A stretch of DNA of 64,000 bases, from positions 930,001-994,000 of the forward strand of contig NZ_LR738724.1 of NCBI RefSeq assembly GCF_902702775.1, read 5' to 3'. The stretch comes from Streptococcus suis (GTDB lineage: Bacteria > Bacillota > Bacilli > Lactobacillales > Streptococcaceae). Each line of letters begins with the position of its first letter. Within the stretch, counting starts at the first letter, position 1. Below, piece by piece: positions 1 to 64,000 of this stretch. The position numbers were made by a program, and so were the translations under genes. A model generated the notes under the pieces. That model saw only the letters and a list, made by a program, of their open reading frames with translations. It did not search any database and was not told where the DNA came from.

Positions 1-1
1 T

Positions 2-136
2 GGTGAACGTGGTGGTATTCTTAATCAAGTTGTGGTACGAGTTAGTGATAGCTTCACATTAGAGTGTCATTTAGATACAGAAGAAGCAAATGCACTCGGT
101 GTTACAGGAAATAATAAATTACGTCTTATTAAATAA
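2..136 (+). CDS. pduL: PduL-like phosphate propanoyltransferase, C-terminal fragment
   Basis: The window opens inside this gene; only the last 44 codons, ending in TAA, are visible. The peptide carries the pattern [19 protein letters not shown] followed by [12 protein letters not shown], which resembles the end of PduL-type phosphotransacylases (RVSD...H.DTDEANA.G...GD.V.I). PduL converts an acyl-CoA plus phosphate to acyl-phosphate inside bacterial microcompartments. The gene lies 14 bases upstream of three BMC shell genes, with an AAAGGAGGG ribosome site directly after its stop, so it is probably part of the same operon. The assignment rests on a short tail plus context, so it is moderately sure. 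The 5' part must be read outside the window. Confidence 0.62.
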
Positions 137-150
137 AGGAGGGATATAAA

Positions 151-423
151 ATGGTATCAGAAGCATTGGGTATGATTGAAACAAAAGGATTGATTGGATC
201 TATTGAAGCAGCAGACGCAATGGTAAAAGCAGCCAACGTTACTTTGATAGGAAAAGAACACGTTGGAGGAGGTTTGGTTACTGTTTTAGTACGCGGTGAT
301 GTGGGAGCTGTTAAGGCAGCAACTGATGCTGGAGCAGCTGCAGCACAGCGAGTAGGAGAACTTGTATCTGTTCATGTCATTCCACGTCCGCATGCAGAAG
401 TGGAAACTATTTTACCCCATTAG
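151..423 (+). CDS. BMC-H microcompartment shell protein, copy 1
   Basis: This 90-residue protein is a single BMC domain of the PduA/EutM/CcmK hexamer class. It starts [21 protein letters not shown], has the K..NV.L.GKE strand region and the [15 protein letters not shown] segment typical of canonical BMC-H proteins, and ends [11 protein letters not shown]. Such hexamers tile the facets of a protein shell enclosing enzymes that make toxic aldehydes. It is the first of three tandem copies with a 307-base repeat unit. It differs from copy 2 at residue 2 (Val instead of Ala) and has a different upstream region (AAAGGAGGG about 6 bases before the ATG). Which metabolosome it belongs to cannot be read here, because the signature enzyme lies upstream of the window. 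Confidence 0.93.
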
Positions 424-457
424 AATAATTAATTAAATTTTTAAAAGGAGCACGACA

Positions 458-730
458 ATGGCATCAGAAGCATTAGGTATGATTGAAACAAAGGGATTGA
501 TTGGGTCTATTGAAGCAGCAGACGCAATGGTAAAAGCAGCCAACGTTACTTTGATAGGAAAAGAACACGTTGGAGGAGGTTTGGTTACTGTTTTAGTACG
601 CGGCGATGTAGGAGCTGTTAAGGCAGCAACTGATGCTGGAGCAGCTGCCGCACAACGAGTAGGAGAACTTGTATCTGTTCATGTCATTCCACGTCCGCAT
701 GCAGAAGTGGAAACTATTTTACCCCATTAG
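458..730 (+). CDS. BMC-H microcompartment shell protein, copy 2
   Basis: This is the second tandem copy of the 90-residue BMC-H shell protein. Its product equals copy 1 except for Ala instead of Val at position 2. Start choice is supported by an AAAAGGAGC ribosome site ending about 5 bases before ATG. The 34-base spacer between copy 1 and copy 2 is repeated exactly between copy 2 and copy 3, including the ribosome site, so the unit of duplication is gene plus spacer. The few base differences from copy 1 are almost all silent, pointing to recent duplication or continuing gene conversion under selection for protein sequence. Confidence 0.93.
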
Positions 731-764
731 AATAATTAATTAAATTTTTAAAAGGAGCACGACA

Positions 765-1043
765 ATGGCATCAGAAGCATTAGGTATGATTGAAACAAAA
801 GGATTGATTGGATCTATTGAAGCAGCAGACGCAATGGTAAAAGCAGCCAACGTTACTTTGATAGGAAAAGAGCACGTTGGAGGAGGTTTGGTTACCGTTT
901 TAGTACGCGGTGATGTAGGAGCCGTTAAGGCAGCAACTGATGCTGGAGCAGCTGCAGCACAACGAGTAGGAGAACTTGTATCTGTCCATGTCATTCCGCG
1001 TCCGCATACAGAAGTGGAAACCATTCTACCAAAAGGAAATTAA
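765..1043 (+). CDS. BMC-H microcompartment shell protein, copy 3 with a variant C-terminus
   Basis: This third tandem copy encodes 92 residues. It matches copies 1 and 2 through most of the protein but has [13 protein letters not shown] at the end instead of [11 protein letters not shown]: one substitution and a different tail. The tail lies on the rim of the BMC-H hexamer in known structures, so the change could alter edge contacts, although it may simply be the ancestral end that the repeat unit does not include. An intrinsic terminator-like hairpin follows 10 bases after the stop, separating the shell genes from nifJ. Confidence 0.92.
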
Positions 1044-1052
1044 AAATTTAAT

Positions 1053-1085
1053 AGAAAGCTCATCTAGTTTTGGGTGAGCTTTTCT
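1053..1085 (+). terminator. Intrinsic terminator or attenuator between BMC genes and nifJ
   Basis: AAAGCTCA (1055-1062) pairs with TGAGCTTT (1075-1082) across a 12-base loop, followed by a short T-rich run. No good promoter is visible between this hairpin and the nifJ ribosome site, so read-through may feed nifJ at a reduced level. That regulatory reading is inference. Confidence 0.6.
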
Positions 1086-1125
1086 AAGCATGAATTTATC
1101 AATATTGAACAAAGGAGAAGTAAGG

Positions 1126-4100
1126 ATGTCCTATCAAGAAATAATGGATGGCAATAAGGCAGCGGCCTACATAGCATATGCATTTAGTGATGTTACAGGT
1201 ATTTATCCTATTACTCCGAGTTCTACTATGGGAGAATGGATTGATATCTGGCAAGTTAGTGGAAGAAAGAATTTATTTGGTCAAACAGTCAACGTAATTG
1301 AAATGCAGTCTGAGGCTGGAGTAGCAGGTTTTGTACATGGTTCACTAAAAACGGGTGCTCTTACATCAACCTTTACATCGTCTCAAGGTTTATTATTGAT
1401 GTTGCCCAATATGTATAAAATTGCTGGAGAGTTACTACCGACTGTTTTTCATGTTGCAGCAAGATCTGTCACTACAAATGCGTTAAGTATTTTTGGAGAC
1501 CATAGTGATGTTATGGCTGTGAGACAGTCAGGATTTGCAATGTTGGCTGAAGGGACTGTTCAAGAAGTAATGGACTTATCCATAGTTGCTCATTTGGCAG
1601 CCTTAGAAGCTAGTCTACCATTTGTAAATTTTTTTGATGGTTTTTCAACAAGCCATGAAATGCAAAAAATTACAGTTTTAGAATACAATGAGATAAAAAA
1701 CTTGCTGAATGAAGAGGCTCTGGGAATTTTCCGAAATAGAGGGATGAATCCTAATTCACCAACGGTATCTGGGACTAACCAAGGGCCAGACTTGTTTTTC
1801 CAACAAAGAGAAACGGTGAATCGCCACTATCAAATTCTACCGTACGTTGTCAAGAAGTACATGGGAAAAATTAATCAATTACGAGGGACAGATTATGATT
1901 TGGTTAGTTATTATGGTCACCCTGAAGCTGAACATATTATTGTTGCAATGGGATCAGTAGCACCGACTATCTGTCAAACAATTGATTATCTAATAGCAAA
2001 GGGTAAAAAAGTTGGTTTTGTTCAAATTTATCTTTATCGCCCATTTCCAAAGTCTGAATTTTTAGGAAAAATTCCCAAAACTGTTCAAACTGTAGCGGTA
2101 TTGGATCGGACCAAGGAATCTGGAGCACTAGGTGAACCTCTTTTTGTAGATGTACAGAGTGCTCTATATCAGGGACAGCGATTTTTGAAAGTTATCGGTG
2201 GTAGGTATGGTTTGGGTTCGAAAGAAACGACTCCTGATCAAATTATTGCTGTTTTTGAAGAATTAGAAAAGAAAGAACCTAAAAATCCATTTACGATAGG
2301 TATTATTGACGATGTGACTAATTTATCTCTTTCAGTAAATTCTACAAAGGACTTGACCTCGGAAGATACATTTCAAGCAAAAATTTGGGGTTTTGGTGGT
2401 GATGGATCAGTTAGTTCTAGCAAATCAATTATTAAAATCATTAGTGAGGAAGTTGATTGTAACGTTCAGGGAACATTTTATTACGATTCCAGAAAACAGA
2501 ATGGTATCACGACCTCTAATCTTCGTTTTGGAAGTGCCCCAATTCGTTCCTCTTATGCTGTTCAGCAAGCAGATTTTGTCGGAGTTGCAATGCCTGGGTA
2601 TTTAAGAAAAATTGATTTACTGAAAGGGTTGAAACCCAAAGGCATCTTCTTATTAAATACGACATGGCCCAGCGAAAAATTGAGTAACCTACTTCCTAGT
2701 AAAATTAAGCAATATATGGCAGAAAATGATATTCAGTTTTATATAATAAACGCTTATAGATTAACGCAAGAAGTAGGAATACCCGGTAAGGTTGGCATAT
2801 GTATGCTGGCAGCATTTTTAAAATTAACTAATCTGTTGCCAATGGAGAAGGCTTTTGAGGCCTTGAAAAGGGAAGTCCTCCTCAATTATGAGCAGAAATC
2901 AGAAGCGGTAGTAGAAAGTAACATACAGCTTTTACAGGCAACCATTTCTTCTATAGAAAAAATAGAAATACCTAAGGAATGGAAGCACTGTTTTCCGAAA
3001 AATATTGCACCATCAGAACGTACCTCTAAATATATTTCTGCTATTCAAGAACCACTCAATCGCCAAGAAGGAAGCAAAATAACTGTTGGAGACTTAATTA
3101 ATAATGGCATGGTTGCGGGCGATATACCGCTGGGGACTGCTGCTGAAGAAAAAAGAAGTACATCATGGGAGGTGCCACAGTGGCATTCAGAGTACTGTGT
3201 ACAGTGTAACCAATGCTCATTTGTTTGCCCGCATGCCGCAATTCGTCCTTTTCTACTTGAGGAAGATGAATTAGAAGAGGCGCCAGAAGGTTATATTGTA
3301 AGGGACTATAAGGGGAAAGACGGACTAAAATATCGTGTTCAAGTATCAGTTGAAAACTGTACAGGATGTGAGCTTTGTGTTAAGGCTTGCCCAGTGAAAG
3401 GCAAGGCTCTAAGTATGGTTGAACTCATCGGGGACAATTCACAGCATTTAAAAGAAGAAGCGATTAACTGGGCATTTTCAATGACTTTGCGAGCTAAAGA
3501 AAATCCTGCTAAAATTGGTACTGTAGAATATACACAATTTGAGAAACCTCTTTTAGAATTTTCAGGTGCTTGTTCGGGATGTGGGGAGACTCCATATATA
3601 AAATTATTGACACAGCTATTTGGCAGTAGAATGATGATTGCTAATGCTACAGGGTGTTCATCAATATGGGGAGGAATGGTAGCAGCAACTCCATTTACAA
3701 CCAATGAGTTAGGGCAAGGTCCTGCTTGGAGCAATTCATTGTTGGAGGACAATGCAGAGTTTGGTTATGGTATGTTAATTGCCAACCAAACAAGAAGAAG
3801 CGCTCTAATTGAAATAATGCAGAGAGGTAAAACTGAAGCAAGTCCTTTGTTATGTAACTTGATTGATGATTGGATTAAGAATATTAATAATAGCAATGGT
3901 ACGATTGCACGTAGTGCAAAATTGCTTAATTTATTAGAGTGTGAGCTTGATGAGTCAAAACCATTATTACGACGAGTATATGAACAGCGAGATTTATTTG
4001 TAAAACCATCACAATGGATTATTGGTGGTGATGGTTGGGCTTACGATATTGGTTATGGTGGATTAGATCATGTTCTTGCAAGTGGTGCAGATATTAATAT

Positions 4101-4755
4101 TTTGGTTCTGGATAACGAAGTTTACTCAAATACAGGTGGGCATATTTCAAAAAGTACACCAACTGCAGCGATTGCTAAATTTTCAGCTTCTGGAAATAAA
4201 GGTGCAAAGAAAGATTTGGGGATGATGGCTATGACATATGGCAATGTCTATGTCGCCCAAGTAGCAAGTGGTGCCAATCCGGTTCAAGTTATCAAAGCTT
4301 TTGAAGAGGCAGAACGATACCCTGGTCCATCTATTGTAATTGCCTATGTTCCTTGTATTGCTCATCGATTAGTTGGAGGAATGAAGGAGACACTGCAAGA
4401 AGCAAGAGAGGCTGTGGAATCTGGATACTGGTCATTATATCGGTATAATCCATTGCTAGATATTGAAGGGAAAAATCCAATGATTTTGGATTATAAGCGA
4501 CCAAATTTTGATAAAATGACATCATTTATGATGAAACAAGAACGCTTTGCTTTATTACAGAGAGTGAATCCTATTGAAGCTAATAAATTGTTTGAAAAAA
4601 CCGTGAATCAAGCAAAGCGACGTTTTACAACTTACGCAAGTATGTCTGGAGATTTTGAACAATACATAAAAAGACAAAGAAAAAATAAAGTACAGAAACA
4701 GGAATTACCGACGACATCGTCATTGGAATCAATTATTAACGATCTATATTTCTAA
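1126..4755 (+). CDS. nifJ: Pyruvate:ferredoxin (flavodoxin) oxidoreductase
   Basis: This homodimeric-type PFOR of 1209 residues is near the usual family length of about 1170-1200. It decarboxylates pyruvate to acetyl-CoA and reduces ferredoxin or flavodoxin. The N-terminus (GIYPITPSSTMGE) is the pyrimidine-binding domain. Two ferredoxin motifs, CVQCNQCSFVCP near residue 690 and CTGCELCVKACP near 744, carry the 4Fe-4S clusters. Further cysteines (CSGCGE near 813, ATGCSS) suit the proximal cluster, and GGDGWAYDIG near 966 begins the thiamine-diphosphate site. I prefer ATG 1126 over in-frame ATG 1090, because AAAGGAG at 1111-1117 is well spaced and earlier residues do not resemble the family. 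The gene follows the BMC shell genes and may be part of that locus. Streptococci usually rely on pyruvate dehydrogenase or pyruvate formate-lyase, so it is notable here. Confidence 0.93.
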   Translation: MSYQEIMDGNKAAAYIAYAFSDVTGIYPITPSSTMGEWIDIWQVSGRKNLFGQTVNVIEMQSEAGVAGFVHGSLKTGALTSTFTSSQGLLLMLPNMYKIAGELLPTVFHVAARSVTTNALSIFGDHSDVMAVRQSGFAMLAEGTVQEVMDLSIVAHLAALEASLPFVNFFDGFSTSHEMQKITVLEYNEIKNLLNEEALGIFRNRGMNPNSPTVSGTNQGPDLFFQQRETVNRHYQILPYVVKKYMGKINQLRGTDYDLVSYYGHPEAEHIIVAMGSVAPTICQTIDYLIAKGKKVGFVQIYLYRPFPKSEFLGKIPKTVQTVAVLDRTKESGALGEPLFVDVQSALYQGQRFLKVIGGRYGLGSKETTPDQIIAVFEELEKKEPKNPFTIGIIDDVTNLSLSVNSTKDLTSEDTFQAKIWGFGGDGSVSSSKSIIKIISEEVDCNVQGTFYYDSRKQNGITTSNLRFGSAPIRSSYAVQQADFVGVAMPGYLRKIDLLKGLKPKGIFLLNTTWPSEKLSNLLPSKIKQYMAENDIQFYIINAYRLTQEVGIPGKVGICMLAAFLKLTNLLPMEKAFEALKREVLLNYEQKSEAVVESNIQLLQATISSIEKIEIPKEWKHCFPKNIAPSERTSKYISAIQEPLNRQEGSKITVGDLINNGMVAGDIPLGTAAEEKRSTSWEVPQWHSEYCVQCNQCSFVCPHAAIRPFLLEEDELEEAPEGYIVRDYKGKDGLKYRVQVSVENCTGCELCVKACPVKGKALSMVELIGDNSQHLKEEAINWAFSMTLRAKENPAKIGTVEYTQFEKPLLEFSGACSGCGETPYIKLLTQLFGSRMMIANATGCSSIWGGMVAATPFTTNELGQGPAWSNSLLEDNAEFGYGMLIANQTRRSALIEIMQRGKTEASPLLCNLIDDWIKNINNSNGTIARSAKLLNLLECELDESKPLLRRVYEQRDLFVKPSQWIIGGDGWAYDIGYGGLDHVLASGADINILVLDNEVYSNTGGHISKSTPTAAIAKFSASGNKGAKKDLGMMAMTYGNVYVAQVASGANPVQVIKAFEEAERYPGPSIVIAYVPCIAHRLVGGMKETLQEAREAVESGYWSLYRYNPLLDIEGKNPMILDYKRPNFDKMTSFMMKQERFALLQRVNPIEANKLFEKTVNQAKRRFTTYASMSGDFEQYIKRQRKNKVQKQELPTTSSLESIINDLYF

Positions 4756-4772
4756 TTAATTATAACTATAGA

Positions 4773-4828
4773 CTATCAGACAACTCTTCTGATAGAGTCC
4801 AAAGATAAGACTCACTTTTTCTGTTTTT
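4773..4828 (+). terminator. Probable nifJ terminator region
   Basis: CTATCAGA (4773-4780) pairs with TCTGATAG (4788-4795). A second small stem, GAGTC (4795-4799) with GACTC (4809-4813), is followed by a T-rich stretch. The position just after nifJ fits a termination region. Confidence 0.5.
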
Positions 4829-5189
4829 AGACTTATTGATTCTTGTATTCAATTATTAGTATTATCAAGGTTAGTTTTTATTAATAACAGACTACTCATT
4901 ACAATAAAACTATAAATAAAAGACAAGAATATTCCCGTTAATGTCCTTGTCTTTTATTTATAGTTAATTATAAACGATATTAATATCCCTTTAGAGCCGA
5001 TTGAATATTTTATGTATATCACGCACTGTCAAGAAATATGTCTGTTAAAGCATAACTTTTTATTCGATTGCATTTGATTTTAGTATGTAGTTACATGTTA
5101 GCTAGGGGATTGTAAAACATGATGAAGTGAAAATATTTATTAAATTTTATATAAGACAAAAACATTTGAATAAAAATACAATAAATAAG
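4829..5189. other. Gene-poor AT-rich stretch
   Basis: No convincing coding sequence is seen between nifJ and the lipoprotein promoter at 5190. It contains a perfect inverted repeat (4908-4965) and otherwise AT-rich sequence. The short open frame at 5197-5397 overlaps the promoter and leader of the next gene and looks spurious. Confidence 0.6.
4908..4965. repeat. Perfect 20-bp inverted repeat with 18-base loop
   Basis: The left arm 4908-4927 begins AACTATAAATAAAAG, and the right arm 4946-4965 is its exact reverse complement. Each outer part is A/T-rich, so the structure has a U-run on either strand and could act as a bidirectional terminator. A small mobile-element remnant is an alternative. 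Confidence 0.7.
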
Positions 5190-5218
5190 TTGACAAATGT
5201 ATAAAAATGACATAAAAT
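5190..5218 (+). promoter_or_regulatory. Sigma-A promoter of first lipoprotein gene
   Basis: TTGACA at 5190-5195 and TAAAAT at 5213-5218 are separated by 17 bases. The block is nearly identical to the promoter at 6183-6211 before the paralogous gene. The roughly 115-base 5' leader holds no recognised riboswitch. Confidence 0.75.
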
Positions 5219-5335
5219 GTTTTTATCTTTCAAAAAAGGAGAAAAAATATGCATTTCACTACAATGAAAGTCCGATGTTTTATATAAAAAAACGGTATAA
5301 GTATGCACAGGATTATTTTAAAGGAGAATATGATG

Positions 5336-6145
5336 ATGAAAAAATATATTATGACAGGCTTGGTTTTACTGGCAACGATGACCCTAAGCGCTTGTAGTGG
5401 AAATGCTACTCAAGAAGATACTTCTTTGAAGGATGTTCAGGAAAAGGGAAAACTAATTGTTGCATTAAATCCAGAATTTCCACCATTTGAGTTTAGAACA
5501 CTGGTTGATGGCAAAGATACAATCGTTGGAGCTGATATTGAGCTTGCAAAAGCCATTGGTCAAGAATTGGGTGTAGAAGTCGAATTTTCAGCGATGAGTT
5601 TTGATAATGTTTTGAACAATGTCCAGTCAGGGCAATCGGATATTGCCATTTCAGGAATTTCAGCCACTGAAGAGCGTGCAAAAGTGTATGATTTTTCTAT
5701 TCCTTACTACACCTCAACCAATAAAGTTATTATAAATAAAGAGGATCTTGCACAATATACATCGCTTGATTCTCTAGCTGAGGCAAATATTGGAGCACAA
5801 AAGGGTTCTATTCAAGAACAAATCGTTAAAGAACAGCTTCCGTCTTCCACGGTTATTGCTCTGGCTTCGAACGGAGAGCTGATTAATCAATTAAAATCAC
5901 AGAAGGTAGAAGCAGTTATTTTTGAAGAGCCGATTGCGAAAGCCTATGTTGACAAAAATGATGATTTGGTTATTTTAGATACTGAGATAAAAAGTAGCTA
6001 TTCAGATGCCTATGCTATTGCCTTGCCAAAAGGCAGTACAGCTTTAAAGGAAAAAGTTGACTCTGTCATTACAAAACTAGTAGAATCTGGACAGATGGAT
6101 CAATTTGTTCAAGAAGCCTATGAATTATCCATTGCTAACAATTAA
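5336..6145 (+). CDS. Amino-acid ABC transporter substrate-binding lipoprotein
   Basis: This is a family 3 periplasmic-binding-type protein anchored as a lipoprotein. Its signal is MKKYIMTGLVLLATMTLSAC, with lipobox LSAC and Cys about 20. Solute-binding signatures are PEFPPFEF near the N-terminus, VGADIELAKAIGQELGV, FDNVLNNVQSGQSDIAISGIS, and FDFSIPYYTSTNK. These resemble binding proteins for polar amino acids such as glutamine or arginine, but the substrate cannot be read. Start 5336 is chosen from three stacked ATGs (5330, 5333, 5336), because AAGGAG at 5321-5326 gives the best spacing there. No permease or ATPase gene lies next to it, so it would have to share a transporter encoded elsewhere. 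Confidence 0.88.
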   Translation: MKKYIMTGLVLLATMTLSACSGNATQEDTSLKDVQEKGKLIVALNPEFPPFEFRTLVDGKDTIVGADIELAKAIGQELGVEVEFSAMSFDNVLNNVQSGQSDIAISGISATEERAKVYDFSIPYYTSTNKVIINKEDLAQYTSLDSLAEANIGAQKGSIQEQIVKEQLPSSTVIALASNGELINQLKSQKVEAVIFEEPIAKAYVDKNDDLVILDTEIKSSYSDAYAIALPKGSTALKEKVDSVITKLVESGQMDQFVQEAYELSIANN

Positions 6146-6182
6146 ATTTTATACAATTAAAGTGAATAAAAATAATATTTTC

Positions 6183-6211
6183 TTGACAAATGTATAAAAA
6201 TGAATTAAAAT
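6183..6211 (+). promoter_or_regulatory. Sigma-A promoter of second lipoprotein gene
   Basis: TTGACA at 6183-6188 and TAAAAT at 6206-6211 have a 17-base spacer. The first 21 bases match the promoter at 5190 exactly, indicating that promoter and gene were duplicated together. Confidence 0.75.
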
Positions 6212-6315
6212 GAGAATACATTCTGAAAAAATGCAAGAAAATACAATGAAAATCAAAAAGCTTGTGTTTTTAGAATAAGTATTTTATTAAAATAAAGAGA
6301 AGGTATTTAGGAAAT

Positions 6316-7116
6316 ATGAAAAAAATCTTGGCATTAGCAGCAACAGTTTTAGCAGGACTGACATTGGCAGCTTGTTCTTCGACGTCATCACAATCTGCAT
6401 TGGATAAAATTAAAGAAAAAGGTACATTGGTAGTGGCAACTAGTCCAGACTATGCTCCATTCGAGTTTCAGGCACTAGTTGATGGAAAGAATGAAGTTGT
6501 TGGTGCAGATATTATGTTGGCTCAAAAAATAGCCGACGAACTTGGGGTCAAGCTTGAAGTTTCAGCAATGAGTTTTGACAATGTATTGTCTAGCGTTCAA
6601 AATGGCAAAGCTGATATTGCAATTGCTGGTCTATCTTATTCGGAAGAGCGTGCAAAAGTTTTTGATTTCTCTGAAAGTTACTATCAAATTTCTGATGTCT
6701 TACTTATCAAAAAAGATAGCGCCAATTCACTCACTTCAATTGATGCTATGAGTGGGAAGACTCTTGCGGTACAAAAGGGGTCAACACAGGAAGCCTACGC
6801 ACAAGAAAATATTAGTCAAGCTAACCTAATTTCTTTAACCTTGATGGGTGAAGCTGTAAATGAGCTCAAATCAGGAAAAGTTGATGCTATTTTAATGGAT
6901 TCTCCAGTTGCTGCTGGTTATGTTTCACAGAATTCGGATTTAGCCGTTGCATCCGTTGAATTTCCAACGATTGATGAAAATTCGAAAGTCATTGCTTTGC
7001 CAAAAGGTAGTACAGAACTAAAAACTGCGATAGACAAGGTTATCGCAGAAGTAAAAGCAAGTGGTGAGTTTGATACTTTCCTTGAGAAAGCTGCAACATA
7101 TACAAGTGTTGAATAA
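6316..7116 (+). CDS. Paralogous amino-acid ABC transporter substrate-binding lipoprotein
   Basis: The 266-residue lipoprotein has signal MKKILALAATVLAGLTLAAC (lipobox LAAC). It carries the same binding-fold signatures as the upstream gene: SPDYAPFEFQALVDGK, VGADIMLAQKIADELGV, FDNVLSSVQNGKADIAIAG, and FDFSESYYQ. It is clearly a diverged tandem paralogue and is transcribed from its own copy of the same promoter. Ligand specificity may differ, since the segments after FDFS and around the hinge differ. There is no neighbouring permease. A GNRA-loop terminator follows directly. The ribosome site is a modest AGAAGG. Confidence 0.88.
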   Translation: MKKILALAATVLAGLTLAACSSTSSQSALDKIKEKGTLVVATSPDYAPFEFQALVDGKNEVVGADIMLAQKIADELGVKLEVSAMSFDNVLSSVQNGKADIAIAGLSYSEERAKVFDFSESYYQISDVLLIKKDSANSLTSIDAMSGKTLAVQKGSTQEAYAQENISQANLISLTLMGEAVNELKSGKVDAILMDSPVAAGYVSQNSDLAVASVEFPTIDENSKVIALPKGSTELKTAIDKVIAEVKASGEFDTFLEKAATYTSVE

Positions 7117-7124
7117 GAGAAAGG

Positions 7125-7153
7125 AACAATCATCGGAAACGGTGGTTGTTTTT
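7125..7153 (+). terminator. Intrinsic terminator with GAAA tetraloop
   Basis: AACAATCATCG (7125-7135), loop GAAA, and CGGTGGTTGTT (7140-7150) form an 11-pair stem with two G-U pairs, followed by T residues, just after the second lipoprotein gene. Confidence 0.85.
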
Positions 7154-7184
7154 GCATGCAAAAAGAATGGAATAAGTGAGCCAC

Positions 7185-7213
7185 ACCCCAAAAGTTAGAC
7201 AGAAAATTGGGGT
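7185..7213. repeat. Short inverted repeat resembling an IS3-family terminus
   Basis: ACCCCAA (7185-7191) and TTGGGGT (7207-7213) flank AAGTTAGACA. The string CCCCAAAAGTTAGACA is very like the ends of IS3-family elements common in streptococci. No transposase is present, so at most this is an end remnant. It may alternatively serve as the glgB terminator. Confidence 0.35.
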
Positions 7214-7242
7214 CGGTTCAATACTCCATTCTTTATAGATAA

Positions 7243-9081
7243 TTATTTCACACGCTCTAGATAAAAACTGGTCAAACGTGGTACAGTAATTCTAGCTCCA
7301 TTTTCATCGGGATAGAGGCTAAATGTGTCCATTGGAATAGCATTAGATGAGAAGACAAGTTTATATTCGCTGTCAGCGGGCAAATCCAAGTGTACATCAA
7401 ATAGTTCTTGATCATTAAAGTTATGAATAGTTAAGATTTCTTGCTCATCGCTAGTGCGAGAAAAAGCATACAGGCTTGCTTCTTCATCTATTTTTACCCA
7501 ATTAAATCCTTTTTCATAGGCTTGGTAGTCATATTTCCAGAAAGCATCATGTTCTTTGTAGAAAGTAGATAATGTTTTCATCATTTGATAGAAAGAATGG
7601 TGGATTGGAAATTGTAGCAGTCCCCAGTCCATTTCTGTATATTCGTGCCATTCACGGATATGCCCCCATTCATTTCCCATGAAGAGTAATTTCTTTCCAG
7701 GATGGGCAAAGTAAAAGCTGTAGTAGACTCGAGCCAGATGGAACTTATCTTCGTAGTCGCCATTCATCTTCTCGATAATGGAATGCTTCCCATGAACAAC
7801 TTCGTCGTGCGAAAGTGGTAGTAAGAATTGCTCGTTTTGGTTATAGTACATACCAAAAGTGATTTCATTTGAGTGATATTTTCGATAAATAGCAGGGCGT
7901 TCCACGAATTTTAGTGTATCATTCATCCAGCCCAGATCCCATTTCATATCAAATCCAATACCGCCATCTTCTAGAGGATGTGTGACTTTAGGGAAGCTTG
8001 AAGAGTCTTCAGCAATCATCAGGACTCCCTTATAGTCGGTATGGACCATGGCATTGACACGTTTGATAAAGTCAATAGCGGCATGATTTATCTTATCTTC
8101 ATCTGTTTCACCACGCCAATAGAGAAGATAAGATAGTGCATCAACACGGATGCCATCAAAATGGAAATATTCCAACCAGTATTTTAAATTAGAAAGAAGG
8201 AAAGAACGAGTCAGTCCTTTTCCAAGGTCAAAATTAGCAGTCCCCCACTGGTGGTTTTCACGATCTTGTTCGTAGGAGTATTCGTATAGCCAACTACCAT
8301 CAAATTGGTAGAGCCCATGAGCATCTTTACAGAAATGAAGTGGTACCCAGTCAAGAATCACTCCGATTCCTGCTTGGTGACATTGGTCAACTAAATACTT
8401 AAGTTCATCTGGCTTGCCATAGCGACTAGTTGGACTGTAGTAGCCTGTTACCTGATAGCCCCAAGACGCATCGAGAGGATGCTCGGTAATTGGCAATAAT
8501 TCAATATGTGTGTAGTTATTTTCCCTGATATGTTCGATGAGAAGTGGAGTAATTTCCTTATAACTATTGAAAGCTTCTACTGGAGCTCCTCCTTCATTTT
8601 TATTAGCAAATTTTTGCTTCCACGAACCTAAGTGCACCTCGTAGATGGATACTGGCTGTTCTTTAAAATCATAGTTAACACGATTATACATCCAGAGGTC
8701 ATCTTTGAATTTATAACGCGAATTGTAGGTTGTAGAGGCAGTGTCTGGACGAACTTGGCTGAAAAATGCATAAGGGTCAGCCTTATATATTTCACGCCCA
8801 TCGTGTGTGATAATCAGATATTTATAATCTTCAAGGGATTTTAATCCGTCTACATAAAGTTGAAACACACCATCAATTTCACGCTCCATAGAGTGACTGC
8901 GTTGCCACTCATTAAAGTTGCCAACTAAGAATACTTCTCTGGCATTTGGGGCATAGACACGAAATTGGGTTCCGATAATTTTGTTTCCTTCTTTTATAAT
9001 ATGAGCACCCATTTTTTCGTAAAGAGTGGTATGCTCACCAGCATTCATATAATATAAATCTAGGTCAGTAAATTCTGTCAT
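7243..9081 (-). CDS. glgB: 1,4-alpha-glucan branching enzyme
   Basis: This GH13 branching enzyme of 612 residues moves alpha-1,4 chains to alpha-1,6 positions during glycogen synthesis. The N-terminal carbohydrate-binding module (residues about 25-110, FRVYAPNAREVFLVGNFNEW) is followed by the catalytic barrel with GYYSPTSRYG, DGIRVDAL near residue 310 (nucleophile Asp), AEDSS near 355 (acid/base Glu) and LSHDEVVHGK. Start 9081 is preferred over 9093, because GGAG sits 6 bases upstream of it. It is the last gene of a minus-strand operon glgC-glgD-glgA-glgB. In many Firmicutes glgB comes first and glgP last. Here glgB is last and no glgP is seen, so glycogen breakdown genes must be elsewhere or absent. 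Confidence 0.95.
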   Translation of the reverse strand: MTEFTDLDLYYMNAGEHTTLYEKMGAHIIKEGNKIIGTQFRVYAPNAREVFLVGNFNEWQRSHSMEREIDGVFQLYVDGLKSLEDYKYLIITHDGREIYKADPYAFFSQVRPDTASTTYNSRYKFKDDLWMYNRVNYDFKEQPVSIYEVHLGSWKQKFANKNEGGAPVEAFNSYKEITPLLIEHIRENNYTHIELLPITEHPLDASWGYQVTGYYSPTSRYGKPDELKYLVDQCHQAGIGVILDWVPLHFCKDAHGLYQFDGSWLYEYSYEQDRENHQWGTANFDLGKGLTRSFLLSNLKYWLEYFHFDGIRVDALSYLLYWRGETDEDKINHAAIDFIKRVNAMVHTDYKGVLMIAEDSSSFPKVTHPLEDGGIGFDMKWDLGWMNDTLKFVERPAIYRKYHSNEITFGMYYNQNEQFLLPLSHDEVVHGKHSIIEKMNGDYEDKFHLARVYYSFYFAHPGKKLLFMGNEWGHIREWHEYTEMDWGLLQFPIHHSFYQMMKTLSTFYKEHDAFWKYDYQAYEKGFNWVKIDEEASLYAFSRTSDEQEILTIHNFNDQELFDVHLDLPADSEYKLVFSSNAIPMDTFSLYPDENGARITVPRLTSFYLERVK

Positions 9082-9102
9082 AGCAATCTCCATTGCCGAA
9101 AA

Positions 9103-9125
9103 GGAGTGGACTAGGGTCCCACTCC
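9103..9125 (-). terminator. Hairpin between glgA and glgB
   Basis: GGAGTGG (9103-9109) pairs with CCACTCC (9119-9125). There is no long U-run, so it may be a partial attenuator or RNA-stability element within the operon rather than a full terminator. Confidence 0.45.
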
Positions 9126-9153
9126 GATTCAGTTTATTTTTTCATCTTATTTC

Positions 9154-10599
9154 CTAACCACTAATTTCACGGTAGAGCCAGATGTATTTCTCTGCCGAAG
9201 CTGTCCAACTAAAATCACGCTTCATAGCTTGTTCAACCATGGCATGCCAGTCATCGGGACGATCATAGTAGGTTTGAAGGGCTAAATCATAGACTTGTCG
9301 CATATTGTAAGCGTCACGCCCTCCAAAGCTAAAACCAGTTCCTTCTTTGGTAGACATATTGTATGGTGCTACAGTATCAACCAAGCCACCTGTTTCACGC
9401 ACTAGAGGGAGTGTTCCGTAATGCATTGAAATCAACTGGCTAATGCCGCATGGTTCAAACATAGAAGGCATGAGGAAGAGATCGCTTGCTGCATAAATTT
9501 GGTGGGCAAGTGGTTCATTGTAACCACGGTAGAATGCAAATTTATCAGGATAGGCGTGTTTAAAGTGATTAAAGGCATTTTCAATGTCTTCCTCACCATT
9601 GCCTAAGATAACAAATTGGACATGGGCTTGAAGAAGATGGCCAAGTACCTCGGTCAAGAGATAGAACCCTTTTTGCCATGTCAAGCGAGAGACGATACCT
9701 ATCAATAGGACATTCTCATCTTGTGGAAGGGCAAATTGTGCTTGCAGGGCCAGTTTATTAGCCTTTTTACTTTCAATCGTTTCAAGACTATAATTTCTCA
9801 CAAGGTACTGGTCTGTTTGACTATCCCAACTATCATAGTCGATACCATTGATAATGCCAACCAAGTCATATTTGCGCAACTCTAGTACATGTTGCATGTT
9901 TTCGCCGAATTCTTCCGTTAGGATTTCGCGAGCATAAGTTTCAGAAACTGTAGTAACCTTGTCAGCATATAGGATACCAAGCTTCATGAAGCTGATACAT
10001 TCATCATGAAAACGTGCAATACCATCCAAATAGTAGCTATAGTCCATGCCAAGCGCTGACCAAAGCGCTTGTTTATGGAAAATTCCCTGAAAAGCCAAGT
10101 TATGAATAGTGAATACATGCTTGATATTACGGAATTCTTCGCGGTAGCTATAGAAAGTACGGCAAAGGAATGGAAGTGCAGCAGTGTGCCAGTCATGTGT
10201 GTGCATGACATCCGGGAAGAAATGAAGTGCTTCCAACAGACGACATGTAGCATGTTGGAAATAGCCAAAACGCATGGCATCATCGTCATATCCATATAGT
10301 TCATCGCGTTCAAAGAAATCGCGGTGCTCAATAAAATAGAATGTTACTCCATCAACAACCTGACTGTAAACATTTGCCATAGATTGGATGTCGCCAGCCC
10401 GCACATCAAAACTTGATACGTAATCGAAATCAGAGTGATTGTTTACTGCAATTTTTTTGTAGAGTGGTAGAACGACTCGGACATCTAAACCCTGTTTTAC
10501 CAATTCTTTTGGCAAAGAGCCAATAACATCAGCCAATCCGCCAGTCTTGATGAACGGAAGCCCCTCGGATGCTACAAAGAGAACAGATTTTTTTGTCAT
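9154..10599 (-). CDS. glgA: Glycogen synthase (ADP-glucose dependent)
   Basis: This GT5 glycogen synthase has 481 residues, the usual length. It elongates alpha-1,4-glucan from ADP-glucose. The N-terminal KTGGLADVIGSLPK (residues about 18-31) is the ADP-glucose-binding loop. Later come HTHDWHTA, FTIHNLAFQG, and the C-terminal MPSMFEPCGISQL with RETGGLVDTV typical of the GT-B nucleotide site. It ends 72 bases upstream of glgB and starts 8 bases after the glgD stop, so it is translated from the same message. Substrate supply comes from the GlgC/GlgD pyrophosphorylase encoded immediately upstream. Confidence 0.96.
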   Translation of the reverse strand: MTKKSVLFVASEGLPFIKTGGLADVIGSLPKELVKQGLDVRVVLPLYKKIAVNNHSDFDYVSSFDVRAGDIQSMANVYSQVVDGVTFYFIEHRDFFERDELYGYDDDAMRFGYFQHATCRLLEALHFFPDVMHTHDWHTAALPFLCRTFYSYREEFRNIKHVFTIHNLAFQGIFHKQALWSALGMDYSYYLDGIARFHDECISFMKLGILYADKVTTVSETYAREILTEEFGENMQHVLELRKYDLVGIINGIDYDSWDSQTDQYLVRNYSLETIESKKANKLALQAQFALPQDENVLLIGIVSRLTWQKGFYLLTEVLGHLLQAHVQFVILGNGEEDIENAFNHFKHAYPDKFAFYRGYNEPLAHQIYAASDLFLMPSMFEPCGISQLISMHYGTLPLVRETGGLVDTVAPYNMSTKEGTGFSFGGRDAYNMRQVYDLALQTYYDRPDDWHAMVEQAMKRDFSWTASAEKYIWLYREISG

Positions 10600-10607
10600 G
10601 TTAGCTC

Positions 10608-11723
10608 CTAAATGATTTGGTGTGGTTTCAAGTATGAAGGCGAAGTTTCGCTTCCCTTGATGTCAATTGGGTGAATAATTTTAGTTGCTTTATCGATAAT
10701 TGCATTTTCAATATTTGCCCCACTTTTGATTGTCACGCCATTGAGAATGATTGAGTTTTTGATAACAACGCCTTCTTCGATGATAACATCGCGGTCAATG
10801 ACTGAATTTTCGACTTGACCATTGATGTTCGCTCCGTTTGAAATTAGGCTACGTTTGACCTCTGCCAATGGACCATACAAACATGGTGAGCTATCACTTG
10901 TTTGGGTATGGATTGGCCAATCATGTTTGAAGAGGAGTTTGCGGGTATCTTGGTCGATCAATTCAATTTGAGTATTGAAGTAGGAAGCAGTCGTATTGAT
11001 ACATGCGACATAATCACGATGTGCATAGCCCATAATCTTATACTGGTCAACTGTATCACGTAAAATATCTTTTAACCAGTAGAGAGATGACACCTTGTTA
11101 GCACGTTTAATCAAGTCGATAAATGTAGTCCGTTTCATAATGTAGGCTTCAAGGGAAACGGGACGGTTTTTATATTTACCATGGTTTTCCTCAAAAGCTA
11201 CGACACGACGGTCTTCACCAAATTTGAGAGTTTGGCAGCCGATGAAATTTTCTTTAGCATCTGAAACGTTTTTATAAAGAACGGTAATATCAGCATCCGT
11301 TGCGATATGGTCATCCATGACTTTTGAAAAATCCTGGCTATAGATGAAGTAAGATGGAGCAACTAGCACATAATCTTTTGTAGAATTTTCGATGTAGTGG
11401 ATATTTTCTGTGAAGGCATTAATATCGTGACGATAGACACTATTTGGGTCTGTTGCGCTATTGAGCAAGCGAAGGGTACCGCGTTTACTGTTGATATTAT
11501 AGTGTTTTCCTGTACCAACGTGCTGAATTGTTGAACGCATTTCGGCAGGCATGTACACTTGGAATTCTGTAATTCCAGAGTTTGACATATTGGATAGAGC
11601 AAAGTCAATTAGGCGATAACGACCTAAGAAACCGAAAGCTTGTACGCCACGGTGCTTCATCACGTCACCAAAATGTACGTTGTTTCCTTCAATATTTACA
11701 ATTCCGAGAGTATTTCTTAGCAT
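10608..11723 (-). CDS. glgD: GlgD, regulatory subunit of glucose-1-phosphate adenylyltransferase
   Basis: This 371-residue protein is homologous to GlgC but catalytically degenerate. Where GlgC has the nucleotide-binding AGGRGTRL and the AKPAV segment, this protein has GIVNIEGNNVHFGDVMKHR, lacking the Gly-rich pyrophosphorylase loop. The later GRYRLIDFALSNMSNSGI aligns with Glg[18 protein letters not shown], and the C-terminus has a left-handed beta-helix (hexapeptide-like repeats such as NSVIDRDVIIEEGVVIKNS). In Firmicutes GlgD pairs with GlgC to form a more active hetero-oligomer. It lies 12 bases downstream of glgC. Confidence 0.94.
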   Translation of the reverse strand: MLRNTLGIVNIEGNNVHFGDVMKHRGVQAFGFLGRYRLIDFALSNMSNSGITEFQVYMPAEMRSTIQHVGTGKHYNINSKRGTLRLLNSATDPNSVYRHDINAFTENIHYIENSTKDYVLVAPSYFIYSQDFSKVMDDHIATDADITVLYKNVSDAKENFIGCQTLKFGEDRRVVAFEENHGKYKNRPVSLEAYIMKRTTFIDLIKRANKVSSLYWLKDILRDTVDQYKIMGYAHRDYVACINTTASYFNTQIELIDQDTRKLLFKHDWPIHTQTSDSSPCLYGPLAEVKRSLISNGANINGQVENSVIDRDVIIEEGVVIKNSIILNGVTIKSGANIENAIIDKATKIIHPIDIKGSETSPSYLKPHQII

Positions 11724-11735
11724 AGCAGTCCTTTC

Positions 11736-12863
11736 TTACTTGGTTACATTCTTGTCGATCAAGAGGATATGGTCGATATCTCCTGTGAGTTTAACTCCGT
11801 CAGCAATTTTAATATTTTCAGCGACGATGACGTAGTCAAGCTCAACACCTTCGCCGATAATAGCACCAGGCAGGACGACAGAATTTTTTACTACGGCATC
11901 TTGGTTGACCTGTACATCTGTTGAAATAACAGAATGTTCTACTGTACCATCAATAACTGCTCCTTTATCAATATAGGCAGATTTAACAGTTGCAGTCGCA
12001 CCAATGACTTGGGCAGGAGATCCCTTATCCTCTGAATAGATTCTCCATGAGCGATCAGAAAGGTCCAAATCTCCAGCGTGATCAATCAAGTCCATATTGG
12101 ATTCCCAGAGGCTGTTAACGGTACCTACGTCTTTCCAATAACCACGGAATGGATGGGCAATGAGAGTGCGGCCATCTTCTAAGTATTTCGGAATGATGTC
12201 ATGCCCAAAATCGTGAGATGAAGTGTCCAATTTGTCATCTTCTTGAAGGTACTTTTTCAAGGTCTTCCAAGTGAAGATATAGATACCCATTGATGCCAAA
12301 TTGCTCTTAGGATTTTCTGGTTTTTCTTCAAATTCTTCAATACGGTAATCTTCGTCCGTATTCATGATACCAAAACGTGAAGCTTCTTTGATTGGAACTT
12401 CGATAACCGCAATCGTGGCATCTGCTTTTTTCTGAATATGTGTATCAAGGAGTTTGTCGTAGTTCATCTTATAGATGTGGTCACCAGACAAAATCAATAC
12501 GTACTCTGGATCGTGAAGATCAATGAAATCAATGTTCTGTGTAATAGCGTCGGCTGTACCTTTGTAAAGTCCGAAACCTTCGATTTTTTCACTCGGTGGC
12601 AATACAAAGACACCAGATCCTTGTACATCAAGCCCCCAACGTTGAGACTGAGCAACGTATGAGTTCAAGAGAACAGGCTCATACTGAGTCAAAACTCCGA
12701 CAATATCAATACCTGAGTTGGCACAGTTACTGAGAGGAAAGTCAATAATGCGGTACTTTCCGCCAAATGCGACCGCTGGTTTGGCGACTTTTTTTGTCAA
12801 CCCTTCTAGACGTGTTCCACGTCCACCAGCAAGAATCATAGCTAACATTTTATTTTGAGCCAT
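11736..12863 (-). CDS. glgC: Glucose-1-phosphate adenylyltransferase, catalytic subunit
   Basis: ADP-glucose pyrophosphorylase of 375 residues, the committed step of glycogen synthesis (glucose-1-phosphate + ATP to ADP-glucose + PPi). The N-terminal [20 protein letters not shown] contains the nucleotide-binding loop. [15 protein letters not shown] holds the catalytic Asp, and FEEKP the sugar-phosphate region. A beta-helix C-terminus carries repeats ([20 protein letters not shown]). It is first in the glg operon, with a TATAAT box about 32 bases upstream and a cre-like site beside it, suggesting CcpA control by carbon source. Confidence 0.96.
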
Positions 12864-12894
12864 CTAACCACTCCTTAATATATATGATACATGT

Positions 12895-12933
12895 ATTATA
12901 GCATAGAGTACAAAAAAATGAAAGCGTTTCCTT
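12895..12933 (-). promoter_or_regulatory. glg promoter with cre-like (CcpA) site
   Basis: On the minus strand TATAAT occupies 12900-12895. The segment 12918-12933 reads AAGGAAACGCTTTCAT on the minus strand and matches the cre consensus WTGNNARCGNWWWCAW with one mismatch. It covers the expected -35 position, so CcpA binding there should repress glycogen synthesis transcription. Repression is inferred from geometry. Confidence 0.72.
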
Positions 12934-12964
12934 AAAGAAAAATGAATTATTTTCATTTTTCTTT
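12934..12964. repeat. Perfect 13-bp inverted repeat upstream of the glg promoter
   Basis: AAAGAAAAATGAA (12934-12946) is followed after 5 bases by its exact reverse complement (12952-12964). It lies between the regulator gene and the glg promoter and could be a weak terminator of the regulator transcript or an operator. The A/T-rich stem makes a strong terminator unlikely. Confidence 0.55.
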
Positions 12965-13026
12965 TCAACGTCTTTCATAAATGTATCATAACATATTGTA
13001 TTTTGTTTGTCTATATAAAATGGTAT

Positions 13027-13938
13027 TTATTTTTGGTCGAATTTTACCTCTTCAAGTAGGTAATTGATGAATTTTTCTCCCATGTCGGACAGCAATGCCT
13101 TTTCGTGTTGGATATAGACCAATTCGATTTCATCGTCAAATTCCAGAGGAATGGATACAATATTATCTCCGTTAAGATTTGAATTGAGGATACCTGTTGC
13201 GATTGTGTAGCCATCCAGACCGATTAAGAGATTGAAGAGTGTGGCACGGTCAGATACGACAATCGATTTTTTATGGTGTTCCTGGGCTAGAATTTCTTCT
13301 GCAAAGTAGAAGGAGTTGTGAATACCTTGCTCGTAGCTGAGATAGGGGAAATCTACCAAATCATCGAGAGTGATTGACTTTCTTTGTGCCAAAGGATTGG
13401 TTTTGCTGACAAATACATGTGGTTTGGCAGTGAAGAGAGTTGTATAGGATAGTCGATTGTCATCCAAAAGTTTCAGCAGGACATCACGGTTGAAATGGTT
13501 GAGGAAAAGCACTCCGATTTCTGAGCGGAAATTCTTAACGTCATCAATGATTTCCCAGGTCCGCGTTTCACGTAGGAAGAGTTCATAATCTTCCATTTCA
13601 GTTTCTTTTAAAAGTGAGACAAAGGCATTGACGACAAAGGCATAGTGTTGAGAAGAGACGCTAAATAGTTGGCGTTTTGCATTCGGATTTTTATAGCGGT
13701 CTTCCAGTAGTTCGGTCTGCTCAACAATTTGACGAGCGTAGGAAAGAAACTCCATGCCATCCTTTGTCAGGGTAATGCCCTTAGAATTACGGAAAAAGAT
13801 TTTAATTTTCATTTCTTTTTCCAAGTCTCGTACAGCGTTGGAAAGGCTAGGTTGGGTAATGAAGAGTTGCTTGGCAGCCTCATTCATACTGCCTGTTTCT
13901 GCAATTTTGATAATATAGTATAATTGTTGGATTCTCAT
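13027..13938 (-). CDS. cpsY: LysR-family regulator, CpsY/MtaR type
   Basis: This 303-residue LysR-type transcriptional regulator has the N-terminal helix-turn-helix in MRIQQLYYIIKIAETGSMN followed by AAKQLFITQPSLSNAVRDLE. The remainder is the effector-binding domain. The sequence closely resembles the streptococcal CpsY/MtaR group, linked in other streptococci to methionine uptake, cell-wall modification and survival in neutrophils. It is divergent from the pyrK promoter and co-directional with glg but separated from it by an inverted repeat, so it is probably transcribed alone. Whether it controls the neighbouring genes cannot be seen here. The gene name is by similarity from memory. Confidence 0.8.
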   Translation of the reverse strand: MRIQQLYYIIKIAETGSMNEAAKQLFITQPSLSNAVRDLEKEMKIKIFFRNSKGITLTKDGMEFLSYARQIVEQTELLEDRYKNPNAKRQLFSVSSQHYAFVVNAFVSLLKETEMEDYELFLRETRTWEIIDDVKNFRSEIGVLFLNHFNRDVLLKLLDDNRLSYTTLFTAKPHVFVSKTNPLAQRKSITLDDLVDFPYLSYEQGIHNSFYFAEEILAQEHHKKSIVVSDRATLFNLLIGLDGYTIATGILNSNLNGDNIVSIPLEFDDEIELVYIQHEKALLSDMGEKFINYLLEEVKFDQK

Positions 13939-13957
13939 ACCTCTATTGTAACATGAT

Positions 13958-13986
13958 TTGACAAATTATTCTAAAAAATGTATAAT
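13958..13986 (+). promoter_or_regulatory. Promoter of pyrK-pyrD
   Basis: TTGACA (13958-13963) and TATAAT (13981-13986) are perfect sigma-A boxes with a 17-base spacer. The PyrR leader begins about 15 bases downstream. Confidence 0.88.
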
Positions 13987-13998
13987 GCTGAAAATATA

Positions 13999-14098
13999 TC
14001 CTTTAACTGAGTCCAGAGAGGCGAAGAAGGGAACGTGATAAATAGGGCAAATGCTGCCTTCTTTTCGTGTAACCTTGCTAGCCAGCAAGGTTTTTTTC
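13999..14098 (+). promoter_or_regulatory. PyrR-dependent attenuator before pyrK
   Basis: TTTAACT.AGTCCAGAGAGGC (about 14002-14022) is the conserved PyrR binding loop. About 50 bases later AACCTTGCT (14071-14079) pairs with AGCAAGGTT (14084-14092), followed by seven Ts: an intrinsic terminator. By the known mechanism, PyrR bound with UMP stabilises the anti-antiterminator and favours termination. The spurious ORF start at 14051 lies within this leader. Confidence 0.9.
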
Positions 14099-14152
14099 TC
14101 TATATCGACTTTCTTGTTTTCTGTGTCATTGTTATATAGAATAGGAGAAAAG

Positions 14153-14926
14153 ATGATTTTAAAAGAACAGATGTTACTGGTGGACCAAGTCCAACTAGCG
14201 CCACGAATTTTTGCTATGACCTTGCAGGGGGATATGGTCCAAGATATGAAAATGGGGCAGTTTATCCATATTCGTGTCCCAGATGATTCCATGCTCTTGC
14301 GGAGACCAATATCTATTTCCGAGATTGATAGGAATAAGTCTCAATGTCGGATTATTTACCGAGTGGAAGGTCAAGGGACGGAAGTCTTTTCGAAAATGAC
14401 TGTTGGGCAATATTTGGATGTTATGGGACCGCTTGGGAAAGGGTTTGAAGTAGACTTTCTCAAAGAAGAAGACCGCATTCTCATCATTGGAGGAGGAATC
14501 GGTGTTCCTCCCTTGGTGGAAGTGGCGAAACAGGCGGCGAACCGTGGCGCCAAAGTCACGTCAGTCATTGGCTTTGCCACCAAAGAGGCTGTCATTTTGG
14601 AAGAGGAACTGGCAAGCTACGGGGTGGTCTATGTCACAACGGATGATGGTTCCTATGGACGTAAGGGGAATGTCGCAACGGTCGTTGAACAGCTGACAAA
14701 CGAGTTTGCTGCCATTTACTCATGTGGGGCGCCTGCTATGATGAACTATGTTGACCAATGCTTTCAGGACCATCCTCATGCCTACATTTCACTGGAGGCT
14801 AGGATGGCTTGCGGGATGGGGGCGTGCTATGCCTGTGTTGTCAAACCTAAAGAGGGACAAGAACATGAGAACAAGCGTGTCTGCAAGGAAGGTCCAGTCT
14901 TTGCGACTGGCAGTCTGGTTTTATAG
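14153..14926 (+). CDS. pyrK: Dihydroorotate dehydrogenase B, electron transfer subunit
   Basis: This 257-residue FAD and 2Fe-2S protein passes electrons from dihydroorotate oxidation by PyrD to NAD. The N-terminal ferredoxin-reductase-like domain carries MLLRRPISI, the FAD-binding RxxS-type motif. Next comes GGGIGVPPLVEVA for NAD binding, then the C-terminal cysteine cluster MACGMGACYACVVKP with a last Cys in KRVCKEGPVF, which binds the 2Fe-2S centre. Start 14153 is supported by TAGGAGAAAAG just upstream. The longer frame from 14051 runs through the attenuator and is rejected. It is followed 9 bases later by pyrD, and expression should fall with uridine nucleotide excess. Confidence 0.95.
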   Translation: MILKEQMLLVDQVQLAPRIFAMTLQGDMVQDMKMGQFIHIRVPDDSMLLRRPISISEIDRNKSQCRIIYRVEGQGTEVFSKMTVGQYLDVMGPLGKGFEVDFLKEEDRILIIGGGIGVPPLVEVAKQAANRGAKVTSVIGFATKEAVILEEELASYGVVYVTTDDGSYGRKGNVATVVEQLTNEFAAIYSCGAPAMMNYVDQCFQDHPHAYISLEARMACGMGACYACVVKPKEGQEHENKRVCKEGPVFATGSLVL

Positions 14927-15902
<976 letters not shown>

Positions 15903-15915
15903 AAAGAAAATATCT

Positions 15916-16023
15916 CCTTTAACTAAGTCCAGAGAGGCTAGGAAGGTGTCATGTAATAGGCTTGAAAGGTGATTTTCAAGCTGAATTCGTGCACATCCCT
16001 GACCGATTTGGCAGGGATTTTTG
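15916..16023 (+). promoter_or_regulatory. PyrR-dependent attenuator before pyrF
   Basis: TTTAACTAAGTCCAGAGAGG and the following CTA (15918-15940) match the PyrR binding loop. ATCCCTG (15995-16001) with CAGGGAT (16012-16018) and a T-run form the terminator. This is the second PyrR leader within 2 kb. Confidence 0.9.
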
Positions 16024-16041
16024 TGTAAATGAAAGGATTTT

Positions 16042-16737
16042 ATGAAAGAAACAAGACCAATTATTGCCCTTGACTTTGCAGGTAAAGAAGAAGTTCAGTC
16101 TTTTCTGGAACAGTTCCCACCAGATGAGAAACTCTATGTAAAGGTTGGAATGGAGTTGTATTATGCGGAGGGACCAGGTATTATCAATTATTTGAAAGGC
16201 TGCGGTCACAGTATTTTTCTAGATTTGAAACTGCATGATATTCCTAATACCGTCGAGTCTGCTATGAAAGTCTTGGCAAAACTCGGTGTGGATATGACCA
16301 ACGTTCACGCTGCTGGTGGTGTTGAGATGATGCGGGCAGCACGAAGGGGATTGGGTAAGGATGCTGTTTTAATAGCGGTCACTCAGTTGACCTCTACCTC
16401 AGAGGAGCAGATGAGAACAGACCAGAATATACAGACTAGTTTGCAGGAAGCGGTTGTTCACTATGCTCAAAGAGCACAAGAAGCTGGTCTTGATGGGGTG
16501 GTTTGTTCAGCGCATGAGGTGGCTTTGATTAAAGATGCCACAAGTTCTGATTTTGTGTGCCTGACGCCAGGGATTCGTCCGACTGGCGGTGAAGTAGGCG
16601 ATCAGAAACGAGTTATGACACCAGCAGATGCTGCTCGAATCGGTAGTGATTACATCGTAGTAGGTCGCCCGATTACAAAATCAGCACAGCCTTACCAGAC
16701 CTATTTGTCTATTAAAGAGGAGTGGAATCGTGAATAA
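16042..16737 (+). CDS. pyrF: Orotidine-5'-phosphate decarboxylase
   Basis: This protein of 231 residues converts OMP to UMP, the last step of de novo pyrimidine synthesis. The N-terminus [13 protein letters not shown] carries the substrate Asp. The catalytic motif is [13 protein letters not shown] near residues 58-70. Later come [18 protein letters not shown] and [14 protein letters not shown], the phosphate-binding loop. Start ATG 16042 follows AAAGGA. Its end overlaps the next GTG-initiated gene by 8 bases, indicating coupled translation. Confidence 0.96.
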
Positions 16738-17056
16738 GGTTTATCAGGTTATCATCGATAGACCTATCGGGTATATTGATAAATTTGGCAACCAGTACCC
16801 CATCAATTACGGCTACGTTCCAAATCTATTGGCTGGAGATGGTGAAGAACAAGATGTTTACATCATTTCCAAAGCTGTTCGGCAGCCTTTGACAGCTTTC
16901 GAGGGGAAATTGGTCGCGATTATCCATCGTAGAGATGATGTTGAGGATAAACGGGTTCTGACAGGTCTTGATGAAAAACTTACCGTGACAGAAATAAAAG
17001 AGAAAACCAATTTCATTGAACAGTATTTTGATTCATGGATTGAAATGGTGGACTAG
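16730..17056 (+). CDS. Short, degenerate inorganic-pyrophosphatase-like protein
   Basis: A 108-residue protein resembling the family I soluble inorganic pyrophosphatase core: [10 protein letters not shown] near residue 23 is followed by [10 protein letters not shown], where true enzymes have DGDPLDV. One of the conserved Asp positions is therefore Glu, and the protein lacks much of the usual roughly 175-residue length. The sequence shows a GTG start at 16730 with GAGGAG 7 bases upstream, overlapping the end of pyrF. The place between pyrF and pyrE is apt, because the PyrE reaction releases pyrophosphate, but loss of metal ligands would weaken activity. Catalysis is therefore uncertain. A regulatory or structural role, or a relaxed diphosphatase, are alternatives. 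Confidence 0.7.
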
Positions 17057-17193
17057 GAGAAATCTGTAAGAATTCAACAGGGATAAATATAGTTTTTTGT
17101 AGGGTTCATAGATTGAACCAATACTTTAGGAGTGACAGGCTATTCGGCGGGATGGTCATGTTGGAATGGTACGCATTTAGAAGGAGGTCTATT

Positions 17194-17826
17194 ATGACAC
17201 TAGCAACAGAAATCGCATCACACTTATTGGATATTAAGGCAGTTCATCTGCGCCCTGAAAAGCCGTTTACATGGGCATCAGGTATCAAATCCCCTATCTA
17301 TACAGATAATCGTATTACACTATCTTATCCTGAAACTCGAAATCTGATTGAAGATGGCTTTGTCCAACGTATTGAAGAGGAATTTCCTGAGGTTGAGGTG
17401 ATTGCCGGAACTGCCACAGCAGGTATTCCCCATGGTGCTATCATTGCAGATCGGATGAATTTGCCATTTGCTTATATCCGTAGCAAGCCAAAAGACCATG
17501 GTGCAGGGAATCAATTAGAGGGTCGCATCGTCAAGGGACAAAAAATGGTTGTCGTTGAAGACTTGATTTCTACTGGAGGGTCTGTTCTAGATGCCGTAGC
17601 AGCAGCTGAGCGTGAAGGCGCTGACGTTATTGGTGTTGTGGCAATCTTTACTTATGAATTGCCAAAGGCAGATCGTAATTTTGACAATGCTGGCGTGAAA
17701 TTGGTGACGCTCAGCAATTATTCAGAGTTAATCAAGGTCGCAAAAGTACAGGGATATATCAATGCAGATGGTTTGAATCTGCTTAAAAAGTTCCGTCAAA
17801 ATCAAGAAACTTGGCAGGAAGACTAG
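17194..17826 (+). CDS. pyrE: Orotate phosphoribosyltransferase
   Basis: The protein of 210 residues attaches phosphoribosyl from PRPP to orotate, giving OMP. The PRPP-binding motif is [17 protein letters not shown] near residue 118-134. Other signatures are [11 protein letters not shown] and [15 protein letters not shown] chose ATG 17194 rather than the upstream start at 17113, since GAAGGAGG lies directly before it and extra residues do not fit the family. About 137 bases separate it from the PPase-like gene. No PyrR loop is seen there, so it is probably read from the pyrF promoter. Confidence 0.96.
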
Positions 17827-17873
17827 ATTTGAAACGAGCCCACGCACGATTTCTGGGAACTTATCCTGTAAAA

Positions 17874-17882
17874 TGGTATAAT
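17874..17882 (+). promoter_or_regulatory. Extended -10 promoter of glycosyltransferase gene
   Basis: TGGTATAAT (17874-17882) is an extended -10 element, 53 bases before the ATG. No clear -35 is visible. Confidence 0.55.
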
Positions 17883-17934
17883 AGTCTCTAACGTATTTTG
17901 AGAATACAATAATTGACCGTATGAGGAGAAAAAC

Positions 17935-18861
17935 ATGATTTCAGTTATCGTGCCTTGTTTTAATGAAGAAGAGGCAATTCCCTATTTTTACGATGCTATG
18001 GAGAAAGTTCGTAAGGAGATGGGGGAACAATTTGAGTATATTTTTGTCAATGATGGTTCAAAGGATAGGACATTAACGGTTTTACGCCAATTGTCTGGTC
18101 AAGACCGAGCTGTTCGCTATCTTTCTTTTTCAAGGAATTTTGGGAAAGAAGCTGCTCTCTATGCAGGTCTACAAGCTGCGAAAGGTGAGCTAGTGACTGT
18201 CATGGATGTTGATTTGCAAGATCCACCCGAAATGTTGATGGAAATGAAGGCTATGTTGGATGGAAATCCGGATTTAGATTGCGTTGGAACCCGTCGTGTC
18301 AGTCGTGATGGTGAGCCACCGATTCGTAGCTTTTTTGCGAAATTATTCTACAAATTGATGAATAAAATCAGCCAGGTCGAGGTAGTAGACGGTGCCCGTG
18401 ATTTCCGTCTCATGCGTCGTCACATGGTAGCTGCTATTCTATCTGTGTCTGAATACAACCGCTTTTCAAAAGGAATTTTTGCCTGGGTTGGATTCGAGAC
18501 AGAATACTTGCCATATGAAAATGTTGAGAGGGTTGCTGGTGAAACTAGTTGGTCTTTCTGGAAATTGCTTTCTTATTCTATTGAAGGAATCATCAATTTT
18601 TCAGATACACCTTTGAATATTGCCTCCTATACAGGTTTCTTCACCTTCCTGTTGTCGCTAGTTCTAATGGTTTTTGTGGTTTTCAAAACCTTGGTGTTCG
18701 GAGACCCTACAATTGGCTGGCCGTCGACTATTTGTATCATCCTATTTTTGGGAGGTCTGCAGTTGATGACCATTGGTATTCTCGGTAAATATTTGGCAAA
18801 AGTTTTCTTGGAAACGAAGAAACGTCCGATTTATATTGTTAAAGAGAAAAGTTCAAACTAG
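17935..18861 (+). CDS. Family 2 glycosyltransferase with two membrane helices (DPM/GtrB type)
   Basis: A 308-residue polyprenyl-phosphate glycosyltransferase-like protein. The N-terminal GT-A domain has SVIVPCFNEEEAIP, FVNDGSKDRT, and VMDVDLQDPPE (metal-binding Asp pair). Two hydrophobic helices near residues 235-260 and 265-290 form the membrane anchor. Such enzymes load a sugar on undecaprenyl phosphate for export to the cell surface, for example for lipoteichoic acid or polysaccharide decoration. The sugar and acceptor are not readable. It has its own extended -10 promoter and ends 9 bases before ung, though no functional link to ung is evident. Confidence 0.88.
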   Translation: MISVIVPCFNEEEAIPYFYDAMEKVRKEMGEQFEYIFVNDGSKDRTLTVLRQLSGQDRAVRYLSFSRNFGKEAALYAGLQAAKGELVTVMDVDLQDPPEMLMEMKAMLDGNPDLDCVGTRRVSRDGEPPIRSFFAKLFYKLMNKISQVEVVDGARDFRLMRRHMVAAILSVSEYNRFSKGIFAWVGFETEYLPYENVERVAGETSWSFWKLLSYSIEGIINFSDTPLNIASYTGFFTFLLSLVLMVFVVFKTLVFGDPTIGWPSTICIILFLGGLQLMTIGILGKYLAKVFLETKKRPIYIVKEKSSN

Positions 18862-18870
18862 GAGTAGTTT

Positions 18871-19524
18871 ATGGAACATTCAGCTTGGCACGAATTGATA
18901 AAGGCACAGTTGCCAGAGCATTATTTTTGTAAAATCAATCAGTTTTTAGATCATGTTTATGCTGGTGGAACCATTTATCCGCCTCGTGAGAAGGTATTTG
19001 CTGCCATTCAAACGACGGATTTGGAAGAGGTTAAAGTAGTTATTTTGGGACAGGATCCCTATCACGGACCTGGTCAGGCACAGGGCTTGTCGTTTTCTGT
19101 TCCGAACTCGGTACCAGCTCCGCCATCTCTTCAAAACATCTTAAAAGAATTGACGGATGATATTGGCGTCAAACAAGATCATGATTTGACAGCCTGGGCG
19201 GAACAAGGTGTGCTTTTGCTCAATGCTTGTTTAACTGTTCCAGCAGGTCAGGCAAATGGACATGCAGGGCAAATCTGGGAGCCTTTTACGGACGCTGTTA
19301 TTAGGGTGGTCAATAGCTTAGACCAGCCTGTTATCTATATTCTTTGGGGTGCTTATGCTCGCAAGAAAAAGGCGTTGATAACCAATCCAAAACATTTGGT
19401 TATCGAATCTGCTCATCCAAGTCCTCTTTCAGCCTATCGAGGTTTCTTTGGAAGCAAGCCCTTCTCACAAGCAAATGCCTACTTGACTTCACAAGGCAGA
19501 ACAGGAATTGATTGGCTTCGATAG
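18871..19524 (+). CDS. ung: Uracil-DNA glycosylase
   Basis: The family 1 UDG of 217 residues removes uracil from DNA to start base excision repair. The water-activating motif [18 protein letters not shown] lies near residues 61-78. LLNACLTV and the C-terminal minor-groove loop [18 protein letters not shown] are intact. It is downstream of the glycosyltransferase with a short spacer containing GGAG. It is followed by pyrC. This dut/ung-pyrimidine neighbourhood is common in streptococci. Confidence 0.97.
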
Positions 19525-19563
19525 TAGATGGTAATGGCTTTGGTACTACAAAGGAGAATATGA

Positions 19564-20835
19564 ATGTTATTAGTGAAAAATGGTCGAGTATTGGATCCGC
19601 AATCCGGTTTAGACAAGGTTTGCGACATCTTGATGGACGGAAGTAAGATTGTTAAGATCGCGGAGTCGATTTCAGAAGATGTTGAGCAAGAAGTGATTGA
19701 TGCGACAGGATTAGTCGTTGCTCCTGGTTTGGTTGATGTTCATGTGCATTTTCGGGAGCCTGGTCAGACCCATAAAGAAGATATTCATACAGGAGCTCTT
19801 TCTGCGGCAGCGGGTGGTTTTACTTCTGTTGTCATGATGGCTAATACTAGTCCGACGATTTCAAATGTTGAAACCTTAAAAGAAGTATTGGATTCCGCTA
19901 AAAAAGAAGCTATTCACATTTATAGTGTGGCAACCATTACAGATCATTTCGATGGGCAAAACCTGACCGATTTTCCTGCTTTGCTAGAAGCTGGAGCGGT
20001 GGCCTTTTCGGACGACGGTATTCCTTTGACAAATGCTTGCGTGGTTAGAAAAGCTATGAAATTAGCCAAAGAGCAGGGCTGTCTCATCAGCCTGCATGAA
20101 GAAGACCCTGACCTGAATGGCGTTTTGGGACTCAACGAGCAAGTAGCTGAAAAACATTTTCATGTTTGTGGAGCAACAGGCGTAGCAGAATACAGCATGG
20201 TCGCTCGCGATGTCATGATTGCCTATGAAACGGGTGCGCGTGTTCATATCCAGCATCTATCCAAAGCCGAGTCGGTCAAGGTGGTTGAATTTGTTCAAGG
20301 TCTCGGAGCAAACGTCACGGCAGAAGTAGCACCCCAACATTTTTCACGAACTGAGGACTTACTTCTAACAAAAGGTGCCAATGCTAAGATGAACCCTCCA
20401 CTACGATTAGAAAGTGATCGCTTGGCTGTGATTGATGGGTTGAAATCTGGTGTTATCTCTGTCATTGCGACGGACCATGCTCCTCATCACGCGGATGAAA
20501 AAAATGTAGAAGATCTCACAAAGGCCCCATCAGGAATGACAGGCTTGGAAACCTCGCTTTCGCTTGGCCTGACTCACTTGGTAGAAGAAGGGCATCTGAC
20601 ACTCGTGCAATTGCTGGAGAAAATGACAATTAATCCAGCCAAGCTCTATGGTCTTGATGCTGGCTATCTTGTTGAAAATGGCCCAGCTGATCTTGTTATT
20701 TTTGACCCAAATGCAAATCGGTTGGTCACAGCGGATTTTGCCTCGAAGTCTGCTAATTCTCCGTTTGTTGGTGATAGTCTGAAAGGACAGGTCCTTTACA
20801 CCATTGCAAATGGACAAATAGTATTTGGTAAATAG
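19564..20835 (+). CDS. pyrC: Dihydroorotase
   Basis: This class I dihydroorotase of 423 residues cyclises carbamoyl aspartate to dihydroorotate. The metal motif is [12 protein letters not shown] near residue 58-69, with later ligands in [17 protein letters not shown] and [11 protein letters not shown] (catalytic Asp). GMTGLET is the typical C-terminal substrate segment. Ribosome site AAGGAG lies about 8 bases upstream of ATG. It lies 39 bases after ung and has no PyrR leader of its own, so control would come from upstream transcription or another promoter. Confidence 0.97.
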
Positions 20836-20925
20836 GAAATGAGCGGATTAGATAGCTAATTCTCTTATTTCGAACCTTTTTGGCATGTAAGCGATTTTAA
20901 AGTTTTTGTTTTTTGTTAAAAAGTG

Positions 20926-20931
20926 TATAAT
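20926..20931 (+). promoter_or_regulatory. Probable -10 box of 5'-nucleotidase gene
   Basis: TATAAT at 20926-20931, preceded by a T-rich stretch with only weak -35 candidates, lies 35 bases upstream of the chosen start. Confidence 0.5.
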
Positions 20932-20965
20932 AGAGATATAAAAAATGCCGAAGAAAGGTCTATTT

Positions 20966-23080
20966 ATGAAAAAGAAAAAAATCTTGTTGCCTGTAATGTC
21001 CACACTCTTGTTGGCTCCATTTGTTTTAGCTCAACAAGTACAAGCTGCTGAGACAACGACTGCAGCTACCACAACCAATCAGCCAGCAACGACTGATGCA
21101 ACTGCTACGGTACCAGCAACGTCAGTTGAAAACGTAGCAACGGAGGAAACTGTTGTCCCTGCTGCAGAAGAAACAGTAGAGGCAGTCATTATCCACACAA
21201 ACGACGTTCACGGTCGCATTCTTGAAGAAAAGAATGTCATCGGTGACGCTAAGGCTGCGGCAGTCATTGAAGAAGAACGTGCCAAAGTAGAGAATACAAT
21301 TGTAGTAGATGCTGGTGATGCCTTCCAAGGACTTCCAATTTCCAACTCTACAAAAGGTGAAGACCGCGCCAATATCATGAACCAAGTCGGCTATGATGCA
21401 ATGGCTGTTGGTAACCATGAATTTGACTTTGGGATGGATCAAGCAATCAAGTACAAGGAAACTTTGAACTTCCCGCTATTGAGTGCTAACACTTACGTTA
21501 ATGGCGCTCGTGTTTTTGAAGCTTCAACTATCGTCGATAAAACTCCAACTGTTGTAGGTGATGAATTTGTAGTTATCGGTGTAACAACACCTGAAACTGC
21601 AACAAAAACCCATCCGAAAAATGTTGAGGGAGTAACATTTACCGACCCAGTCACAGAAGTCAATAAAGTGATTGACGAAGTGGAAGCACGTGCTCTAGCA
21701 GATAATCGTGTTTACAAGAACTATATCATTCTAGCTCACCTAGGTGTCGATTCTACAACGCCTGTTGAATGGAGAGGCTCAACTCTTGCTGAAGCACTTT
21801 CTAAAAATAGTAAATTAGCTGGTAAACGTGTTATTGTTATCGACGGTCATTCCCACACGGTAGAAGCGACTACCTATGGAGATAATGTTACTTATAATCA
21901 AACAGGCTCTTACTTGAACAATATCGGTAAAGTAACCTTGAAATCCGATAAATTATTGGGTGAAGCTAGTTTGATTTCTGCCGCGGATACTAAAAATGTG
22001 ACGCCAAATGCTAAAATCGCAGCCTTGGTTGATGAAATTAAAGCAAAATATGAAGCTGAAAATGCTCAAGTAGTTATTGAAAATAACCCAGTGGAATTAA
22101 ACGGAGACCGCTCAAACGTGCGTGTTCGTGAAACCAACTTGGGGAATGCAGTGACAGATGCAATCTATGCCTATGGTCAAACAGGATTTTCAAACAAAAC
22201 TAGCCTTGCTGTGACTAACGGTGGTGGTCTACGTGCAACAATTGCTAAGGACCAGCCTGTAACAAAAGGCGATATTATTGCTGTCTTGCCATTTGGTAAC
22301 ATCGTTTCCCAAATCACTGTAACTGGTCAGCAAATTTATGATATGTTTACCAAGTCTTTATCATCTACATTGCAAGTGAATCCAGAAACTGGCGAGATGC
22401 TTTTAGATGAAAATGGCATGCCACTCTTTGAAGCTAGTGGTGGATTCCTACACATTTCAGGAGCAAATGTATTCTACGATCCAACTCTTCCTGTAGAAGA
22501 ACGTGTTCTTCTTATCGGTATTCTTAATCCAGAGACTGGCGAATATGACGCCTTGGATCTTGAAAAAACGTACTATTTAGCAACAAATGACTTCCTTGCT
22601 GCTGGTGGTGATGGCTACACAATGCTTGGCGGAGCACGTGAAGAAGGTCCTTCAATGGACAGCGTCTTTGCTGAATACCTAAAGACAGCTGACTTATCAG
22701 CTTATGAGGTTGTCAACCCATATTCACGTATCATTCCTGTAAATTCAAGCATTGATACGGATGAAGATGGCTACCCAGACTTTATCGAGATTTTATTGGA
22801 TACTGATCCAGAAAATCCAGCATCAAATCCAGAAACTGTTCCAGCCGAAAATACAGATTCACCATCTAATCAAGTACAAAATACTTCGGCAACTGACAAG
22901 AAGGTCCCAGTTGATTCTCCAAAAGTAGGAGATAAAAAACCAGAAGTAGCAAGTCCAGTAAAAACTACAAAAGCAGGAGTCTTGCCAAATACTGGTGACC
23001 AGATGAATCTGACGCTCAGCCTGTTTGGTTTAGGTCTTGCAGGACTGGCCATGGCAGTAGGTCGTAGAAAAGAAAATTAA
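20966..23080 (+). CDS. LPXTG-anchored surface 5'-nucleotidase
   Basis: This wall-anchored ecto-5'-nucleotidase has 704 residues. A signal peptide (MKKKKILLPVMSTLLLAPFV, cleavage after QVQA) leads to a Thr/Ala-rich linker and a metallophosphatase domain with HTNDVHGRI near residue 76, VDAGDAFQG, GNHEFDFG near 148 and IDGHSHT. The nucleotidase C-terminal domain contains NGGGLRA and LPFGN. Near residue 594 comes the motif DTDEDGYPDFIE, like a type-3 thrombospondin calcium loop, then a Pro/Lys linker. The end is LPNTG near residue 672, a hydrophobic segment, and RRKEN for sortase anchoring. Homologues in S. suis and S. aureus release adenosine and deoxyadenosine that blunt host phagocytes. That role is inferred from the family. 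Start 20966 is preferred over 20945 by the AAAGG site. Confidence 0.93.
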   Translation: MKKKKILLPVMSTLLLAPFVLAQQVQAAETTTAATTTNQPATTDATATVPATSVENVATEETVVPAAEETVEAVIIHTNDVHGRILEEKNVIGDAKAAAVIEEERAKVENTIVVDAGDAFQGLPISNSTKGEDRANIMNQVGYDAMAVGNHEFDFGMDQAIKYKETLNFPLLSANTYVNGARVFEASTIVDKTPTVVGDEFVVIGVTTPETATKTHPKNVEGVTFTDPVTEVNKVIDEVEARALADNRVYKNYIILAHLGVDSTTPVEWRGSTLAEALSKNSKLAGKRVIVIDGHSHTVEATTYGDNVTYNQTGSYLNNIGKVTLKSDKLLGEASLISAADTKNVTPNAKIAALVDEIKAKYEAENAQVVIENNPVELNGDRSNVRVRETNLGNAVTDAIYAYGQTGFSNKTSLAVTNGGGLRATIAKDQPVTKGDIIAVLPFGNIVSQITVTGQQIYDMFTKSLSSTLQVNPETGEMLLDENGMPLFEASGGFLHISGANVFYDPTLPVEERVLLIGILNPETGEYDALDLEKTYYLATNDFLAAGGDGYTMLGGAREEGPSMDSVFAEYLKTADLSAYEVVNPYSRIIPVNSSIDTDEDGYPDFIEILLDTDPENPASNPETVPAENTDSPSNQVQNTSATDKKVPVDSPKVGDKKPEVASPVKTTKAGVLPNTGDQMNLTLSLFGLGLAGLAMAVGRRKEN

Positions 23081-23091
23081 TCAATCATCTG

Positions 23092-23117
23092 AAAACAGGG
23101 TCTTCGGACTCTGTTTT
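23092..23117 (+). terminator. Intrinsic terminator with TTCG tetraloop
   Basis: AAAACAGGGTC, loop TTCG, then GACTCTGTTTTT directly follows the 5'-nucleotidase gene. This is a very stable C(UUCG)G stem with a U-run. Confidence 0.92.
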
Positions 23118-23131
23118 TGACTGGAGGAAAC

Positions 23132-23806
23132 ATGCAAACTGTATTTCAATATCAAAAAGAGGGGGATCGTGAGCAGATTAGTTCTTATGTTCTGCTTAGC
23201 AACTCCCCACGTCGTAAACAATTATTGGGATTTTTACAACCACAAATCGCATCAGTTGAAGTGGATGAGCGTGGTATCGAGGAACATTTTATGAAACAAT
23301 TCGCTACAGATGATTTTCTCACTCGAGCTGCAAAAACCTGTTGTGAAATTTCCAAAGCCAAATCGGACATGGATTTGGTAACTGGCCATCTCTACATTTC
23401 TGCGGATACAATCGTCGTGTCAGATGGGAAAATTTTTAACAAACCTCAAGATTTGACAGAAGCTGAAACCATGTTACGTTCCTATTTTGGAAAGAGCCAT
23501 CACGTTGTAACATCTGTCTGCCTACGGACAAGTCACTCACTGGATGTTTTTTATACGGTTGCACAGATTGATTTTGTGGACTATTATCCAGCCTTGGAAG
23601 AAGCGATTCAGTCCTATATCCGTGAAAAGCAGCCGCTGGATAAGGCCGGTGCCTACGGTATTCAGGAGCTTGACCCACGCTTTGTAGCAGGTATTTCTGG
23701 GGATGTTCACACCATTATTGGTCTACCTGTAGCCGAAGTTTCCCGCAGGATTTTTGGGAGTGGGAAAAAAGAGTTCGTCAAACAAGTCTTTATTTCTAGT
23801 TGTTGA
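23132..23806 (+). CDS. maf: Maf-family nucleoside triphosphate pyrophosphatase
   Basis: A protein of 224 residues of the Maf family, house-cleaning pyrophosphatases acting on modified or canonical dTTP/UTP-like nucleotides. LLSNSPRRKQLLGFL near residue 20 matches the SxSPRR signature. ISADTIVV holds the catalytic Asp. KPQDLTEAETML and KAGAYGIQE complete the family motifs. I use ATG 23132, since GGAGGAAAC precedes it. The TTG at 23117 that lengthens the frame falls in the terminator. It follows the 5'-nucleotidase gene after a strong terminator, and no own promoter is obvious. Confidence 0.88.
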   Translation: MQTVFQYQKEGDREQISSYVLLSNSPRRKQLLGFLQPQIASVEVDERGIEEHFMKQFATDDFLTRAAKTCCEISKAKSDMDLVTGHLYISADTIVVSDGKIFNKPQDLTEAETMLRSYFGKSHHVVTSVCLRTSHSLDVFYTVAQIDFVDYYPALEEAIQSYIREKQPLDKAGAYGIQELDPRFVAGISGDVHTIIGLPVAEVSRRIFGSGKKEFVKQVFISSC

Positions 23807-23809
23807 GCT

Positions 23810-24044
23810 GAAACAGTCTATTCCCAGACTGTTTCACTCCCACCCCCGCACAGCTCAAACTGTCTGGGAGACAGTTTGAGGTTGGAGATAGAGCGAACTT
23901 TGTTCGCAACAGTCGTAACGGTCAGATTTGGAGTGTGAAACGCGAATTGCTGAGATTTGCTTCGCAAATCTTATCTCCAACCTTTAACAGTCCACTGGAC
24001 TGTTAAACCCAATCAACCACTGCGCTGAGATGTTGACACTAACC
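23810..24044. repeat. Hairpin-rich intergenic repeat element, copy A
   Basis: The 333-base gap after maf is not coding. It holds a chain of stems: GAAACAGTCT/AGACTGTTTC (23810-23835), CTCAAACTGTC/GACAGTTTGAG (23854-23880), an outer foldback GGTTGGAGATA (23880-23890) with TATCTCCAACC (23972-23982) enclosing GATTTGC-TTC-GCAAATC (23954-23970), and TTAACAGTCC/GGACTGTTAA (23984-24006). The part from about 23890 to 24044 recurs in inverted orientation near 32772-32968, with 44 of 45 bases equal in the block 24000-24044. Confidence 0.85.
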
Positions 24045-24109
24045 TTATTAAGTGATGCTATAATTTAGCTCAGCATTTTGAAAAATAGCAGAGCTTAATA
24101 GCTAGTTTG

Positions 24110-24118
24110 TGGTATAAT
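24110..24118 (+). promoter_or_regulatory. Extended -10 promoter of CxxCxxCC gene
   Basis: TGGTATAAT (24110-24118) lies 21 bases before the ATG. A separate TTGACA (24033) with TATAAT (24059) has an unfavourable 20-base spacer. Confidence 0.5.
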
Positions 24119-24139
24119 AATGGTCGAAAAGGAGAGTTT

Positions 24140-24628
24140 ATGACCGTCGACATTGAAAGATACAAGCAATTGGCCCAGCAGAAGCAAGGAGAACATCGAA
24201 AATTTCTAGCAAATTTGAAGAAAAAAGCACCTAAAAATTTGGATAGAATTGTTCAAGATATTCATGCCGAAGTATTTTCTGAAATCGACTGTACAGAGTG
24301 TGCCAACTGTTGTAAAACGTTGGGACCGCTCTTTACAGAAGCAGATATTACCCGAATTGCTAAGCATTTGCGCATGAAACTTCCAGTTTTTGAGGACATG
24401 TACTTGCGTGTGGATGAGGACGGAGATAAGGTATTTCAATCCATGCCCTGTCCCTTCCTTGGAGGCGATAATCTATGTAGTATCTATGATGCTCGTCCCA
24501 AAGCCTGTCGAGAATTTCCGCATACTGACCGCAAGAAGATTTATCAAATCAACAATTTAACAATAAAAAATACTCTGATTTGTCCCGCAGCCTATCTCTT
24601 TGTCGAAAAGTTACGGGAGAGAATTTAA
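24140..24628 (+). CDS. YkgJ-family cysteine-cluster protein
   Basis: This 162-residue protein belongs to the CxxCxxCC (UPF0153/YkgJ) family. The cluster DCTECANCCKTLGP lies near residue 53-66, followed by PCPFLGGDNLCSIYDARP near 113-130, CREFPH and a late Cys in ICPAA. These cysteines are thought to chelate zinc or an iron-sulphur centre. The biochemical role is unknown. Start 24140 is chosen because AAAGGAGAG sits just upstream. The extra residues from 24107 overlap the promoter. It is flanked upstream by the repeat element and downstream by a terminator. Confidence 0.82.
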   Translation: MTVDIERYKQLAQQKQGEHRKFLANLKKKAPKNLDRIVQDIHAEVFSEIDCTECANCCKTLGPLFTEADITRIAKHLRMKLPVFEDMYLRVDEDGDKVFQSMPCPFLGGDNLCSIYDARPKACREFPHTDRKKIYQINNLTIKNTLICPAAYLFVEKLRERI

Positions 24629-24679
24629 GAGGAACAAGAAAGACAAAATATTGATTTTCTGCTATAATAATAAAAAAAC

Positions 24680-24702
24680 AAGCCGTTTTTACGGCTTTTT
24701 TC
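24680..24702 (+). terminator. Intrinsic terminator upstream of rbgA
   Basis: AAGCCGT (24680-24686), loop TTTT, ACGGCTT (24691-24697) and a T-run. A TATAAT at 24663-24668 sits just before it, so it could also act as a leader attenuator for rbgA. Confidence 0.75.
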
Positions 24703-24727
24703 AATGAATCATATTTAGGAGGACCCC

Positions 24728-25579
24728 ATGGTAACAATTCAATGGTTTCCGGGCCACATGTCAAAAGCTCGCAGGCAGGTGCAGGAGAACATCAAGCACG
24801 TTGATTTCGTGACTATTTTGGTCGATGCCCGCTTGCCCCTATCCAGCCAAAACCCTATGCTGACCAAGATTGTTGGCGACAAGCCCAAGCTCATGATTCT
24901 CAACAAGGTCGATTTGGCTGACCCTATTCGTACGAAAGAATGGCAGAGCTACTTTGAAGGTCAGGGCATTCGCACCCTGGCTATCAACTCAAAAGAGCAA
25001 GCGACGGTGAAAAAAGTGACCGACGCAGCCAAGAGTCTGATGAAAGACAAGATTGAACGTCTCCGCGAAAGAGGGATTCAAAAGGAGACCTTGCGAACCA
25101 TGATTATTGGTATTCCAAACGCTGGAAAATCCACCCTCATGAACCGTCTGGCTGGAAAGAAAATTGCCGTTGTCGGCAACAAACCAGGTGTGACCAAGGG
25201 CCAACAGTGGCTCAAGTCCAATAAAGACCTTGAAATCCTTGATACCCCAGGGATTCTCTGGCCTAAGTTTGAGGACCAAGAAGTCGGACTGAAGTTGGCT
25301 CTGACTGGAGCTATCAAGGACCAACTCTTGCCTATGGACGAAGTGACTATTTTTGGCTTGGACTATTTCAAAGCAAACTATCCAGAACGCCTAAAAGAGC
25401 GATTCAAGGGTATGGATTTGGAGATGGAAACGCCTGAACTCATTATGGACTGGACAAGAAAACTAGGCTTCCGTGATGATTATGACCGTTTTTACAACCT
25501 CTTTGTCAAGGATGTTCGAGACGGGCGTTTGGGCACCTATACATTGGATAAGGTGAGTGACTTAGATGGCAACGATTAA
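24728..25579 (+). CDS. rbgA: Ribosome biogenesis GTPase RbgA (YlqF)
   Basis: This circularly permuted GTPase of 283 residues is needed for late 50S subunit assembly. The permuted order is clear: G4 ILNKVDLAD near residue 57, then G1 [14 protein letters not shown] near 127, then G3 DTPGILWP near 175. The N-terminus [13 protein letters not shown] is the family hallmark. The C-terminus is the RNA-binding ANTAR-like helical domain. It overlaps rnhB by 14 bases, a conserved pair in Firmicutes that indicates translational coupling. Ribosome site GGAGGA is just upstream. Confidence 0.97.
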
Positions 25580-26339
25580 GGAAGTGACTGCTCTGCTGGC
25601 TCAGGTGGACAGTCTAGACAGTCCTGTCTGGGCAGAGTTGGCTCAGGACGTGCGAACAGGGGTCCAGTCTGCTATCAAGAAACGCCGTAAGGAGCTGGAA
25701 AAAGAAGCAGCAGAAGACGCTCGCTTAGAAGCTATGCTATGCTACGAAAAAGCCCTTTATGAAAATGGGGTAGAGTTAATCGCTGGCATCGACGAAGTCG
25801 GCCGGGGGCCTCTAGCAGGTCCTGTGGTGGCAGCGGCGGTTATCTTGCCCAAGGGCTGCAAAATTCGCTACCTCAACGACTCCAAGAAAATCCCTAAGTC
25901 CAAGCACGAAGCTATCTACCAAGAAGTCATGGAGCGGGCGGTGGCAGTCGGTGTGGGCGTCAAAGGTGCAGCTGTCATCGACCAGGTCAACATCTACGAG
26001 GCGACCAAGTTAGCTATGTTAGAGGCTTTGGGGCAGTTGAGTCAAGTACCTGAACACCTCTTAATAGATGCTATGAAGTTGGACACACCTCTGCCGCAAA
26101 CCTCTATCATCAAGGGGGATGCCAACAGTCTCTCTATCGCAGCGGCCTCAATCGTGGCCAAGGTGACGCGGGACAAGATGATGGCGGATTATGACAAGGA
26201 GTTCTCAGGCTACGGCTTCGCAAAGAATGCTGGTTATGGAACGTCAGAGCATTTGGAAGGCTTGAACAAGCTAGGCATCACGCCAATTCACCGTAAGACC
26301 TTTGAGCCCATTAAGTCTATGGTAGCAGGGGGAAACTAG
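25566..26339 (+). CDS. rnhB: Ribonuclease HII
   Basis: The 257-residue enzyme cleaves RNA in RNA-DNA hybrids and at single ribonucleotides. The catalytic motif [20 protein letters not shown] lies near residues 71-90 with Asp and Glu, and other acidic residues occur in LNDSKK, LIDAMKL and [10 protein letters not shown]. The N-terminal helical extension of about 65 residues is usual for Gram-positive RNase HII. It starts inside the end of rbgA and is directly followed by a TTG-initiated membrane protein gene, so the three form an operon. Confidence 0.97.
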
Positions 26340-26341
26340 TC

Positions 26342-27352
26342 TTGACAGTCTTTTTCTGGTTATTTTTAGCGGCTATCAGTCTGTTTGCTCTCATCTATTT
26401 CTGGGAACGGCGGTCGATTTTTATCTCACTGTTTGCCTTGAATATCCTCGTCTGGGCTTTGGCATGGATTATCTCAACAGGCATTCTCGAAAACAATGAA
26501 ATCTTACGTTTGCTGGCTATAAACATGGCTATGGTGCTCTTTTTAGCCTTGTTAAGCGGTCCATTTGTCTTGCTTTTCACACTTTATCTGAATGGCTTTC
26601 AGATTTTGAAGAGAGAAGGGGTTCGCTTCCATAATTTCCTATCCATGGGACTGGCGGTTGCCCTGACTTACTATCTCTTCATCGCTCCCTTTGTGGTTCA
26701 ATCCCTTTCAGGCATCAGCTTTTTCATCATGCTGTTCCTCTACGTTAGTTTTTTGGTGTCATATGCTATTATCATCAGCATGCTCTATACCACGTCTAGC
26801 TTTGTCAACTTGGTCAATCTCTTTCCAGGCAAGCTTGATTATGTGGTGGTCTTAGGTGCTGGCTTGATTGGTGACAAGGTAACGCCACTTTTGGCTTCGC
26901 GGATTGAAAAAGGCATAGCGATCTACCAGAAGCATCCTGGCAGCAAGCTCATCATGTCAGGCGGACAGGGTCCTGATGAACTCTTGGCAGAGGCGCAGGC
27001 CATGGCTAATTATGCCTTGGAAAAGGGTATTCCTGAGGAAGATATTGTGATAGAAAACCAATCAACCAATACCGAGGAAAACTTGAAATTTTCCTATGCC
27101 CTGATGAAACCTGGCAGTCGCTTTGCACTTGTAACCAATTACTATCACGTTTTCAGAGCTCTGCTATTGGCACGAAAACTGAAAATCAAGTGTATCGGCT
27201 ACGGAGCAAAGACAAAATTTTACTTTAGCCTAAATGCCTTTATTCGGGAATTTGTTGGCTATGTGGTCATGAGTCGAAAGACGCATTTGGTATTTTTGAG
27301 CATCGTGTCAATCCTTTATCTGATTGGAATGATTATCAGTTTAATGCTTTAA
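26342..27352 (+). CDS. YdcF/ElyC-like (DUF218) membrane protein
   Basis: This 336-residue protein has about five N-terminal membrane helices (to about residue 160), then a DUF218 domain: YVVVLGAGLIGDKVTPLLASR near 168, SKLIMSGGQGPDE, and ENQSTNTEENLKFSYAL, ending with another hydrophobic segment. ElyC/SanA/YdcF proteins affect envelope polymer synthesis in other bacteria. The function here is not known. The start is a TTG at 26342 with AGGGGGA 10 bases before it. No ATG nearby gives the helix-rich N-terminus. It lies 2 bases after the rnhB stop. A strong terminator overlaps its stop codon. Confidence 0.85.
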   Translation: MTVFFWLFLAAISLFALIYFWERRSIFISLFALNILVWALAWIISTGILENNEILRLLAINMAMVLFLALLSGPFVLLFTLYLNGFQILKREGVRFHNFLSMGLAVALTYYLFIAPFVVQSLSGISFFIMLFLYVSFLVSYAIIISMLYTTSSFVNLVNLFPGKLDYVVVLGAGLIGDKVTPLLASRIEKGIAIYQKHPGSKLIMSGGQGPDELLAEAQAMANYALEKGIPEEDIVIENQSTNTEENLKFSYALMKPGSRFALVTNYYHVFRALLLARKLKIKCIGYGAKTKFYFSLNAFIREFVGYVVMSRKTHLVFLSIVSILYLIGMIISLML

Positions 27353-27388
27353 GAAAACAGCCTCTAGGTTTCTAGAAGCTGTTTTCTT
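27351..27388. terminator. Bidirectional terminator between convergent genes
   Basis: AAGAAAACAGC (27351-27361) pairs with GCTGTTTTCTT (27378-27388), T-rich on both strands, between the convergent ydcF-like and trhA genes. Confidence 0.9.
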
Positions 27389-28037
27389 ATAACATAAAGT
27401 AGACAATGGCGATATATTGCAGTGCTGAAGCCAGTAGGATAAAGAGATGCCAAATCATGTGGAAATAGGGCTTTTTCTTAGCGTAGAAGAGGGCTCCAAT
27501 AGTATAAGATAAACCACCAGCCAGCATCAAAATTCCGAAAACAAGTCCAGTCTTTTGAAGAATGGCTGGCAAGATAAAGACAACCAACCAGCCCATAAAG
27601 AGATAGAGAAAAAGGCTGAATTTTTCATTGATTTTTTTGGCGAAAATTTTATAGAGAATGCCAAAAATGGTTAATCCCCATTGTAAACCAACAATTAGAT
27701 ACCCCAACCAACCACCGATCAAGGATAGGGCAACAGGTGTGTAGCTTCCAGCGATAGCAATGTAAATCATGCTGTGGTCGATAATCCTTAGGATGTATTT
27801 GTGAGTAGAAGCGTAGGGCATGGAGTGGTAGATGGAAGAGGATAGGAACATGAGAAATAGGCTGATGACAAAGATAGTCATGCCGACCACAGCAGTCACG
27901 TTATAATCTTGAAAAGAATGGATAGCAGTAATGGGGAGTAAGACCAACATAAGCAGGGCTCCGACTGCATGGGTGACGCTATTTGCGACTTCTTCGCCAA
28001 AAGACAATTTCAGACTTAATTTCAAACTAGGATTCAT
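27387..28037 (-). CDS. trhA: Hemolysin III family (TrhA/YqfA) membrane protein
   Basis: This 216-residue, seven-helix integral membrane protein belongs to the PAQR-like hemolysin III family. The N-terminus SFGEEVANSVTHAVGALLM holds the family's Glu/His motif. SSSIYHSMP near residue 66 with HSMIYIAIAGSYTP and a late MIWHLFILLAS carry the conserved Ser/His/Asp set that may bind zinc. The family is linked to membrane homeostasis more than to true haemolysis. It overlaps the upstream DUF1836 gene by 11 bases, so both are co-transcribed. Ribosome site AAAGGAG sits just before the ATG. Confidence 0.9.
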   Translation of the reverse strand: MNPSLKLSLKLSFGEEVANSVTHAVGALLMLVLLPITAIHSFQDYNVTAVVGMTIFVISLFLMFLSSSIYHSMPYASTHKYILRIIDHSMIYIAIAGSYTPVALSLIGGWLGYLIVGLQWGLTIFGILYKIFAKKINEKFSLFLYLFMGWLVVFILPAILQKTGLVFGILMLAGGLSYTIGALFYAKKKPYFHMIWHLFILLASALQYIAIVYFML

Positions 28038-28473
28038 GGTGACTCCTTTCTAACTCCATAGTGAGTTGACGGGTTTTGTAATATAGTTTAACAGACTGGC
28101 AGGCATAACGAATGATTTCAGGCGTATCGTTGCTTTCTTCATTTCGCATGCAGTCAACAAAATGATTGTATAAGGTTTCAGAACTGTCTGTCTGGAGTAG
28201 AAGATTTAAGGTCTGACTGATTTCTTGAATGGAAAAGACATTTTTTAAGATAGTCAATGCTATCAAGCGGGCAACTTGCTGTTTTTGATATTTTTTCTTA
28301 ATAGGTTTTTCAAGCTGTTTATGTTTGACGTAGTTGTTTATCATAGAGGCCGTCAAACTTTTTTGTTCCAATAGCTCTGATGAAGTGGTCGTCTGATTAA
28401 CATACAGCAGAACTTGGTCCAAATATAAATCTAAATCAGGTAATTCATGCCAGTAGGGAATAGTTTGTTTCAT
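28027..28473 (-). CDS. DUF1836 family protein
   Basis: This 148-residue protein has the pattern of DUF1836: WHELPDLDLYLDQVLLYVNQ at the start, LTASMINNYVKHK near 42-54 resembling a MerR-like winged helix, and KKYQKQQVARLIALTILKN. The HTH-like segment suggests DNA binding, so it could be a local regulator of trhA, with which it overlaps by 11 bases. Function is unproven. The sequence before it contains a TATAAT-like box on the minus strand around 28514. Confidence 0.75.
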   Translation of the reverse strand: MKQTIPYWHELPDLDLYLDQVLLYVNQTTTSSELLEQKSLTASMINNYVKHKQLEKPIKKKYQKQQVARLIALTILKNVFSIQEISQTLNLLLQTDSSETLYNHFVDCMRNEESNDTPEIIRYACQSVKLYYKTRQLTMELERSHHES

Positions 28474-28569
28474 GATTATCTACTTACTTTTATCTAGTAT
28501 CGATAACTAGATTATATAATTTTTAAAAAATAAAGTAAAGAAAAAGGGTACTTCCTTTCCGAAATACCC

Positions 28570-28881
28570 TTATTTCACAATCAATCCGTCCCAAGCATCC
28601 ATGCCACCTGCAATATCATTTGCCTTATATCCCTTAGATGACATGATTTCTCTGGCCAGCTTGCTACGTTTTCCACTTTTACAGATGAGTAGATAGTGTT
28701 GGTCGACTGGTCCATCCAATGCGGCAATCTTATCCATAGGACAATTAATAGCACCATCAATATGACCAGCTGAATATTCTTCTGGGTCACGAACGTCTAG
28801 TAATTGCACCGATTCAGTTTGTATCAACCCAAGCAATTCTGCAGCAGTCAAAGTTATAGTTTGTTCATGTTTTTCTTGCAT
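28570..28881 (-). CDS. Rhodanese-like domain protein
   Basis: This single-domain rhodanese of 103 residues has [25 protein letters not shown] near the N-terminus (substrate strand) and the active-site loop [14 protein letters not shown] with the catalytic Cys near residue 68. Such proteins carry sulfane sulphur or act in thiosulphate transfer. It is monocistronic, with GAGGGAA upstream of ATG 28881. Confidence 0.9.
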
Positions 28882-29010
28882 GATTCCCTCTTTCGTTGGT
28901 TTAAATTAATAAGAACAATACCAAATCTTAGCTGGACTTGTCAAGAAGGATTGACTTTTAGATTAATAAAACCTAAGATATGTATTAAGAAGAAAAAAAG
29001 GAGCAGATGT

Positions 29011-29568
29011 ATGCTGACTGAAAAAGAAAAGATGATAGCTGGGCAATTTTATATGGCAGCAGATCCAGAACTTAGACAAATGAGAACGCTGGCTCGCCAA
29101 AAGATGCAGGACTTCAATAATGAATTAGATGGCTCTATACGTTCTCAAATCTTGAAAAACTGGTTTGGAGCTACAGGAGAGCGGATTTACATGGAGCCAA
29201 ATTTCTACTGTGATTACGGAAGTAACATCCATGTCGGAGAGGATTTTTATGCTAATTTCAACTGTACTATGCTTGATGTCTGTCCGATACGAATTGGGAA
29301 AAATGCCATGCTTGGTCCCAATGTGCAATTGTTGACTCCCTTGCATCCCTTGGACCCTGACGAACGCAATTCTGGCTTGGAATACGGGGCTCCTATTACC
29401 ATTGGTGATAATTTCTGGGCTGGTGGTGGTGTGACAATCTTACCAGGCGTGACCTTGGGGGACAATATCGTTGTTGGTGCTGGTTCTGTTGTAACCAAGT
29501 CTTTTGGTGATAATGTCGTTTTAGCGGGAAATCCTGCGCGTGTTATCAAAGAAATACCTCAAAAATAA
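29011..29568 (+). CDS. Maltose/galactoside O-acetyltransferase family protein
   Basis: A 185-residue acetyl-CoA dependent sugar O-acetyltransferase of the LacA/Maa group. The N-terminal [18 protein letters not shown] is the maltose acetyltransferase helix domain. The rest is a left-handed beta-helix with hexapeptide repeats, the catalytic His in [14 protein letters not shown], and [20 protein letters not shown] near 130-150. Substrate is unclear. ATG 29011 follows AAAGGAGCAG and replaces the longer frame from 28804, whose extra residues run through the divergent promoter region. Confidence 0.9.
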
Positions 29569-29600
29569 TTCTTCCATTTGGGAGAATTTTTTCTTTCCAT

Positions 29601-29608
29601 TACGAACA
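29601..29608 (+). promoter_or_regulatory. Weak candidate cin-box upstream of dprA
   Basis: TACGAACA differs by one base from the streptococcal ComX box TACGAATA and is preceded by a T-rich stretch, but it sits only 20 bases before the dprA start, which leaves little room for a leader. Confidence 0.3.
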
Positions 29609-29628
29609 ATAAGAATGAGGTGAAGAAA

Positions 29629-30471
29629 ATGAATAATTTTGAATTGTTTAAATGGAAAAAAGCAGGTTTGACCAATCTTAATGTGAATAAAGTTTTGGCC
29701 TATCAAGAAAAACACGGTAAAAAATTGACCTTACGTAATGTCGCTGTAGTGTCTGAATGTAAAAATCCAGTGCTATTTATGGAAAATTATAAGAATCTAG
29801 ATACAAAAGCCTGTCGCGAGGAATTTAATAAGTATCCATCATTTTCAATTTTAGATGACATCTATCCTTTGGCACTCAAACAGATTTACAATCCGCCTGT
29901 ACTTTTATTTTATCAAGGGGATTTAGAATTGCTGGAAAAATCAAAGCTGGCAGTTGTTGGTACACGAAATGCCAGTAAAAATGGTGTTCAGTCAGTTCAG
30001 AAGATTATCAAGGAATTGAGTAATCGCTTTGTCATTGTTAGTGGTTTGGCAAGAGGAATTGATACGGCTGCCCACATCGCCAGTTTGAAAAATGGAGGCC
30101 AAACCATTGCTGTAATTGGAACAGGTTTGGATAAGGTCTATCCCAAAGAAAACAAGGACTTGCAGACCTACATTGGCAAACACCATTTAGTATTAACAGA
30201 GTATGAAGCTGGTGCTCAGCCACTCAAATACCATTTCCCAGAACGTAACCGCATCATTGCTGGGTTGGTAGAAGGTCTGGTAGTCTGTGAGGCAAAAATG
30301 CGGTCTGGTAGCTTGATTACCTGCGAACGTGCCTTGGAAGAAGGGAGAGAAGTCTATGCTATTCCAGGTTCCATTATGGACGGAAAATCAGATGGTTGTC
30401 ATCATCTGATTCAAGAGGGGGCAAAGTGCATCACATCAGGCTTGGACATCATTTCTGAGTATAAATTTTAA
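29629..30471 (+). CDS. dprA: DNA processing protein DprA
   Basis: This protein of 280 residues loads RecA on incoming single-stranded DNA during transformation. The Rossmann-like core contains LAVVGTRNASKNG near residue 106, IVSGLARGIDTAAHIASL near 138, and AVIGTGLDKVYPKEN. The loop PLKYHFPERNRIIAGL and KMRSGSLITCERALEEGREVY-like end match the family. It has a normal length, so natural competence genes may be intact. Start 29629 is preferred over 29578, since AGGTGAAG precedes it. In streptococci it is induced by ComX late in competence. Confidence 0.96.
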   Translation: MNNFELFKWKKAGLTNLNVNKVLAYQEKHGKKLTLRNVAVVSECKNPVLFMENYKNLDTKACREEFNKYPSFSILDDIYPLALKQIYNPPVLLFYQGDLELLEKSKLAVVGTRNASKNGVQSVQKIIKELSNRFVIVSGLARGIDTAAHIASLKNGGQTIAVIGTGLDKVYPKENKDLQTYIGKHHLVLTEYEAGAQPLKYHFPERNRIIAGLVEGLVVCEAKMRSGSLITCERALEEGREVYAIPGSIMDGKSDGCHHLIQEGAKCITSGLDIISEYKF

Positions 30472-30563
30472 AACAAGTCTTCCTATAGGAAAATAAATAT
30501 CTTGACACTGACTGAAAAATAGTATATTCTTTGTGAGGTTAAAAATATTTGTAAGGTATAAGA

Positions 30564-32657
30564 ATGGCTACAAAAACAGTTAGTAAGAAAAAAACAACAA
30601 CCAAGAAAAATCTCGTTATTGTAGAGTCGCCTGCTAAGGCAAAAACAATCGAAAAATATCTTGGTAAAAATTATAAGGTCGTTGCTTCAGTCGGGCATAT
30701 TCGAGATTTGAAGAAATCTAGTATGTCTATTGACTTTGATAACAACTATGCACCTGAGTACATCAACATACGTGGAAAAGGACCACTCATCAATTCTTTG
30801 AAAAAAGAAGCAAAAAATGCTAAGCAAGTCTTTCTCGCGAGTGACCCGGACCGCGAAGGAGAAGCAATTTCTTGGCATTTGGCTCACATTTTGGGATTGG
30901 ACGCAAACGATAAAAACCGTGTTGTCTTTAATGAAATTACAAAAGATGCAGTAAAAAATGCCTTTCAGGAGCCACGTGCTATTAACCTAGACTTGGTAGA
31001 TGCCCAACAAGCTCGACGCGTCTTAGACCGTATTGTAGGATACTCTATCTCACCTATTTTATGGAAGAAAGTCAAAAAAGGTCTGTCAGCAGGACGTGTT
31101 CAATCGGTTGCTCTCAAATTAATAATCGACCGTGAAAATGAAATCAGCAATTTCAAACCAGAAGAATATTGGACAATTGATGCAACCTTCAAAAAGGGGA
31201 GCAAGAAATTCCAGGCTTCATTCTACGGTATAGATGGAAAGAAAACTAAAATTGAAAACAATGAGCAGGTTAAAGAAATTCTTGCCCGACTTGATGGAGA
31301 TGATTTCTTAGTAGAACAGGTTGAGCGTAAGGAACGCAAACGAAATGCACCTCTGCCTTACACAACTTCTACTATGCAGATGGATGCGGCTAATAAAATC
31401 AATTTCCGTACTCGTAAAACCATGATGGTTGCCCAACAACTTTATGAGGGTGTCAGTCTTGGCGCAGGTGGTACCCAAGGTTTGATCACCTATATGCGTA
31501 CGGATTCAACACGTATTAGCCCTGTTGCACAAGCACAAGCTGCTGACTTTATCACGGAGCGTTTTGGTGCTACCTATTCAAAGCATGGTAACAAAGTAAA
31601 AAATGCCAGTGGTGCACAAGATGCCCACGAAGCCATTCGTCCATCAAATGTTAACTTAACACCTGAATCAATTGCAAAATATCTGGACAAGGACCAATTA
31701 CGACTATATACACTGATTTGGAATCGTTTTGTCGCAAGTCAGATGGCTGCAGCAGTTTTTGATACCATGAGTGTTCGTTTGGGTCAAAATGGTATTGTCT
31801 TTGCTGCTAATGGTAGCCAAGTAAAATTCGATGGTTATATGGCGGTCTATAACGACGCTGATAAAAATAAAATGTTGCCAGATATGGAACAAGGTGACAC
31901 GGTGGTACGCGCGTCAACAAATCCAGAACAACACTTTACTCAGCCACCAGCTCGCTACTCTGAAGCAACCTTAATTAAAACATTAGAAGAGAATGGTGTA
32001 GGTCGCCCGTCAACCTATGCACCAACAATTGAAACCATTCAAAAACGTTACTATGTTAAGCTTGCGGCTAAGCGATTCGAACCAACTGAACTCGGAGAAA
32101 TCGTTAATAAGCTGATTGTTGAGTTCTTCCCAGATATTGTCAATGTCAAATTTACAGCCGATATGGAACAAAAATTGGATGATGTAGAAATCGGGAAAGA
32201 GCAGTGGCAGAAGGTCATTGACGGTTTCTATCAGCCATTCAAGGTAGAATTATCTAAGGCAGAAGAACAGATGGAAAAAATCCAAATTAAGGATGAACCA
32301 GCTGGCTTTGACTGTGATGTTTGTGGTCATGAAATGGTCATCAAGTTAGGTCGCTTTGGAAAATTCTATGCATGTAGCAATTTCCCTGATTGCCGCAATA
32401 CCAAGCAAATCACTAAAGAAATCGGTGTGACTTGTCCGGTTTGCCAAAAAGGTCAGGTGATTGAACGCAAGAGCAAACGCAATCGTCTTTTCTATGGTTG
32501 CGATCGCTACCCAGAGTGTGAATTTACTTCTTGGGACAAGCCAGTCGGACGTTCTTGTCCGAAATGCGACCACTATCTCGTTGAGAAAAAAGTTCGTGGT
32601 GGTGGTAAACAAGTTGTCTGTCCAAATGGTGACTACGAAGAAGACAAGATTAAATAA
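30564..32657 (+). CDS. topA: DNA topoisomerase I
   Basis: This type IA topoisomerase of 697 residues relaxes negative supercoils. The TOPRIM domain starts [19 protein letters not shown] near residue 17 with ASDPDREGE near 91. The active-site Tyr is in [12 protein letters not shown] near 310. The C-terminus has two complete four-Cys zinc ribbons (CDVCGHEM...CSNFPDC near 573 and CPVCQKGQ...CDRYPEC near 622) and a third, shorter one (CPKCDHYL...VVCPNGDY) that seems to lack its last Cys. A TTGACA at 30502 with TATATT at 30523 may be the promoter, though the spacing of 15 is short. Confidence 0.97.
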
Positions 32658-32662
32658 GATTA

Positions 32663-32698
32663 AACTGCTATTCTCAAGGGAATGGCAGTTGTTTTTTA
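32663..32698 (+). terminator. topA terminator
   Basis: AACTGCTATTC (from 32663) pairs with GAATGGCAGTT (32680-32690), followed by GTTTTTT. Confidence 0.82.
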
Positions 32699-32771
32699 TA
32701 GTCATGTTAGTTTATCTTAGCTTACTTCGACAAGCGAGAAGCTGGGTAAAAAGTCCATCATCACTTCTCAA

Positions 32772-32968
32772 GGTTAGTGTCAACATCTCAGAGCAGTGGT
32801 TGATTGGGTTTAACAGGCCGGTGGAGTAAAATTGTTCAGTGAACTGTTTCAGCCTGAGTTTAGAAATGAAAAAATCGAGCTAAAAAGGTTGGAGATAGGA
32901 TTTGCGAAGCAAATCACAGCAACTCGTGTTTCACATTCCAAGTCTGACCTCTACAACTGAAGCGAACT
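32772..32968. repeat. Hairpin-rich intergenic repeat element, copy B (inverted relative to copy A)
   Basis: In the non-coding gap between topA and rplJ, 32772-32816 equals the reverse complement of 24000-24044 with one mismatch. After a divergent stretch, the part from GGTTGGAGATA near 32887 to GAAGCGAAC near 32967 again aligns with the reverse complement of copy A, including GATTTGCGAAGCAAATC. The repeat appears to be a mosaic intergenic family rather than a gene. No open frame there resembles a protein. Confidence 0.85.
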
Positions 32969-33018
32969 AAACGGCAATACCAGTTTGAAAAAATGTTTAA
33001 AAAAATAGGATAAAAGTC

Positions 33019-33047
33019 TTGCATTATTGAAAATACTGTGTTATGAT
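33019..33047 (+). promoter_or_regulatory. Promoter of rplJ-rplL
   Basis: TTGCAT (33019-33024) and TATGAT (33042-33047) have a 17-base spacer, and the -10 is extended by TG at 33039-33040. Confidence 0.75.
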
Positions 33048-33058
33048 AATTGAGGTTT

Positions 33059-33200
33059 GAAAAAACTGACCTAAGACAGTAGGGGAGCTGGACTCATAAA
33101 CATCCTACCGAGGCACAAAACGATTATTGAGATAAACGTATTTGTACTTTCGTGTCTAGGTTTAGGTGCGATTTTTTTGTGCCTAGCCCAAAATAAAAAC
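33059..33200 (+). ncRNA. Ribosomal protein L10 leader
   Basis: The leader between the promoter and rplJ contains stems expected of the L10 autoregulatory leader: GTAGG with CCTAC around 33080-33108, and AGGCACAAAA near 33112 facing TTTTTTTGTGCCTA near 33174. In Firmicutes, L10 (with L12) binds this RNA and lowers its own synthesis. The pairing with a T-run suggests a terminator conformation. A covariance search would confirm it. Confidence 0.78.
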
Positions 33201-33212
33201 GGAGGTAAAAAA

Positions 33213-33707
33213 ATGAGTGAAGCTATTATCGCTAAAAAAGCGGAATTAGTAAATGCCGTTGCTGAGCAAATGAAAGCTGCAACATCTATCGTTGTTGTAG
33301 ACGCTCGTGGTTTGACAGTAGAACAAGATACAGTTCTTCGTCGTAACTTGCGTGGTGCAGAAGTTGAGTACAAAGTTATCAAAAACTCAATCTTGCGTCG
33401 TGCTGCTGAGCAAGCTGGTCTTGAAGGGCTTGCAGAATTGTTTGTAGGTCCATCTGCAGTTGCATTCTCAAATGATGCAGTTGCTCCAGCTAAAACAATT
33501 TACGATTTCGCGAAAACTGCTGATGCTCTTGAAATCAAAGGTGGAGCTGTAGAAGGTAAAGTTTCTTCTAAAGAAGAAATCGAAGCACTTGCTACATTGC
33601 CAAACCGCGAAGGCATGCTTTCTATGTTGCTTTCTGTACTTCAAGCGCCAGTTCGCAACGTTGCATACGCTGTCAAAGCTGTTGCAGAAAAAGAAGACGC
33701 AGCTTAA
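33213..33707 (+). CDS. rplJ: 50S ribosomal protein L10
   Basis: This 164-residue stalk base protein links L12 dimers to 23S r[23 protein letters not shown] and [12 protein letters not shown] near the N-terminus and [15 protein letters not shown] are family hallmarks. The C-terminal helix that binds L12 ends [18 protein letters not shown] 6-7 bases upstream marks ATG 33213. The frame from 33177 begins in the leader. It is followed by rplL after 65 bases. Confidence 0.98.
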
Positions 33708-33772
33708 TGCGTCAGAGCGTAGCTGCTTAGTGCTACAAACTATTTAAAAACCTAAATTGGAGGAAAATCACA

Positions 33773-34138
33773 ATGGCATTGAACATTGAAAACATTATTG
33801 CTGAAATTAAAGAAGCTACTATCCTTGAGCTTAACGACCTTGTTAAAGCTATCGAAGAAGAATTTGGTGTAACTGCAGCTGCTCCTGTAGCTGTTGCTGC
33901 AGCTGGTGGTGCTGCTGAAGAAGCTAAAGATTCATTCGACGTTGAATTGACATCTGCTGGCGACAAAAAAGTTGGCGTTATCAAAGTTGTACGTGAAATT
34001 ACTGGTCTTGGTCTTAAAGAAGCTAAAGAGCTTGTTGACGGTGCACCAGCTATGGTTAAAGAAGGCGTTGCAACTGCAGAAGCTGAAGAAATCAAAGCTA
34101 AATTGGAAGAAGCAGGCGCTTCAGTTACTCTTAAATAA
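33773..34138 (+). CDS. rplL: 50S ribosomal protein L7/L12
   Basis: This 121-residue stalk protein recruits translation factors. It has the N-terminal dimer helix ([20 protein letters not shown]), an Ala/Gly-rich hinge ([16 protein letters not shown]) and the globular domain [24 protein letters not shown] region ending [10 protein letters not shown]. Its last 15 bases are the attachment core of an ICE. The reading frame and stop remain intact, so insertion leaves the protein unchanged. Confidence 0.98.
34124..34138 (+). other. ICE attachment site (attL core) at 3' end of rplL
   Basis: GTTACTCTTAAATAA is the reverse complement of TTATTTAAGAGTAAC, the 15-base direct repeat known for ICESa2603-family elements inserted at rplL. 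ICE-type genes begin right after. The matching attR lies beyond the window. Confidence 0.85.
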
Positions 34139-34235
34139 GAGTCACATCATAATTAGATTGCGGAATCCCTATTTACCAGTCTTTGAGAGCGATAAGCGAT
34201 TGATAGAAACTGATAAATTAATTTGGTTTCCTGCC

Positions 34236-34275
34236 AAAAATCCTGCCAAAAATTCTTTGGCAGGATTTTTGTTTT
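34236..34275 (+). terminator. Terminator downstream of rplL
   Basis: AAAAATCCTGCCAAA (34236-34250), loop AATTC, TTTGGCAGGATTTTT (34256-34270) and more Ts. It lies just inside the ICE, so after insertion the ICE supplies this terminator for the rplJL message. Confidence 0.92.
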
Positions 34276-34287
34276 AATAAATTTTCG

Positions 34288-34320
34288 GGGGTAGACATTA
34301 AATTGTCTACCCCTTTTTTT
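34288..34320 (+). terminator. Strong intrinsic terminator before the ICE repA operon
   Basis: GGGGTAGACA (34288-34297) pairs with TGTCTACCCC (34304-34313) followed by seven Ts. It lies only 18 bases before the first ICE gene and may insulate the element from rplL transcription or attenuate repA. Confidence 0.92.
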
Positions 34321-34337
34321 GCGTTTTGGAGGTAATC

Positions 34338-34505
34338 ATGCAAAAGAAGGAAAAATCATCACGCCAAATCGTGATGTGCCATCTCGTGGCTATTTTAGGA
34401 GTTGATATTGAGAAAGCAACTCATCTGGTTGATGAATTGGAACAAGTAGGTTTAATCCGATTTGATGAATTCGGAAATGTTGGACTTTTAGTCTTGGAGG
34501 GATAA
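34338..34505 (+). CDS. Small ICE protein of unknown function
   Basis: This 55-residue frame begins MQKKEKSSRQIVMCHLVAIL, with a strong TTTGGAGGT site 7 bases upstream. The middle, DIEKATHLVDELEQVGLIRFDE, looks like a short winged-helix segment (helix, then a turn and beta hairpin), so DNA binding is conceivable. The stop TAA lies 2 bases before the ATG of repA, and the last codons contain its ribosome site (TTGGAGG). That tight coupling suggests a role with repA, possibly control. I do not recognise the family. Confidence 0.62.
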   Translation: MQKKEKSSRQIVMCHLVAILGVDIEKATHLVDELEQVGLIRFDEFGNVGLLVLEG

Positions 34506-34507
34506 TC

Positions 34508-35326
34508 ATGAAACGTATTACCGCTAATCAGTATCAGACATCAGAGCGTTATTATAAACTCCCAAAAGTCTTGTTTGAGAGTGAACGTTATAAGGATATG
34601 AAGCTGGAGGTTAAGGTAGCCTACGCGGTTTTAAAAGATCGGTTGGAGTTGTCTTTGAGTAAAGGTTGGATTGATGAGGATGGGGCTATTTATTTGATTT
34701 ATTCCAATTCAAATCTGATGGCACTATTAGGCTGTTCAAAGTCAAAATTACTTTCAATCAAAAAAAACTTACGTGACTATGGCTTAATTGATGAAGTCCA
34801 ACAGTCCTCTAGTGAAAGAGGTCGAATGGCAAATAAAATTTACTTGGGGGAATTAGAACATGATAATACCCCAGTCTTACATACAGACGGGGCTAGTGTT
34901 AAAAAAACACTAGGGGGGTCTCAAAGAAAGACGGGGCCGGTCTTAAATTCAGCCCCTAGTGAGACTGAAAGAAGTGAGACTAAATGTAGTGAAACTAAAG
35001 GGAGTGATTTCCTTATTGAGGATGAGGAGGAGAGACAGCTGGTAGATGAGAAACAAGAAGAAAACTTTACTGCAAAAGTCGATGGCGTGACCAAGTACGA
35101 TCGAGACTATATTTGGGGTTTGGTTCATGACCAGTTAAGACAGACAGGTCTATCTCAGTCAGCTAGTGACTATGCCATGATTTATTTTAGTGACCGTTAT
35201 CAGTATGCTTTGGAACATATGCGATTTGCTCGGTCAGCGGAAGTAATAGCTGAATACGTATTTAATGGTGTGCTATCAGAGTGGACCAAGCAACTGAGAC
35301 GACAAGAAGTAAAGGGAGGTGAATAA
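34508..35326 (+). CDS. repA: RepA_N-type replication initiator protein
   Basis: The 272-residue protein has the RepA N-terminal domain: ITANQYQTSERYYKLPKVL near the start, DMKLEVKVAYAVLKDRLELS, and IYLIYSNSNLMALLGCSKSK near 70-90 (winged helix). Then comes a charged linker rich in Thr/Ser/Glu repeats (SETERSETKCSETKGSD) and a C-terminal domain ending FARSAEVIAEYVFNGVLSEW. RepA_N proteins start theta replication of Firmicutes plasmids. In an ICE it would allow replication of the excised circle. The origin is often within the repA coding sequence. I see no clear iterons. Confidence 0.85.
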   Translation: MKRITANQYQTSERYYKLPKVLFESERYKDMKLEVKVAYAVLKDRLELSLSKGWIDEDGAIYLIYSNSNLMALLGCSKSKLLSIKKNLRDYGLIDEVQQSSSERGRMANKIYLGELEHDNTPVLHTDGASVKKTLGGSQRKTGPVLNSAPSETERSETKCSETKGSDFLIEDEEERQLVDEKQEENFTAKVDGVTKYDRDYIWGLVHDQLRQTGLSQSASDYAMIYFSDRYQYALEHMRFARSAEVIAEYVFNGVLSEWTKQLRRQEVKGGE

Positions 35327-35327
35327 G

Positions 35328-35423
35328 GTGATTTTGTGGATACTAGGCGGAATCTATCTGATTTCTATCATCATTTTGATTGTTGAAATCATTCGTGCAC
35401 CAGAAATGGATGATCATATATAA
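35328..35423 (+). CDS. Single-helix membrane peptide
   Basis: This short frame is 31 codons from GTG 35328, too small for usual gene finders. It reads as a hydrophobic helix (ILWILGGIYLISIIILIVEI) and a charged end RAPEMDDHI. GGAGG overlaps the end of repA, about 7 bases upstream of GTG. A hairpin with a T-run follows at about 35426-35455. A small membrane protein is plausible, with unknown role. Confidence 0.5.
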   Translation: MILWILGGIYLISIIILIVEIIRAPEMDDHI

Positions 35424-35425
35424 GC

Positions 35426-35455
35426 AAGAGTTTTACATGTGTAAGGCTCTTTTTT
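35426..35455 (+). terminator. Terminator after repA operon
   Basis: AAGAG..TTACA near 35426 faces TGTAAGGCTCTTTTTT; a modest stem with U-run before the methyltransferase gene. Confidence 0.6.
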
Positions 35456-35474
35456 AGTTGGAAAGAGAGGAAAA

Positions 35475-36836
35475 ATGAAATTTTTAGATTTATTTGCTGG
35501 AATAGGCGGTTTTAGGCTAGGAATGGAATCACAAGGTCATAAATGCCTGGGCTTTTGTGAAATTGATAAATTCGCCAGAACATCTTATAAAGCTATGTTT
35601 AACACAGAAGGGGAAATAGAATACCATGACATTAAAGAGGTCACAGACCATGACTTTAGACAATTTAGAGGGCAAGTGGACATCATCTGCGGGGGATTTC
35701 CTTGCCAAGCATTTTCACTCGCAGGCAGACGATTGGGATTTGAAGATACTCGAGGGACTCTCTTTTTTGAGATTGCTCGAGCGGCCAAACAAATCCAACC
35801 ACGTTTTCTATTTTTGGAAAACGTCAAAGGCCTACTCAATCACGACGAGGGACGGACGTTCGCCACAATCCTCTCCACGTTGGATGAATTGGGGTATGAT
35901 GTCGAATGGCAGGTGCTTAACAGTAAGGACTTCCAAGTCCCGCAAAACAGAGAGCGGGTCTTTATTATCGGACATTCTAGAAGATACCGTTCCAGATTCA
36001 TATTTCCTCTCAGAAGAGAAAACAGCCCAGCTCATCTTGAAAGGCTAGGAAATATCAATCCCTCTAAACGTGGTTTGAATGGTGAAGTCTATCTGACGAA
36101 TGGACTTGCTCCTACACTAACAAGAGGTAAAGGAGAGGGGGCAAAAATCGCCATTCCAGTTTTAACACCAGATAGACTAGAAAAACGCCAACATGGTCGT
36201 CGATTTAAGGACAATCAAGACCCTATGTTTACTTTGACCAGTCAAGACAGACACGGAGTTGTTGTCGCAGGAAATCTGCCGACTAGCTTTGACCAAACTG
36301 GAAGAGTATTTGACATTGCTGGCTTGTCACCGACTTTGACCACCATGCAAGGTGGAGATAAGGTGCCAAAAATTTTGCTGAGGGAGGAGCTGCCATTTCT
36401 GAAAATCAAGGAAGCCACAAAAACAGGGTACGCAAAGGCAACTCTTGGAGACTCTGTCAATCTGGCTTATCCAGACTCAACCAAACGTAGGGGACGAGTG
36501 GGAAAGGGAATATCCAATACCTTGACAACTTCAGACAATATGGGAGTGGTGGTTGCTGCTCTGGAACTGGAATATCGACAGGATAAGTGGTATGAAGTTA
36601 CAGGCATTGTCTTAGAGGGGAAACTTTTTCGCCTGAGAATAAGACGACTGACACCAAGAGAGTGTTTCAGACTTCAAGGCTTTCCTGAATGGGCTTATGA
36701 AAGAGCAGAAAGTGTTTCCAGTAAGAGCCAACTATACAAACAGGCAGGCAATAGCGTGACTGTCACAGTTATTGAAGCCATTGCCAGAGAATTTAGAAGA
36801 ATAGAAGAGGAAGAAAAATATGAACCTACTACATAA
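35475..36836 (+). CDS. C5-cytosine DNA methyltransferase (orphan)
   Basis: A 453-residue m5C methyltransferase. Motif I FLDLFAGIGGFRLG is at residue 3, motif IV GGFPCQAFS with the catalytic Cys near 75, motif VI FLENVKG, motif VIII QNRERVFIIG, and motifs IX-X RLTPRECFRLQGFP and QAGNSVTV at the end. The target-recognition part (about 190-385) is long and repeats a TLT module: APTLTRGKGEG, MFTLTSQDRHG, SPTLTTMQGGD and SNTLTTSDNMG. No restriction endonuclease is adjacent, so it likely protects the element from host restriction or modifies expression. Target sequence is not readable. Ribosome site AGAGAGGA is upstream. It overlaps the next gene by 17 bases. Confidence 0.95.
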   Translation: MKFLDLFAGIGGFRLGMESQGHKCLGFCEIDKFARTSYKAMFNTEGEIEYHDIKEVTDHDFRQFRGQVDIICGGFPCQAFSLAGRRLGFEDTRGTLFFEIARAAKQIQPRFLFLENVKGLLNHDEGRTFATILSTLDELGYDVEWQVLNSKDFQVPQNRERVFIIGHSRRYRSRFIFPLRRENSPAHLERLGNINPSKRGLNGEVYLTNGLAPTLTRGKGEGAKIAIPVLTPDRLEKRQHGRRFKDNQDPMFTLTSQDRHGVVVAGNLPTSFDQTGRVFDIAGLSPTLTTMQGGDKVPKILLREELPFLKIKEATKTGYAKATLGDSVNLAYPDSTKRRGRVGKGISNTLTTSDNMGVVVAALELEYRQDKWYEVTGIVLEGKLFRLRIRRLTPRECFRLQGFPEWAYERAESVSSKSQLYKQAGNSVTVTVIEAIAREFRRIEEEEKYEPTT

Positions 36837-37248
36837 GAAAAGTATCTTAGATTGTACTGAATTAGAAGAACGTATTCACCAAGTTGAAACCAATCAGTTA
36901 TTACAAAAGATACTGTCGCTCCCCAATTTTGATTGTGACTTTGAGGTGACTTTTGAAGATGATTACCACAAGGAGATGAATGACCCCCTATTCTACGAAT
37001 CCAATCTTCATCGGATTTCGGATTTTATGGAAACTAGGGATATTAAAAATGGTGTAGATACACTATTGACGAAAGACAATCACCTGGCCTTTCGTGCCTT
37101 TGGTGAAAATTATTCTGCTAGAGGAAAGGATGGCATTTTAACGACTTTAGTGACGGTCAAGTGCTTTGGTGAAGGACGGATGCCCATTGATATGAGTCGC
37201 TATTTCTCAACTCCTGAACCAACAGTTGAAAATAGCCTAACCCTATAA
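36820..37248 (+). CDS. ICE protein of unknown function
   Basis: This 142-residue soluble protein begins MNLLHKKSILDCTELEERIH and is rich in acidic and polar residues, without a signal peptide or membrane helix. It overlaps the end of the methyltransferase gene by 17 bases and is followed by the Spx-like gene 10 bases later. I see no recognisable motif. Translation coupling suggests it is real. Confidence 0.7.
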   Translation: MNLLHKKSILDCTELEERIHQVETNQLLQKILSLPNFDCDFEVTFEDDYHKEMNDPLFYESNLHRISDFMETRDIKNGVDTLLTKDNHLAFRAFGENYSARGKDGILTTLVTVKCFGEGRMPIDMSRYFSTPEPTVENSLTL

Positions 37249-37258
37249 GGAGGTGCCT

Positions 37259-37642
37259 ATGCTTGAGGTATATCTAGGAAATAATACCAATACAAATCAA
37301 GACTTACTAACCATTTTGACCAACTATGGGGTGACTTATCGTTGTACAAAAGCGTGTGATGTAAACCGTGAAATCTTACTGTCACTCTTTGCCAAAACCA
37401 CGGATTGTTTTGAGTTGCTGTCGCCACGATTTCTTCGCTTTAAACGTCAATATTCGATAAGTTTGAATGAGATGATTCAGCTCATTCTCCAAAAGCCAGA
37501 CCAAAACCTTCGTCTGCCCCTCATTGTCTGTCAGAATCATGTCTATCCAGCTATTGGGCTAGATGAAGTGCGAACCTTTCTTCCCAGACAGGTAAAAGAA
37601 GAGCTGTTTCAGGCCAGCCTGATGAAACAAGTGACAGGATAG
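37259..37642 (+). CDS. Degenerate Spx/ArsC-like thioredoxin-fold protein
   Basis: This 127-residue protein resembles Spx across its length: the N-terminal MLEVYLGNNTNTNQDLLTIL corresponds to the CxxC-bearing strand and helix. FELLSPRFLRFKRQYSISLNEMIQLILQ is the mid-region. The C-terminus YPAIGLDEVRTFLPRQVKEEL matches the Spx pattern VGYNEDEIRRFLPR. The redox CxxC of Spx is replaced by NTNT, so redox sensing is lost. It may act as an Spx decoy that binds RNA polymerase alpha, which is inference. Start 37259 is set by AAGGAGGT. Confidence 0.68.
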   Translation: MLEVYLGNNTNTNQDLLTILTNYGVTYRCTKACDVNREILLSLFAKTTDCFELLSPRFLRFKRQYSISLNEMIQLILQKPDQNLRLPLIVCQNHVYPAIGLDEVRTFLPRQVKEELFQASLMKQVTG

Positions 37643-37650
37643 GTGTGAAG

Positions 37651-37884
37651 ATGAATGAACGATTTTGGGACAATTTAGAGATCATTCTGGCCGAAAAAGA
37701 ACTCACTTGGGCAGAACTAGCACGCAAAGTATTCAACGGTCAATATGTTTATCCAAGTGAATTTAATCGTCTCTATCAAAAACTGCGACATTACAAATCC
37801 AATCGTCTGATGCCACAAACAAGATGGGTTGAGCGTATTGTTCTAGTCTTAGATATTGATTATGAAGATTTATTCAAGAGGTGA
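37651..37884 (+). CDS. Small putative helix-turn-helix protein
   Basis: A 77-residue protein whose middle (LEIILAEKELTWAELARKV then NGQYVYPSEFNRLYQKLRHYK) resembles a Cro/CI-like helix-turn-helix, and WVERIVLVLDIDYEDLF looks like the fifth helix of such domains. It may be a small regulator of the ICE. It starts right after the Spx-like gene and its stop overlaps the ribosome site of the CPBP gene. Family not named with certainty. Confidence 0.62.
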   Translation: MNERFWDNLEIILAEKELTWAELARKVFNGQYVYPSEFNRLYQKLRHYKSNRLMPQTRWVERIVLVLDIDYEDLFKR

Positions 37885-37886
37885 CA

Positions 37887-38471
37887 ATGATAAGGATAGT
37901 GTTGTTTTATCTAGCCATACAGCTTAACGGTCTTCTGGTGAGTTTATACCTGAAAGAGTATCTGACAATAGAGGGAATAGTCTTGCTACAATTGGTCCCA
38001 TTAAGTGTGACTTGCTTAGAGATTGCCCGTCATAAAACTGTTCAAGCAAAAAATATAACCTTAAGAAATCGCCTAAGTTGGTTGCTTCTTGGTTTTGTGT
38101 CTATGGTTGCTTTTGCAGTCTTCATCAGCTTCCTATTTCCAGTTCAGACTAGGAATCAAGCGGTCTTGTTACAAGTAGGAAAACAGGTTCTTCCTATTAT
38201 CTTTTTATTGTTTCTGGCCAATGCAAGCATACTTGAAGAGATTGTTTATAGGCAATTTCTGTGGGAAAAATTGATATTCCCTTTTGTACAAATAGGCGTG
38301 ACCAGTTTTCTCTTTGTTCTATCCCATGGACCCAATCAGTTAGGGAGTTGGCTCATGTATAGCTGTCTTGGCTTGACCTTGGCTGTTGTTCGGTTGAAAA
38401 CTGATTGTATGACGGCAATCGCCTTACATTTACTTTGGAATAGTTTGGCTTATGTCGTAACTTTCTTGTGA
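37887..38471 (+). CDS. CPBP-family intramembrane metalloprotease
   Basis: This integral membrane protein of 194 residues has about six helices. The CPBP/CAAX-protease motifs are SILEEIVYRQFLW near 113 (Glu-Glu and Arg), FVLSHGPNQLG near 144 (His), and ALHLLWNSLAYV near the end (His...Asn). In Gram-positive bacteria such proteins often give bacteriocin self-immunity or cleave prenylated or membrane peptides. Here the target is unknown. ATG 37887 is chosen, since AGAGGTGAC lies just upstream. Confidence 0.88.
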   Translation: MIRIVLFYLAIQLNGLLVSLYLKEYLTIEGIVLLQLVPLSVTCLEIARHKTVQAKNITLRNRLSWLLLGFVSMVAFAVFISFLFPVQTRNQAVLLQVGKQVLPIIFLLFLANASILEEIVYRQFLWEKLIFPFVQIGVTSFLFVLSHGPNQLGSWLMYSCLGLTLAVVRLKTDCMTAIALHLLWNSLAYVVTFL

Positions 38472-38547
38472 TACCAAAATCAAGAGTGCTTACGTATTAT
38501 GGAAGCACCTTATGTTTGATAGGGAATCGAAAAAAGAGGAGGTCACC

Positions 38548-39036
38548 ATGTCATCTGAACAACAAGAACGTCAAGCGATGCAATACGTGGAAAGAAGTAG
38601 TTTATTGACAGTCAGAACCTTCTTAAAGCTCTTAGAATGGTCGGCTAGGCAAGCCTTAGCTCAAGATTCAGCTTATAAGATTGGGGTTCAAAAACTGGAA
38701 GAACTCCTTCAAAGCCCTTACGCAATTGAAGCGATAGATGTTAGTAAAGACATACTGGATAAGCCAATCGATGTGGAGAAATTTAAGGAGTTGATGGAGT
38801 CAGAAAAACTGCCAGTCGCAATTAGTTGGCAAAAAGACTATCTCTACTTTTATGCCAAGGATAAGACCTTGCTCGATCATCACTTGGATGAATTGTTGAA
38901 GAAACTGATGTCTAATCCAGAGAAGCTAGAAGGTTTAACCTTTGATAAAACCTTGGATCAAGAGATAGAACTGGCCAAAGAGAAAATTAGAGTGACAGAA
39001 CCTTCGGCAGTCAAAACCAAGGAGGTGACCTTGTAA
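38548..39036 (+). CDS. PcfB-like (DUF3801) conjugation accessory protein
   Basis: A 162-residue protein beginning MSSEQQERQAMQYVERSSLL with a mid-domain LTVRTFLKLLEWSARQAL and PVAISWQKDYLYFYAKDK, similar to the DUF3801 family that includes PcfB of pCF10. There PcfB helps the relaxosome dock to the coupling protein. It sits directly before the VirD4-like gene, overlapping by 1 base, as PcfB precedes PcfC in pCF10. Start 38548 follows GAGGAGGTC. It has its own leader after a gap following CPBP. Confidence 0.75.
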   Translation: MSSEQQERQAMQYVERSSLLTVRTFLKLLEWSARQALAQDSAYKIGVQKLEELLQSPYAIEAIDVSKDILDKPIDVEKFKELMESEKLPVAISWQKDYLYFYAKDKTLLDHHLDELLKKLMSNPEKLEGLTFDKTLDQEIELAKEKIRVTEPSAVKTKEVTL

Positions 39037-40853
39037 TGTATTCAAGACGAAAAGCTTTAGTCTTTGGACTCATGGGGCTCGCCTTTGGTTATTTCTGCCA
39101 TCGTCTAACCCTGCTCTATGATAGTTTAACCAATGCCCCACCTATGGAACGTTTTGCCTACCTCTTAGGAGAGGGGCTAAATCAAGTCTTCAATCCTTTA
39201 TGGCTATTTTCCTTTACTCAAAAATCTCTTCTTGCCTTTATCCTTGGGGTTCTAACGATGACACTAGTCTATCTTTATGTATCGACAGGCCAGAAAATCT
39301 ATCGAGAAGGGGAAGAATACGGTTCTGCACGATTTGGAACCAGTAAGGAAAAGCGGAACTTTTACAGTAAGAATCCTTTTAATGACACGATTTTGGCTCG
39401 TGATGTTCGTCTAACCTTGTTGGAAAAGAAGAAACCCCAGTTTGACCGAAATAAAAACTTGATTGTCATTGGGGGTTCTGGGGCAGGTAAGACCTTTCGC
39501 TTTGTGAAACCCAACCTTATCCAACTTAATTGTTCCAATATTGTCGTAGATCCGAAAGACCATTTGGCTGAGAAGACAGGTAAACTCTTTTTAGAAAACG
39601 GTTATCAGGTCAAGGTTTTAGACTTGGTTAATATGACCAATTCGGACGGTTTTAATCCCTTTCGTTATGTAGAAACAGAGAATGATTTGAACCGCATGTT
39701 AACGGTCTATTTTAACAATACCCGTGGATCTGGTTCTCGCAGTGATCCATTTTGGGACGAGGCTTCCATGACATTGGTGAGAGCTATTGCCTCTTATTTG
39801 GTAGATTTTTACAATCCACCAGGAAGTTCCAAGCAAGAGCAGGAAGCAAGACGTAAGCGTGGCCGTTATCCAGCCTTTTCTGAGATTGGGAAACTCATCA
39901 AACTCTTATCAAAGGGAGATAATCAGGACAAAAGTGTTCTTGAAGTCCTGTTTGAAGATTACGCTAAAAAATACGGTCACGAGAACTTTACCATGAGAAA
40001 CTGGGCAGATTTTCAAAACTATAAAGATAAAACCTTGGATTCGGTGATTGCGGTCACAACAGCTAAATTTGCCCTCTTTAATATCCAATCGGTGATTGAT
40101 TTGACGCAAAGAGACACTATGGATTTGAAAACGTGGGGCACTCAAAAGACCATGGTCTATCTTGTTATTCCAGACAATGATACGACCTTTCGTTTCGTAT
40201 CTGCTTTATTTTTCTCTACGGTTTTCTCCACTTTGACCAGACAGGCTGATGTTGACTTTAAAGGGCAACTGCCTATTCATGTTAGAAGCTATCTGGATGA
40301 GTTTGCGAATGTCGGAGAAATCCCAGACTTTGCTGAACAAACCTCAACAGTTCGCTCTAGGAACATGAGTCTAGTTCCAATCTTGCAAAATATTGCTCAA
40401 CTCCAAGGACTTTATAAGGAAAAAGAGGCTTGGAAAACTATACTGGGGAATTGTGACAGCCTCCTATATTTGGGTGGAAATGACGAGGAAACTTTCAAAT
40501 TTATGAGTGGTCTATTAGGCAAACAAACCATTGATGTCAGAAGTACCAGTCGTTCTTTTGGGCAGACTGGCTCAAGTTCTACCTCTCACCAGAAAATTGC
40601 CCGTGACTTGATGACGGCTGATGAAGTAGGGAATATGAAACGAGATGAATGCCTCGTACGCATTGCAGGAGTTCCTGTTTTTCGAACCAAGAAATATTTT
40701 CCACTCAAACATAAGAATTGGAAATGGCTTGCGGATAAGGAATCTGATGAACGCTGGTGGCACTATCATATCAATCCCCTAACCGCTGAGGAAGAGCTAG
40801 ATTTGTCAGGCCATAAAATAAGGGATTTAAGCACAGAAAAGACACTACATTAA
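39036..40853 (+). CDS. VirD4/TraG-type coupling protein
   Basis: This 605-residue type IV coupling protein (PcfC-like) brings the relaxase-DNA complex to the transfer channel. Two N-terminal membrane helices (about 5-25 and 60-85) anchor it. Walker A is VIGGSGAGKTFRFVKPNL near 143. Walker B is YLDEFANVGEIPDF near 418. LVDPKDHLAEKT-like text follows the P-loop, and a hexameric ATPase fold is expected. It overlaps the PcfB-like gene and is followed by the small membrane gene. Confidence 0.95.
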   Translation: MYSRRKALVFGLMGLAFGYFCHRLTLLYDSLTNAPPMERFAYLLGEGLNQVFNPLWLFSFTQKSLLAFILGVLTMTLVYLYVSTGQKIYREGEEYGSARFGTSKEKRNFYSKNPFNDTILARDVRLTLLEKKKPQFDRNKNLIVIGGSGAGKTFRFVKPNLIQLNCSNIVVDPKDHLAEKTGKLFLENGYQVKVLDLVNMTNSDGFNPFRYVETENDLNRMLTVYFNNTRGSGSRSDPFWDEASMTLVRAIASYLVDFYNPPGSSKQEQEARRKRGRYPAFSEIGKLIKLLSKGDNQDKSVLEVLFEDYAKKYGHENFTMRNWADFQNYKDKTLDSVIAVTTAKFALFNIQSVIDLTQRDTMDLKTWGTQKTMVYLVIPDNDTTFRFVSALFFSTVFSTLTRQADVDFKGQLPIHVRSYLDEFANVGEIPDFAEQTSTVRSRNMSLVPILQNIAQLQGLYKEKEAWKTILGNCDSLLYLGGNDEETFKFMSGLLGKQTIDVRSTSRSFGQTGSSSTSHQKIARDLMTADEVGNMKRDECLVRIAGVPVFRTKKYFPLKHKNWKWLADKESDERWWHYHINPLTAEEELDLSGHKIRDLSTEKTLH

Positions 40854-40870
40854 TAGAAATGAGGAATTAT

Positions 40871-41113
40871 ATGAATCAAAAACTAACAGGCTTTGTTTAC
40901 GGAGTGGACGCCAGCTCTATGTTCTCTCAAGCCATGTCTCTATTACAAAAAGGCTTAATTGCAGTAGGAGCCTTTCTTGTTGTCATGGGCATTATCAACC
41001 TTTCAACCAACATTAAAGATGGTGGGCCAGGTGTCCGAAATGCCATTCTAGAAATTGTTGGTGGTGTCATGGTGGGAGCCGCAGGTGCTTTTGTGACACA
41101 GATTACCATTTAG
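40871..41113 (+). CDS. Small membrane protein, VirB2/Maff2-like
   Basis: This 80-residue protein has two hydrophobic segments: LLQKGLIAVGAFLVVMGIIN near residues 25-44 and AILEIVGGVMVGAAGAFV near 58-75. Their arrangement, with a loop of NIKDGGPG between, resembles Maff2/VirB2-type pilin-like proteins found in Firmicutes transfer modules between VirD4 and VirB6. A GAGG ribosome site supports ATG 40871 over 40859. Role inferred from position and topology. Confidence 0.72.
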   Translation: MNQKLTGFVYGVDASSMFSQAMSLLQKGLIAVGAFLVVMGIINLSTNIKDGGPGVRNAILEIVGGVMVGAAGAFVTQITI

Positions 41114-41131
41114 AGGAGGTCAGAACATGAC

Positions 41132-41986
41132 ATGATGATGAATTTTACGTCACCTTTTGTATTTCTAGCCTCTGAAAAAGTGTCAAGCGATAGCCTTTTT
41201 GAAGGGTTTCAGGTCGATTTAGAATCAACTGCTAACTTGGTTAAGTCACTGGCGGACTTTAATCCGACGGTGTGGTCTTACATGACAGCCATTACCAAGG
41301 GGATTATGCAGCCCTTGGGAGTAGCTATTCTTGCGGTTGTTCTCGTACTCGAATTCTCAAAAATGGCCAAGAAAATCGCAAACTCAGGTGGTGCGATGAC
41401 CTTTGAAGCCATGGCACCTATGATTGTCAGCTACATTATGGTCGCGGTCGTGATTACCAATACGACGGTTATTGTGGAAGCCATTATTGCCCTTGCCTCT
41501 TATATTATTGAACAAGTTGCAGGGCTTGTCACGAATGGTGGTGCTAATTACGATACCATCACAGGCATCAAGGGATCTGGAATTGTAGGAAAAATGATTA
41601 TTGGCTTTTTTGCGATTCTCATTTGGTTGGTACGAATGGCCAGCATCATGGTTGTCAATATCTTGATTACCATTCGCTTTATCCAACTCTATCTGATGAT
41701 TCCTTTTGCCCCTGTTACCATTCCGACCTTCCTTAGTGATGACTGGAGAAGTGTTGGGATTGGTTACCTTAAAAACATCATGGTCTATGCCGTTCAAGGT
41801 ATTTTGATTTTTCTAATTGTATCTCTTGTTCCCTTGTTTGAATCGGCTGGAAAGATTGCCGTATCAAATGGAGCTGGAGTGATGGAATCACTCGCCATTA
41901 TGTTTGGTGGCTTGGTACAGGCCATATTGTTAATCATTGCCTTGGTTGGCAGTCAACGGACCGCCCGAAGTATTTTGGGCATGTAG
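41132..41986 (+). CDS. VirB6/TrbL-like channel protein
   Basis: A 284-residue polytopic membrane protein with about six helices, including GVAILAVVLVLEFSKMAKKI, MIIGFFAILIWLVRMASIMV and IMVYAVQGILIFLIVSLVP. Size and order fit the VirB6-like (PrgH) component of the inner-membrane translocon. The motif TIRFIQLYLMIPFAPVTIPT is typical of this group. Three stacked ATGs start at 41132, and the strong GAGGAGG site is better spaced for an upstream out-of-frame ATG at 41127, which reads ATG-ACA-TGA. Confidence 0.88.
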   Translation: MMMNFTSPFVFLASEKVSSDSLFEGFQVDLESTANLVKSLADFNPTVWSYMTAITKGIMQPLGVAILAVVLVLEFSKMAKKIANSGGAMTFEAMAPMIVSYIMVAVVITNTTVIVEAIIALASYIIEQVAGLVTNGGANYDTITGIKGSGIVGKMIIGFFAILIWLVRMASIMVVNILITIRFIQLYLMIPFAPVTIPTFLSDDWRSVGIGYLKNIMVYAVQGILIFLIVSLVPLFESAGKIAVSNGAGVMESLAIMFGGLVQAILLIIALVGSQRTARSILGM

Positions 41987-42047
41987 GAGGAAGGGAGTCA
42001 CTATCTCGCCTCCTCTTTTTATAGCTTACTTAGATTGGAGAACATTT

Positions 42048-42401
42048 ATGAACACTCGTGTCTTTAAGGACATATCAAAGGTTCAACACAGGGCATGGCT
42101 AGGATTTACAACTAGACAGGTTATTTTTGTATTTCCAGCCGTCGCCCTAACCATTTTGGTATTGGGTTTGAACCTATTTTACTGGCAATTTGGGGATTGG
42201 TTTGTCTATGGTTTTGTTTTTAGCTTTACCATTCCACTCATGTTATTTGGGGTCTATCGCCCCAATGACTTACCATTTGAAACCTATCTCAAGTACCGTT
42301 TTCATTATGAACTAACGGTGCCAGACCGCACATTTACTGGAAGAAAAGGAGACCAACGTGAAAAAATTAAAACACTCAATGAAATCAAAGACCTCTTCTA
42401 A
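42048..42401 (+). CDS. PrgI family membrane protein
   Basis: The 117-residue protein begins MNTRVFKDISKVQHRAWLGF and has two helices (about residues 26-46 and 50-70) followed by RPNDLPFETYLKYRFHYEL, a PrgI signature. PrgI is a small inner-membrane partner of VirB4 in Gram-positive type IV secretion. GGAG lies 6-9 bases upstream of ATG 42048. The longer upstream frame overlaps the VirB6 gene and is rejected. Its end overlaps the VirB4-like gene by 44 bases. Confidence 0.9.
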   Translation: MNTRVFKDISKVQHRAWLGFTTRQVIFVFPAVALTILVLGLNLFYWQFGDWFVYGFVFSFTIPLMLFGVYRPNDLPFETYLKYRFHYELTVPDRTFTGRKGDQREKIKTLNEIKDLF

Positions 42402-44709
42402 TGACAAAAAGCAAAAGACGAAAACACAGAAGCAGGAAATCAGACCTTCTACCGTAAATACGTTAGCCTATCAAGGGCTTTTTCAGAATGGCCTTATGCA
42501 GGTCAGTCCAAGTTATTTCTCACAAACCTATCTTTTAGGAGATATCAATTATCAAACAGTTGGCTTAGATGATAAGGGAGCTATTGTTGAGAAATATTCC
42601 GATTTAATCAATTCACTGGATGATCAGACCAATTTCCAACTGACCATTTTCAATCAAAAGGTCAATCTGGAAAAATTCCGTAAGAGTATTCTCTATCCCT
42701 TACAGGAAGATGGGTTTGATGCTTATCGTGATGAATTGAATCGCATGATGGATGCCAACTTAGAGGCGGGTGAGAACAACTTTTCAGCTGTCAAGTTTCT
42801 TTCATTTGGCAAGAGCGACCAAACACCAAAACTAGCTTTTCGTTCTCTGTCTCAAATTGGAGAATATTTCAAGAGTGGCTTTTCAGAGATTGATGTATCT
42901 CTTGGTTTGCTCGGTGGAGAGGAGCGAGTGAATGTCCTTGCGGATATGTTACGAGGCGAAAATCATTTACCGTTTTCTTACAAGGATTTGACTCTCTCAG
43001 GTCAATCCACAAAACACTTTATTGCCCCAACCTACCTTTCCTTTAAACACAAGAATCATATTGAATTGGACGAACGATTATTACAGATTGTTTATGTTCG
43101 TGACTATGGCATGGAGTTAGGGGATAAATTTATTCGAGACCTCATGCAGTCAGATTTGGAAGTGATGATTAGCCTACATGCCAAAGGCTCTACCAAGTCT
43201 GAAACCATGACCAAGCTACGAACCAAGAAGACCTTGATGGAATCACAAAAGATTGGGGAACAACAAAAAATGGCTCGGACTGGAATCTATTTGGAGAAGG
43301 TCGGTCATGTTCTTGAGAACAACATCGATGAAGCTGAAGCTCTTCTTCAAACCATGACCCAAACAGGAGATAAACTGTTTGACACCGTATTTCTGATTGG
43401 AGTGCTTGCGGATACTGAAGACCAACTCAAACAATCTCTTAATATTATCAAGCAAGTGGCGGGGTCAAATGACATGATTATTGACAACTTGACCTATATG
43501 CAAGAAGCAGCCTTTAACAGTCTCTTGCCATTTGGGAAGAACTATCTTGAAGGTGTTTCTCGGTCGCTCTTAACCTCGAATATTGCTGTGAATGCCCCTT
43601 GGACTTCCGTTGATATTCAGGACAAGGGTGGGAAATTTTATGGCATCAATCAAATCTCAAGTAATATCATCAGTATTGACCGTGGCAAGTTAAATACTCC
43701 GTCAGGTTTGATTTTAGGGACTTCTGGAGCGGGCAAAGGGATGGCGACAAAACATGAAATCATCTCTACAAAGCTCAAGGAAGCAGATAGTGATACTGAA
43801 ATTATTATTGTTGACCCAGAAAATGAGTACAGTATTATCGGTCAAGCCTTTGGTGGGGAGAGTATTGATATTGCCCCAGACTCTACCACCTTCTTAAATG
43901 TCTTAGATCTATCTGATGAGAATATGGATGAGGACCCAGTTAAGGTCAAATCCGAATTTCTCTTGTCTTGGATAGGAAAGCTCTTAGACCGCAAAATGGA
44001 TGGTCGTGAAAAATCCTTGATAGATCGTGTGACACGCTTGACCTATAAGCATTTTGACACACCGTCCTTGGTCGAATGGGTCTTTGTCTTATCCCAACAA
44101 CCTGAACAGGAAGCTAAGGACTTGGCACTGGATATGGAACTCTATGTGGAAGGGTCGCTGGACATATTTTCACATCGGACCAATATTAAAACAGACAGTC
44201 ATTTCCTGATTTACAATGTCAAAAAGTTAGGCGATGAATTAAAACAAATTGCCCTCATGGTTATCTTTGACCAGATTTGGAATCGGGTGGTGAAAAATCA
44301 AAAACTAGGGAAGAAGACCTGGATTTACTTTGATGAAATGCAGCTACTTCTATTGGACAAGTATGCCTCTGATTTCTTCTTCAAACTTTGGAGTCGTGTC
44401 CGTAAGTATGGGGCGATACCGACAGGCATTACTCAGAATGTAGAAACGCTTCTTTTGGATGCCAATGGTAGACGCATTATTGCCAATAGCGAGTTCATGA
44501 TTCTTTTAAAACAGGCTAAGAGTGATCGTGAAGAGCTGGTGCATATGCTTGGACTTTCCAAGGAACTAGAGAAATACTTGGTCAATCCTGAAAAAGGGGC
44601 AGGCTTAATTAAGGCCGGTTCCACCGTTGTTCCATTCAAGAATAAGATTCCACAACACACCAAGCTCTTTGACATCATGAGTACGGACCCTGAAAAAATG
44701 AGGACATGA
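42358..44709 (+). CDS. VirB4/TraE-type ATPase
   Basis: The 783-residue conjugation ATPase (PrgJ-like) powers the transfer channel. A GTG at 42358 starts the gene, with AAAAGGAGA just upstream and a 44-base overlap with prgI. The N-terminal part is the VirB4 domain. The P-loop is LGTSGAGKGMATKHE near residue 453, where the usual Ser/Thr after Lys is Gly. The Walker B is IYFDEMQLLLLDK near 660, followed by GITQNVETLL. ATP binding is therefore probable, but the P-loop is not canonical. Confidence 0.93.
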   Translation: MKKLKHSMKSKTSSNDKKQKTKTQKQEIRPSTVNTLAYQGLFQNGLMQVSPSYFSQTYLLGDINYQTVGLDDKGAIVEKYSDLINSLDDQTNFQLTIFNQKVNLEKFRKSILYPLQEDGFDAYRDELNRMMDANLEAGENNFSAVKFLSFGKSDQTPKLAFRSLSQIGEYFKSGFSEIDVSLGLLGGEERVNVLADMLRGENHLPFSYKDLTLSGQSTKHFIAPTYLSFKHKNHIELDERLLQIVYVRDYGMELGDKFIRDLMQSDLEVMISLHAKGSTKSETMTKLRTKKTLMESQKIGEQQKMARTGIYLEKVGHVLENNIDEAEALLQTMTQTGDKLFDTVFLIGVLADTEDQLKQSLNIIKQVAGSNDMIIDNLTYMQEAAFNSLLPFGKNYLEGVSRSLLTSNIAVNAPWTSVDIQDKGGKFYGINQISSNIISIDRGKLNTPSGLILGTSGAGKGMATKHEIISTKLKEADSDTEIIIVDPENEYSIIGQAFGGESIDIAPDSTTFLNVLDLSDENMDEDPVKVKSEFLLSWIGKLLDRKMDGREKSLIDRVTRLTYKHFDTPSLVEWVFVLSQQPEQEAKDLALDMELYVEGSLDIFSHRTNIKTDSHFLIYNVKKLGDELKQIALMVIFDQIWNRVVKNQKLGKKTWIYFDEMQLLLLDKYASDFFFKLWSRVRKYGAIPTGITQNVETLLLDANGRRIIANSEFMILLKQAKSDREELVHMLGLSKELEKYLVNPEKGAGLIKAGSTVVPFKNKIPQHTKLFDIMSTDPEKMRT

Positions 44710-44710
44710 G

Positions 44711-47387
44711 ATGAAAGAGGATAAAAAGCTAGTCAAACAGGCTAGGCAAAACTTTCGAAGCAACTTAAAATCAGCCCGTATGCATTATCGGAAAGAAGTT
44801 AGGACCTTAAGACAGACTGTTCCTAAAAAAGGAAGATTTCGAAAATCAGCCAAAAATTCTCTGTTTCAGGAAAAGAAAACAGAGTTAAAAGGAAATCTAC
44901 TCAGTAGCCAAAAGGAAGCAGAAGAGAAGTTCATAAAGGAAATTACCTATGTTTCTCCTAGACTGTTGAAGGTAAAGGAAATCAAGAACTATCGACTTCC
45001 GCAAGCTCAAGAACGTTTGCGGACGGCAAGAAAACATCTGTCAGAAGTGAAACTAAGTGAGAAACAACAGGTAGTTAATCCCAAGTTTACTTTCCAAAAA
45101 GAAAATCCTTCCCTGAAGTCTCGCTTTCAGTTTCACCAAGAAAAATCATTTGATCGACTCAGTGCAGAAAAAGACGTAAGTTCTGCCAAGCGTGAGGTTA
45201 AACAACTCAAGAAAGTCCAAAAGACTAAGAAAAACTCTACCAAAGTCAAAGTTGGATTAGGCTTAGCTGCATCTGAATCGCTTGACCTGGTAGCACAGGA
45301 GGATGATTTAGATGGTCTAAGAACCATGAAGGATACTAGTTTGAAAGTCAGACGCTATGGCAGGTTTACCTATCAAGCAGGTAAGGTGGCAGTAAAAAGT
45401 GGACAGACTGGTGTGAGGTTTACCAAAACAAAATTTTCTCATGGAAAGGAACGATTCCAGAACTTCAAAAAGGGAAAAGGATTCACACGCCAGAAACCTC
45501 TTAAACCAAGAAGACGCTACCAAACCTTTTTAAAGCATGTGAGAAAACAAAGTGTCGCAGGTATCAAAGGAATCGTCCAAGCCATTAAGGGAAGTGTGAC
45601 TTTCTTTTCTGTCCTTGCGGGAAATCCTTTGACTTGGATTGTCTCAGGCATTCTCTTGATACTCCTTTTGATGATGAGCTTTTTCATGAGTGTTTCAGGT
45701 AGTAGTGTCATTCAACAAGATGAGATGGAATTGACCAAGGCCTATACCCACATGACGTGGGAAGATGCGGAACATACGAGAACCAACGAAAAAGGGATTG
45801 CCTACTACACCAAGATTGATGAGATTATGGTTTACATGAATCATCAATACCAAGACTACAAGCTTGACGATTTCATGGAAACAGGTGGTGTGACCTACAA
45901 AGCGTTTCTCAGTCAAGTGTGGACAGACTTAAATGGTGGAGATTCTATTAAATCCATGTCTGACTTATATAAAGAACCTACTTACAAGCTGTCTGATGAG
46001 GACCAGGAAGAGTTAAAGGAGTTGACAGAAGGAGGCAACTATCTAGCCCTTCAAGAATTGGACAATCCCTTTCAGGGACAGACCGGTGAGGATAGCTTAA
46101 GCATGACCTACCGATATGGGTATGAGGTCATTGATGAGAAACCAACGCTTCATCACCATATCATCTTAGAAGCCAAAGGAGGTCAAGTCATTGTGTCTCC
46201 TATGGATGGTAAGGTATCTCTTGATGGAGAGAATATTATTTTGACATCTGGTAAGGGAGTGAACAAGACTAAACTAACCTTGTTTGGCATTCATTCAGGC
46301 CGAGTGAGTGAAAATCAACATGTCTTGGCAGGAGATATTATTGGTCAGACCAAAGACGGAACGGGTCTAAAAGTCACCTATCAAAAAGTTGATGATGACA
46401 CGGATAAGTTGGTCTATGTCAATCCAGCTTTCTACTTTCCAAAAGTGATTCAGGTTCAGACCACCATTCTTCCAACTATCGGTCAGTTTGGCGGCGATGA
46501 GTTTGAGAGAGCCAAGGCAATTTATGACTATCTTAAAAGCAAAGGTGCGACCAATCAAGCTATCGCAGCTATTTTAGGAAATTGGTCGGTAGAATCTTCC
46601 ATTAATCCAAAACGAGCTGAAGGCGACTATTTATCTCCGCCAGTTGGTGCGACTGATAGTTCGTGGGATGATGAGGGCTGGCTATCACTCAATGGTCCAA
46701 CTATATATAATGGGCGTTACCCAAATATTCTCAAACGTGGTTTAGGCTTAGGACAATGGACAGATACCGCGGATGGGTCACGCAGACATACTTTACTGTT
46801 GGAATATGCCAAAGGAAAACATCAAAAATGGTATGACTTAGGGTTACAACTGGATTTCATGTTGCATGGGGATAGTCCTTATTACACCAACTGGTTAAAG
46901 GACTTCTTCAAAAATTCAGGCAGTCCAGCTAGTCTTGCCCAGCTCTTTCTCATTTACTGGGAAGGAAATAGTGGTGATAAGCTACTTGAACGTCAAACAC
47001 GAGCCAGTGAGTGGTATTACCAAATTGAAAAAGGCTTTAGTCAACCTAACGGTGGGACAGCACAAAGTGATCCAAAAGCACTTGAAGCTGTACGAGGAGA
47101 CCTTTTTGAAAACTCTGTTCCAGGAGGTGGTGACGGTATGGGGTATGCCTACGGCCAATGTACTTGGGGAGTCGCAGCCCGTATCAACCAACTGGGTCTA
47201 AAACTCAAAGGTAAAAACGGTGAGAAGATTCCAATTATCAGTACCATGGGCAATGGCCAAGATTGGGTGCGTACAGCCGCAAGTCTTGGTGGGGAGACAG
47301 GGACAAGTCCACAAGCAGGAGCTATTCTTTCCTTTGCGGGAGGAGGGCATGGCACACCAACAGAATACGGACATGTGGCTTTCGTCG
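44711..47387 (+). CDS. Wall hydrolase of conjugation module (lysozyme + CHAP), exon 1
   Basis: This is the PrgK-like peptidoglycan hydrolase, opening the wall for the transfer channel. Basic coiled N-terminus (to about 290), one membrane helix (about 305-330), an M23-like degenerate region (about 490-560), a phage-lysozyme-type domain (about 597-776, AIAAILGNWSVESSINPK), and a CHAP domain beginning MGYAYGQCTWGVAARI near 815 with the catalytic Cys. The gene is cut at 47387 after codon GTC plus one G by a group II intron. Without splicing, the frame stops at 47404 and the CHAP domain lacks its end, although the His of EYGHVAF is kept. With exon 2 (50172-50296) a 933-residue protein forms. Starts 1 base after the VirB4 stop. 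Confidence 0.92.
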
Positions 47388-48112
47388 GTGCGAGACGTTT
47401 CTAACTGAAAAGGTTAGACACGTTCTTGAAAAATCAATCTGTTTATCAGGTTAAATTTGAAGAGAATGGAGAACTCTTATCTTGAAAATTGGAATGAAGG
47501 GGTAACGCCCTGAAACGATTTCTCTAATACTCCGACATGCGTTTATCTGATGCAAAGGTAAAGGTATGAAGCTCGGTGAAGTCGGCTGAAAGATACCGTC
47601 ATTCTTAAGGACTTAAGAATCGAAAGTGTTCCAGAGGTGGGATATGTATCTGATAGGTCGGGAGTCATTAAAAACTAAATAGGGTGAGAATGTGCATGAG
47701 CACTGACGAACCAGCGAATGTACGCTCCGAAGGCGAGTACGTAGAAATGCGTATAGCAACGTAAGTTGTTTCAACTTGAGGAAGAGTAAGAATCGACGAT
47801 ATGAAATTCCTTGTTATGTTACAGGCATATCAAAGTTGAAGGGGTATAGCTAGGCACCTAAGTTTAGTATTGATAAAGATAAGGGAACGTCGAAAGCTAG
47901 AGATGTGGAGGATGCACAACCAGCGAAGCAATGGAAAGGAAATCATAACTTTCCTTAATCTCTAGTGAGAGTGGTGGCACGACCTTTGAAAGTGTTGTAA
48001 TGATACTGGAGGAACAGCCACTAGTCAATAGTGTATTGTTATGAACTTTATCATTTCATGGATTCTTGTAAGACATAAAAGGTCACGAATCCAAAGAGAG
48101 GAGTGATAGACC

Positions 48113-50026
48113 ATGACGAAACCAAAAAATGATGACAAACTATTAAAACGTCAAAAACTAAGGTATGCGGAATACTATGGCATGACCGAAATATTTGATG
48201 ATTTATATTCCAAAAGTCAAAATGGATTCAACTTTAAGAATTTGATGAACATTATCACATCTCCCGAAAATATACTACTCGCATATCGTACCATAAAGCG
48301 GAATGGTGGTAGTCAAACCGAGGGAGTAGATGGTGTTACCATTAAAGATTTAGAAAATTTGACCCAAGAAGACTTTATCTCTAAAGTTCAAAGAAGATTT
48401 CAATATTATAGACCCAGAAAGGTCAGAAGAGTAGAGATTCCTAAACCAAATGGAAAGAAACGACCACTAGGCATTCCCTCGATGTGGGACAGAGTAGCCC
48501 AACAGTGTATTTTACAAGTGTTGGAGCCAATCTGTGAAGCGAAATTTTATAAACACAGTTATGGATTTAGACCCTTAAGGTCGGCTGATAATGCTATTAT
48601 GGACTGTATGTATCGTATGAATAAAAGTCATATGTCTTATGTCATTGACGTTGATATTAAAGGCTTTTTTGATGAAGTGAATCATACTAAGTTAATGCGT
48701 CAAATCTGGACCTTAGGTATCAGGGACAAACAACTTCTAGTGATTATTCGAAAAATGTTAAAAGCACCAATTGTTCTTCCGAATGGAAAAGTGAGCCATC
48801 CAACTAAGGGCACACCACAAGGAGGTATCTTATCTCCACTACTTGCCAATATCAATCTTAATGAATTTGATTGGTGGATAGGACGACAATGGGAAGAAAG
48901 AGATTGTAAGGAATTAGTTCCTCAATATAATTCCAAGGGAACAAGACACAAGTCACATGTTTATAGAAAGCTGCGAGCTTCAACGACACTAAAAGAGATG
49001 TATATTGTTCGATATGCGGATGATTTTAAAATCTTTTGTCGAAATAGGAATGAGGCAGAGCGAACGTTTAAGGCTGTAAAATTGTGGTTAAAAGAGCGAC
49101 TTAACCTCCCTATTTCAGAGGAAAAATCTCAAATTACCAATCTGAGAAAGAAAAGCAGTGAATTCCTCGGGATTACTTTAAAGTTAGTTTCTAAGAATAA
49201 TCGCTTTGTTTGCTTCTCTCATATTGCACCAAAAGCCAAGAAACGTATTAAACATCAACTGAAACAACAGATGAAATTGATACAAATTAAAGGTGTTAAA
49301 GAAACAATTATTCGTGAAATACAGAAGTATAATAGTATGGTTATCGGTATTCATAACTACTATAGTATGGCAACACATGTGAGTAAGGATTTAGAAGAAA
49401 TTCATTATCAGCTTTACCTCTCTTTTAAAAATCGATTGCAGGCGAAAGGTCTGACAAAAATAGGAGAATACAAGGGAAAAGATAAAGGGGTTCTCCCTTA
49501 CCTTCAATCTCAAAATATTCGGTACTTAATGGGTTATCCAATTCTTCCAATTAGCTATGTCAAGACGAGAACACTAAAAGGAAGAAATAAGAATCTGAAT
49601 AGGTATACTCCTGAGGGGAGAAAATTGATTCATAAACAACAGGAATCTGTGGAAACCTGGAAATTAAAATGGCTGAGAGAACACCCAATTATAAATAAGC
49701 GTGCAACTGTTGAATACAATGATAATCGAATTTCTTTATTTGTAGCTCAAAAAGGGAAATGTGCTGTAACCGGTCAGGAATTGGATATGGATGATATTCA
49801 TTGTCACCATAAGAGACCTTGGTCAGAAACAAAGGATGACTCTTATAGGAACCTTATCATTGTTGGACGAGATAGTCATCGCCTGATTCACGCAACAAAT
49901 GAGAAGGCTATCAAAAATCTCTTTCAGCTTTTGAATTTGAGTAATACAGGACTGACCAAATTAAATCAGTTGCGTGAACTTGTAGGAAATCCACCATTAT
50001 TGAAAGAAAATTTGAACTTAGAATAA
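48113..50026 (+). CDS. ltrA: Group II intron maturase / reverse transcriptase (LtrA-like)
   Basis: An intron-encoded protein of 637 residues. It has the RT N-terminal part NPENILLAYRTIKRNGG-like text and RPLGIPSMWDRV, and the active site IVRYADDFKIF near 298. The maturase X domain follows (NRLQAKGLTKIGEYKGK). A C-terminal HNH nuclease module (CAVTGQELDMDDIHCHHKRPW near 553, with a later NLIIVGRDSHRLIH) is intact, so retrohoming by target-primed reverse transcription looks possible. GAGGAG about 8 bases upstream of ATG marks the start. The gene lies in domain IV of the intron. Confidence 0.95.
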   Translation: MTKPKNDDKLLKRQKLRYAEYYGMTEIFDDLYSKSQNGFNFKNLMNIITSPENILLAYRTIKRNGGSQTEGVDGVTIKDLENLTQEDFISKVQRRFQYYRPRKVRRVEIPKPNGKKRPLGIPSMWDRVAQQCILQVLEPICEAKFYKHSYGFRPLRSADNAIMDCMYRMNKSHMSYVIDVDIKGFFDEVNHTKLMRQIWTLGIRDKQLLVIIRKMLKAPIVLPNGKVSHPTKGTPQGGILSPLLANINLNEFDWWIGRQWEERDCKELVPQYNSKGTRHKSHVYRKLRASTTLKEMYIVRYADDFKIFCRNRNEAERTFKAVKLWLKERLNLPISEEKSQITNLRKKSSEFLGITLKLVSKNNRFVCFSHIAPKAKKRIKHQLKQQMKLIQIKGVKETIIREIQKYNSMVIGIHNYYSMATHVSKDLEEIHYQLYLSFKNRLQAKGLTKIGEYKGKDKGVLPYLQSQNIRYLMGYPILPISYVKTRTLKGRNKNLNRYTPEGRKLIHKQQESVETWKLKWLREHPIINKRATVEYNDNRISLFVAQKGKCAVTGQELDMDDIHCHHKRPWSETKDDSYRNLIIVGRDSHRLIHATNEKAIKNLFQLLNLSNTGLTKLNQLRELVGNPPLLKENLNLE

Positions 50027-50088
50027 TCATGTTAATCATATTAATATAGAAAGATAAAGCAAAATCGTGATAATACACTATTGATGGA

Positions 50089-50122
50089 ACGCCGTGTGCG
50101 GTAAAAGTCGCACGCACGGTGT
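50089..50122 (+). ncRNA. Group II intron domain V
   Basis: ACGCCGTG-TGCG pairs with CGCA-CG-CACGGTGT around an 8-base loop: 34 nt in all, with the CGC catalytic triad at 50090-50092 and the CG two-base bulge. This is the most conserved part of group II introns. Confidence 0.9.
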
Positions 50123-50171
50123 GAAGCGGGGGAAAAGATGGAGATAGTATCAAAGTTTTACCTATCGCTAT

Positions 50172-50296
50172 AAAAAGTTTACCCAGATGGCTCATTCCTT
50201 ATCTCCGAAACCAATTACAATGGCAATCCCAACTACACCTTCCGTAAATTATCTGGAGTGGATAGTAGCTTAAGTTTTGCTTATACGACGAAATAA
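50172..50296 (+). CDS. Wall hydrolase, exon 2 (end of CHAP domain)
   Basis: The 125 bases after the intron carry the last 40 codons and TAA at 50294-50296. The frame reads (E)KVYPDGSFLISET and NYNGNPNYTFRKLSG, the expected final strands of a CHAP domain (GHVAFVEKV..DGS..ISE.N). It has no start or ribosome site of its own. It makes sense only after intron removal. Confidence 0.93.
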
Positions 50297-50301
50297 AAAA
50301 G

Positions 50302-50345
50302 GATATGCTAACAAAATGAATAAATGTTAGCATATCTTTTGTTTT
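50302..50345. terminator. Bidirectional terminator between wall hydrolase and abiEii
   Basis: GATATGCTAACA (50302-50313) and TGTTAGCATATC (50325-50336) are a perfect 12-bp stem, with T-runs on both strands, between convergent genes. Confidence 0.92.
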
Positions 50346-50356
50346 TTTTGTCACGA

Positions 50357-51202
50357 TTAATCAGAATTTATAGAAATGAGAACTGTTATGAGACGAATCA
50401 TCTCATCAAGAACATCTGCAAGTGAAATCCCTTTTGTATAGCTATATTTTTTTGAATAATTTTGCCATTGTTTATTCTGAATAGGGTCAGATTTGAACCT
50501 CTCGAGTAGTTCAATAATCTTTACAAAATCGAGTTCTGTTTCGCGATATGAAAATGTTCTCTGACAGGCATTTCTCAACTGAATGAAGTCAATGTCTTCT
50601 TTCTTCAGTTTTGAAAGAATATAAACATCGTAAAAATCTTTGCTTCTACTGTTCAAGAAGTTACGTGAATAGATGGTTTGAAGTTTTTCAGCTAGAATTG
50701 TTTCAATTGTATAAGCAATGATTGGAAAATTGTCTTCATCAAAAATAGCTTTATAGTCGTATGTAATCGGCTGAGGAGTTACAACATCACCTGTCGCAAT
50801 ATCCAAATGGATAACTTGTTTAATATTCTCAAGCTGGCACGAAATTGTTGCTCGATAGCCACCATAGTCATCACTTTCTTTAATAGCTGTGATTGATTGA
50901 ATCACAAAAGATATACCTTCTTCGGAATCTGCTAAAATTTCCTTGAGTTGCTGCTTCACAGTATCTTCTGAGAGTGTTATTTGATGGAACAAAAAATCAA
51001 TATCAACCGTGCTACGTGATTCAACTCCGATAACATTTGACAGTAGGAATCCTCCTTTGAAGATATAGTGATTTGAATAGGTACTCTGACTTAATTTTTT
51101 CAAAATCACTTCAAGAAAGTAATAGGTCATCACGGAATTAAAGGTTAATCCAGTATTCTTTGATATTTTATGACAGAGTGCTGTTAGCTTAGCTTTATTC
51201 AT
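50357..51202 (-). CDS. abiEii: AbiEii/AbiGii-family nucleotidyltransferase toxin
   Basis: This 281-residue protein is the toxin half of an AbiE-type (type IV) toxin-antitoxin system, which causes growth arrest and phage abortive infection. The nucleotidyltransferase motif FKGGFLLSNVIGVESRSTVD then IDFLF lies near 43-65, with the Asp-x-Asp metal site in VDIDF. The text TVIAYTIETILAEKLQTIYSR-like segment in the middle (ETILAEKLQTI) is a typical AbiEii motif with a conserved Lys. It overlaps the abiEi stop by 4 bases, typical for the pair. In the ICE it is cargo that may stabilise the element. Confidence 0.93.
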   Translation of the reverse strand: MNKAKLTALCHKISKNTGLTFNSVMTYYFLEVILKKLSQSTYSNHYIFKGGFLLSNVIGVESRSTVDIDFLFHQITLSEDTVKQQLKEILADSEEGISFVIQSITAIKESDDYGGYRATISCQLENIKQVIHLDIATGDVVTPQPITYDYKAIFDEDNFPIIAYTIETILAEKLQTIYSRNFLNSRSKDFYDVYILSKLKKEDIDFIQLRNACQRTFSYRETELDFVKIIELLERFKSDPIQNKQWQNYSKKYSYTKGISLADVLDEMIRLITVLISINSD

Positions 51203-51789
51203 ACTAGGACCTCCAGAGTTTGTTTGACCTTGTCCAAGGTGTTCATTTTTGTCGCATATTCATAGAGTTTTGTAAGATTTTTTTTAGAATAGTTTCCGTA
51301 ATGTTGAAGTGTTTTGACAAAAAGCTCAGTATCTATTTTTTCTCGATGAATCACAAAATCACAGATAATACGTTCTAAATCATACACTCTTACCTCGTTT
51401 CCCATAGGGGTTTTTACAAGTGTAATTCCTAGTTCGCTATATTCCTTAGAAACGGAATGAATGTTCAGATTTGCTGGAGGAGTATTAAAACGGTAGCCTC
51501 TAGGAATGGTTACGTCAAAATATTGAGGAATTTCATCTGTAAATTGTTGCAGGTAAAGCGCTGAGATATAAGAGAAAATAGCCTTGGGATAACGGTACTG
51601 AAAGAAGTAGTATTCGTCGTAGTCTCCATTCTGGGTTAGGAAAATTCCTTTTTCGACGCGGTATAGAATCCCTTCTTTTTCTAGTCTTGTCAAATATATT
51701 GTTGGAATCTTTAGAGCTTTACAATCTTTATAGGTGATAATGCCATTGTGGTTTTCTATAAATTCAAGTAGAATCTCTTTTTTTGACAT
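51199..51789 (-). CDS. abiEi: AbiEi-family antitoxin and repressor
   Basis: The 196-residue antitoxin has an N-terminal winged helix (LLEFIENHNGIITYKDCKAL and YLTRLEKEGILYRVEKGIFL) and an AbiEi C-terminal domain with YDLERIICDFVIHREKID. AbiEi antitoxins work without contacting the toxin and repress their own operon by binding inverted repeats. ATG 51789 is chosen over TTG 51804, since AAGGAG lies upstream of it. The palindrome just upstream (51803-51855) fits as operator. Confidence 0.92.
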   Translation of the reverse strand: MSKKEILLEFIENHNGIITYKDCKALKIPTIYLTRLEKEGILYRVEKGIFLTQNGDYDEYYFFQYRYPKAIFSYISALYLQQFTDEIPQYFDVTIPRGYRFNTPPANLNIHSVSKEYSELGITLVKTPMGNEVRVYDLERIICDFVIHREKIDTELFVKTLQHYGNYSKKNLTKLYEYATKMNTLDKVKQTLEVLV

Positions 51790-51802
51790 ACTTACTCCTT
51801 CC

Positions 51803-51855
51803 AATGTTGCTTTTGCACTACAATTTTACAATATTTGTAGTGCAAAAGCAACATT
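51803..51855 (-). promoter_or_regulatory. abiE promoter within a perfect 21-bp palindromic operator
   Basis: The left arm 51803-51823 and right arm 51835-51855 are exact reverse complements with an 11-base centre. On the minus strand a -35 TTGCTT (51851-51846) and -10 TAAAAT (51828-51823) with 17-base spacing are wholly contained in it, so a bound repressor would block RNA polymerase. Confidence 0.85.
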
Positions 51856-52069
51856 TTCTTTTACATTAATGTATTGTGATAACAAAATCAAGCCTTCTTT
51901 TTTATGATGGTATTGAACTTGGGCTACGAGCTGTACAAAAAAGAGAGTTTCTCCTAGAACGTAAATTTCTTCGTCAAAACTCCTATTTTTGTCGTGCTCG
52001 CTTAACGCCCTCGTATCCAATAAAGAGTGACAGTTTGTTGCTATAGAAAAAATAAAAGAAGGACTATTT
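51856..52069. other. Divergent intergenic region abiE-adhesin
   Basis: The stretch of about 210 bases between the AbiE operator and the adhesin ATG holds no gene I can support. An 83-codon minus-strand frame across it overlaps the operator and has no ribosome site. TGACAG...TATAGA near 52028-52047 may be the adhesin promoter. Confidence 0.5.
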
Positions 52070-55000
52070 ATGACCAAAACATGTAATCATCACTTTCTTG
52101 TCAATCAGGAAAAAGGCGAGAAACACGTCTTTCGCAAGAGTAAAAAATATCGTACTTTATGTTCCGTTGCCCTTGGAACCATGGTGACGGCTGTTGTTGC
52201 TTGGGGAGGAACGGTTGCACATGCTGATGAAGTTACAACTTCAGTTGATACCACCATTCAACGAACGGAGAATCCAGCTACGAATTTACCAGAAGCACAG
52301 CCAAATCCTGTATCTGAACAAACTGAAAGTTTAGCGTTAACTGGACAATCTAATGGAGCGATTGCTGTCACCGTACCACATGATACGGTAACGCAAGTGG
52401 TTGAAGAGGCAAAGGCTGAAGGTGTTTCTACGGTTGAAGATAGTCCAATGGATTTAGGAAATACAACTTCTGCGGCAGAAACCAACCAACAAATTTCAAA
52501 AGCAGAAGAAGATGCCCAAAACCAAGTTGAGGCTATCAATGAAGTTACTGAAACCTACAAAGCTGACAAAGCGACATACGAATCGAATAAAGCCCGCATT
52601 GAACAGGAAAATAAGGAGCTGTCACAGGCCTACGAAGGGGCCAATCAAACTGGTAAAGAGACAAATACTTGGGTTGATACTAAAGTCAATGACCTAAAAA
52701 CTCGGTATGCAGATGCTGATGTGACAGTAAATGAACAAATAGTTTCAGCAGGGAATGGGACATCTGTACTTGACTATACAAACTATGGCAAGACTGTTGA
52801 AACCATTCAATCAACTAACGAGCAAGCTGTAGCGGATTATCTAACAAAGAAAACTAAGGCAGATGATATTGTTGCGAAAAACCAAGCCATTCAAAAAGAA
52901 AATGAAGCTGGACTTGCTAAGGCAAAGGCAGATAACGAAGCCATTGAGAAGCGGAATCAGGCAGGTCAAGCAGCTGTTGATGCTGAAAACCGTGCAGGTC
53001 AAGCCGCAGTAGATAAAGCTAATAAGGAGAAACAACAATTAGTTTCAGATCGAGCAGCCGAGATTGAAGCTATTACAAAACGCAATCAAGAAAAAGAAGC
53101 TGCAGCCAGAAAAGAAAATGAAGCGATTGATGCCTACAATGCCAAAGAAATGGAACGCTATCGACGTGACTTAGCCGAGATTTCAAAAGGTGAAGAAGGT
53201 TATATTTCTGAAGCCCTTGCTCAAGCCCTCAATCTCAATAACGGTGAGCCACAAGCACAACATGGAGCCATTACCCGAAATCCTAATCAAATCATTTCAA
53301 CTGGTGATGCTATGCTGGGTGGCTACTCAAGAATTTTGGATTCAACTGGATTCTTTGTCTATGATAGCTTCAAAACAGGTGAGACCCTTAGTTTTAACTA
53401 TCAAAATCTTCAAAATGCACGATTTAATGGTAAAAAGATTAGTCGAGTGACTTACGATATTACCAACCTTGTATCGCCAGCTGGAACCGATGCTGTGAAA
53501 CTAGTTGTGCCAAATGATCCTACCGAGGGCTTCATTGCCTATCGAAATGATGGAAATGGTGACTGGCGAACAGACAAGATGGAGTTTCGTGTAGTTGCTA
53601 AGTATTTCTTGGAAGACGGTTCACAAGTTACCTTCTCCAAAGAAAAGCCAGGAGTCTTCACACACTCTTCCCTCAATCATAATGACATTGGTTTAGAATA
53701 TGTTAAAGATTCATCTGGGAAATTTATTCCGATTAATGGTTCAACCGTTCAAGTGACTAATGAAGGTCTAGCACGTTCTTTGGGTTCCAACCGTGCAAGT
53801 GATTTGAATTTACCTGAGGAATGGGATACCACATCAAGCCGTTATGCTTATAAAGGAGCTATTGTCTCAACAGTTACATCAGGCAATACCTACACAGTAA
53901 CCTTTGGGCAAGGCGATATGCCACAGAATGTTGGCTTGTCATACTGGTTCGCTTTAAATACCCTACCAGTTGCACGTACAGTAACACCGTATAGTCCCAA
54001 ACCTCATGTAACGGTGGAACTTGAACCCATTCCAGAACCTATTACGGTAACACCAGATGTCTTTACTCCTAAAACATTTACACCAGAAAAGCCTGTGACC
54101 TTCACGCCAAAGCCTTTGGAAGAAGTAGTGCAGCCTAGTCTGTCCTTGACCAAAGTAACCTTACCTGTCAAACCTATTCCAAAAGAACTTCCAACGCCAC
54201 CTCAAGTACCGACAGTCCATTATCATGCATACCGTTTGACGACAACTCCAGAGATTATGAAAGAAGTGGTCAATAGTGACCAAGCTAATCTTCATGAGAA
54301 AACTGTCGCAAAAGATTCAACGGTGATTTATCCCTTAACAATCGATGCCTTATCGCCCAATCGTGCCCAAACGACTAGTCTCATTTTTGAGGACTACTTG
54401 CCTGCTGGTTACCTATTTGATAAGGAAACAACACAAAAAGAGAATGGAAACTATGTCCTTAGCTTTGATGAGACTAAGAATTTTGTGACCTTGACCGCAA
54501 AGGAAAACTTGTTGCAGGAGGTAAATAAAGATTTAACCAAGGTTTATCAACTGAACGCTCCAAAACTCTATGGTTCTGTTCAAAATGATGGGGCAACCTA
54601 TTCCAATAGTTATAAACTCCTTTTGAACAAGGGTACAACCAATGCTTACACAGTCACTTCAAATGTTGTAACGGTTCGTACACCAGGTGATGGGGAGACA
54701 ACCACACTCATTACACCAGATAAAAACAATGAAAATGCGGATGGTGTCCTCATTAATGACACGGTCGTAGCCTTTGGCACAACCAACCACTACCGATTGA
54801 TTTGGGATTTGGACCAGTATAAGGGAGATCGTTCTGCAAAAGAGACAATTGCACGAGGCTTCTTCTTTGTGGACGATTACCCAGAGGAAGTGCTCGATGT
54901 GGTGGAAAATGGCACGGCTATCACAACCCTTGACGGTCAGAAGGTATCCGGAATAACGGTTAAAATCTATGCTTCACTAAATGAAGCTCCTAAAGACCTT

Positions 55001-56965
55001 CAAGATAAATTAGCTCGTGCTAAGATTTCACCGACAGGTGCCTTTCAAGTCTTTTTGCCGGATGACAACCAAGCCTTTTATGACCAGTATGTTCAAACAG
55101 GAACTTCTTTAGCTCTTTTGACCAAAATGACGGTGAAAGATAGTCTCTATGGTCAAACTAAGACCTATACAAACAAGGCTTACCAAGTTGATTTTGGAAA
55201 TGGCTATGAAACCAAGGAAGTGACTAACACGCTTGTTTCTCCAGAACCCAAGAAACAAAATCTAAACAAGGATAAAGTGGATATCAATGGGAAGCCCGTG
55301 CTAGTGGGAAGTCAAAATCACTATACTCTTTCATGGGACTTGGACCAATACCGAGGGATTAAAGCAGACAACTCTCAGATTGCACAAGGTTTTTACTTTG
55401 TGGATGATTATCCAGAAGAAGCTTTATTGCCGGATGAAGCAGCTATTCAGTTTGTCACTTCTGGTGGCAAAACAGTTTCAGGAATCACGGTGAAGTCTTA
55501 TTCTCAATTATCAGAAGCTCCTAAAACGCTACAAGCAGCCCTTTCGAAACAAAAAATTCAGCCTAAAGGAGCTTTTCAAGTTTTTATGCCTGAGGACCCA
55601 CAAGCCTTTTTTGAATCTTATGTGACCAAGGGGGAGAATATTACCATTGTCACTCCGATGACGGTTTTGGAAACCATGCTTAATTCAGGGAAGTCTTATG
55701 AAAACGTGGCTTATCAGGTGGACTTTGGGCAAGCCTATGAAACCAACACGGTGACCAATTTTGTCCCTAAAGTAACTCCACACAAGGCTAACACCAATCA
55801 AGAAGGCATTTCAATTGATGGAAAGACTATTCTTCCGAATACGGTCAATTATTACAAAATTGTCTTGGATTACAGTCAATACAAGGACATGGTCGTGACG
55901 GATGATGTTCTTGCCAAGGGATTTTACATGGTAGACGATTACCCAGAAGAAGCTCTTACCCTAAATCCTGATGGCATTCAAGTTTTGGATAAGGATGGCA
56001 ATCGTGTATCTGGTATCTCTGTCAGCACCTACGCGAGTTTGTCAGAAGCTCCGAAAGTCGTCCAAGATGCCATGGCTAAACGTCAGTTTACACCTAAAGG
56101 AGCCATTCAGGTCCTTAGTAGCGATGATCCCAAAAACTTTTATGAGACTTATGTGAAAACTGGTCAAACCTTAGTTGTCACGCTTCCGATGACTGTTAAA
56201 AATGAGTTGACCAAAACAGGTGGTCAGTATGAAAATACAGCCTATCAGATTGATTTTGGCTTGGCCTATGTCACGGAAACAGTGGTCAATAATGTTCCCA
56301 AACTAGACCCACAAAAAGATGTGGTAATTGACTTGTCTCATAAAGATGAGAGCCTTGATGGGAAAGAAGTGGCCTTGCAACAAACCTTTAACTATCGTTT
56401 GGTTGGAGCTTTGATTCCAAGCAATCGTGCAACAGATTTATTTGAATATGGTTTTGAAGATAACTATGATGAAAAGCATGATGAGTATAATGGTGTTTAT
56501 CGCAGCTATCTGATGACGGATGTCATCCTCAAAGACGGTTCTGTCTTAAAAGAGGGGACAGAAGTCACGAAATATACCTTGCAACAAGTGGATACAGAAA
56601 ATGGCCTAGTGTCAATTTCATTTGATAAATCCTTCTTAGAGACTATCTCCGATGATTCAGCCTTTCAGGCAGATGTTTACCTTCAAATGAAACGGATTGC
56701 GGCTGGTCAGGTGGAGAATACCTATCTCCATACAGTGAATGGCTATGTCATCAGTTCAAATACAGTTGTAACACATACACCTCAACCTGAAGAACCAAGT
56801 CCAAATCAACCCACTCCACCTCAACCACCGATTGAGTCTCTTGAACCACCTGTTCCAGCAAGCGTTTTGCCAAATACAGGGGAACAGGAATCCCTTTTGG
56901 GCTTGATTGGAGCTGGTATTCTACTTGGTACGGCTTATGGACTGAAGAGAAAGGAGGAGAAGTAG
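52070..56965 (+). CDS. Antigen I/II-type LPXTG surface adhesin
   Basis: The 1631-residue cell-wall adhesin has a long signal with FRKSKKYRTLCSVALGTMV (YSIRK-like) and cleavage near AHADE (residue 52). An Ala/Lys/Glu coiled-coil region (about 130-370) contains A-repeat-like text KADNEAIEKRNQAGQAAV. A globular V-like domain follows, then a Pro-rich stretch near 645-720. Three C-terminal repeats of about 177 residues each carry F(F/Y)(F/M)VDDYPEE, starting near bases 54861, 55389 and 55923. The end is LPNTGEQ near 1600, a hydrophobic span and KRKEEK. Such ICE-borne adhesins aid aggregation and mating contact (like PrgB) and host binding. AAGGA precedes the ATG. Confidence 0.92.
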   Translation: MTKTCNHHFLVNQEKGEKHVFRKSKKYRTLCSVALGTMVTAVVAWGGTVAHADEVTTSVDTTIQRTENPATNLPEAQPNPVSEQTESLALTGQSNGAIAVTVPHDTVTQVVEEAKAEGVSTVEDSPMDLGNTTSAAETNQQISKAEEDAQNQVEAINEVTETYKADKATYESNKARIEQENKELSQAYEGANQTGKETNTWVDTKVNDLKTRYADADVTVNEQIVSAGNGTSVLDYTNYGKTVETIQSTNEQAVADYLTKKTKADDIVAKNQAIQKENEAGLAKAKADNEAIEKRNQAGQAAVDAENRAGQAAVDKANKEKQQLVSDRAAEIEAITKRNQEKEAAARKENEAIDAYNAKEMERYRRDLAEISKGEEGYISEALAQALNLNNGEPQAQHGAITRNPNQIISTGDAMLGGYSRILDSTGFFVYDSFKTGETLSFNYQNLQNARFNGKKISRVTYDITNLVSPAGTDAVKLVVPNDPTEGFIAYRNDGNGDWRTDKMEFRVVAKYFLEDGSQVTFSKEKPGVFTHSSLNHNDIGLEYVKDSSGKFIPINGSTVQVTNEGLARSLGSNRASDLNLPEEWDTTSSRYAYKGAIVSTVTSGNTYTVTFGQGDMPQNVGLSYWFALNTLPVARTVTPYSPKPHVTVELEPIPEPITVTPDVFTPKTFTPEKPVTFTPKPLEEVVQPSLSLTKVTLPVKPIPKELPTPPQVPTVHYHAYRLTTTPEIMKEVVNSDQANLHEKTVAKDSTVIYPLTIDALSPNRAQTTSLIFEDYLPAGYLFDKETTQKENGNYVLSFDETKNFVTLTAKENLLQEVNKDLTKVYQLNAPKLYGSVQNDGATYSNSYKLLLNKGTTNAYTVTSNVVTVRTPGDGETTTLITPDKNNENADGVLINDTVVAFGTTNHYRLIWDLDQYKGDRSAKETIARGFFFVDDYPEEVLDVVENGTAITTLDGQKVSGITVKIYASLNEAPKDLQDKLARAKISPTGAFQVFLPDDNQAFYDQYVQTGTSLALLTKMTVKDSLYGQTKTYTNKAYQVDFGNGYETKEVTNTLVSPEPKKQNLNKDKVDINGKPVLVGSQNHYTLSWDLDQYRGIKADNSQIAQGFYFVDDYPEEALLPDEAAIQFVTSGGKTVSGITVKSYSQLSEAPKTLQAALSKQKIQPKGAFQVFMPEDPQAFFESYVTKGENITIVTPMTVLETMLNSGKSYENVAYQVDFGQAYETNTVTNFVPKVTPHKANTNQEGISIDGKTILPNTVNYYKIVLDYSQYKDMVVTDDVLAKGFYMVDDYPEEALTLNPDGIQVLDKDGNRVSGISVSTYASLSEAPKVVQDAMAKRQFTPKGAIQVLSSDDPKNFYETYVKTGQTLVVTLPMTVKNELTKTGGQYENTAYQIDFGLAYVTETVVNNVPKLDPQKDVVIDLSHKDESLDGKEVALQQTFNYRLVGALIPSNRATDLFEYGFEDNYDEKHDEYNGVYRSYLMTDVILKDGSVLKEGTEVTKYTLQQVDTENGLVSISFDKSFLETISDDSAFQADVYLQMKRIAAGQVENTYLHTVNGYVISSNTVVTHTPQPEEPSPNQPTPPQPPIESLEPPVPASVLPNTGEQESLLGLIGAGILLGTAYGLKRKEEK

Positions 56966-57157
56966 ATGAATCCAAAAAGCATTTATGAAAAGGATTCAGA
57001 CCAGGATGGTCTGACAGATGCTCAGGAACTAGCTTTGGGAACCAATCCGCAGTCTGTTGACACAGATGGTGATGGTCAAGCTGATTTAGAGGAGCTACAA
57101 TCTGGACATTCACCATTAGTCCCACAAAAGGAGTTGTACGATGACTTGGAACTTTGA
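56966..57157 (+). CDS. Small thrombospondin type-3-like calcium-motif protein
   Basis: This 63-residue protein starts at the base after the adhesin stop codon (TAG-ATG). It carries two DxDxDGxxD loops: DSDQDGLTDAQE and DTDGDGQADLEE, with GTNPQ between, the pattern of thrombospondin type-3 repeats that bind calcium. It has no signal peptide or membrane helix, so it is either cytoplasmic or the detached tail of an older, longer surface protein. AAAGGAGGAGA upstream is a strong ribosome site, arguing for real translation. Confidence 0.72.
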   Translation: MNPKSIYEKDSDQDGLTDAQELALGTNPQSVDTDGDGQADLEELQSGHSPLVPQKELYDDLEL

Positions 57158-57692
57158 CACCATGAAAGAGGCTTTGTCTGAAATGGAGAAGGTCGATTAC
57201 CAAGAGTTTATCAAAGCCTTTCTCTCTTTGGAATTAAGTATTTCTAATAGAACAATCCTCAATCAGGTTTATCAAGATTATATGGATGAGGATGACCTAT
57301 CCTTGATTAGTGATGAGCTACGAGTTAAAGTGGATAGTTATCAGGATGAAGTACAGGCAGATATGACTGACATTCTGGAAAAGTTGTACCGAACAGGGGA
57401 AGGCTCTAGTTTTATTATGGATTTAATGTCCTCAAATAGTCTCTCAGACACCTTGGAACAGTATGAGGTTTTGGATAGTGACGATTATTCACCACTTAGC
57501 CTTGAAACCTTACAGGTCATGATTCAACAGGACTTGGCTATTTCCAGTCTGGATTATTTTGGAGATTTGGTTCACCTTGCCTTGCAAAAAGATTTACTAG
57601 ACCAGAAAAGTCATTTCTTACAACACTATGTGGCAACTGTAATGGAAGGTATTCCACAAGAAAGAGACCAACGAGCCTTGGTCCTAGATTAA
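57141..57692 (+). CDS. ICE protein of unknown function, acidic
   Basis: This 183-residue protein begins MTWNFDTMKEALSEMEKVDY and is rich in Asp, Glu, Leu and Ser, likely all-helical. It overlaps the preceding small gene by 17 bases and is followed by a terminator. AAGGAG lies upstream. It seems conserved in position within the ICE, but I do not recognise a family, and no enzyme motif is visible. Confidence 0.65.
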   Translation: MTWNFDTMKEALSEMEKVDYQEFIKAFLSLELSISNRTILNQVYQDYMDEDDLSLISDELRVKVDSYQDEVQADMTDILEKLYRTGEGSSFIMDLMSSNSLSDTLEQYEVLDSDDYSPLSLETLQVMIQQDLAISSLDYFGDLVHLALQKDLLDQKSHFLQHYVATVMEGIPQERDQRALVLD

Positions 57693-57695
57693 CGC

Positions 57696-57725
57696 AAAGG
57701 GCTGAGAAACACTCTCAGCCCTTTT
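57696..57725 (+). terminator. Terminator upstream of the SNF2/methylase gene
   Basis: AAAGGGCTGAGA (57696-57707), loop AACAC, TCTCAGCCCTTTT (57713-57725). Confidence 0.88.
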
Positions 57726-57740
57726 AAAATGGGAGGGAAA

Positions 57741-60700
57741 ATGAATCAAGAAGTCTTACTACAAATGATGAGAGCCACCATTCCTCGTGATAGAGCCCTG
57801 CTTGAGGCATTTTTATATTACCAAGCAGAGCATTTTGATGAGGAGTGGGATAGTCTTATTCGTCAGTTTATGACCAATAGGCAGGGAATCAAAAGATCTG
57901 TTCAGGTACTTCACTTTGAGACAGATGTTTCAGCTTTTGTCCAGGCTAGTCCTTATGATACTGCTCATGATCTATTGACCTATACACAAGTTTTCGGGCA
58001 AAGTGGTCTCCAAAAACTCGACAAACTATCGCCGTCTGAAAAAGACTTGGTGATTGAAGTGGCCTTGTTCAATCTGGCCACTCGTTTTCAACTATTAGAC
58101 TCAAATGGACACTACCAAACTATTTCACCAGATTCTCTATTACAAAAGAGTAGGGGAGCTAATTTGGTCAATGTTTATCGTGTGGCTAATAATTTAGCGG
58201 ATCGGATCAGCCGAGATATTGAACAGTTTCTCTTAACTTACGAGCCTGAGCTTGAAACAAGAGCTGATGAAACTGTTCTAGAAAATGAAGAAACTGTTGA
58301 TGAGCACAAAACAAGTGTTCATCAAGTAATATCATTTAGAGAAGAGGGATCGCTAATTATTGCTAGTTTGGATGTAGATTTGTCTCATTTGGATATCCGA
58401 ACTGGAAAAACCAGTCATCTGCCTGCCTATGAAGAGTTGTCATTACGACGTAAATTTGAGATTCTAACATATTTTGACCAAATTCGAAATGAACGTTCAA
58501 AAGTCCCAAGTTTTAGACGAGGTGATTTTGACACTGAGATGGAAATGACACCAATCTTTGATGGCGAGGAGTTACTTACCTATCTAGAGGCTGATGGTAG
58601 TCCCTATGAGCTGAAACGAACGCTGACTACAGTCGAAGAAAAGGAATTAGAAAAAATTGGACAAGCTATTAGGATAGAAAATCAAGAAAAATTGACTCAG
58701 CTAGGGATTGATTTATCTCAGTTTGACCCAGACCGAGTCGGTATTTTATTGGATGCAGCAGGTCGTTTTCGTTTGAAAAATGCGGACCTAGCTTTACTAG
58801 GTGGCTATCCCAAAGCCTCGGTAACTCAACTAGCCCTTGCGACAGAACTACTCCAAATGGGACTAAGTCATGAAAAGGTTGAATTTTTCTTTGGTAGCCA
58901 GCTTTCCCTTGAAGAGCTGCGACAAATTGCCTACGCCTTTTTACACCAAGAACTCAGTAGAGAAGATGCGGAACAATTTGAAAAGGATAAGGGCAATCAG
59001 CCAGATTTAACCCTCAGAGATTGGAAGAACAAGCTAGAGAAAGTTGAGGGAAAAGAAGTAGCTGATGAAGAATTCGCGGAAAATCCACTAGTCCAGAGAG
59101 TATTGGACACTTATCCTCTGGGGTCATTGGTTTCCTATAAGGGACAGGACTTTGAGGTCGTGTCGGTCAGCGATGCTCGATTGAATGATTTGATTCGGAT
59201 TGAGTTAGTCAATGATTTTTCGGATATCATTGAACAAAATCCAGTTCTTTATTTGAGGACATGGGAAGAAGTCAGTCAGGCACTTCATCAGCCAAAGGCA
59301 GAACCACAAACAGAGTTAGAAGAAGCGGACCAAGAATTAAACCTATTCTCATTTCTGGAAGAGGAGCCAGTTCAGAGTATTGGACTATTGGAACCAGATG
59401 ATTCAGAAAATGGTCATAACGATACTGATCTTGAAGAAACAGATAATCAAATTCCTGAAGAGGAAGTCGTCGAAACAATTCCAGAGATTCCAGTAACGGA
59501 CTTTTATTTTCCAGAAGATATGACGGACTTTTATCCTAAGACTGCTAGAGATAAGGTTGAGACAAACATTGCGGCCATTCGTTTGGTTAAAACACTTGAA
59601 ACGGGACGCCGTCAGGCAAGTACAAGTGAACAAGAACTCCTTGCCAAGTATGTGGGCTGGGGTGGACTAGCCAATGATTTCTTTGATGACTATAATCCAA
59701 AATTTTCTAAGGAACGAGAAGAACTGAAAAGCATAGTCACAGATAAAGAGTATTCGGATATGAAACAGTCCTCTCTGACAGCCTATTACACAGACCCAGC
59801 CCTGATCCGTCAGATGTGGGATAAGTTGGAAAGAGATGGCTTTACAGGTGGCAAAATCCTAGATCCTTCCATGGGAACAGGGAATTTTTTTGCAGCAATG
59901 CCCAAACACTTAAGAGAAAAGAGTGAGTTATATGGTGTAGAGTTAGACACCATCACAGGAGCTATAGCCAAACACCTTCATCCCAATAGTCACATTGAAA
60001 TTAAGGGCTTTGAGACGGTAGCTTTTAACGACAATAGTTTTGATTTGGTGATTTCAAATGTGCCGTTTGCCAATATACGAATTGCGGATAACAGGTACGA
60101 TAAGCCTTACATGATTCATGACTACTTTGTCAAAAAGTCACTTGATTTGGTCCATGATGGTGGACAAGTAGCGATTATCTCTTCCACAGGAACTATGGAT
60201 AAGCGAACAGAAAATATTTTACAAGATATTCGTGAGACAACTGAATTTCTTGGTGGGGTTCGACTGCCTGATTCTGCCTTTAAGGCCATTGCGGGAACGA
60301 GTGTCACAACGGATATGTTATTCTTCCAGAAACACCTGAACAAGGAATATGTGGCAGACGACTCAGCCTTTTCAGGTTCCATTCGCTATGACAAGGATAG
60401 TCGCATTTGGCTCAATCTTTACTTTGATGGAGAATACAATAGCCAAGTGCTAGGAACCTACGAGGTCAGGAATTTTAACGGAGGAACACTTTCTGTTAAG
60501 GGGACTAGTGATGACTTGATTGCAAGTGTTGAAGCAGCTCTACATCAAGTAAAAGCCCCAAGAGAGATTGATAGAAATGAGGTCATCATTAATCCAGATG
60601 TGTTGATCAAACAAGTCATTGATACCTCCATTCCAGCTGAAATGAGGGAGAATCTGGGTCAGTACAGTTTTGGTTACCAGGGTTCTACAGTTTACTATCG

Positions 60701-63191
60701 AGATAATAAAGGCATTCGAGTCGGAACCAAGACGGAAGAAATCAGTTACTATGTCGATGAAGAGGGCAACTTCAAAGCATGGGACACCAAACATTCTCAA
60801 AAGCAGATTGATCGCTTTAATGCCTTAGAAGTGACTGATAACACTGCTCTGGATGTCTATGTGACAGATGATGCAGCCAAACGTGGTCAGTTTAAGGGAT
60901 ATTATAAAAAGACAGTTTTCTATGAAGCTCCTTTGTCTGATAAAGAAGTGGCACGAATCAAAGGAATGGTCGATATTCGCAATGCTTACCAAGAAGTCAT
61001 TGCCATTCAACGCTATTATGACTATGATAAGAAGACCTTTAACCACTTGTTAGGTAAACTCAATCGTAGCTATGATAGCTTTGTCAAACGCTATGGGTAT
61101 TTGAATAGTGCTGTGAACCGCAATCTTTTTGATAGTGATGACAAGTATTCGCTTCTTGCTAGTTTGGAAGATGAAAGTCCGGTTCCAAGTGGAAACTCCG
61201 TTATCTACACCAAGTCCCTTGCTTTTGAAAAGGCTCTGGTGCGTCCTAAAAAAGAGGTTAAAAAGGTACATACTGCCCTTGATGCCTTAAATTCGAGCTT
61301 GGCTGATGGTCGAGGTGTTGATTTCGATTATATGATGTCTATCTATCAGGTTGAATCGAAGATGAACTTGATTGAGGAGTTAGGTGACCTCATTATGCCT
61401 GATCCTGAGAAGTATTTGAATGGGGAGCTGACCTATGTTTCTCGCCTAGACTTTCTGTCAGGTGATGTCGTTACCAAGTTAGAAGTGGTGGACCTATTCG
61501 TCAAACAAGACAATCAGGACTTTAACTGGTCACATTATGCGGGACTTCTAGAAGCTATCAAACCAGCCCGTATTACTTTGGCAGACATTGATTATCGAAT
61601 CGGTTCACGCTGGATTCCTTTGTCTGTTTATGGAAAATTTGCCCAAGAAACCTTTATGGGGAATGCCTATGAATTATCGGACCAAGAAGTAGCGACAGTC
61701 CTAGAAGTCAGTCCCATTGACGGGGTTATCACTTACCAATCTAAGTTTGCCTACACCTATTCCAACGCAATGGATAGGAGTTTAGGTGTCCCTGCTTCAC
61801 GCTATGATAGTGGTCGAAAAATCTTCGAAAATCTCCTGAATTCCAATCAACCAACGATCACAAAACAAATTGTTGAAGGGGATAAGAAAAAGAATGTGAC
61901 GGATGTAGAGAAAACAACGGTCCTGCGTGCCAAGGAAACACACCTACAGGAATTCTTTCAAGATTTTGTAGCAAGGTATCCAGAAGTCCAACAGATGATT
62001 GAAGACACCTATAACAGTCTCTATAATCGTACAGTATCAAAGACCTATGATGGTAGTCATTTAACCATTGATGGACTTGCCCAGAATATCTCCTTACGTC
62101 CTCACCAAAAGAATGCCATTCAACGAATTGTGGAGGAAAAACGTGCCCTACTAGCCCACGAGGTAGGGTCAGGAAAAACCTTGACCATGCTTGGAGCTGG
62201 TTTCAAGTTGAAAGAATTAGGGATGGTGCATAAACCTCTCTATGTGGTTCCTTCTAGTTTGACTGCCCAGTTTGGTCAAGAAATCATGAAATTTTTCCCT
62301 ACCAAGAAAGTCTATGTGACTACTAAGAAAGACTTTGCCAAAGCCAAACGTAAGCAGTTTGTGTCTCGGATTATTACAGGGGACTATGATGCCATTGTCA
62401 TTGGGGATTCCCAGTTTGAGAAAATACCGATGAGTCGTGAAAAACAGGTCACCTATATCAATGACAAACTTGAGCAACTCAGAGAAATTAAACTAGGAAG
62501 TGACTCTGATTACACGGTGAAAGAAGCGGAACGTTCGATTAAGGGATTGGAACACCAGTTGGAAGAACTCCAAAAACTAGAGCGAGATACCTTTATTGAA
62601 TTTGAAAATCTTGGAATTGATTTTCTTTTTGTGTATGAGGCTCATCACTTCAAGAATATCCGTCCAATCACTGGACTTGGGAATGTCGCGGGAATCACCA
62701 ATACTACTTCAAAAAAGAACGTAGACATGGAGATGAAGGTGAGACAGGTTCAGGCAGAACATGGAGATAGAAATGTCGTTTTTGCGACAGGAACGCCAGT
62801 TTCTAACTCTATTAGTGAACTTTTCACCATGATGAATTACATTCAACCTGATGTTTTAGAGCGATACCAGGTATCCAATTTTGATTCATGGGTTGGGGCT
62901 TTTGGGAATATTGAAAACTCCATGGAACTAGCCCCGACAGGTGATAAATACCAACCTAAGAAACGGTTTAAGAAATTTGTCAACTTGCCTGAACTCATGC
63001 GAATCTATAAGGAAACTGCCGATATTCAGACCTCAGATATGCTCGACTTACCTGTACCTGAAGCTAAGATTATTGCGGTGGAAAGCGAGTTAACGCAAGC
63101 TCAGAAATACTATTTAGAAGAGCTGGTAGAGCGTTCAGACGCTATCAAGTCAGGTAGTGTTGCTCCAAGTAGAGATAACATGCTTAAGATA
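57741..63191 (+). CDS. N6-adenine methylase / SNF2 helicase protein, exon 1 (interrupted)
   Basis: The first 1817 codons of a very large protein. An N-terminal region of unknown fold (to about 580) precedes an N6-adenine methylase-like domain: AKYVGWGGLANDFF near 635, ILDPSMGTGNFFAAMP near 704, and SNVPFANIRI near 770, where the usual NPPY is NVPF. The SNF2-like helicase follows: ALLAHEVGSGKTLTMLGAG near 1470 (motif I), a motif II that reads FVYEAHHFKN near 1630 in place of DEAH, and FATGTPVSNSISELFTMM (motif III). The gene is cut after LKI at 63191 by a second group II intron. GGGAGGGA sets ATG 57741. Its role in the ICE, perhaps anti-restriction or DNA processing, is unproven. Confidence 0.9.
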
Positions 63192-64000
63192 GTGCGCTGT
63201 TAAGCGTAAAAATGTATCTCCCTCACAGAGGGATATTATTGAAAGTAAATAATAGGAACAACTAACTAACCTAGCGGGGAAACCCAAAGGGGACAATAGC
63301 ATGTTAGTAAAGCGGATAAGGAGCGAGTTACAACGCTTTGATGTGCCGCAAGTTCCGTAACCTATGGTTAAGGCTAAACTGCTTGAACCTCAATTCTGAC
63401 TAGGTGCAAAGCATCGCCCATCGGAAAGTAACTGAGACCGATGTTACTGTATATTCGTTGTTGTGATTTTGGACGAATAACTTTCTACAGTAAAAGAGCA
63501 TACGATAAGTATGAATAAAGGAATGAGTGAGGAACCTAAGGGTTACTAGAACGTACATTTTTAACGAATAGCAGGATTGCCTAAGAGGGGAGACCCTTAT
63601 GGTAACGGAGTCACCGTAGTAGTCCGAGCAAGGGAAATCCTTGTACATGGCGAAGGGTGACAGGTAATTTCGATTAGTTAGAAAGGATTAGGTGCGTGGG
63701 ATGCGTACAGCCAAAACTATCTTAACGGTCATTCATGAACGTGGAAAACAAGATAAACCACTCGAAAGGGTTTATAAGTTACTATTTAATCGTGAACTCT
63801 ATCTGATAGCCTATGCAAAGTTATACCCGAATAATGGAGCAATGACAAAGGGTGTTACAGAGGAAACGATTGATGGAATGTCTATTCAAAAAATAGATAT
63901 GATTATTGAACAATTAAGACAAGAAACCTATTACTGGAGACCAGCTAGGAGAGAGTACATTCCTAAAAAGAATGGAAAACACCGTCCTTTGGGAATACCA
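63192..64000 (+). mobile_element. Group II intron 2, 5' part, inserted in the SNF2 gene
   Basis: GTGCG at 63192-63196 directly follows the conserved DNMLKI codons, and the frame stops at TAA 63201-63203. About 510 bases of structured, non-coding sequence follow, including CGGGGAAACCC and AAGAGGGGAGACCCTTATGG hairpins, leading to a maturase ORF at 63701. The 3' end is beyond the window. Its sequence and maturase differ from those of intron 1. Confidence 0.85.
63701..64000 (+). CDS. Group II intron maturase / reverse transcriptase, N-terminal part
   Basis: The frame is open from ATG 63701 to the window end (100 codons). It starts MRTAKTILTVIHERGKQDKP and has LYLIAYAKLYPNNGAMTKGV, the RT-0/N-terminal motif with TKGVTEETIDGMS, then RPARREYIPKKNGKHRPLGI, the conserved KRPLGIP-type RT-1 motif. 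It is clearly a group II intron RT, from a different lineage than the protein at 48113, which has NGGSQTEGVDGV in this place. GGATTAGG upstream is a weak ribosome site. Confidence 0.9.
   Translation, partial: MRTAKTILTVIHERGKQDKPLERVYKLLFNRELYLIAYAKLYPNNGAMTKGVTEETIDGMSIQKIDMIIEQLRQETYYWRPARREYIPKKNGKHRPLGIP

What the first reader, a model, noticed from the sequence alone, without database searches (positions are those of the whole stretch)
47388..50171. Group II intron splits the CHAP domain of the conjugation wall hydrolase, with boundaries resolved to the base
Seen: 5' GTGCG, 34-nt domain V at 50089-50122, maturase with YADD and HNH, 3' CTAT. IBS1 TCGTCG (47382-47387) matches CGACGA (47794-47799) in 6/6 positions. 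Joining 47387 to 50172 recreates the codon GAA and the run GHVAFV-E-KVYPDGS-FLISET, a continuous CHAP. Known: group II introns in bacteria usually avoid conserved genes, but Ll.LtrB and GBS introns do occur in conjugation genes. Inference: conjugation depends on splicing. The unspliced product ends 5 codons into the intron and loses the last CHAP strands.
Basis: partly seen in the sequence, partly recalled or inferred. Interest (0 to 1): 0.82.

Follow-up and report, generated by a model that had tools for sequence, protein, structure and literature searches.

The report
Intron splitting a conjugation wall hydrolase

Summary
47388-50171 is a 2784-nt group II intron (Rfam D1-D4 and D5-D6 hits; reverse transcriptase/maturase 48113-50026). 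Of 30 hydrolase loci fetched, 27 cover the seam: 23 intron-free ones read [VI]EKVYPDGSFL[IV]SETN across it, 4 carry the intron. The guide EBS1 (CGACGA) lies in a hairpin loop with compensatory stem changes and co-varies with IBS1. A one-base guide, EBS3 at 47847, complements the first 3'-exon base in 16 of 16 discovery introns and 68 of 71 further contexts. The same genome holds a second, 2784/2784-identical copy at the same codon of another element's hydrolase, 39% identical in protein. Relatives in S. mitis, S. cuniculi and two E. faecalis plasmids use that codon too. This is a homing lineage aimed at GHVxxV|E of CHAP hydrolases, a target not among the four intron families that PMC12479173 describes (main text). 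'Conjugation depends on splicing' is plausible but unshown. Related introns in clear reading frames lie in codon phase 1 in 26 of 29 cases, putting both junction-flanking bases on mostly non-degenerate codon positions; this may be new.

The parts
44711..47387 (+). 5' exon of the conjugation wall hydrolase: 892 codons plus one base; phage-tail-type lysozyme domain (aa 599-769) and first part of the CHAP domain (from aa 808)
47373..47378 (+). IBS2 candidate (ATGTGG), 5 of 6 pairs with EBS2; 6 of 6 in the second own-genome copy and in L009
47382..47387 (+). IBS1 (TCGTCG)
47388..50171 (+). group II intron (IIB by guide anatomy), 2784 nt, GTGCG...CTAT
47469..47672 (+). ribozyme 5' part matched by Rfam RF02004 (D1-D4-5)
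47757..47762 (+). EBS2 candidate (CAACGT)
47778..47812 (+). EBS1 hairpin; stem 47778-47783/47807-47812 paired in 19 of 19 introns at all six positions, pair type changing on both sides at three
47794..47799 (+). EBS1 (CGACGA)
47847..47847 (+). EBS3 (U), complementary to the first base of the 3' exon; 16 of 16 introns in the discovery set, 68 of 71 further contexts
48113..50026 (+). intron-encoded protein, 637 aa: reverse transcriptase/maturase (YADD at 49013-49024), C-terminal HNH-like endonuclease region (about 49760-49870)
50087..50171 (+). domains V and VI (Rfam RF00029); domain V 34 nt at 50089-50122
50172..50296 (+). 3' exon: last two bases of a codon, 40 codons of CHAP C-terminus, and the stop

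Best explanation
A mobile group IIB intron with its own reverse transcriptase/maturase homes into one codon of the CHAP-type wall hydrolase of conjugative elements. The target is the stretch GHVxxV|E just after the CHAP histidine. It is read by EBS2 (candidate), EBS1 and EBS3, which pair with bases between about -15 and +1. By retrohoming the intron copies itself into intron-free alleles, also in unrelated conjugative elements sharing a cell; the element then carries it to new hosts. In the mRNA the intron splices out with the help of its protein, leaving the intact hydrolase, so the conjugative element pays little. Shown: anatomy, boundaries, EBS1 and EBS3 pairs by co-variation, same site in several kinds of element, two identical copies in one genome, purifying selection on the protein. 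Inferred: splicing and retrohoming in the living cell, and any effect on conjugation.
For: Rfam and family hits. Empty-site homologues. EBS1 co-variation and compensatory stem. EBS3 found on 16 introns and confirmed in 68 of 71 further contexts, against 16 of 71 for the runner-up column, which is a gap in 29 of them. Own genome: two copies identical over 2784 nt in genes whose proteins are 39% alike. All 10 places with at least 95% identical protein, in 9 of 197 genus genomes, are at the same codon, as are 6 of 6 named loci of that identity in S. suis, S. mitis and S. cuniculi (the two sets overlap) and both E. faecalis plasmid regions opened (73% identical protein). dN/dS of the protein 0.04-0.14 over the non-identical copies (from the dN and dS). 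3' exon open to its stop in 16 of 16 readable copies of 18.
Against: No RNA data. Several copies pair at only 5 of 6 EBS1 positions (L004, L005, L008, L053/L070, L081). One copy (L070) has a stop inside its protein. The S. cuniculi host gene is split into short frames upstream, so that copy may sit in a dead gene. The 3' exon may be intact only because the insertions are young. EBS2 is only a candidate, and the HNH match is below its cut-off.
Confidence: 0.93

Rival explanations
1. The intron acts as a brake on conjugation rather than a neutral passenger: after splicing, its EBS guides reopen ligated hydrolase mRNA, its own and that of co-resident conjugative elements, and lower hydrolase levels.
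For: Ll.LtrB does this to its relaxase mRNA and lowers transfer 3- to 4-fold (PMC6003770, abstract and section 8). Here one guide set fits the target sequences of two co-resident elements.
Against: No RNA or transfer data for this intron; the extrapolation is from an intron that I recall as IIA (section 7 of that paper, headed as general for group II introns, was not read).
Confidence: 0.3
2. The unspliced message is useful: the truncated product (lysozyme domain, incomplete CHAP) is a second, single-activity isoform, and splicing switches between the two.
For: The stop comes five codons into the intron, after a complete lysozyme domain.
Against: An early stop inside an intron is expected by chance; nothing shows that the short form is stable or selected; the 3' exon is intact.
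Confidence: 0.1
3. The intron is inactive here and the hydrolase gene, or the whole element, is dead.
For: The same element also carries a second group II intron in its SNF2 helicase gene, and some relatives of the CHAP intron are damaged.
Against: Intact ribozyme landmarks, intact protein under purifying selection, intact exon frames, and an identical second copy, which speaks for recent mobility.
Confidence: 0.05
4. The two identical copies arose by recombination or duplication of flanking DNA, not by retrohoming.
For: Both copies lie in one genome.
Against: The full identity covers the intron only; the hydrolases are 39% identical in protein, and the only other upstream DNA match is 72% over 281 bases.
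Confidence: 0.03

Closest known systems
Group II intron families of S. suis conjugative elements (PMC12479173, passages)
   Same: Site-specific introns in conserved motifs of conjugation genes of Tn5252-superfamily elements, identical introns found in elements of different families.
   Different: The four published targets are VirB4, two helicase motifs and the coupling protein (passages read; supplements not available); chap, virb1, lysozyme, hydrolase and amidase each occur 0 times in its main text. This would be a fifth target family.
Ll.LtrB / Ef.PcfG in relaxase genes (PMC5072309 abstract; PMC6003770 abstract and section 8)
   Same: Mobile intron in a conjugation gene; homologous introns in Lactococcus and Enterococcus that splice and move.
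   Different: Relaxase target; a IIA intron by recall. Here EBS3 pairing excludes IIA, and the target is the wall hydrolase.
Tn5397 intron in orf14 (passages of PMC4430133 and PMC5225093)
   Same: Group II intron inside the wall-hydrolase gene of a conjugative transposon; spliced with the help of its protein according to the review.
   Different: Host enzyme is NlpC/P60-type, intron given as 1831 bp; I could not compare the insertion codon or the intron sequence.
RadC-targeting relatives (e.g. L012, L024, about 60% identical protein)
   Same: Same ribozyme type, same codon phase, insertion in a conserved motif (HNH|.SG).
   Different: Different target and different EBS1 (GGTGGT).

Membership tests
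mobile group II intron | ribozyme domains including D5/D6 | tested here: met
   RF02004 184.9 bits, RF00029 54.2 bits, both above cut-off
[quoted passage not shown]
   TIGR04416 364.5 bits, cut-off 300
mobile group II intron | HNH endonuclease domain | tested here: inconclusive
   HNH_4 20.5 bits, cut-off 22; C564 and H566 are invariant in the 10 aligned proteins
mobile group II intron | precise empty site in relatives | tested here: met
mobile group II intron | splicing in vivo | not testable with these tools
   needs RNA
subgroup IIB | six-base EBS1-IBS1 pairing in a domain I hairpin loop | tested here: met
subgroup IIB | EBS2-IBS2 pairing (absent in IIC according to a passage of PMC3522654) | tested here: inconclusive
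   5 of 6 here, 6 of 6 in L001 and L009; no co-variation test made
subgroup IIB | EBS3 pairs with the first 3'-exon base, and the base before EBS1 does not (against IIA; IIC shares EBS3) | tested here: met
   EBS3 16 of 16, then 68 of 71; the base before EBS1 is T in 19 of 19 although the 3' base is A, C or T
intron families of PMC12479173 | target VirB4, helicase or coupling-protein motif | tested here: not met
   target is CHAP GHVAFV|E
Tn5252/ICESa2603-type element | conjugation module of the CD1110/CD1115 kind | tested here: met
   VirB4 CD1110 and VirD4 CD1115 family matches above cut-off
Tn5252/ICESa2603-type element | integration at rplL | tested here: inconclusive
   the L7/L12 gene (33773-34138) lies just upstream; integrase, relaxase and element ends were not examined

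The most novel reading that the evidence does not exclude
Introns of this clade read a protein motif rather than a mere DNA string. They settle in codon phase 1: 26 of 29 distinct-EBS1 introns in a clear reading frame, 3 in phase 0, none in phase 2 (binomial P 4.5e-10 against one third). The 29 are not wholly independent: some share a target gene, three of them CHAP. Phase 1 is the only phase in which the bases on both sides of the junction (-1, paired with EBS1; +1, paired with EBS3) are codon positions 1 and 2, the mostly non-degenerate ones. Opposite third positions the guide often uses G-U wobble (17 of 52 pairs, against 5 of 115 elsewhere; P 2e-6), so synonymous changes are tolerated. This would let one intron invade the same motif in conjugative elements whose DNA has diverged. 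The phase bias is strong within this sample. The wobble half is confounded with position in IBS1. At the same two positions, introns outside frames show 3 of 15 wobble, not significantly fewer than 16 of 46 (P 0.35). An earlier, looser control without a clear frame, which still held several introns probably in genes, showed the same skew (11 of 39 against 3 of 85). EBS1 bases able to wobble (G, U) are not clearly enriched at third positions once each EBS1 counts once (34 of 50 against 53 of 100, P 0.08).
Probability: 0.35. Interest if true: 0.65.

Novelty: new member of a known kind. Interest (0 to 1): 0.45.

Why it matters
It adds the CHAP wall hydrolase to the conjugation genes that group II introns use as a homing site and gives a clean natural pair (identical introns, two host genes, one cell) for testing retrohoming and trans effects between conjugative elements. 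It warns that such elements look 'broken' in annotation when a splicing intron splits the gene. The EBS3 set of 71 contexts and the phase-1 bias make a general question testable: how RNA-guided introns keep hitting a target whose DNA drifts synonymously.

Tried and rejected
Treating the 6/6 IBS1 match as proof by itself: rejected, about 0.18 expected by chance. Delta-type (IIA) pairing: rejected, the base before EBS1 is T in 19 of 19 introns whatever the 3' base. A second EBS3 candidate column (47458, 15 of 16): not borne out in the larger set, 16 of 71, 29 of them gaps there. Co-conversion of flanks between the two own-genome copies: rejected, the short upstream similarity looks like ordinary homology. 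Codon wobble as a proven cause: not accepted, the position confound remains. A branch-point adenosine was not assigned.

Slips and reruns: a first EBS2 check used coordinates one base off and gave meaningless pairs; repeated correctly. A nine-sequence hairpin alignment with roughly chosen ends was poor and the stem was counted on the domain I alignment instead. A dN/dS script skipped every pair because of gap columns and was rerun. The reading-frame rule was loosened from twofold to 1.8-fold. Phage records: 62 with a match, 4 covering at least 80% of the query, not pursued.

Literature: paper searches listed nothing that I recognised as an intron in a CHAP conjugation hydrolase; I saw listings, with passages of a few papers. 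One search matched 79 papers, of which 15 were listed ('chap' also matches chaperone), so this is weak. Passages note group II introns in an S. suis element's snf2 gene (PMC9815147) and in an S. canis element without naming the target (PMC3541175); the latter might be this lineage and was not checked. For codon-phase or wobble bias of EBS1 one search was run, with passages of two papers, and nothing was seen. Only open-licence papers were searchable.

Full report
What is there. The window lies at 930001-994000 of a 2.19 Mb single-contig genome. The genus is Streptococcus and the species probably S. suis or near it. This is inferred from the nearest named loci (S. suis, 99% identical intron protein, 97% identical DNA over about 4 kb of intron and flanks), because the genome itself is unnamed. 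Downstream of the L7/L12 gene (33773-34138) an integrative conjugative element runs past the window's end. It has RepA_N, a cytosine methylase, VirD4 (CD1115 family), VirB4 (CD1110 family) and then the wall hydrolase at 44711-47404. The hydrolase has a phage-tail-type lysozyme domain (aa 599-769) and a CHAP domain that starts at aa 808 and is cut off by an in-frame stop. Next come a 637-aa group II intron protein (48113-50026), an AbiE toxin-antitoxin pair on the other strand, a large antigen I/II-type surface protein and an SNF2/methylase helicase. Beyond the window there follow a ribosomal-protection tetracycline gene and erm(B). For that reason I compared the two exon pieces only apart.

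Boundaries. Rfam finds the 5' ribozyme part (47469-47672, 184.9 bits) and domains V-VI ending at 50171 (54.2 bits). A search of 197 genus genomes with the truncated hydrolase found relatives in 87 (E<=1e-40). Of the 30 loci returned, 27 show the seam: 23 read YGHV[AS]F[VI]EKVYPDGSFL[IV]SETN without interruption and 4 carry the intron; 3 do not show it. On DNA level 16 plus-strand intron-free loci gave two matches to the window; 4 break at exactly 47387 and 50172 and the other 12 within five bases. A solved amidase (5t1q) aligns to an intron-free relative straight across the same place, YGHVAFVEKV..DGS..ISE. From memory, the CHAP catalytic residues are a Cys, this His and an acidic residue such as the Glu of ISE. 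If so, the intron separates the His from the Glu and the unspliced product lacks the Glu.

Guides. The exact complement of IBS1 occurs once in the 725 nt before the ORF, which alone would happen by chance about 0.18 times. Relatives at unrelated targets settle it. In the aligned EBS1 column 11 distinct IBS1/EBS1 combinations make 63 of 66 pairs, against a shuffled mean of 35.7, and none of 20,000 shuffles reached 63 (L026, with a seven-letter column, was left out there). In the larger set, 55 of 63 distinct combinations pair at 5 or 6 of 6 positions and 8 fall lower; there EBS1 was allowed to slide by one base, which helps pairing. The stem that presents EBS1 (47778-47783 with 47807-47812) is paired at all six positions in 19 of 19 introns, with pair types changing on both sides at three. 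For the 3' side, position 47847 complemented the first 3'-exon base in 16 of 16 introns, but it was the best of more than 500 columns. So I tested it on further introns, where it holds in 68 of 71 distinct contexts with all four bases represented. The three misses are L097, L226 and L030. Intron ends were allowed to snap by up to 2 bases to an [AT]A[TC] ending, and some of the 71 are near relatives of one another or of the discovery introns. The runner-up column falls to 16 of 71, 29 of them gaps there. The base before EBS1 is T throughout, so delta pairing of the IIA kind is not used. EBS3 alone does not separate IIB from IIC; the six-base EBS1, the candidate EBS2 (47757-47762) and the insertion inside genes speak for IIB.

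A homing lineage. The own genome has a second copy. It is identical over all 2784 nt, in another conjugative element with VirB4, VirD4, a PgrA-type surface-exclusion domain and a SAG1250-like relaxase match below its cut-off, in a hydrolase 39% identical to the window's. Flanks differ, the target codon is the same. In 197 genus genomes there are 10 places with at least 95% identical protein, in 9 genomes; all 10 are at this codon. So are all 6 named loci of that identity (S. suis 3, S. mitis 2, S. cuniculi 1; these overlap with the unnamed ones) and both E. faecalis plasmid regions I opened (73% identical protein; the plasmid search stopped at 5000 records, 241 of them in the 60-80% identity band). 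The S. cuniculi copy lies near an AAA_10 ATPase and a phage-type integrase match, so probably in another kind of mobile element, in a gene that looks frame-broken. More distant relatives use other motifs: RadC HNH|.SG, topoisomerases (SDWLVGM, DREGEN), a coupling protein (DEFAN), an SNF2 helicase, and motifs that I recognise from memory as RecJ, UvrD-type helicase, DinB and DNA polymerase III.

Is it alive? The intron protein is under purifying selection (dS 0.10-0.28 with dN 0.005-0.024, a ratio of 0.04-0.14, over the copies that differ). The 3' exon, which has no start of its own, is open to its stop in 16 of 16 readable copies (2 of 18 are cut by contig ends, and some copies may be one strain seen twice). 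Against 8 close relatives that I chose (4 of the intron-free and 4 of the intron-bearing loci) it shows only synonymous changes in 41 codons; more distant intron-bearing copies do differ in amino acids. That fits splicing but could also reflect young insertions. One copy (L070) has a stop in its protein.

Conjugation. In this genome no intron-free member of the hydrolase family was found to complement (2 of 2 interrupted at E<=1e-40), and PMC12479173 argues likewise for VirB4 and the coupling protein. But the unspliced product keeps its lysozyme domain. PMC5225093 (passages) states that the Tn916 orf14 homologue is essential for transfer, whereas I recall that blocking splicing of the Tn5397 intron in orf14 did not lower transfer (original not held). 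PMC6003770 (abstract and section 8) shows an intron lowering transfer 3- to 4-fold. So dependence is open and a braking effect is a serious rival.

Known or new. Group II introns in conjugation genes are well known. PMC12479173 (passages) describes four families in S. suis elements, aimed at VirB4, two helicase motifs and the coupling protein, and argues as I do here that conserved motifs explain identical introns in different elements. CHAP is not named in its main text; its supplements could not be read. I file this as a new member of a known kind with a new target. What may be new in general is the phase bias. From 186 profile hits, 141 had a 5' end; of 63 distinct IBS1/EBS1 combinations, 39 lay in a clear upstream frame and 24 were set aside (9 without frame, 7 ambiguous, 8 with poor pairing). 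One intron per distinct EBS1 leaves 29: 26 in phase 1, 3 in phase 0, none in phase 2. Phase 1 is the only phase that puts -1 and +1 on codon positions 1 and 2. Third-position wobble pairing is enriched too, but the controls cannot yet separate codon from position, and one looser control shows the same skew outside clear frames.

Noticed in passing
window 57729-63203 and L031:1-1586: The SNF2/methylase helicase frame of the same element ends at DNMLKI, a published intron target; another group II intron protein (36% identical to the first) and a domain V-VI hit ending at L031:1586 follow, so the element carries two group II introns.
   Followed up: partly
L031:1617-2084: Downstream piece of the helicase ends soon after the WRPSD motif, itself a published intron target; resistance and topoisomerase genes follow.
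   Followed up: no
L031:2806-4725 and 8736-9473: Tet(M/W/O/S)-type ribosomal protection gene and erm(B) downstream on the element. Described only.
   Followed up: no
related introns, 29 distinct EBS1: Strong codon-phase-1 bias of insertions into genes (26 of 29).
   Followed up: partly
related introns: G-U pairs between EBS1 and IBS1 gather at third codon positions; confounded with position in IBS1.
   Followed up: partly
L009:4250-5293: S. cuniculi host hydrolase of the intron is split into several short frames, so the intron can sit in a probably dead gene.
   Followed up: no
G739 (L097, L103, L105): Three intron-protein matches of equal score in one genome of another family of the phylum, a sign of recent spread.
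   Followed up: no
window 50357-51804, minus strand: AbiEii/AbiEi toxin-antitoxin pair directly behind the hydrolase.
   Followed up: no
window 34124-34273: Match to the Listeria sRNA family rli38 (76 bits) overlapping the end of the L7/L12 gene at the element's edge.
   Followed up: no
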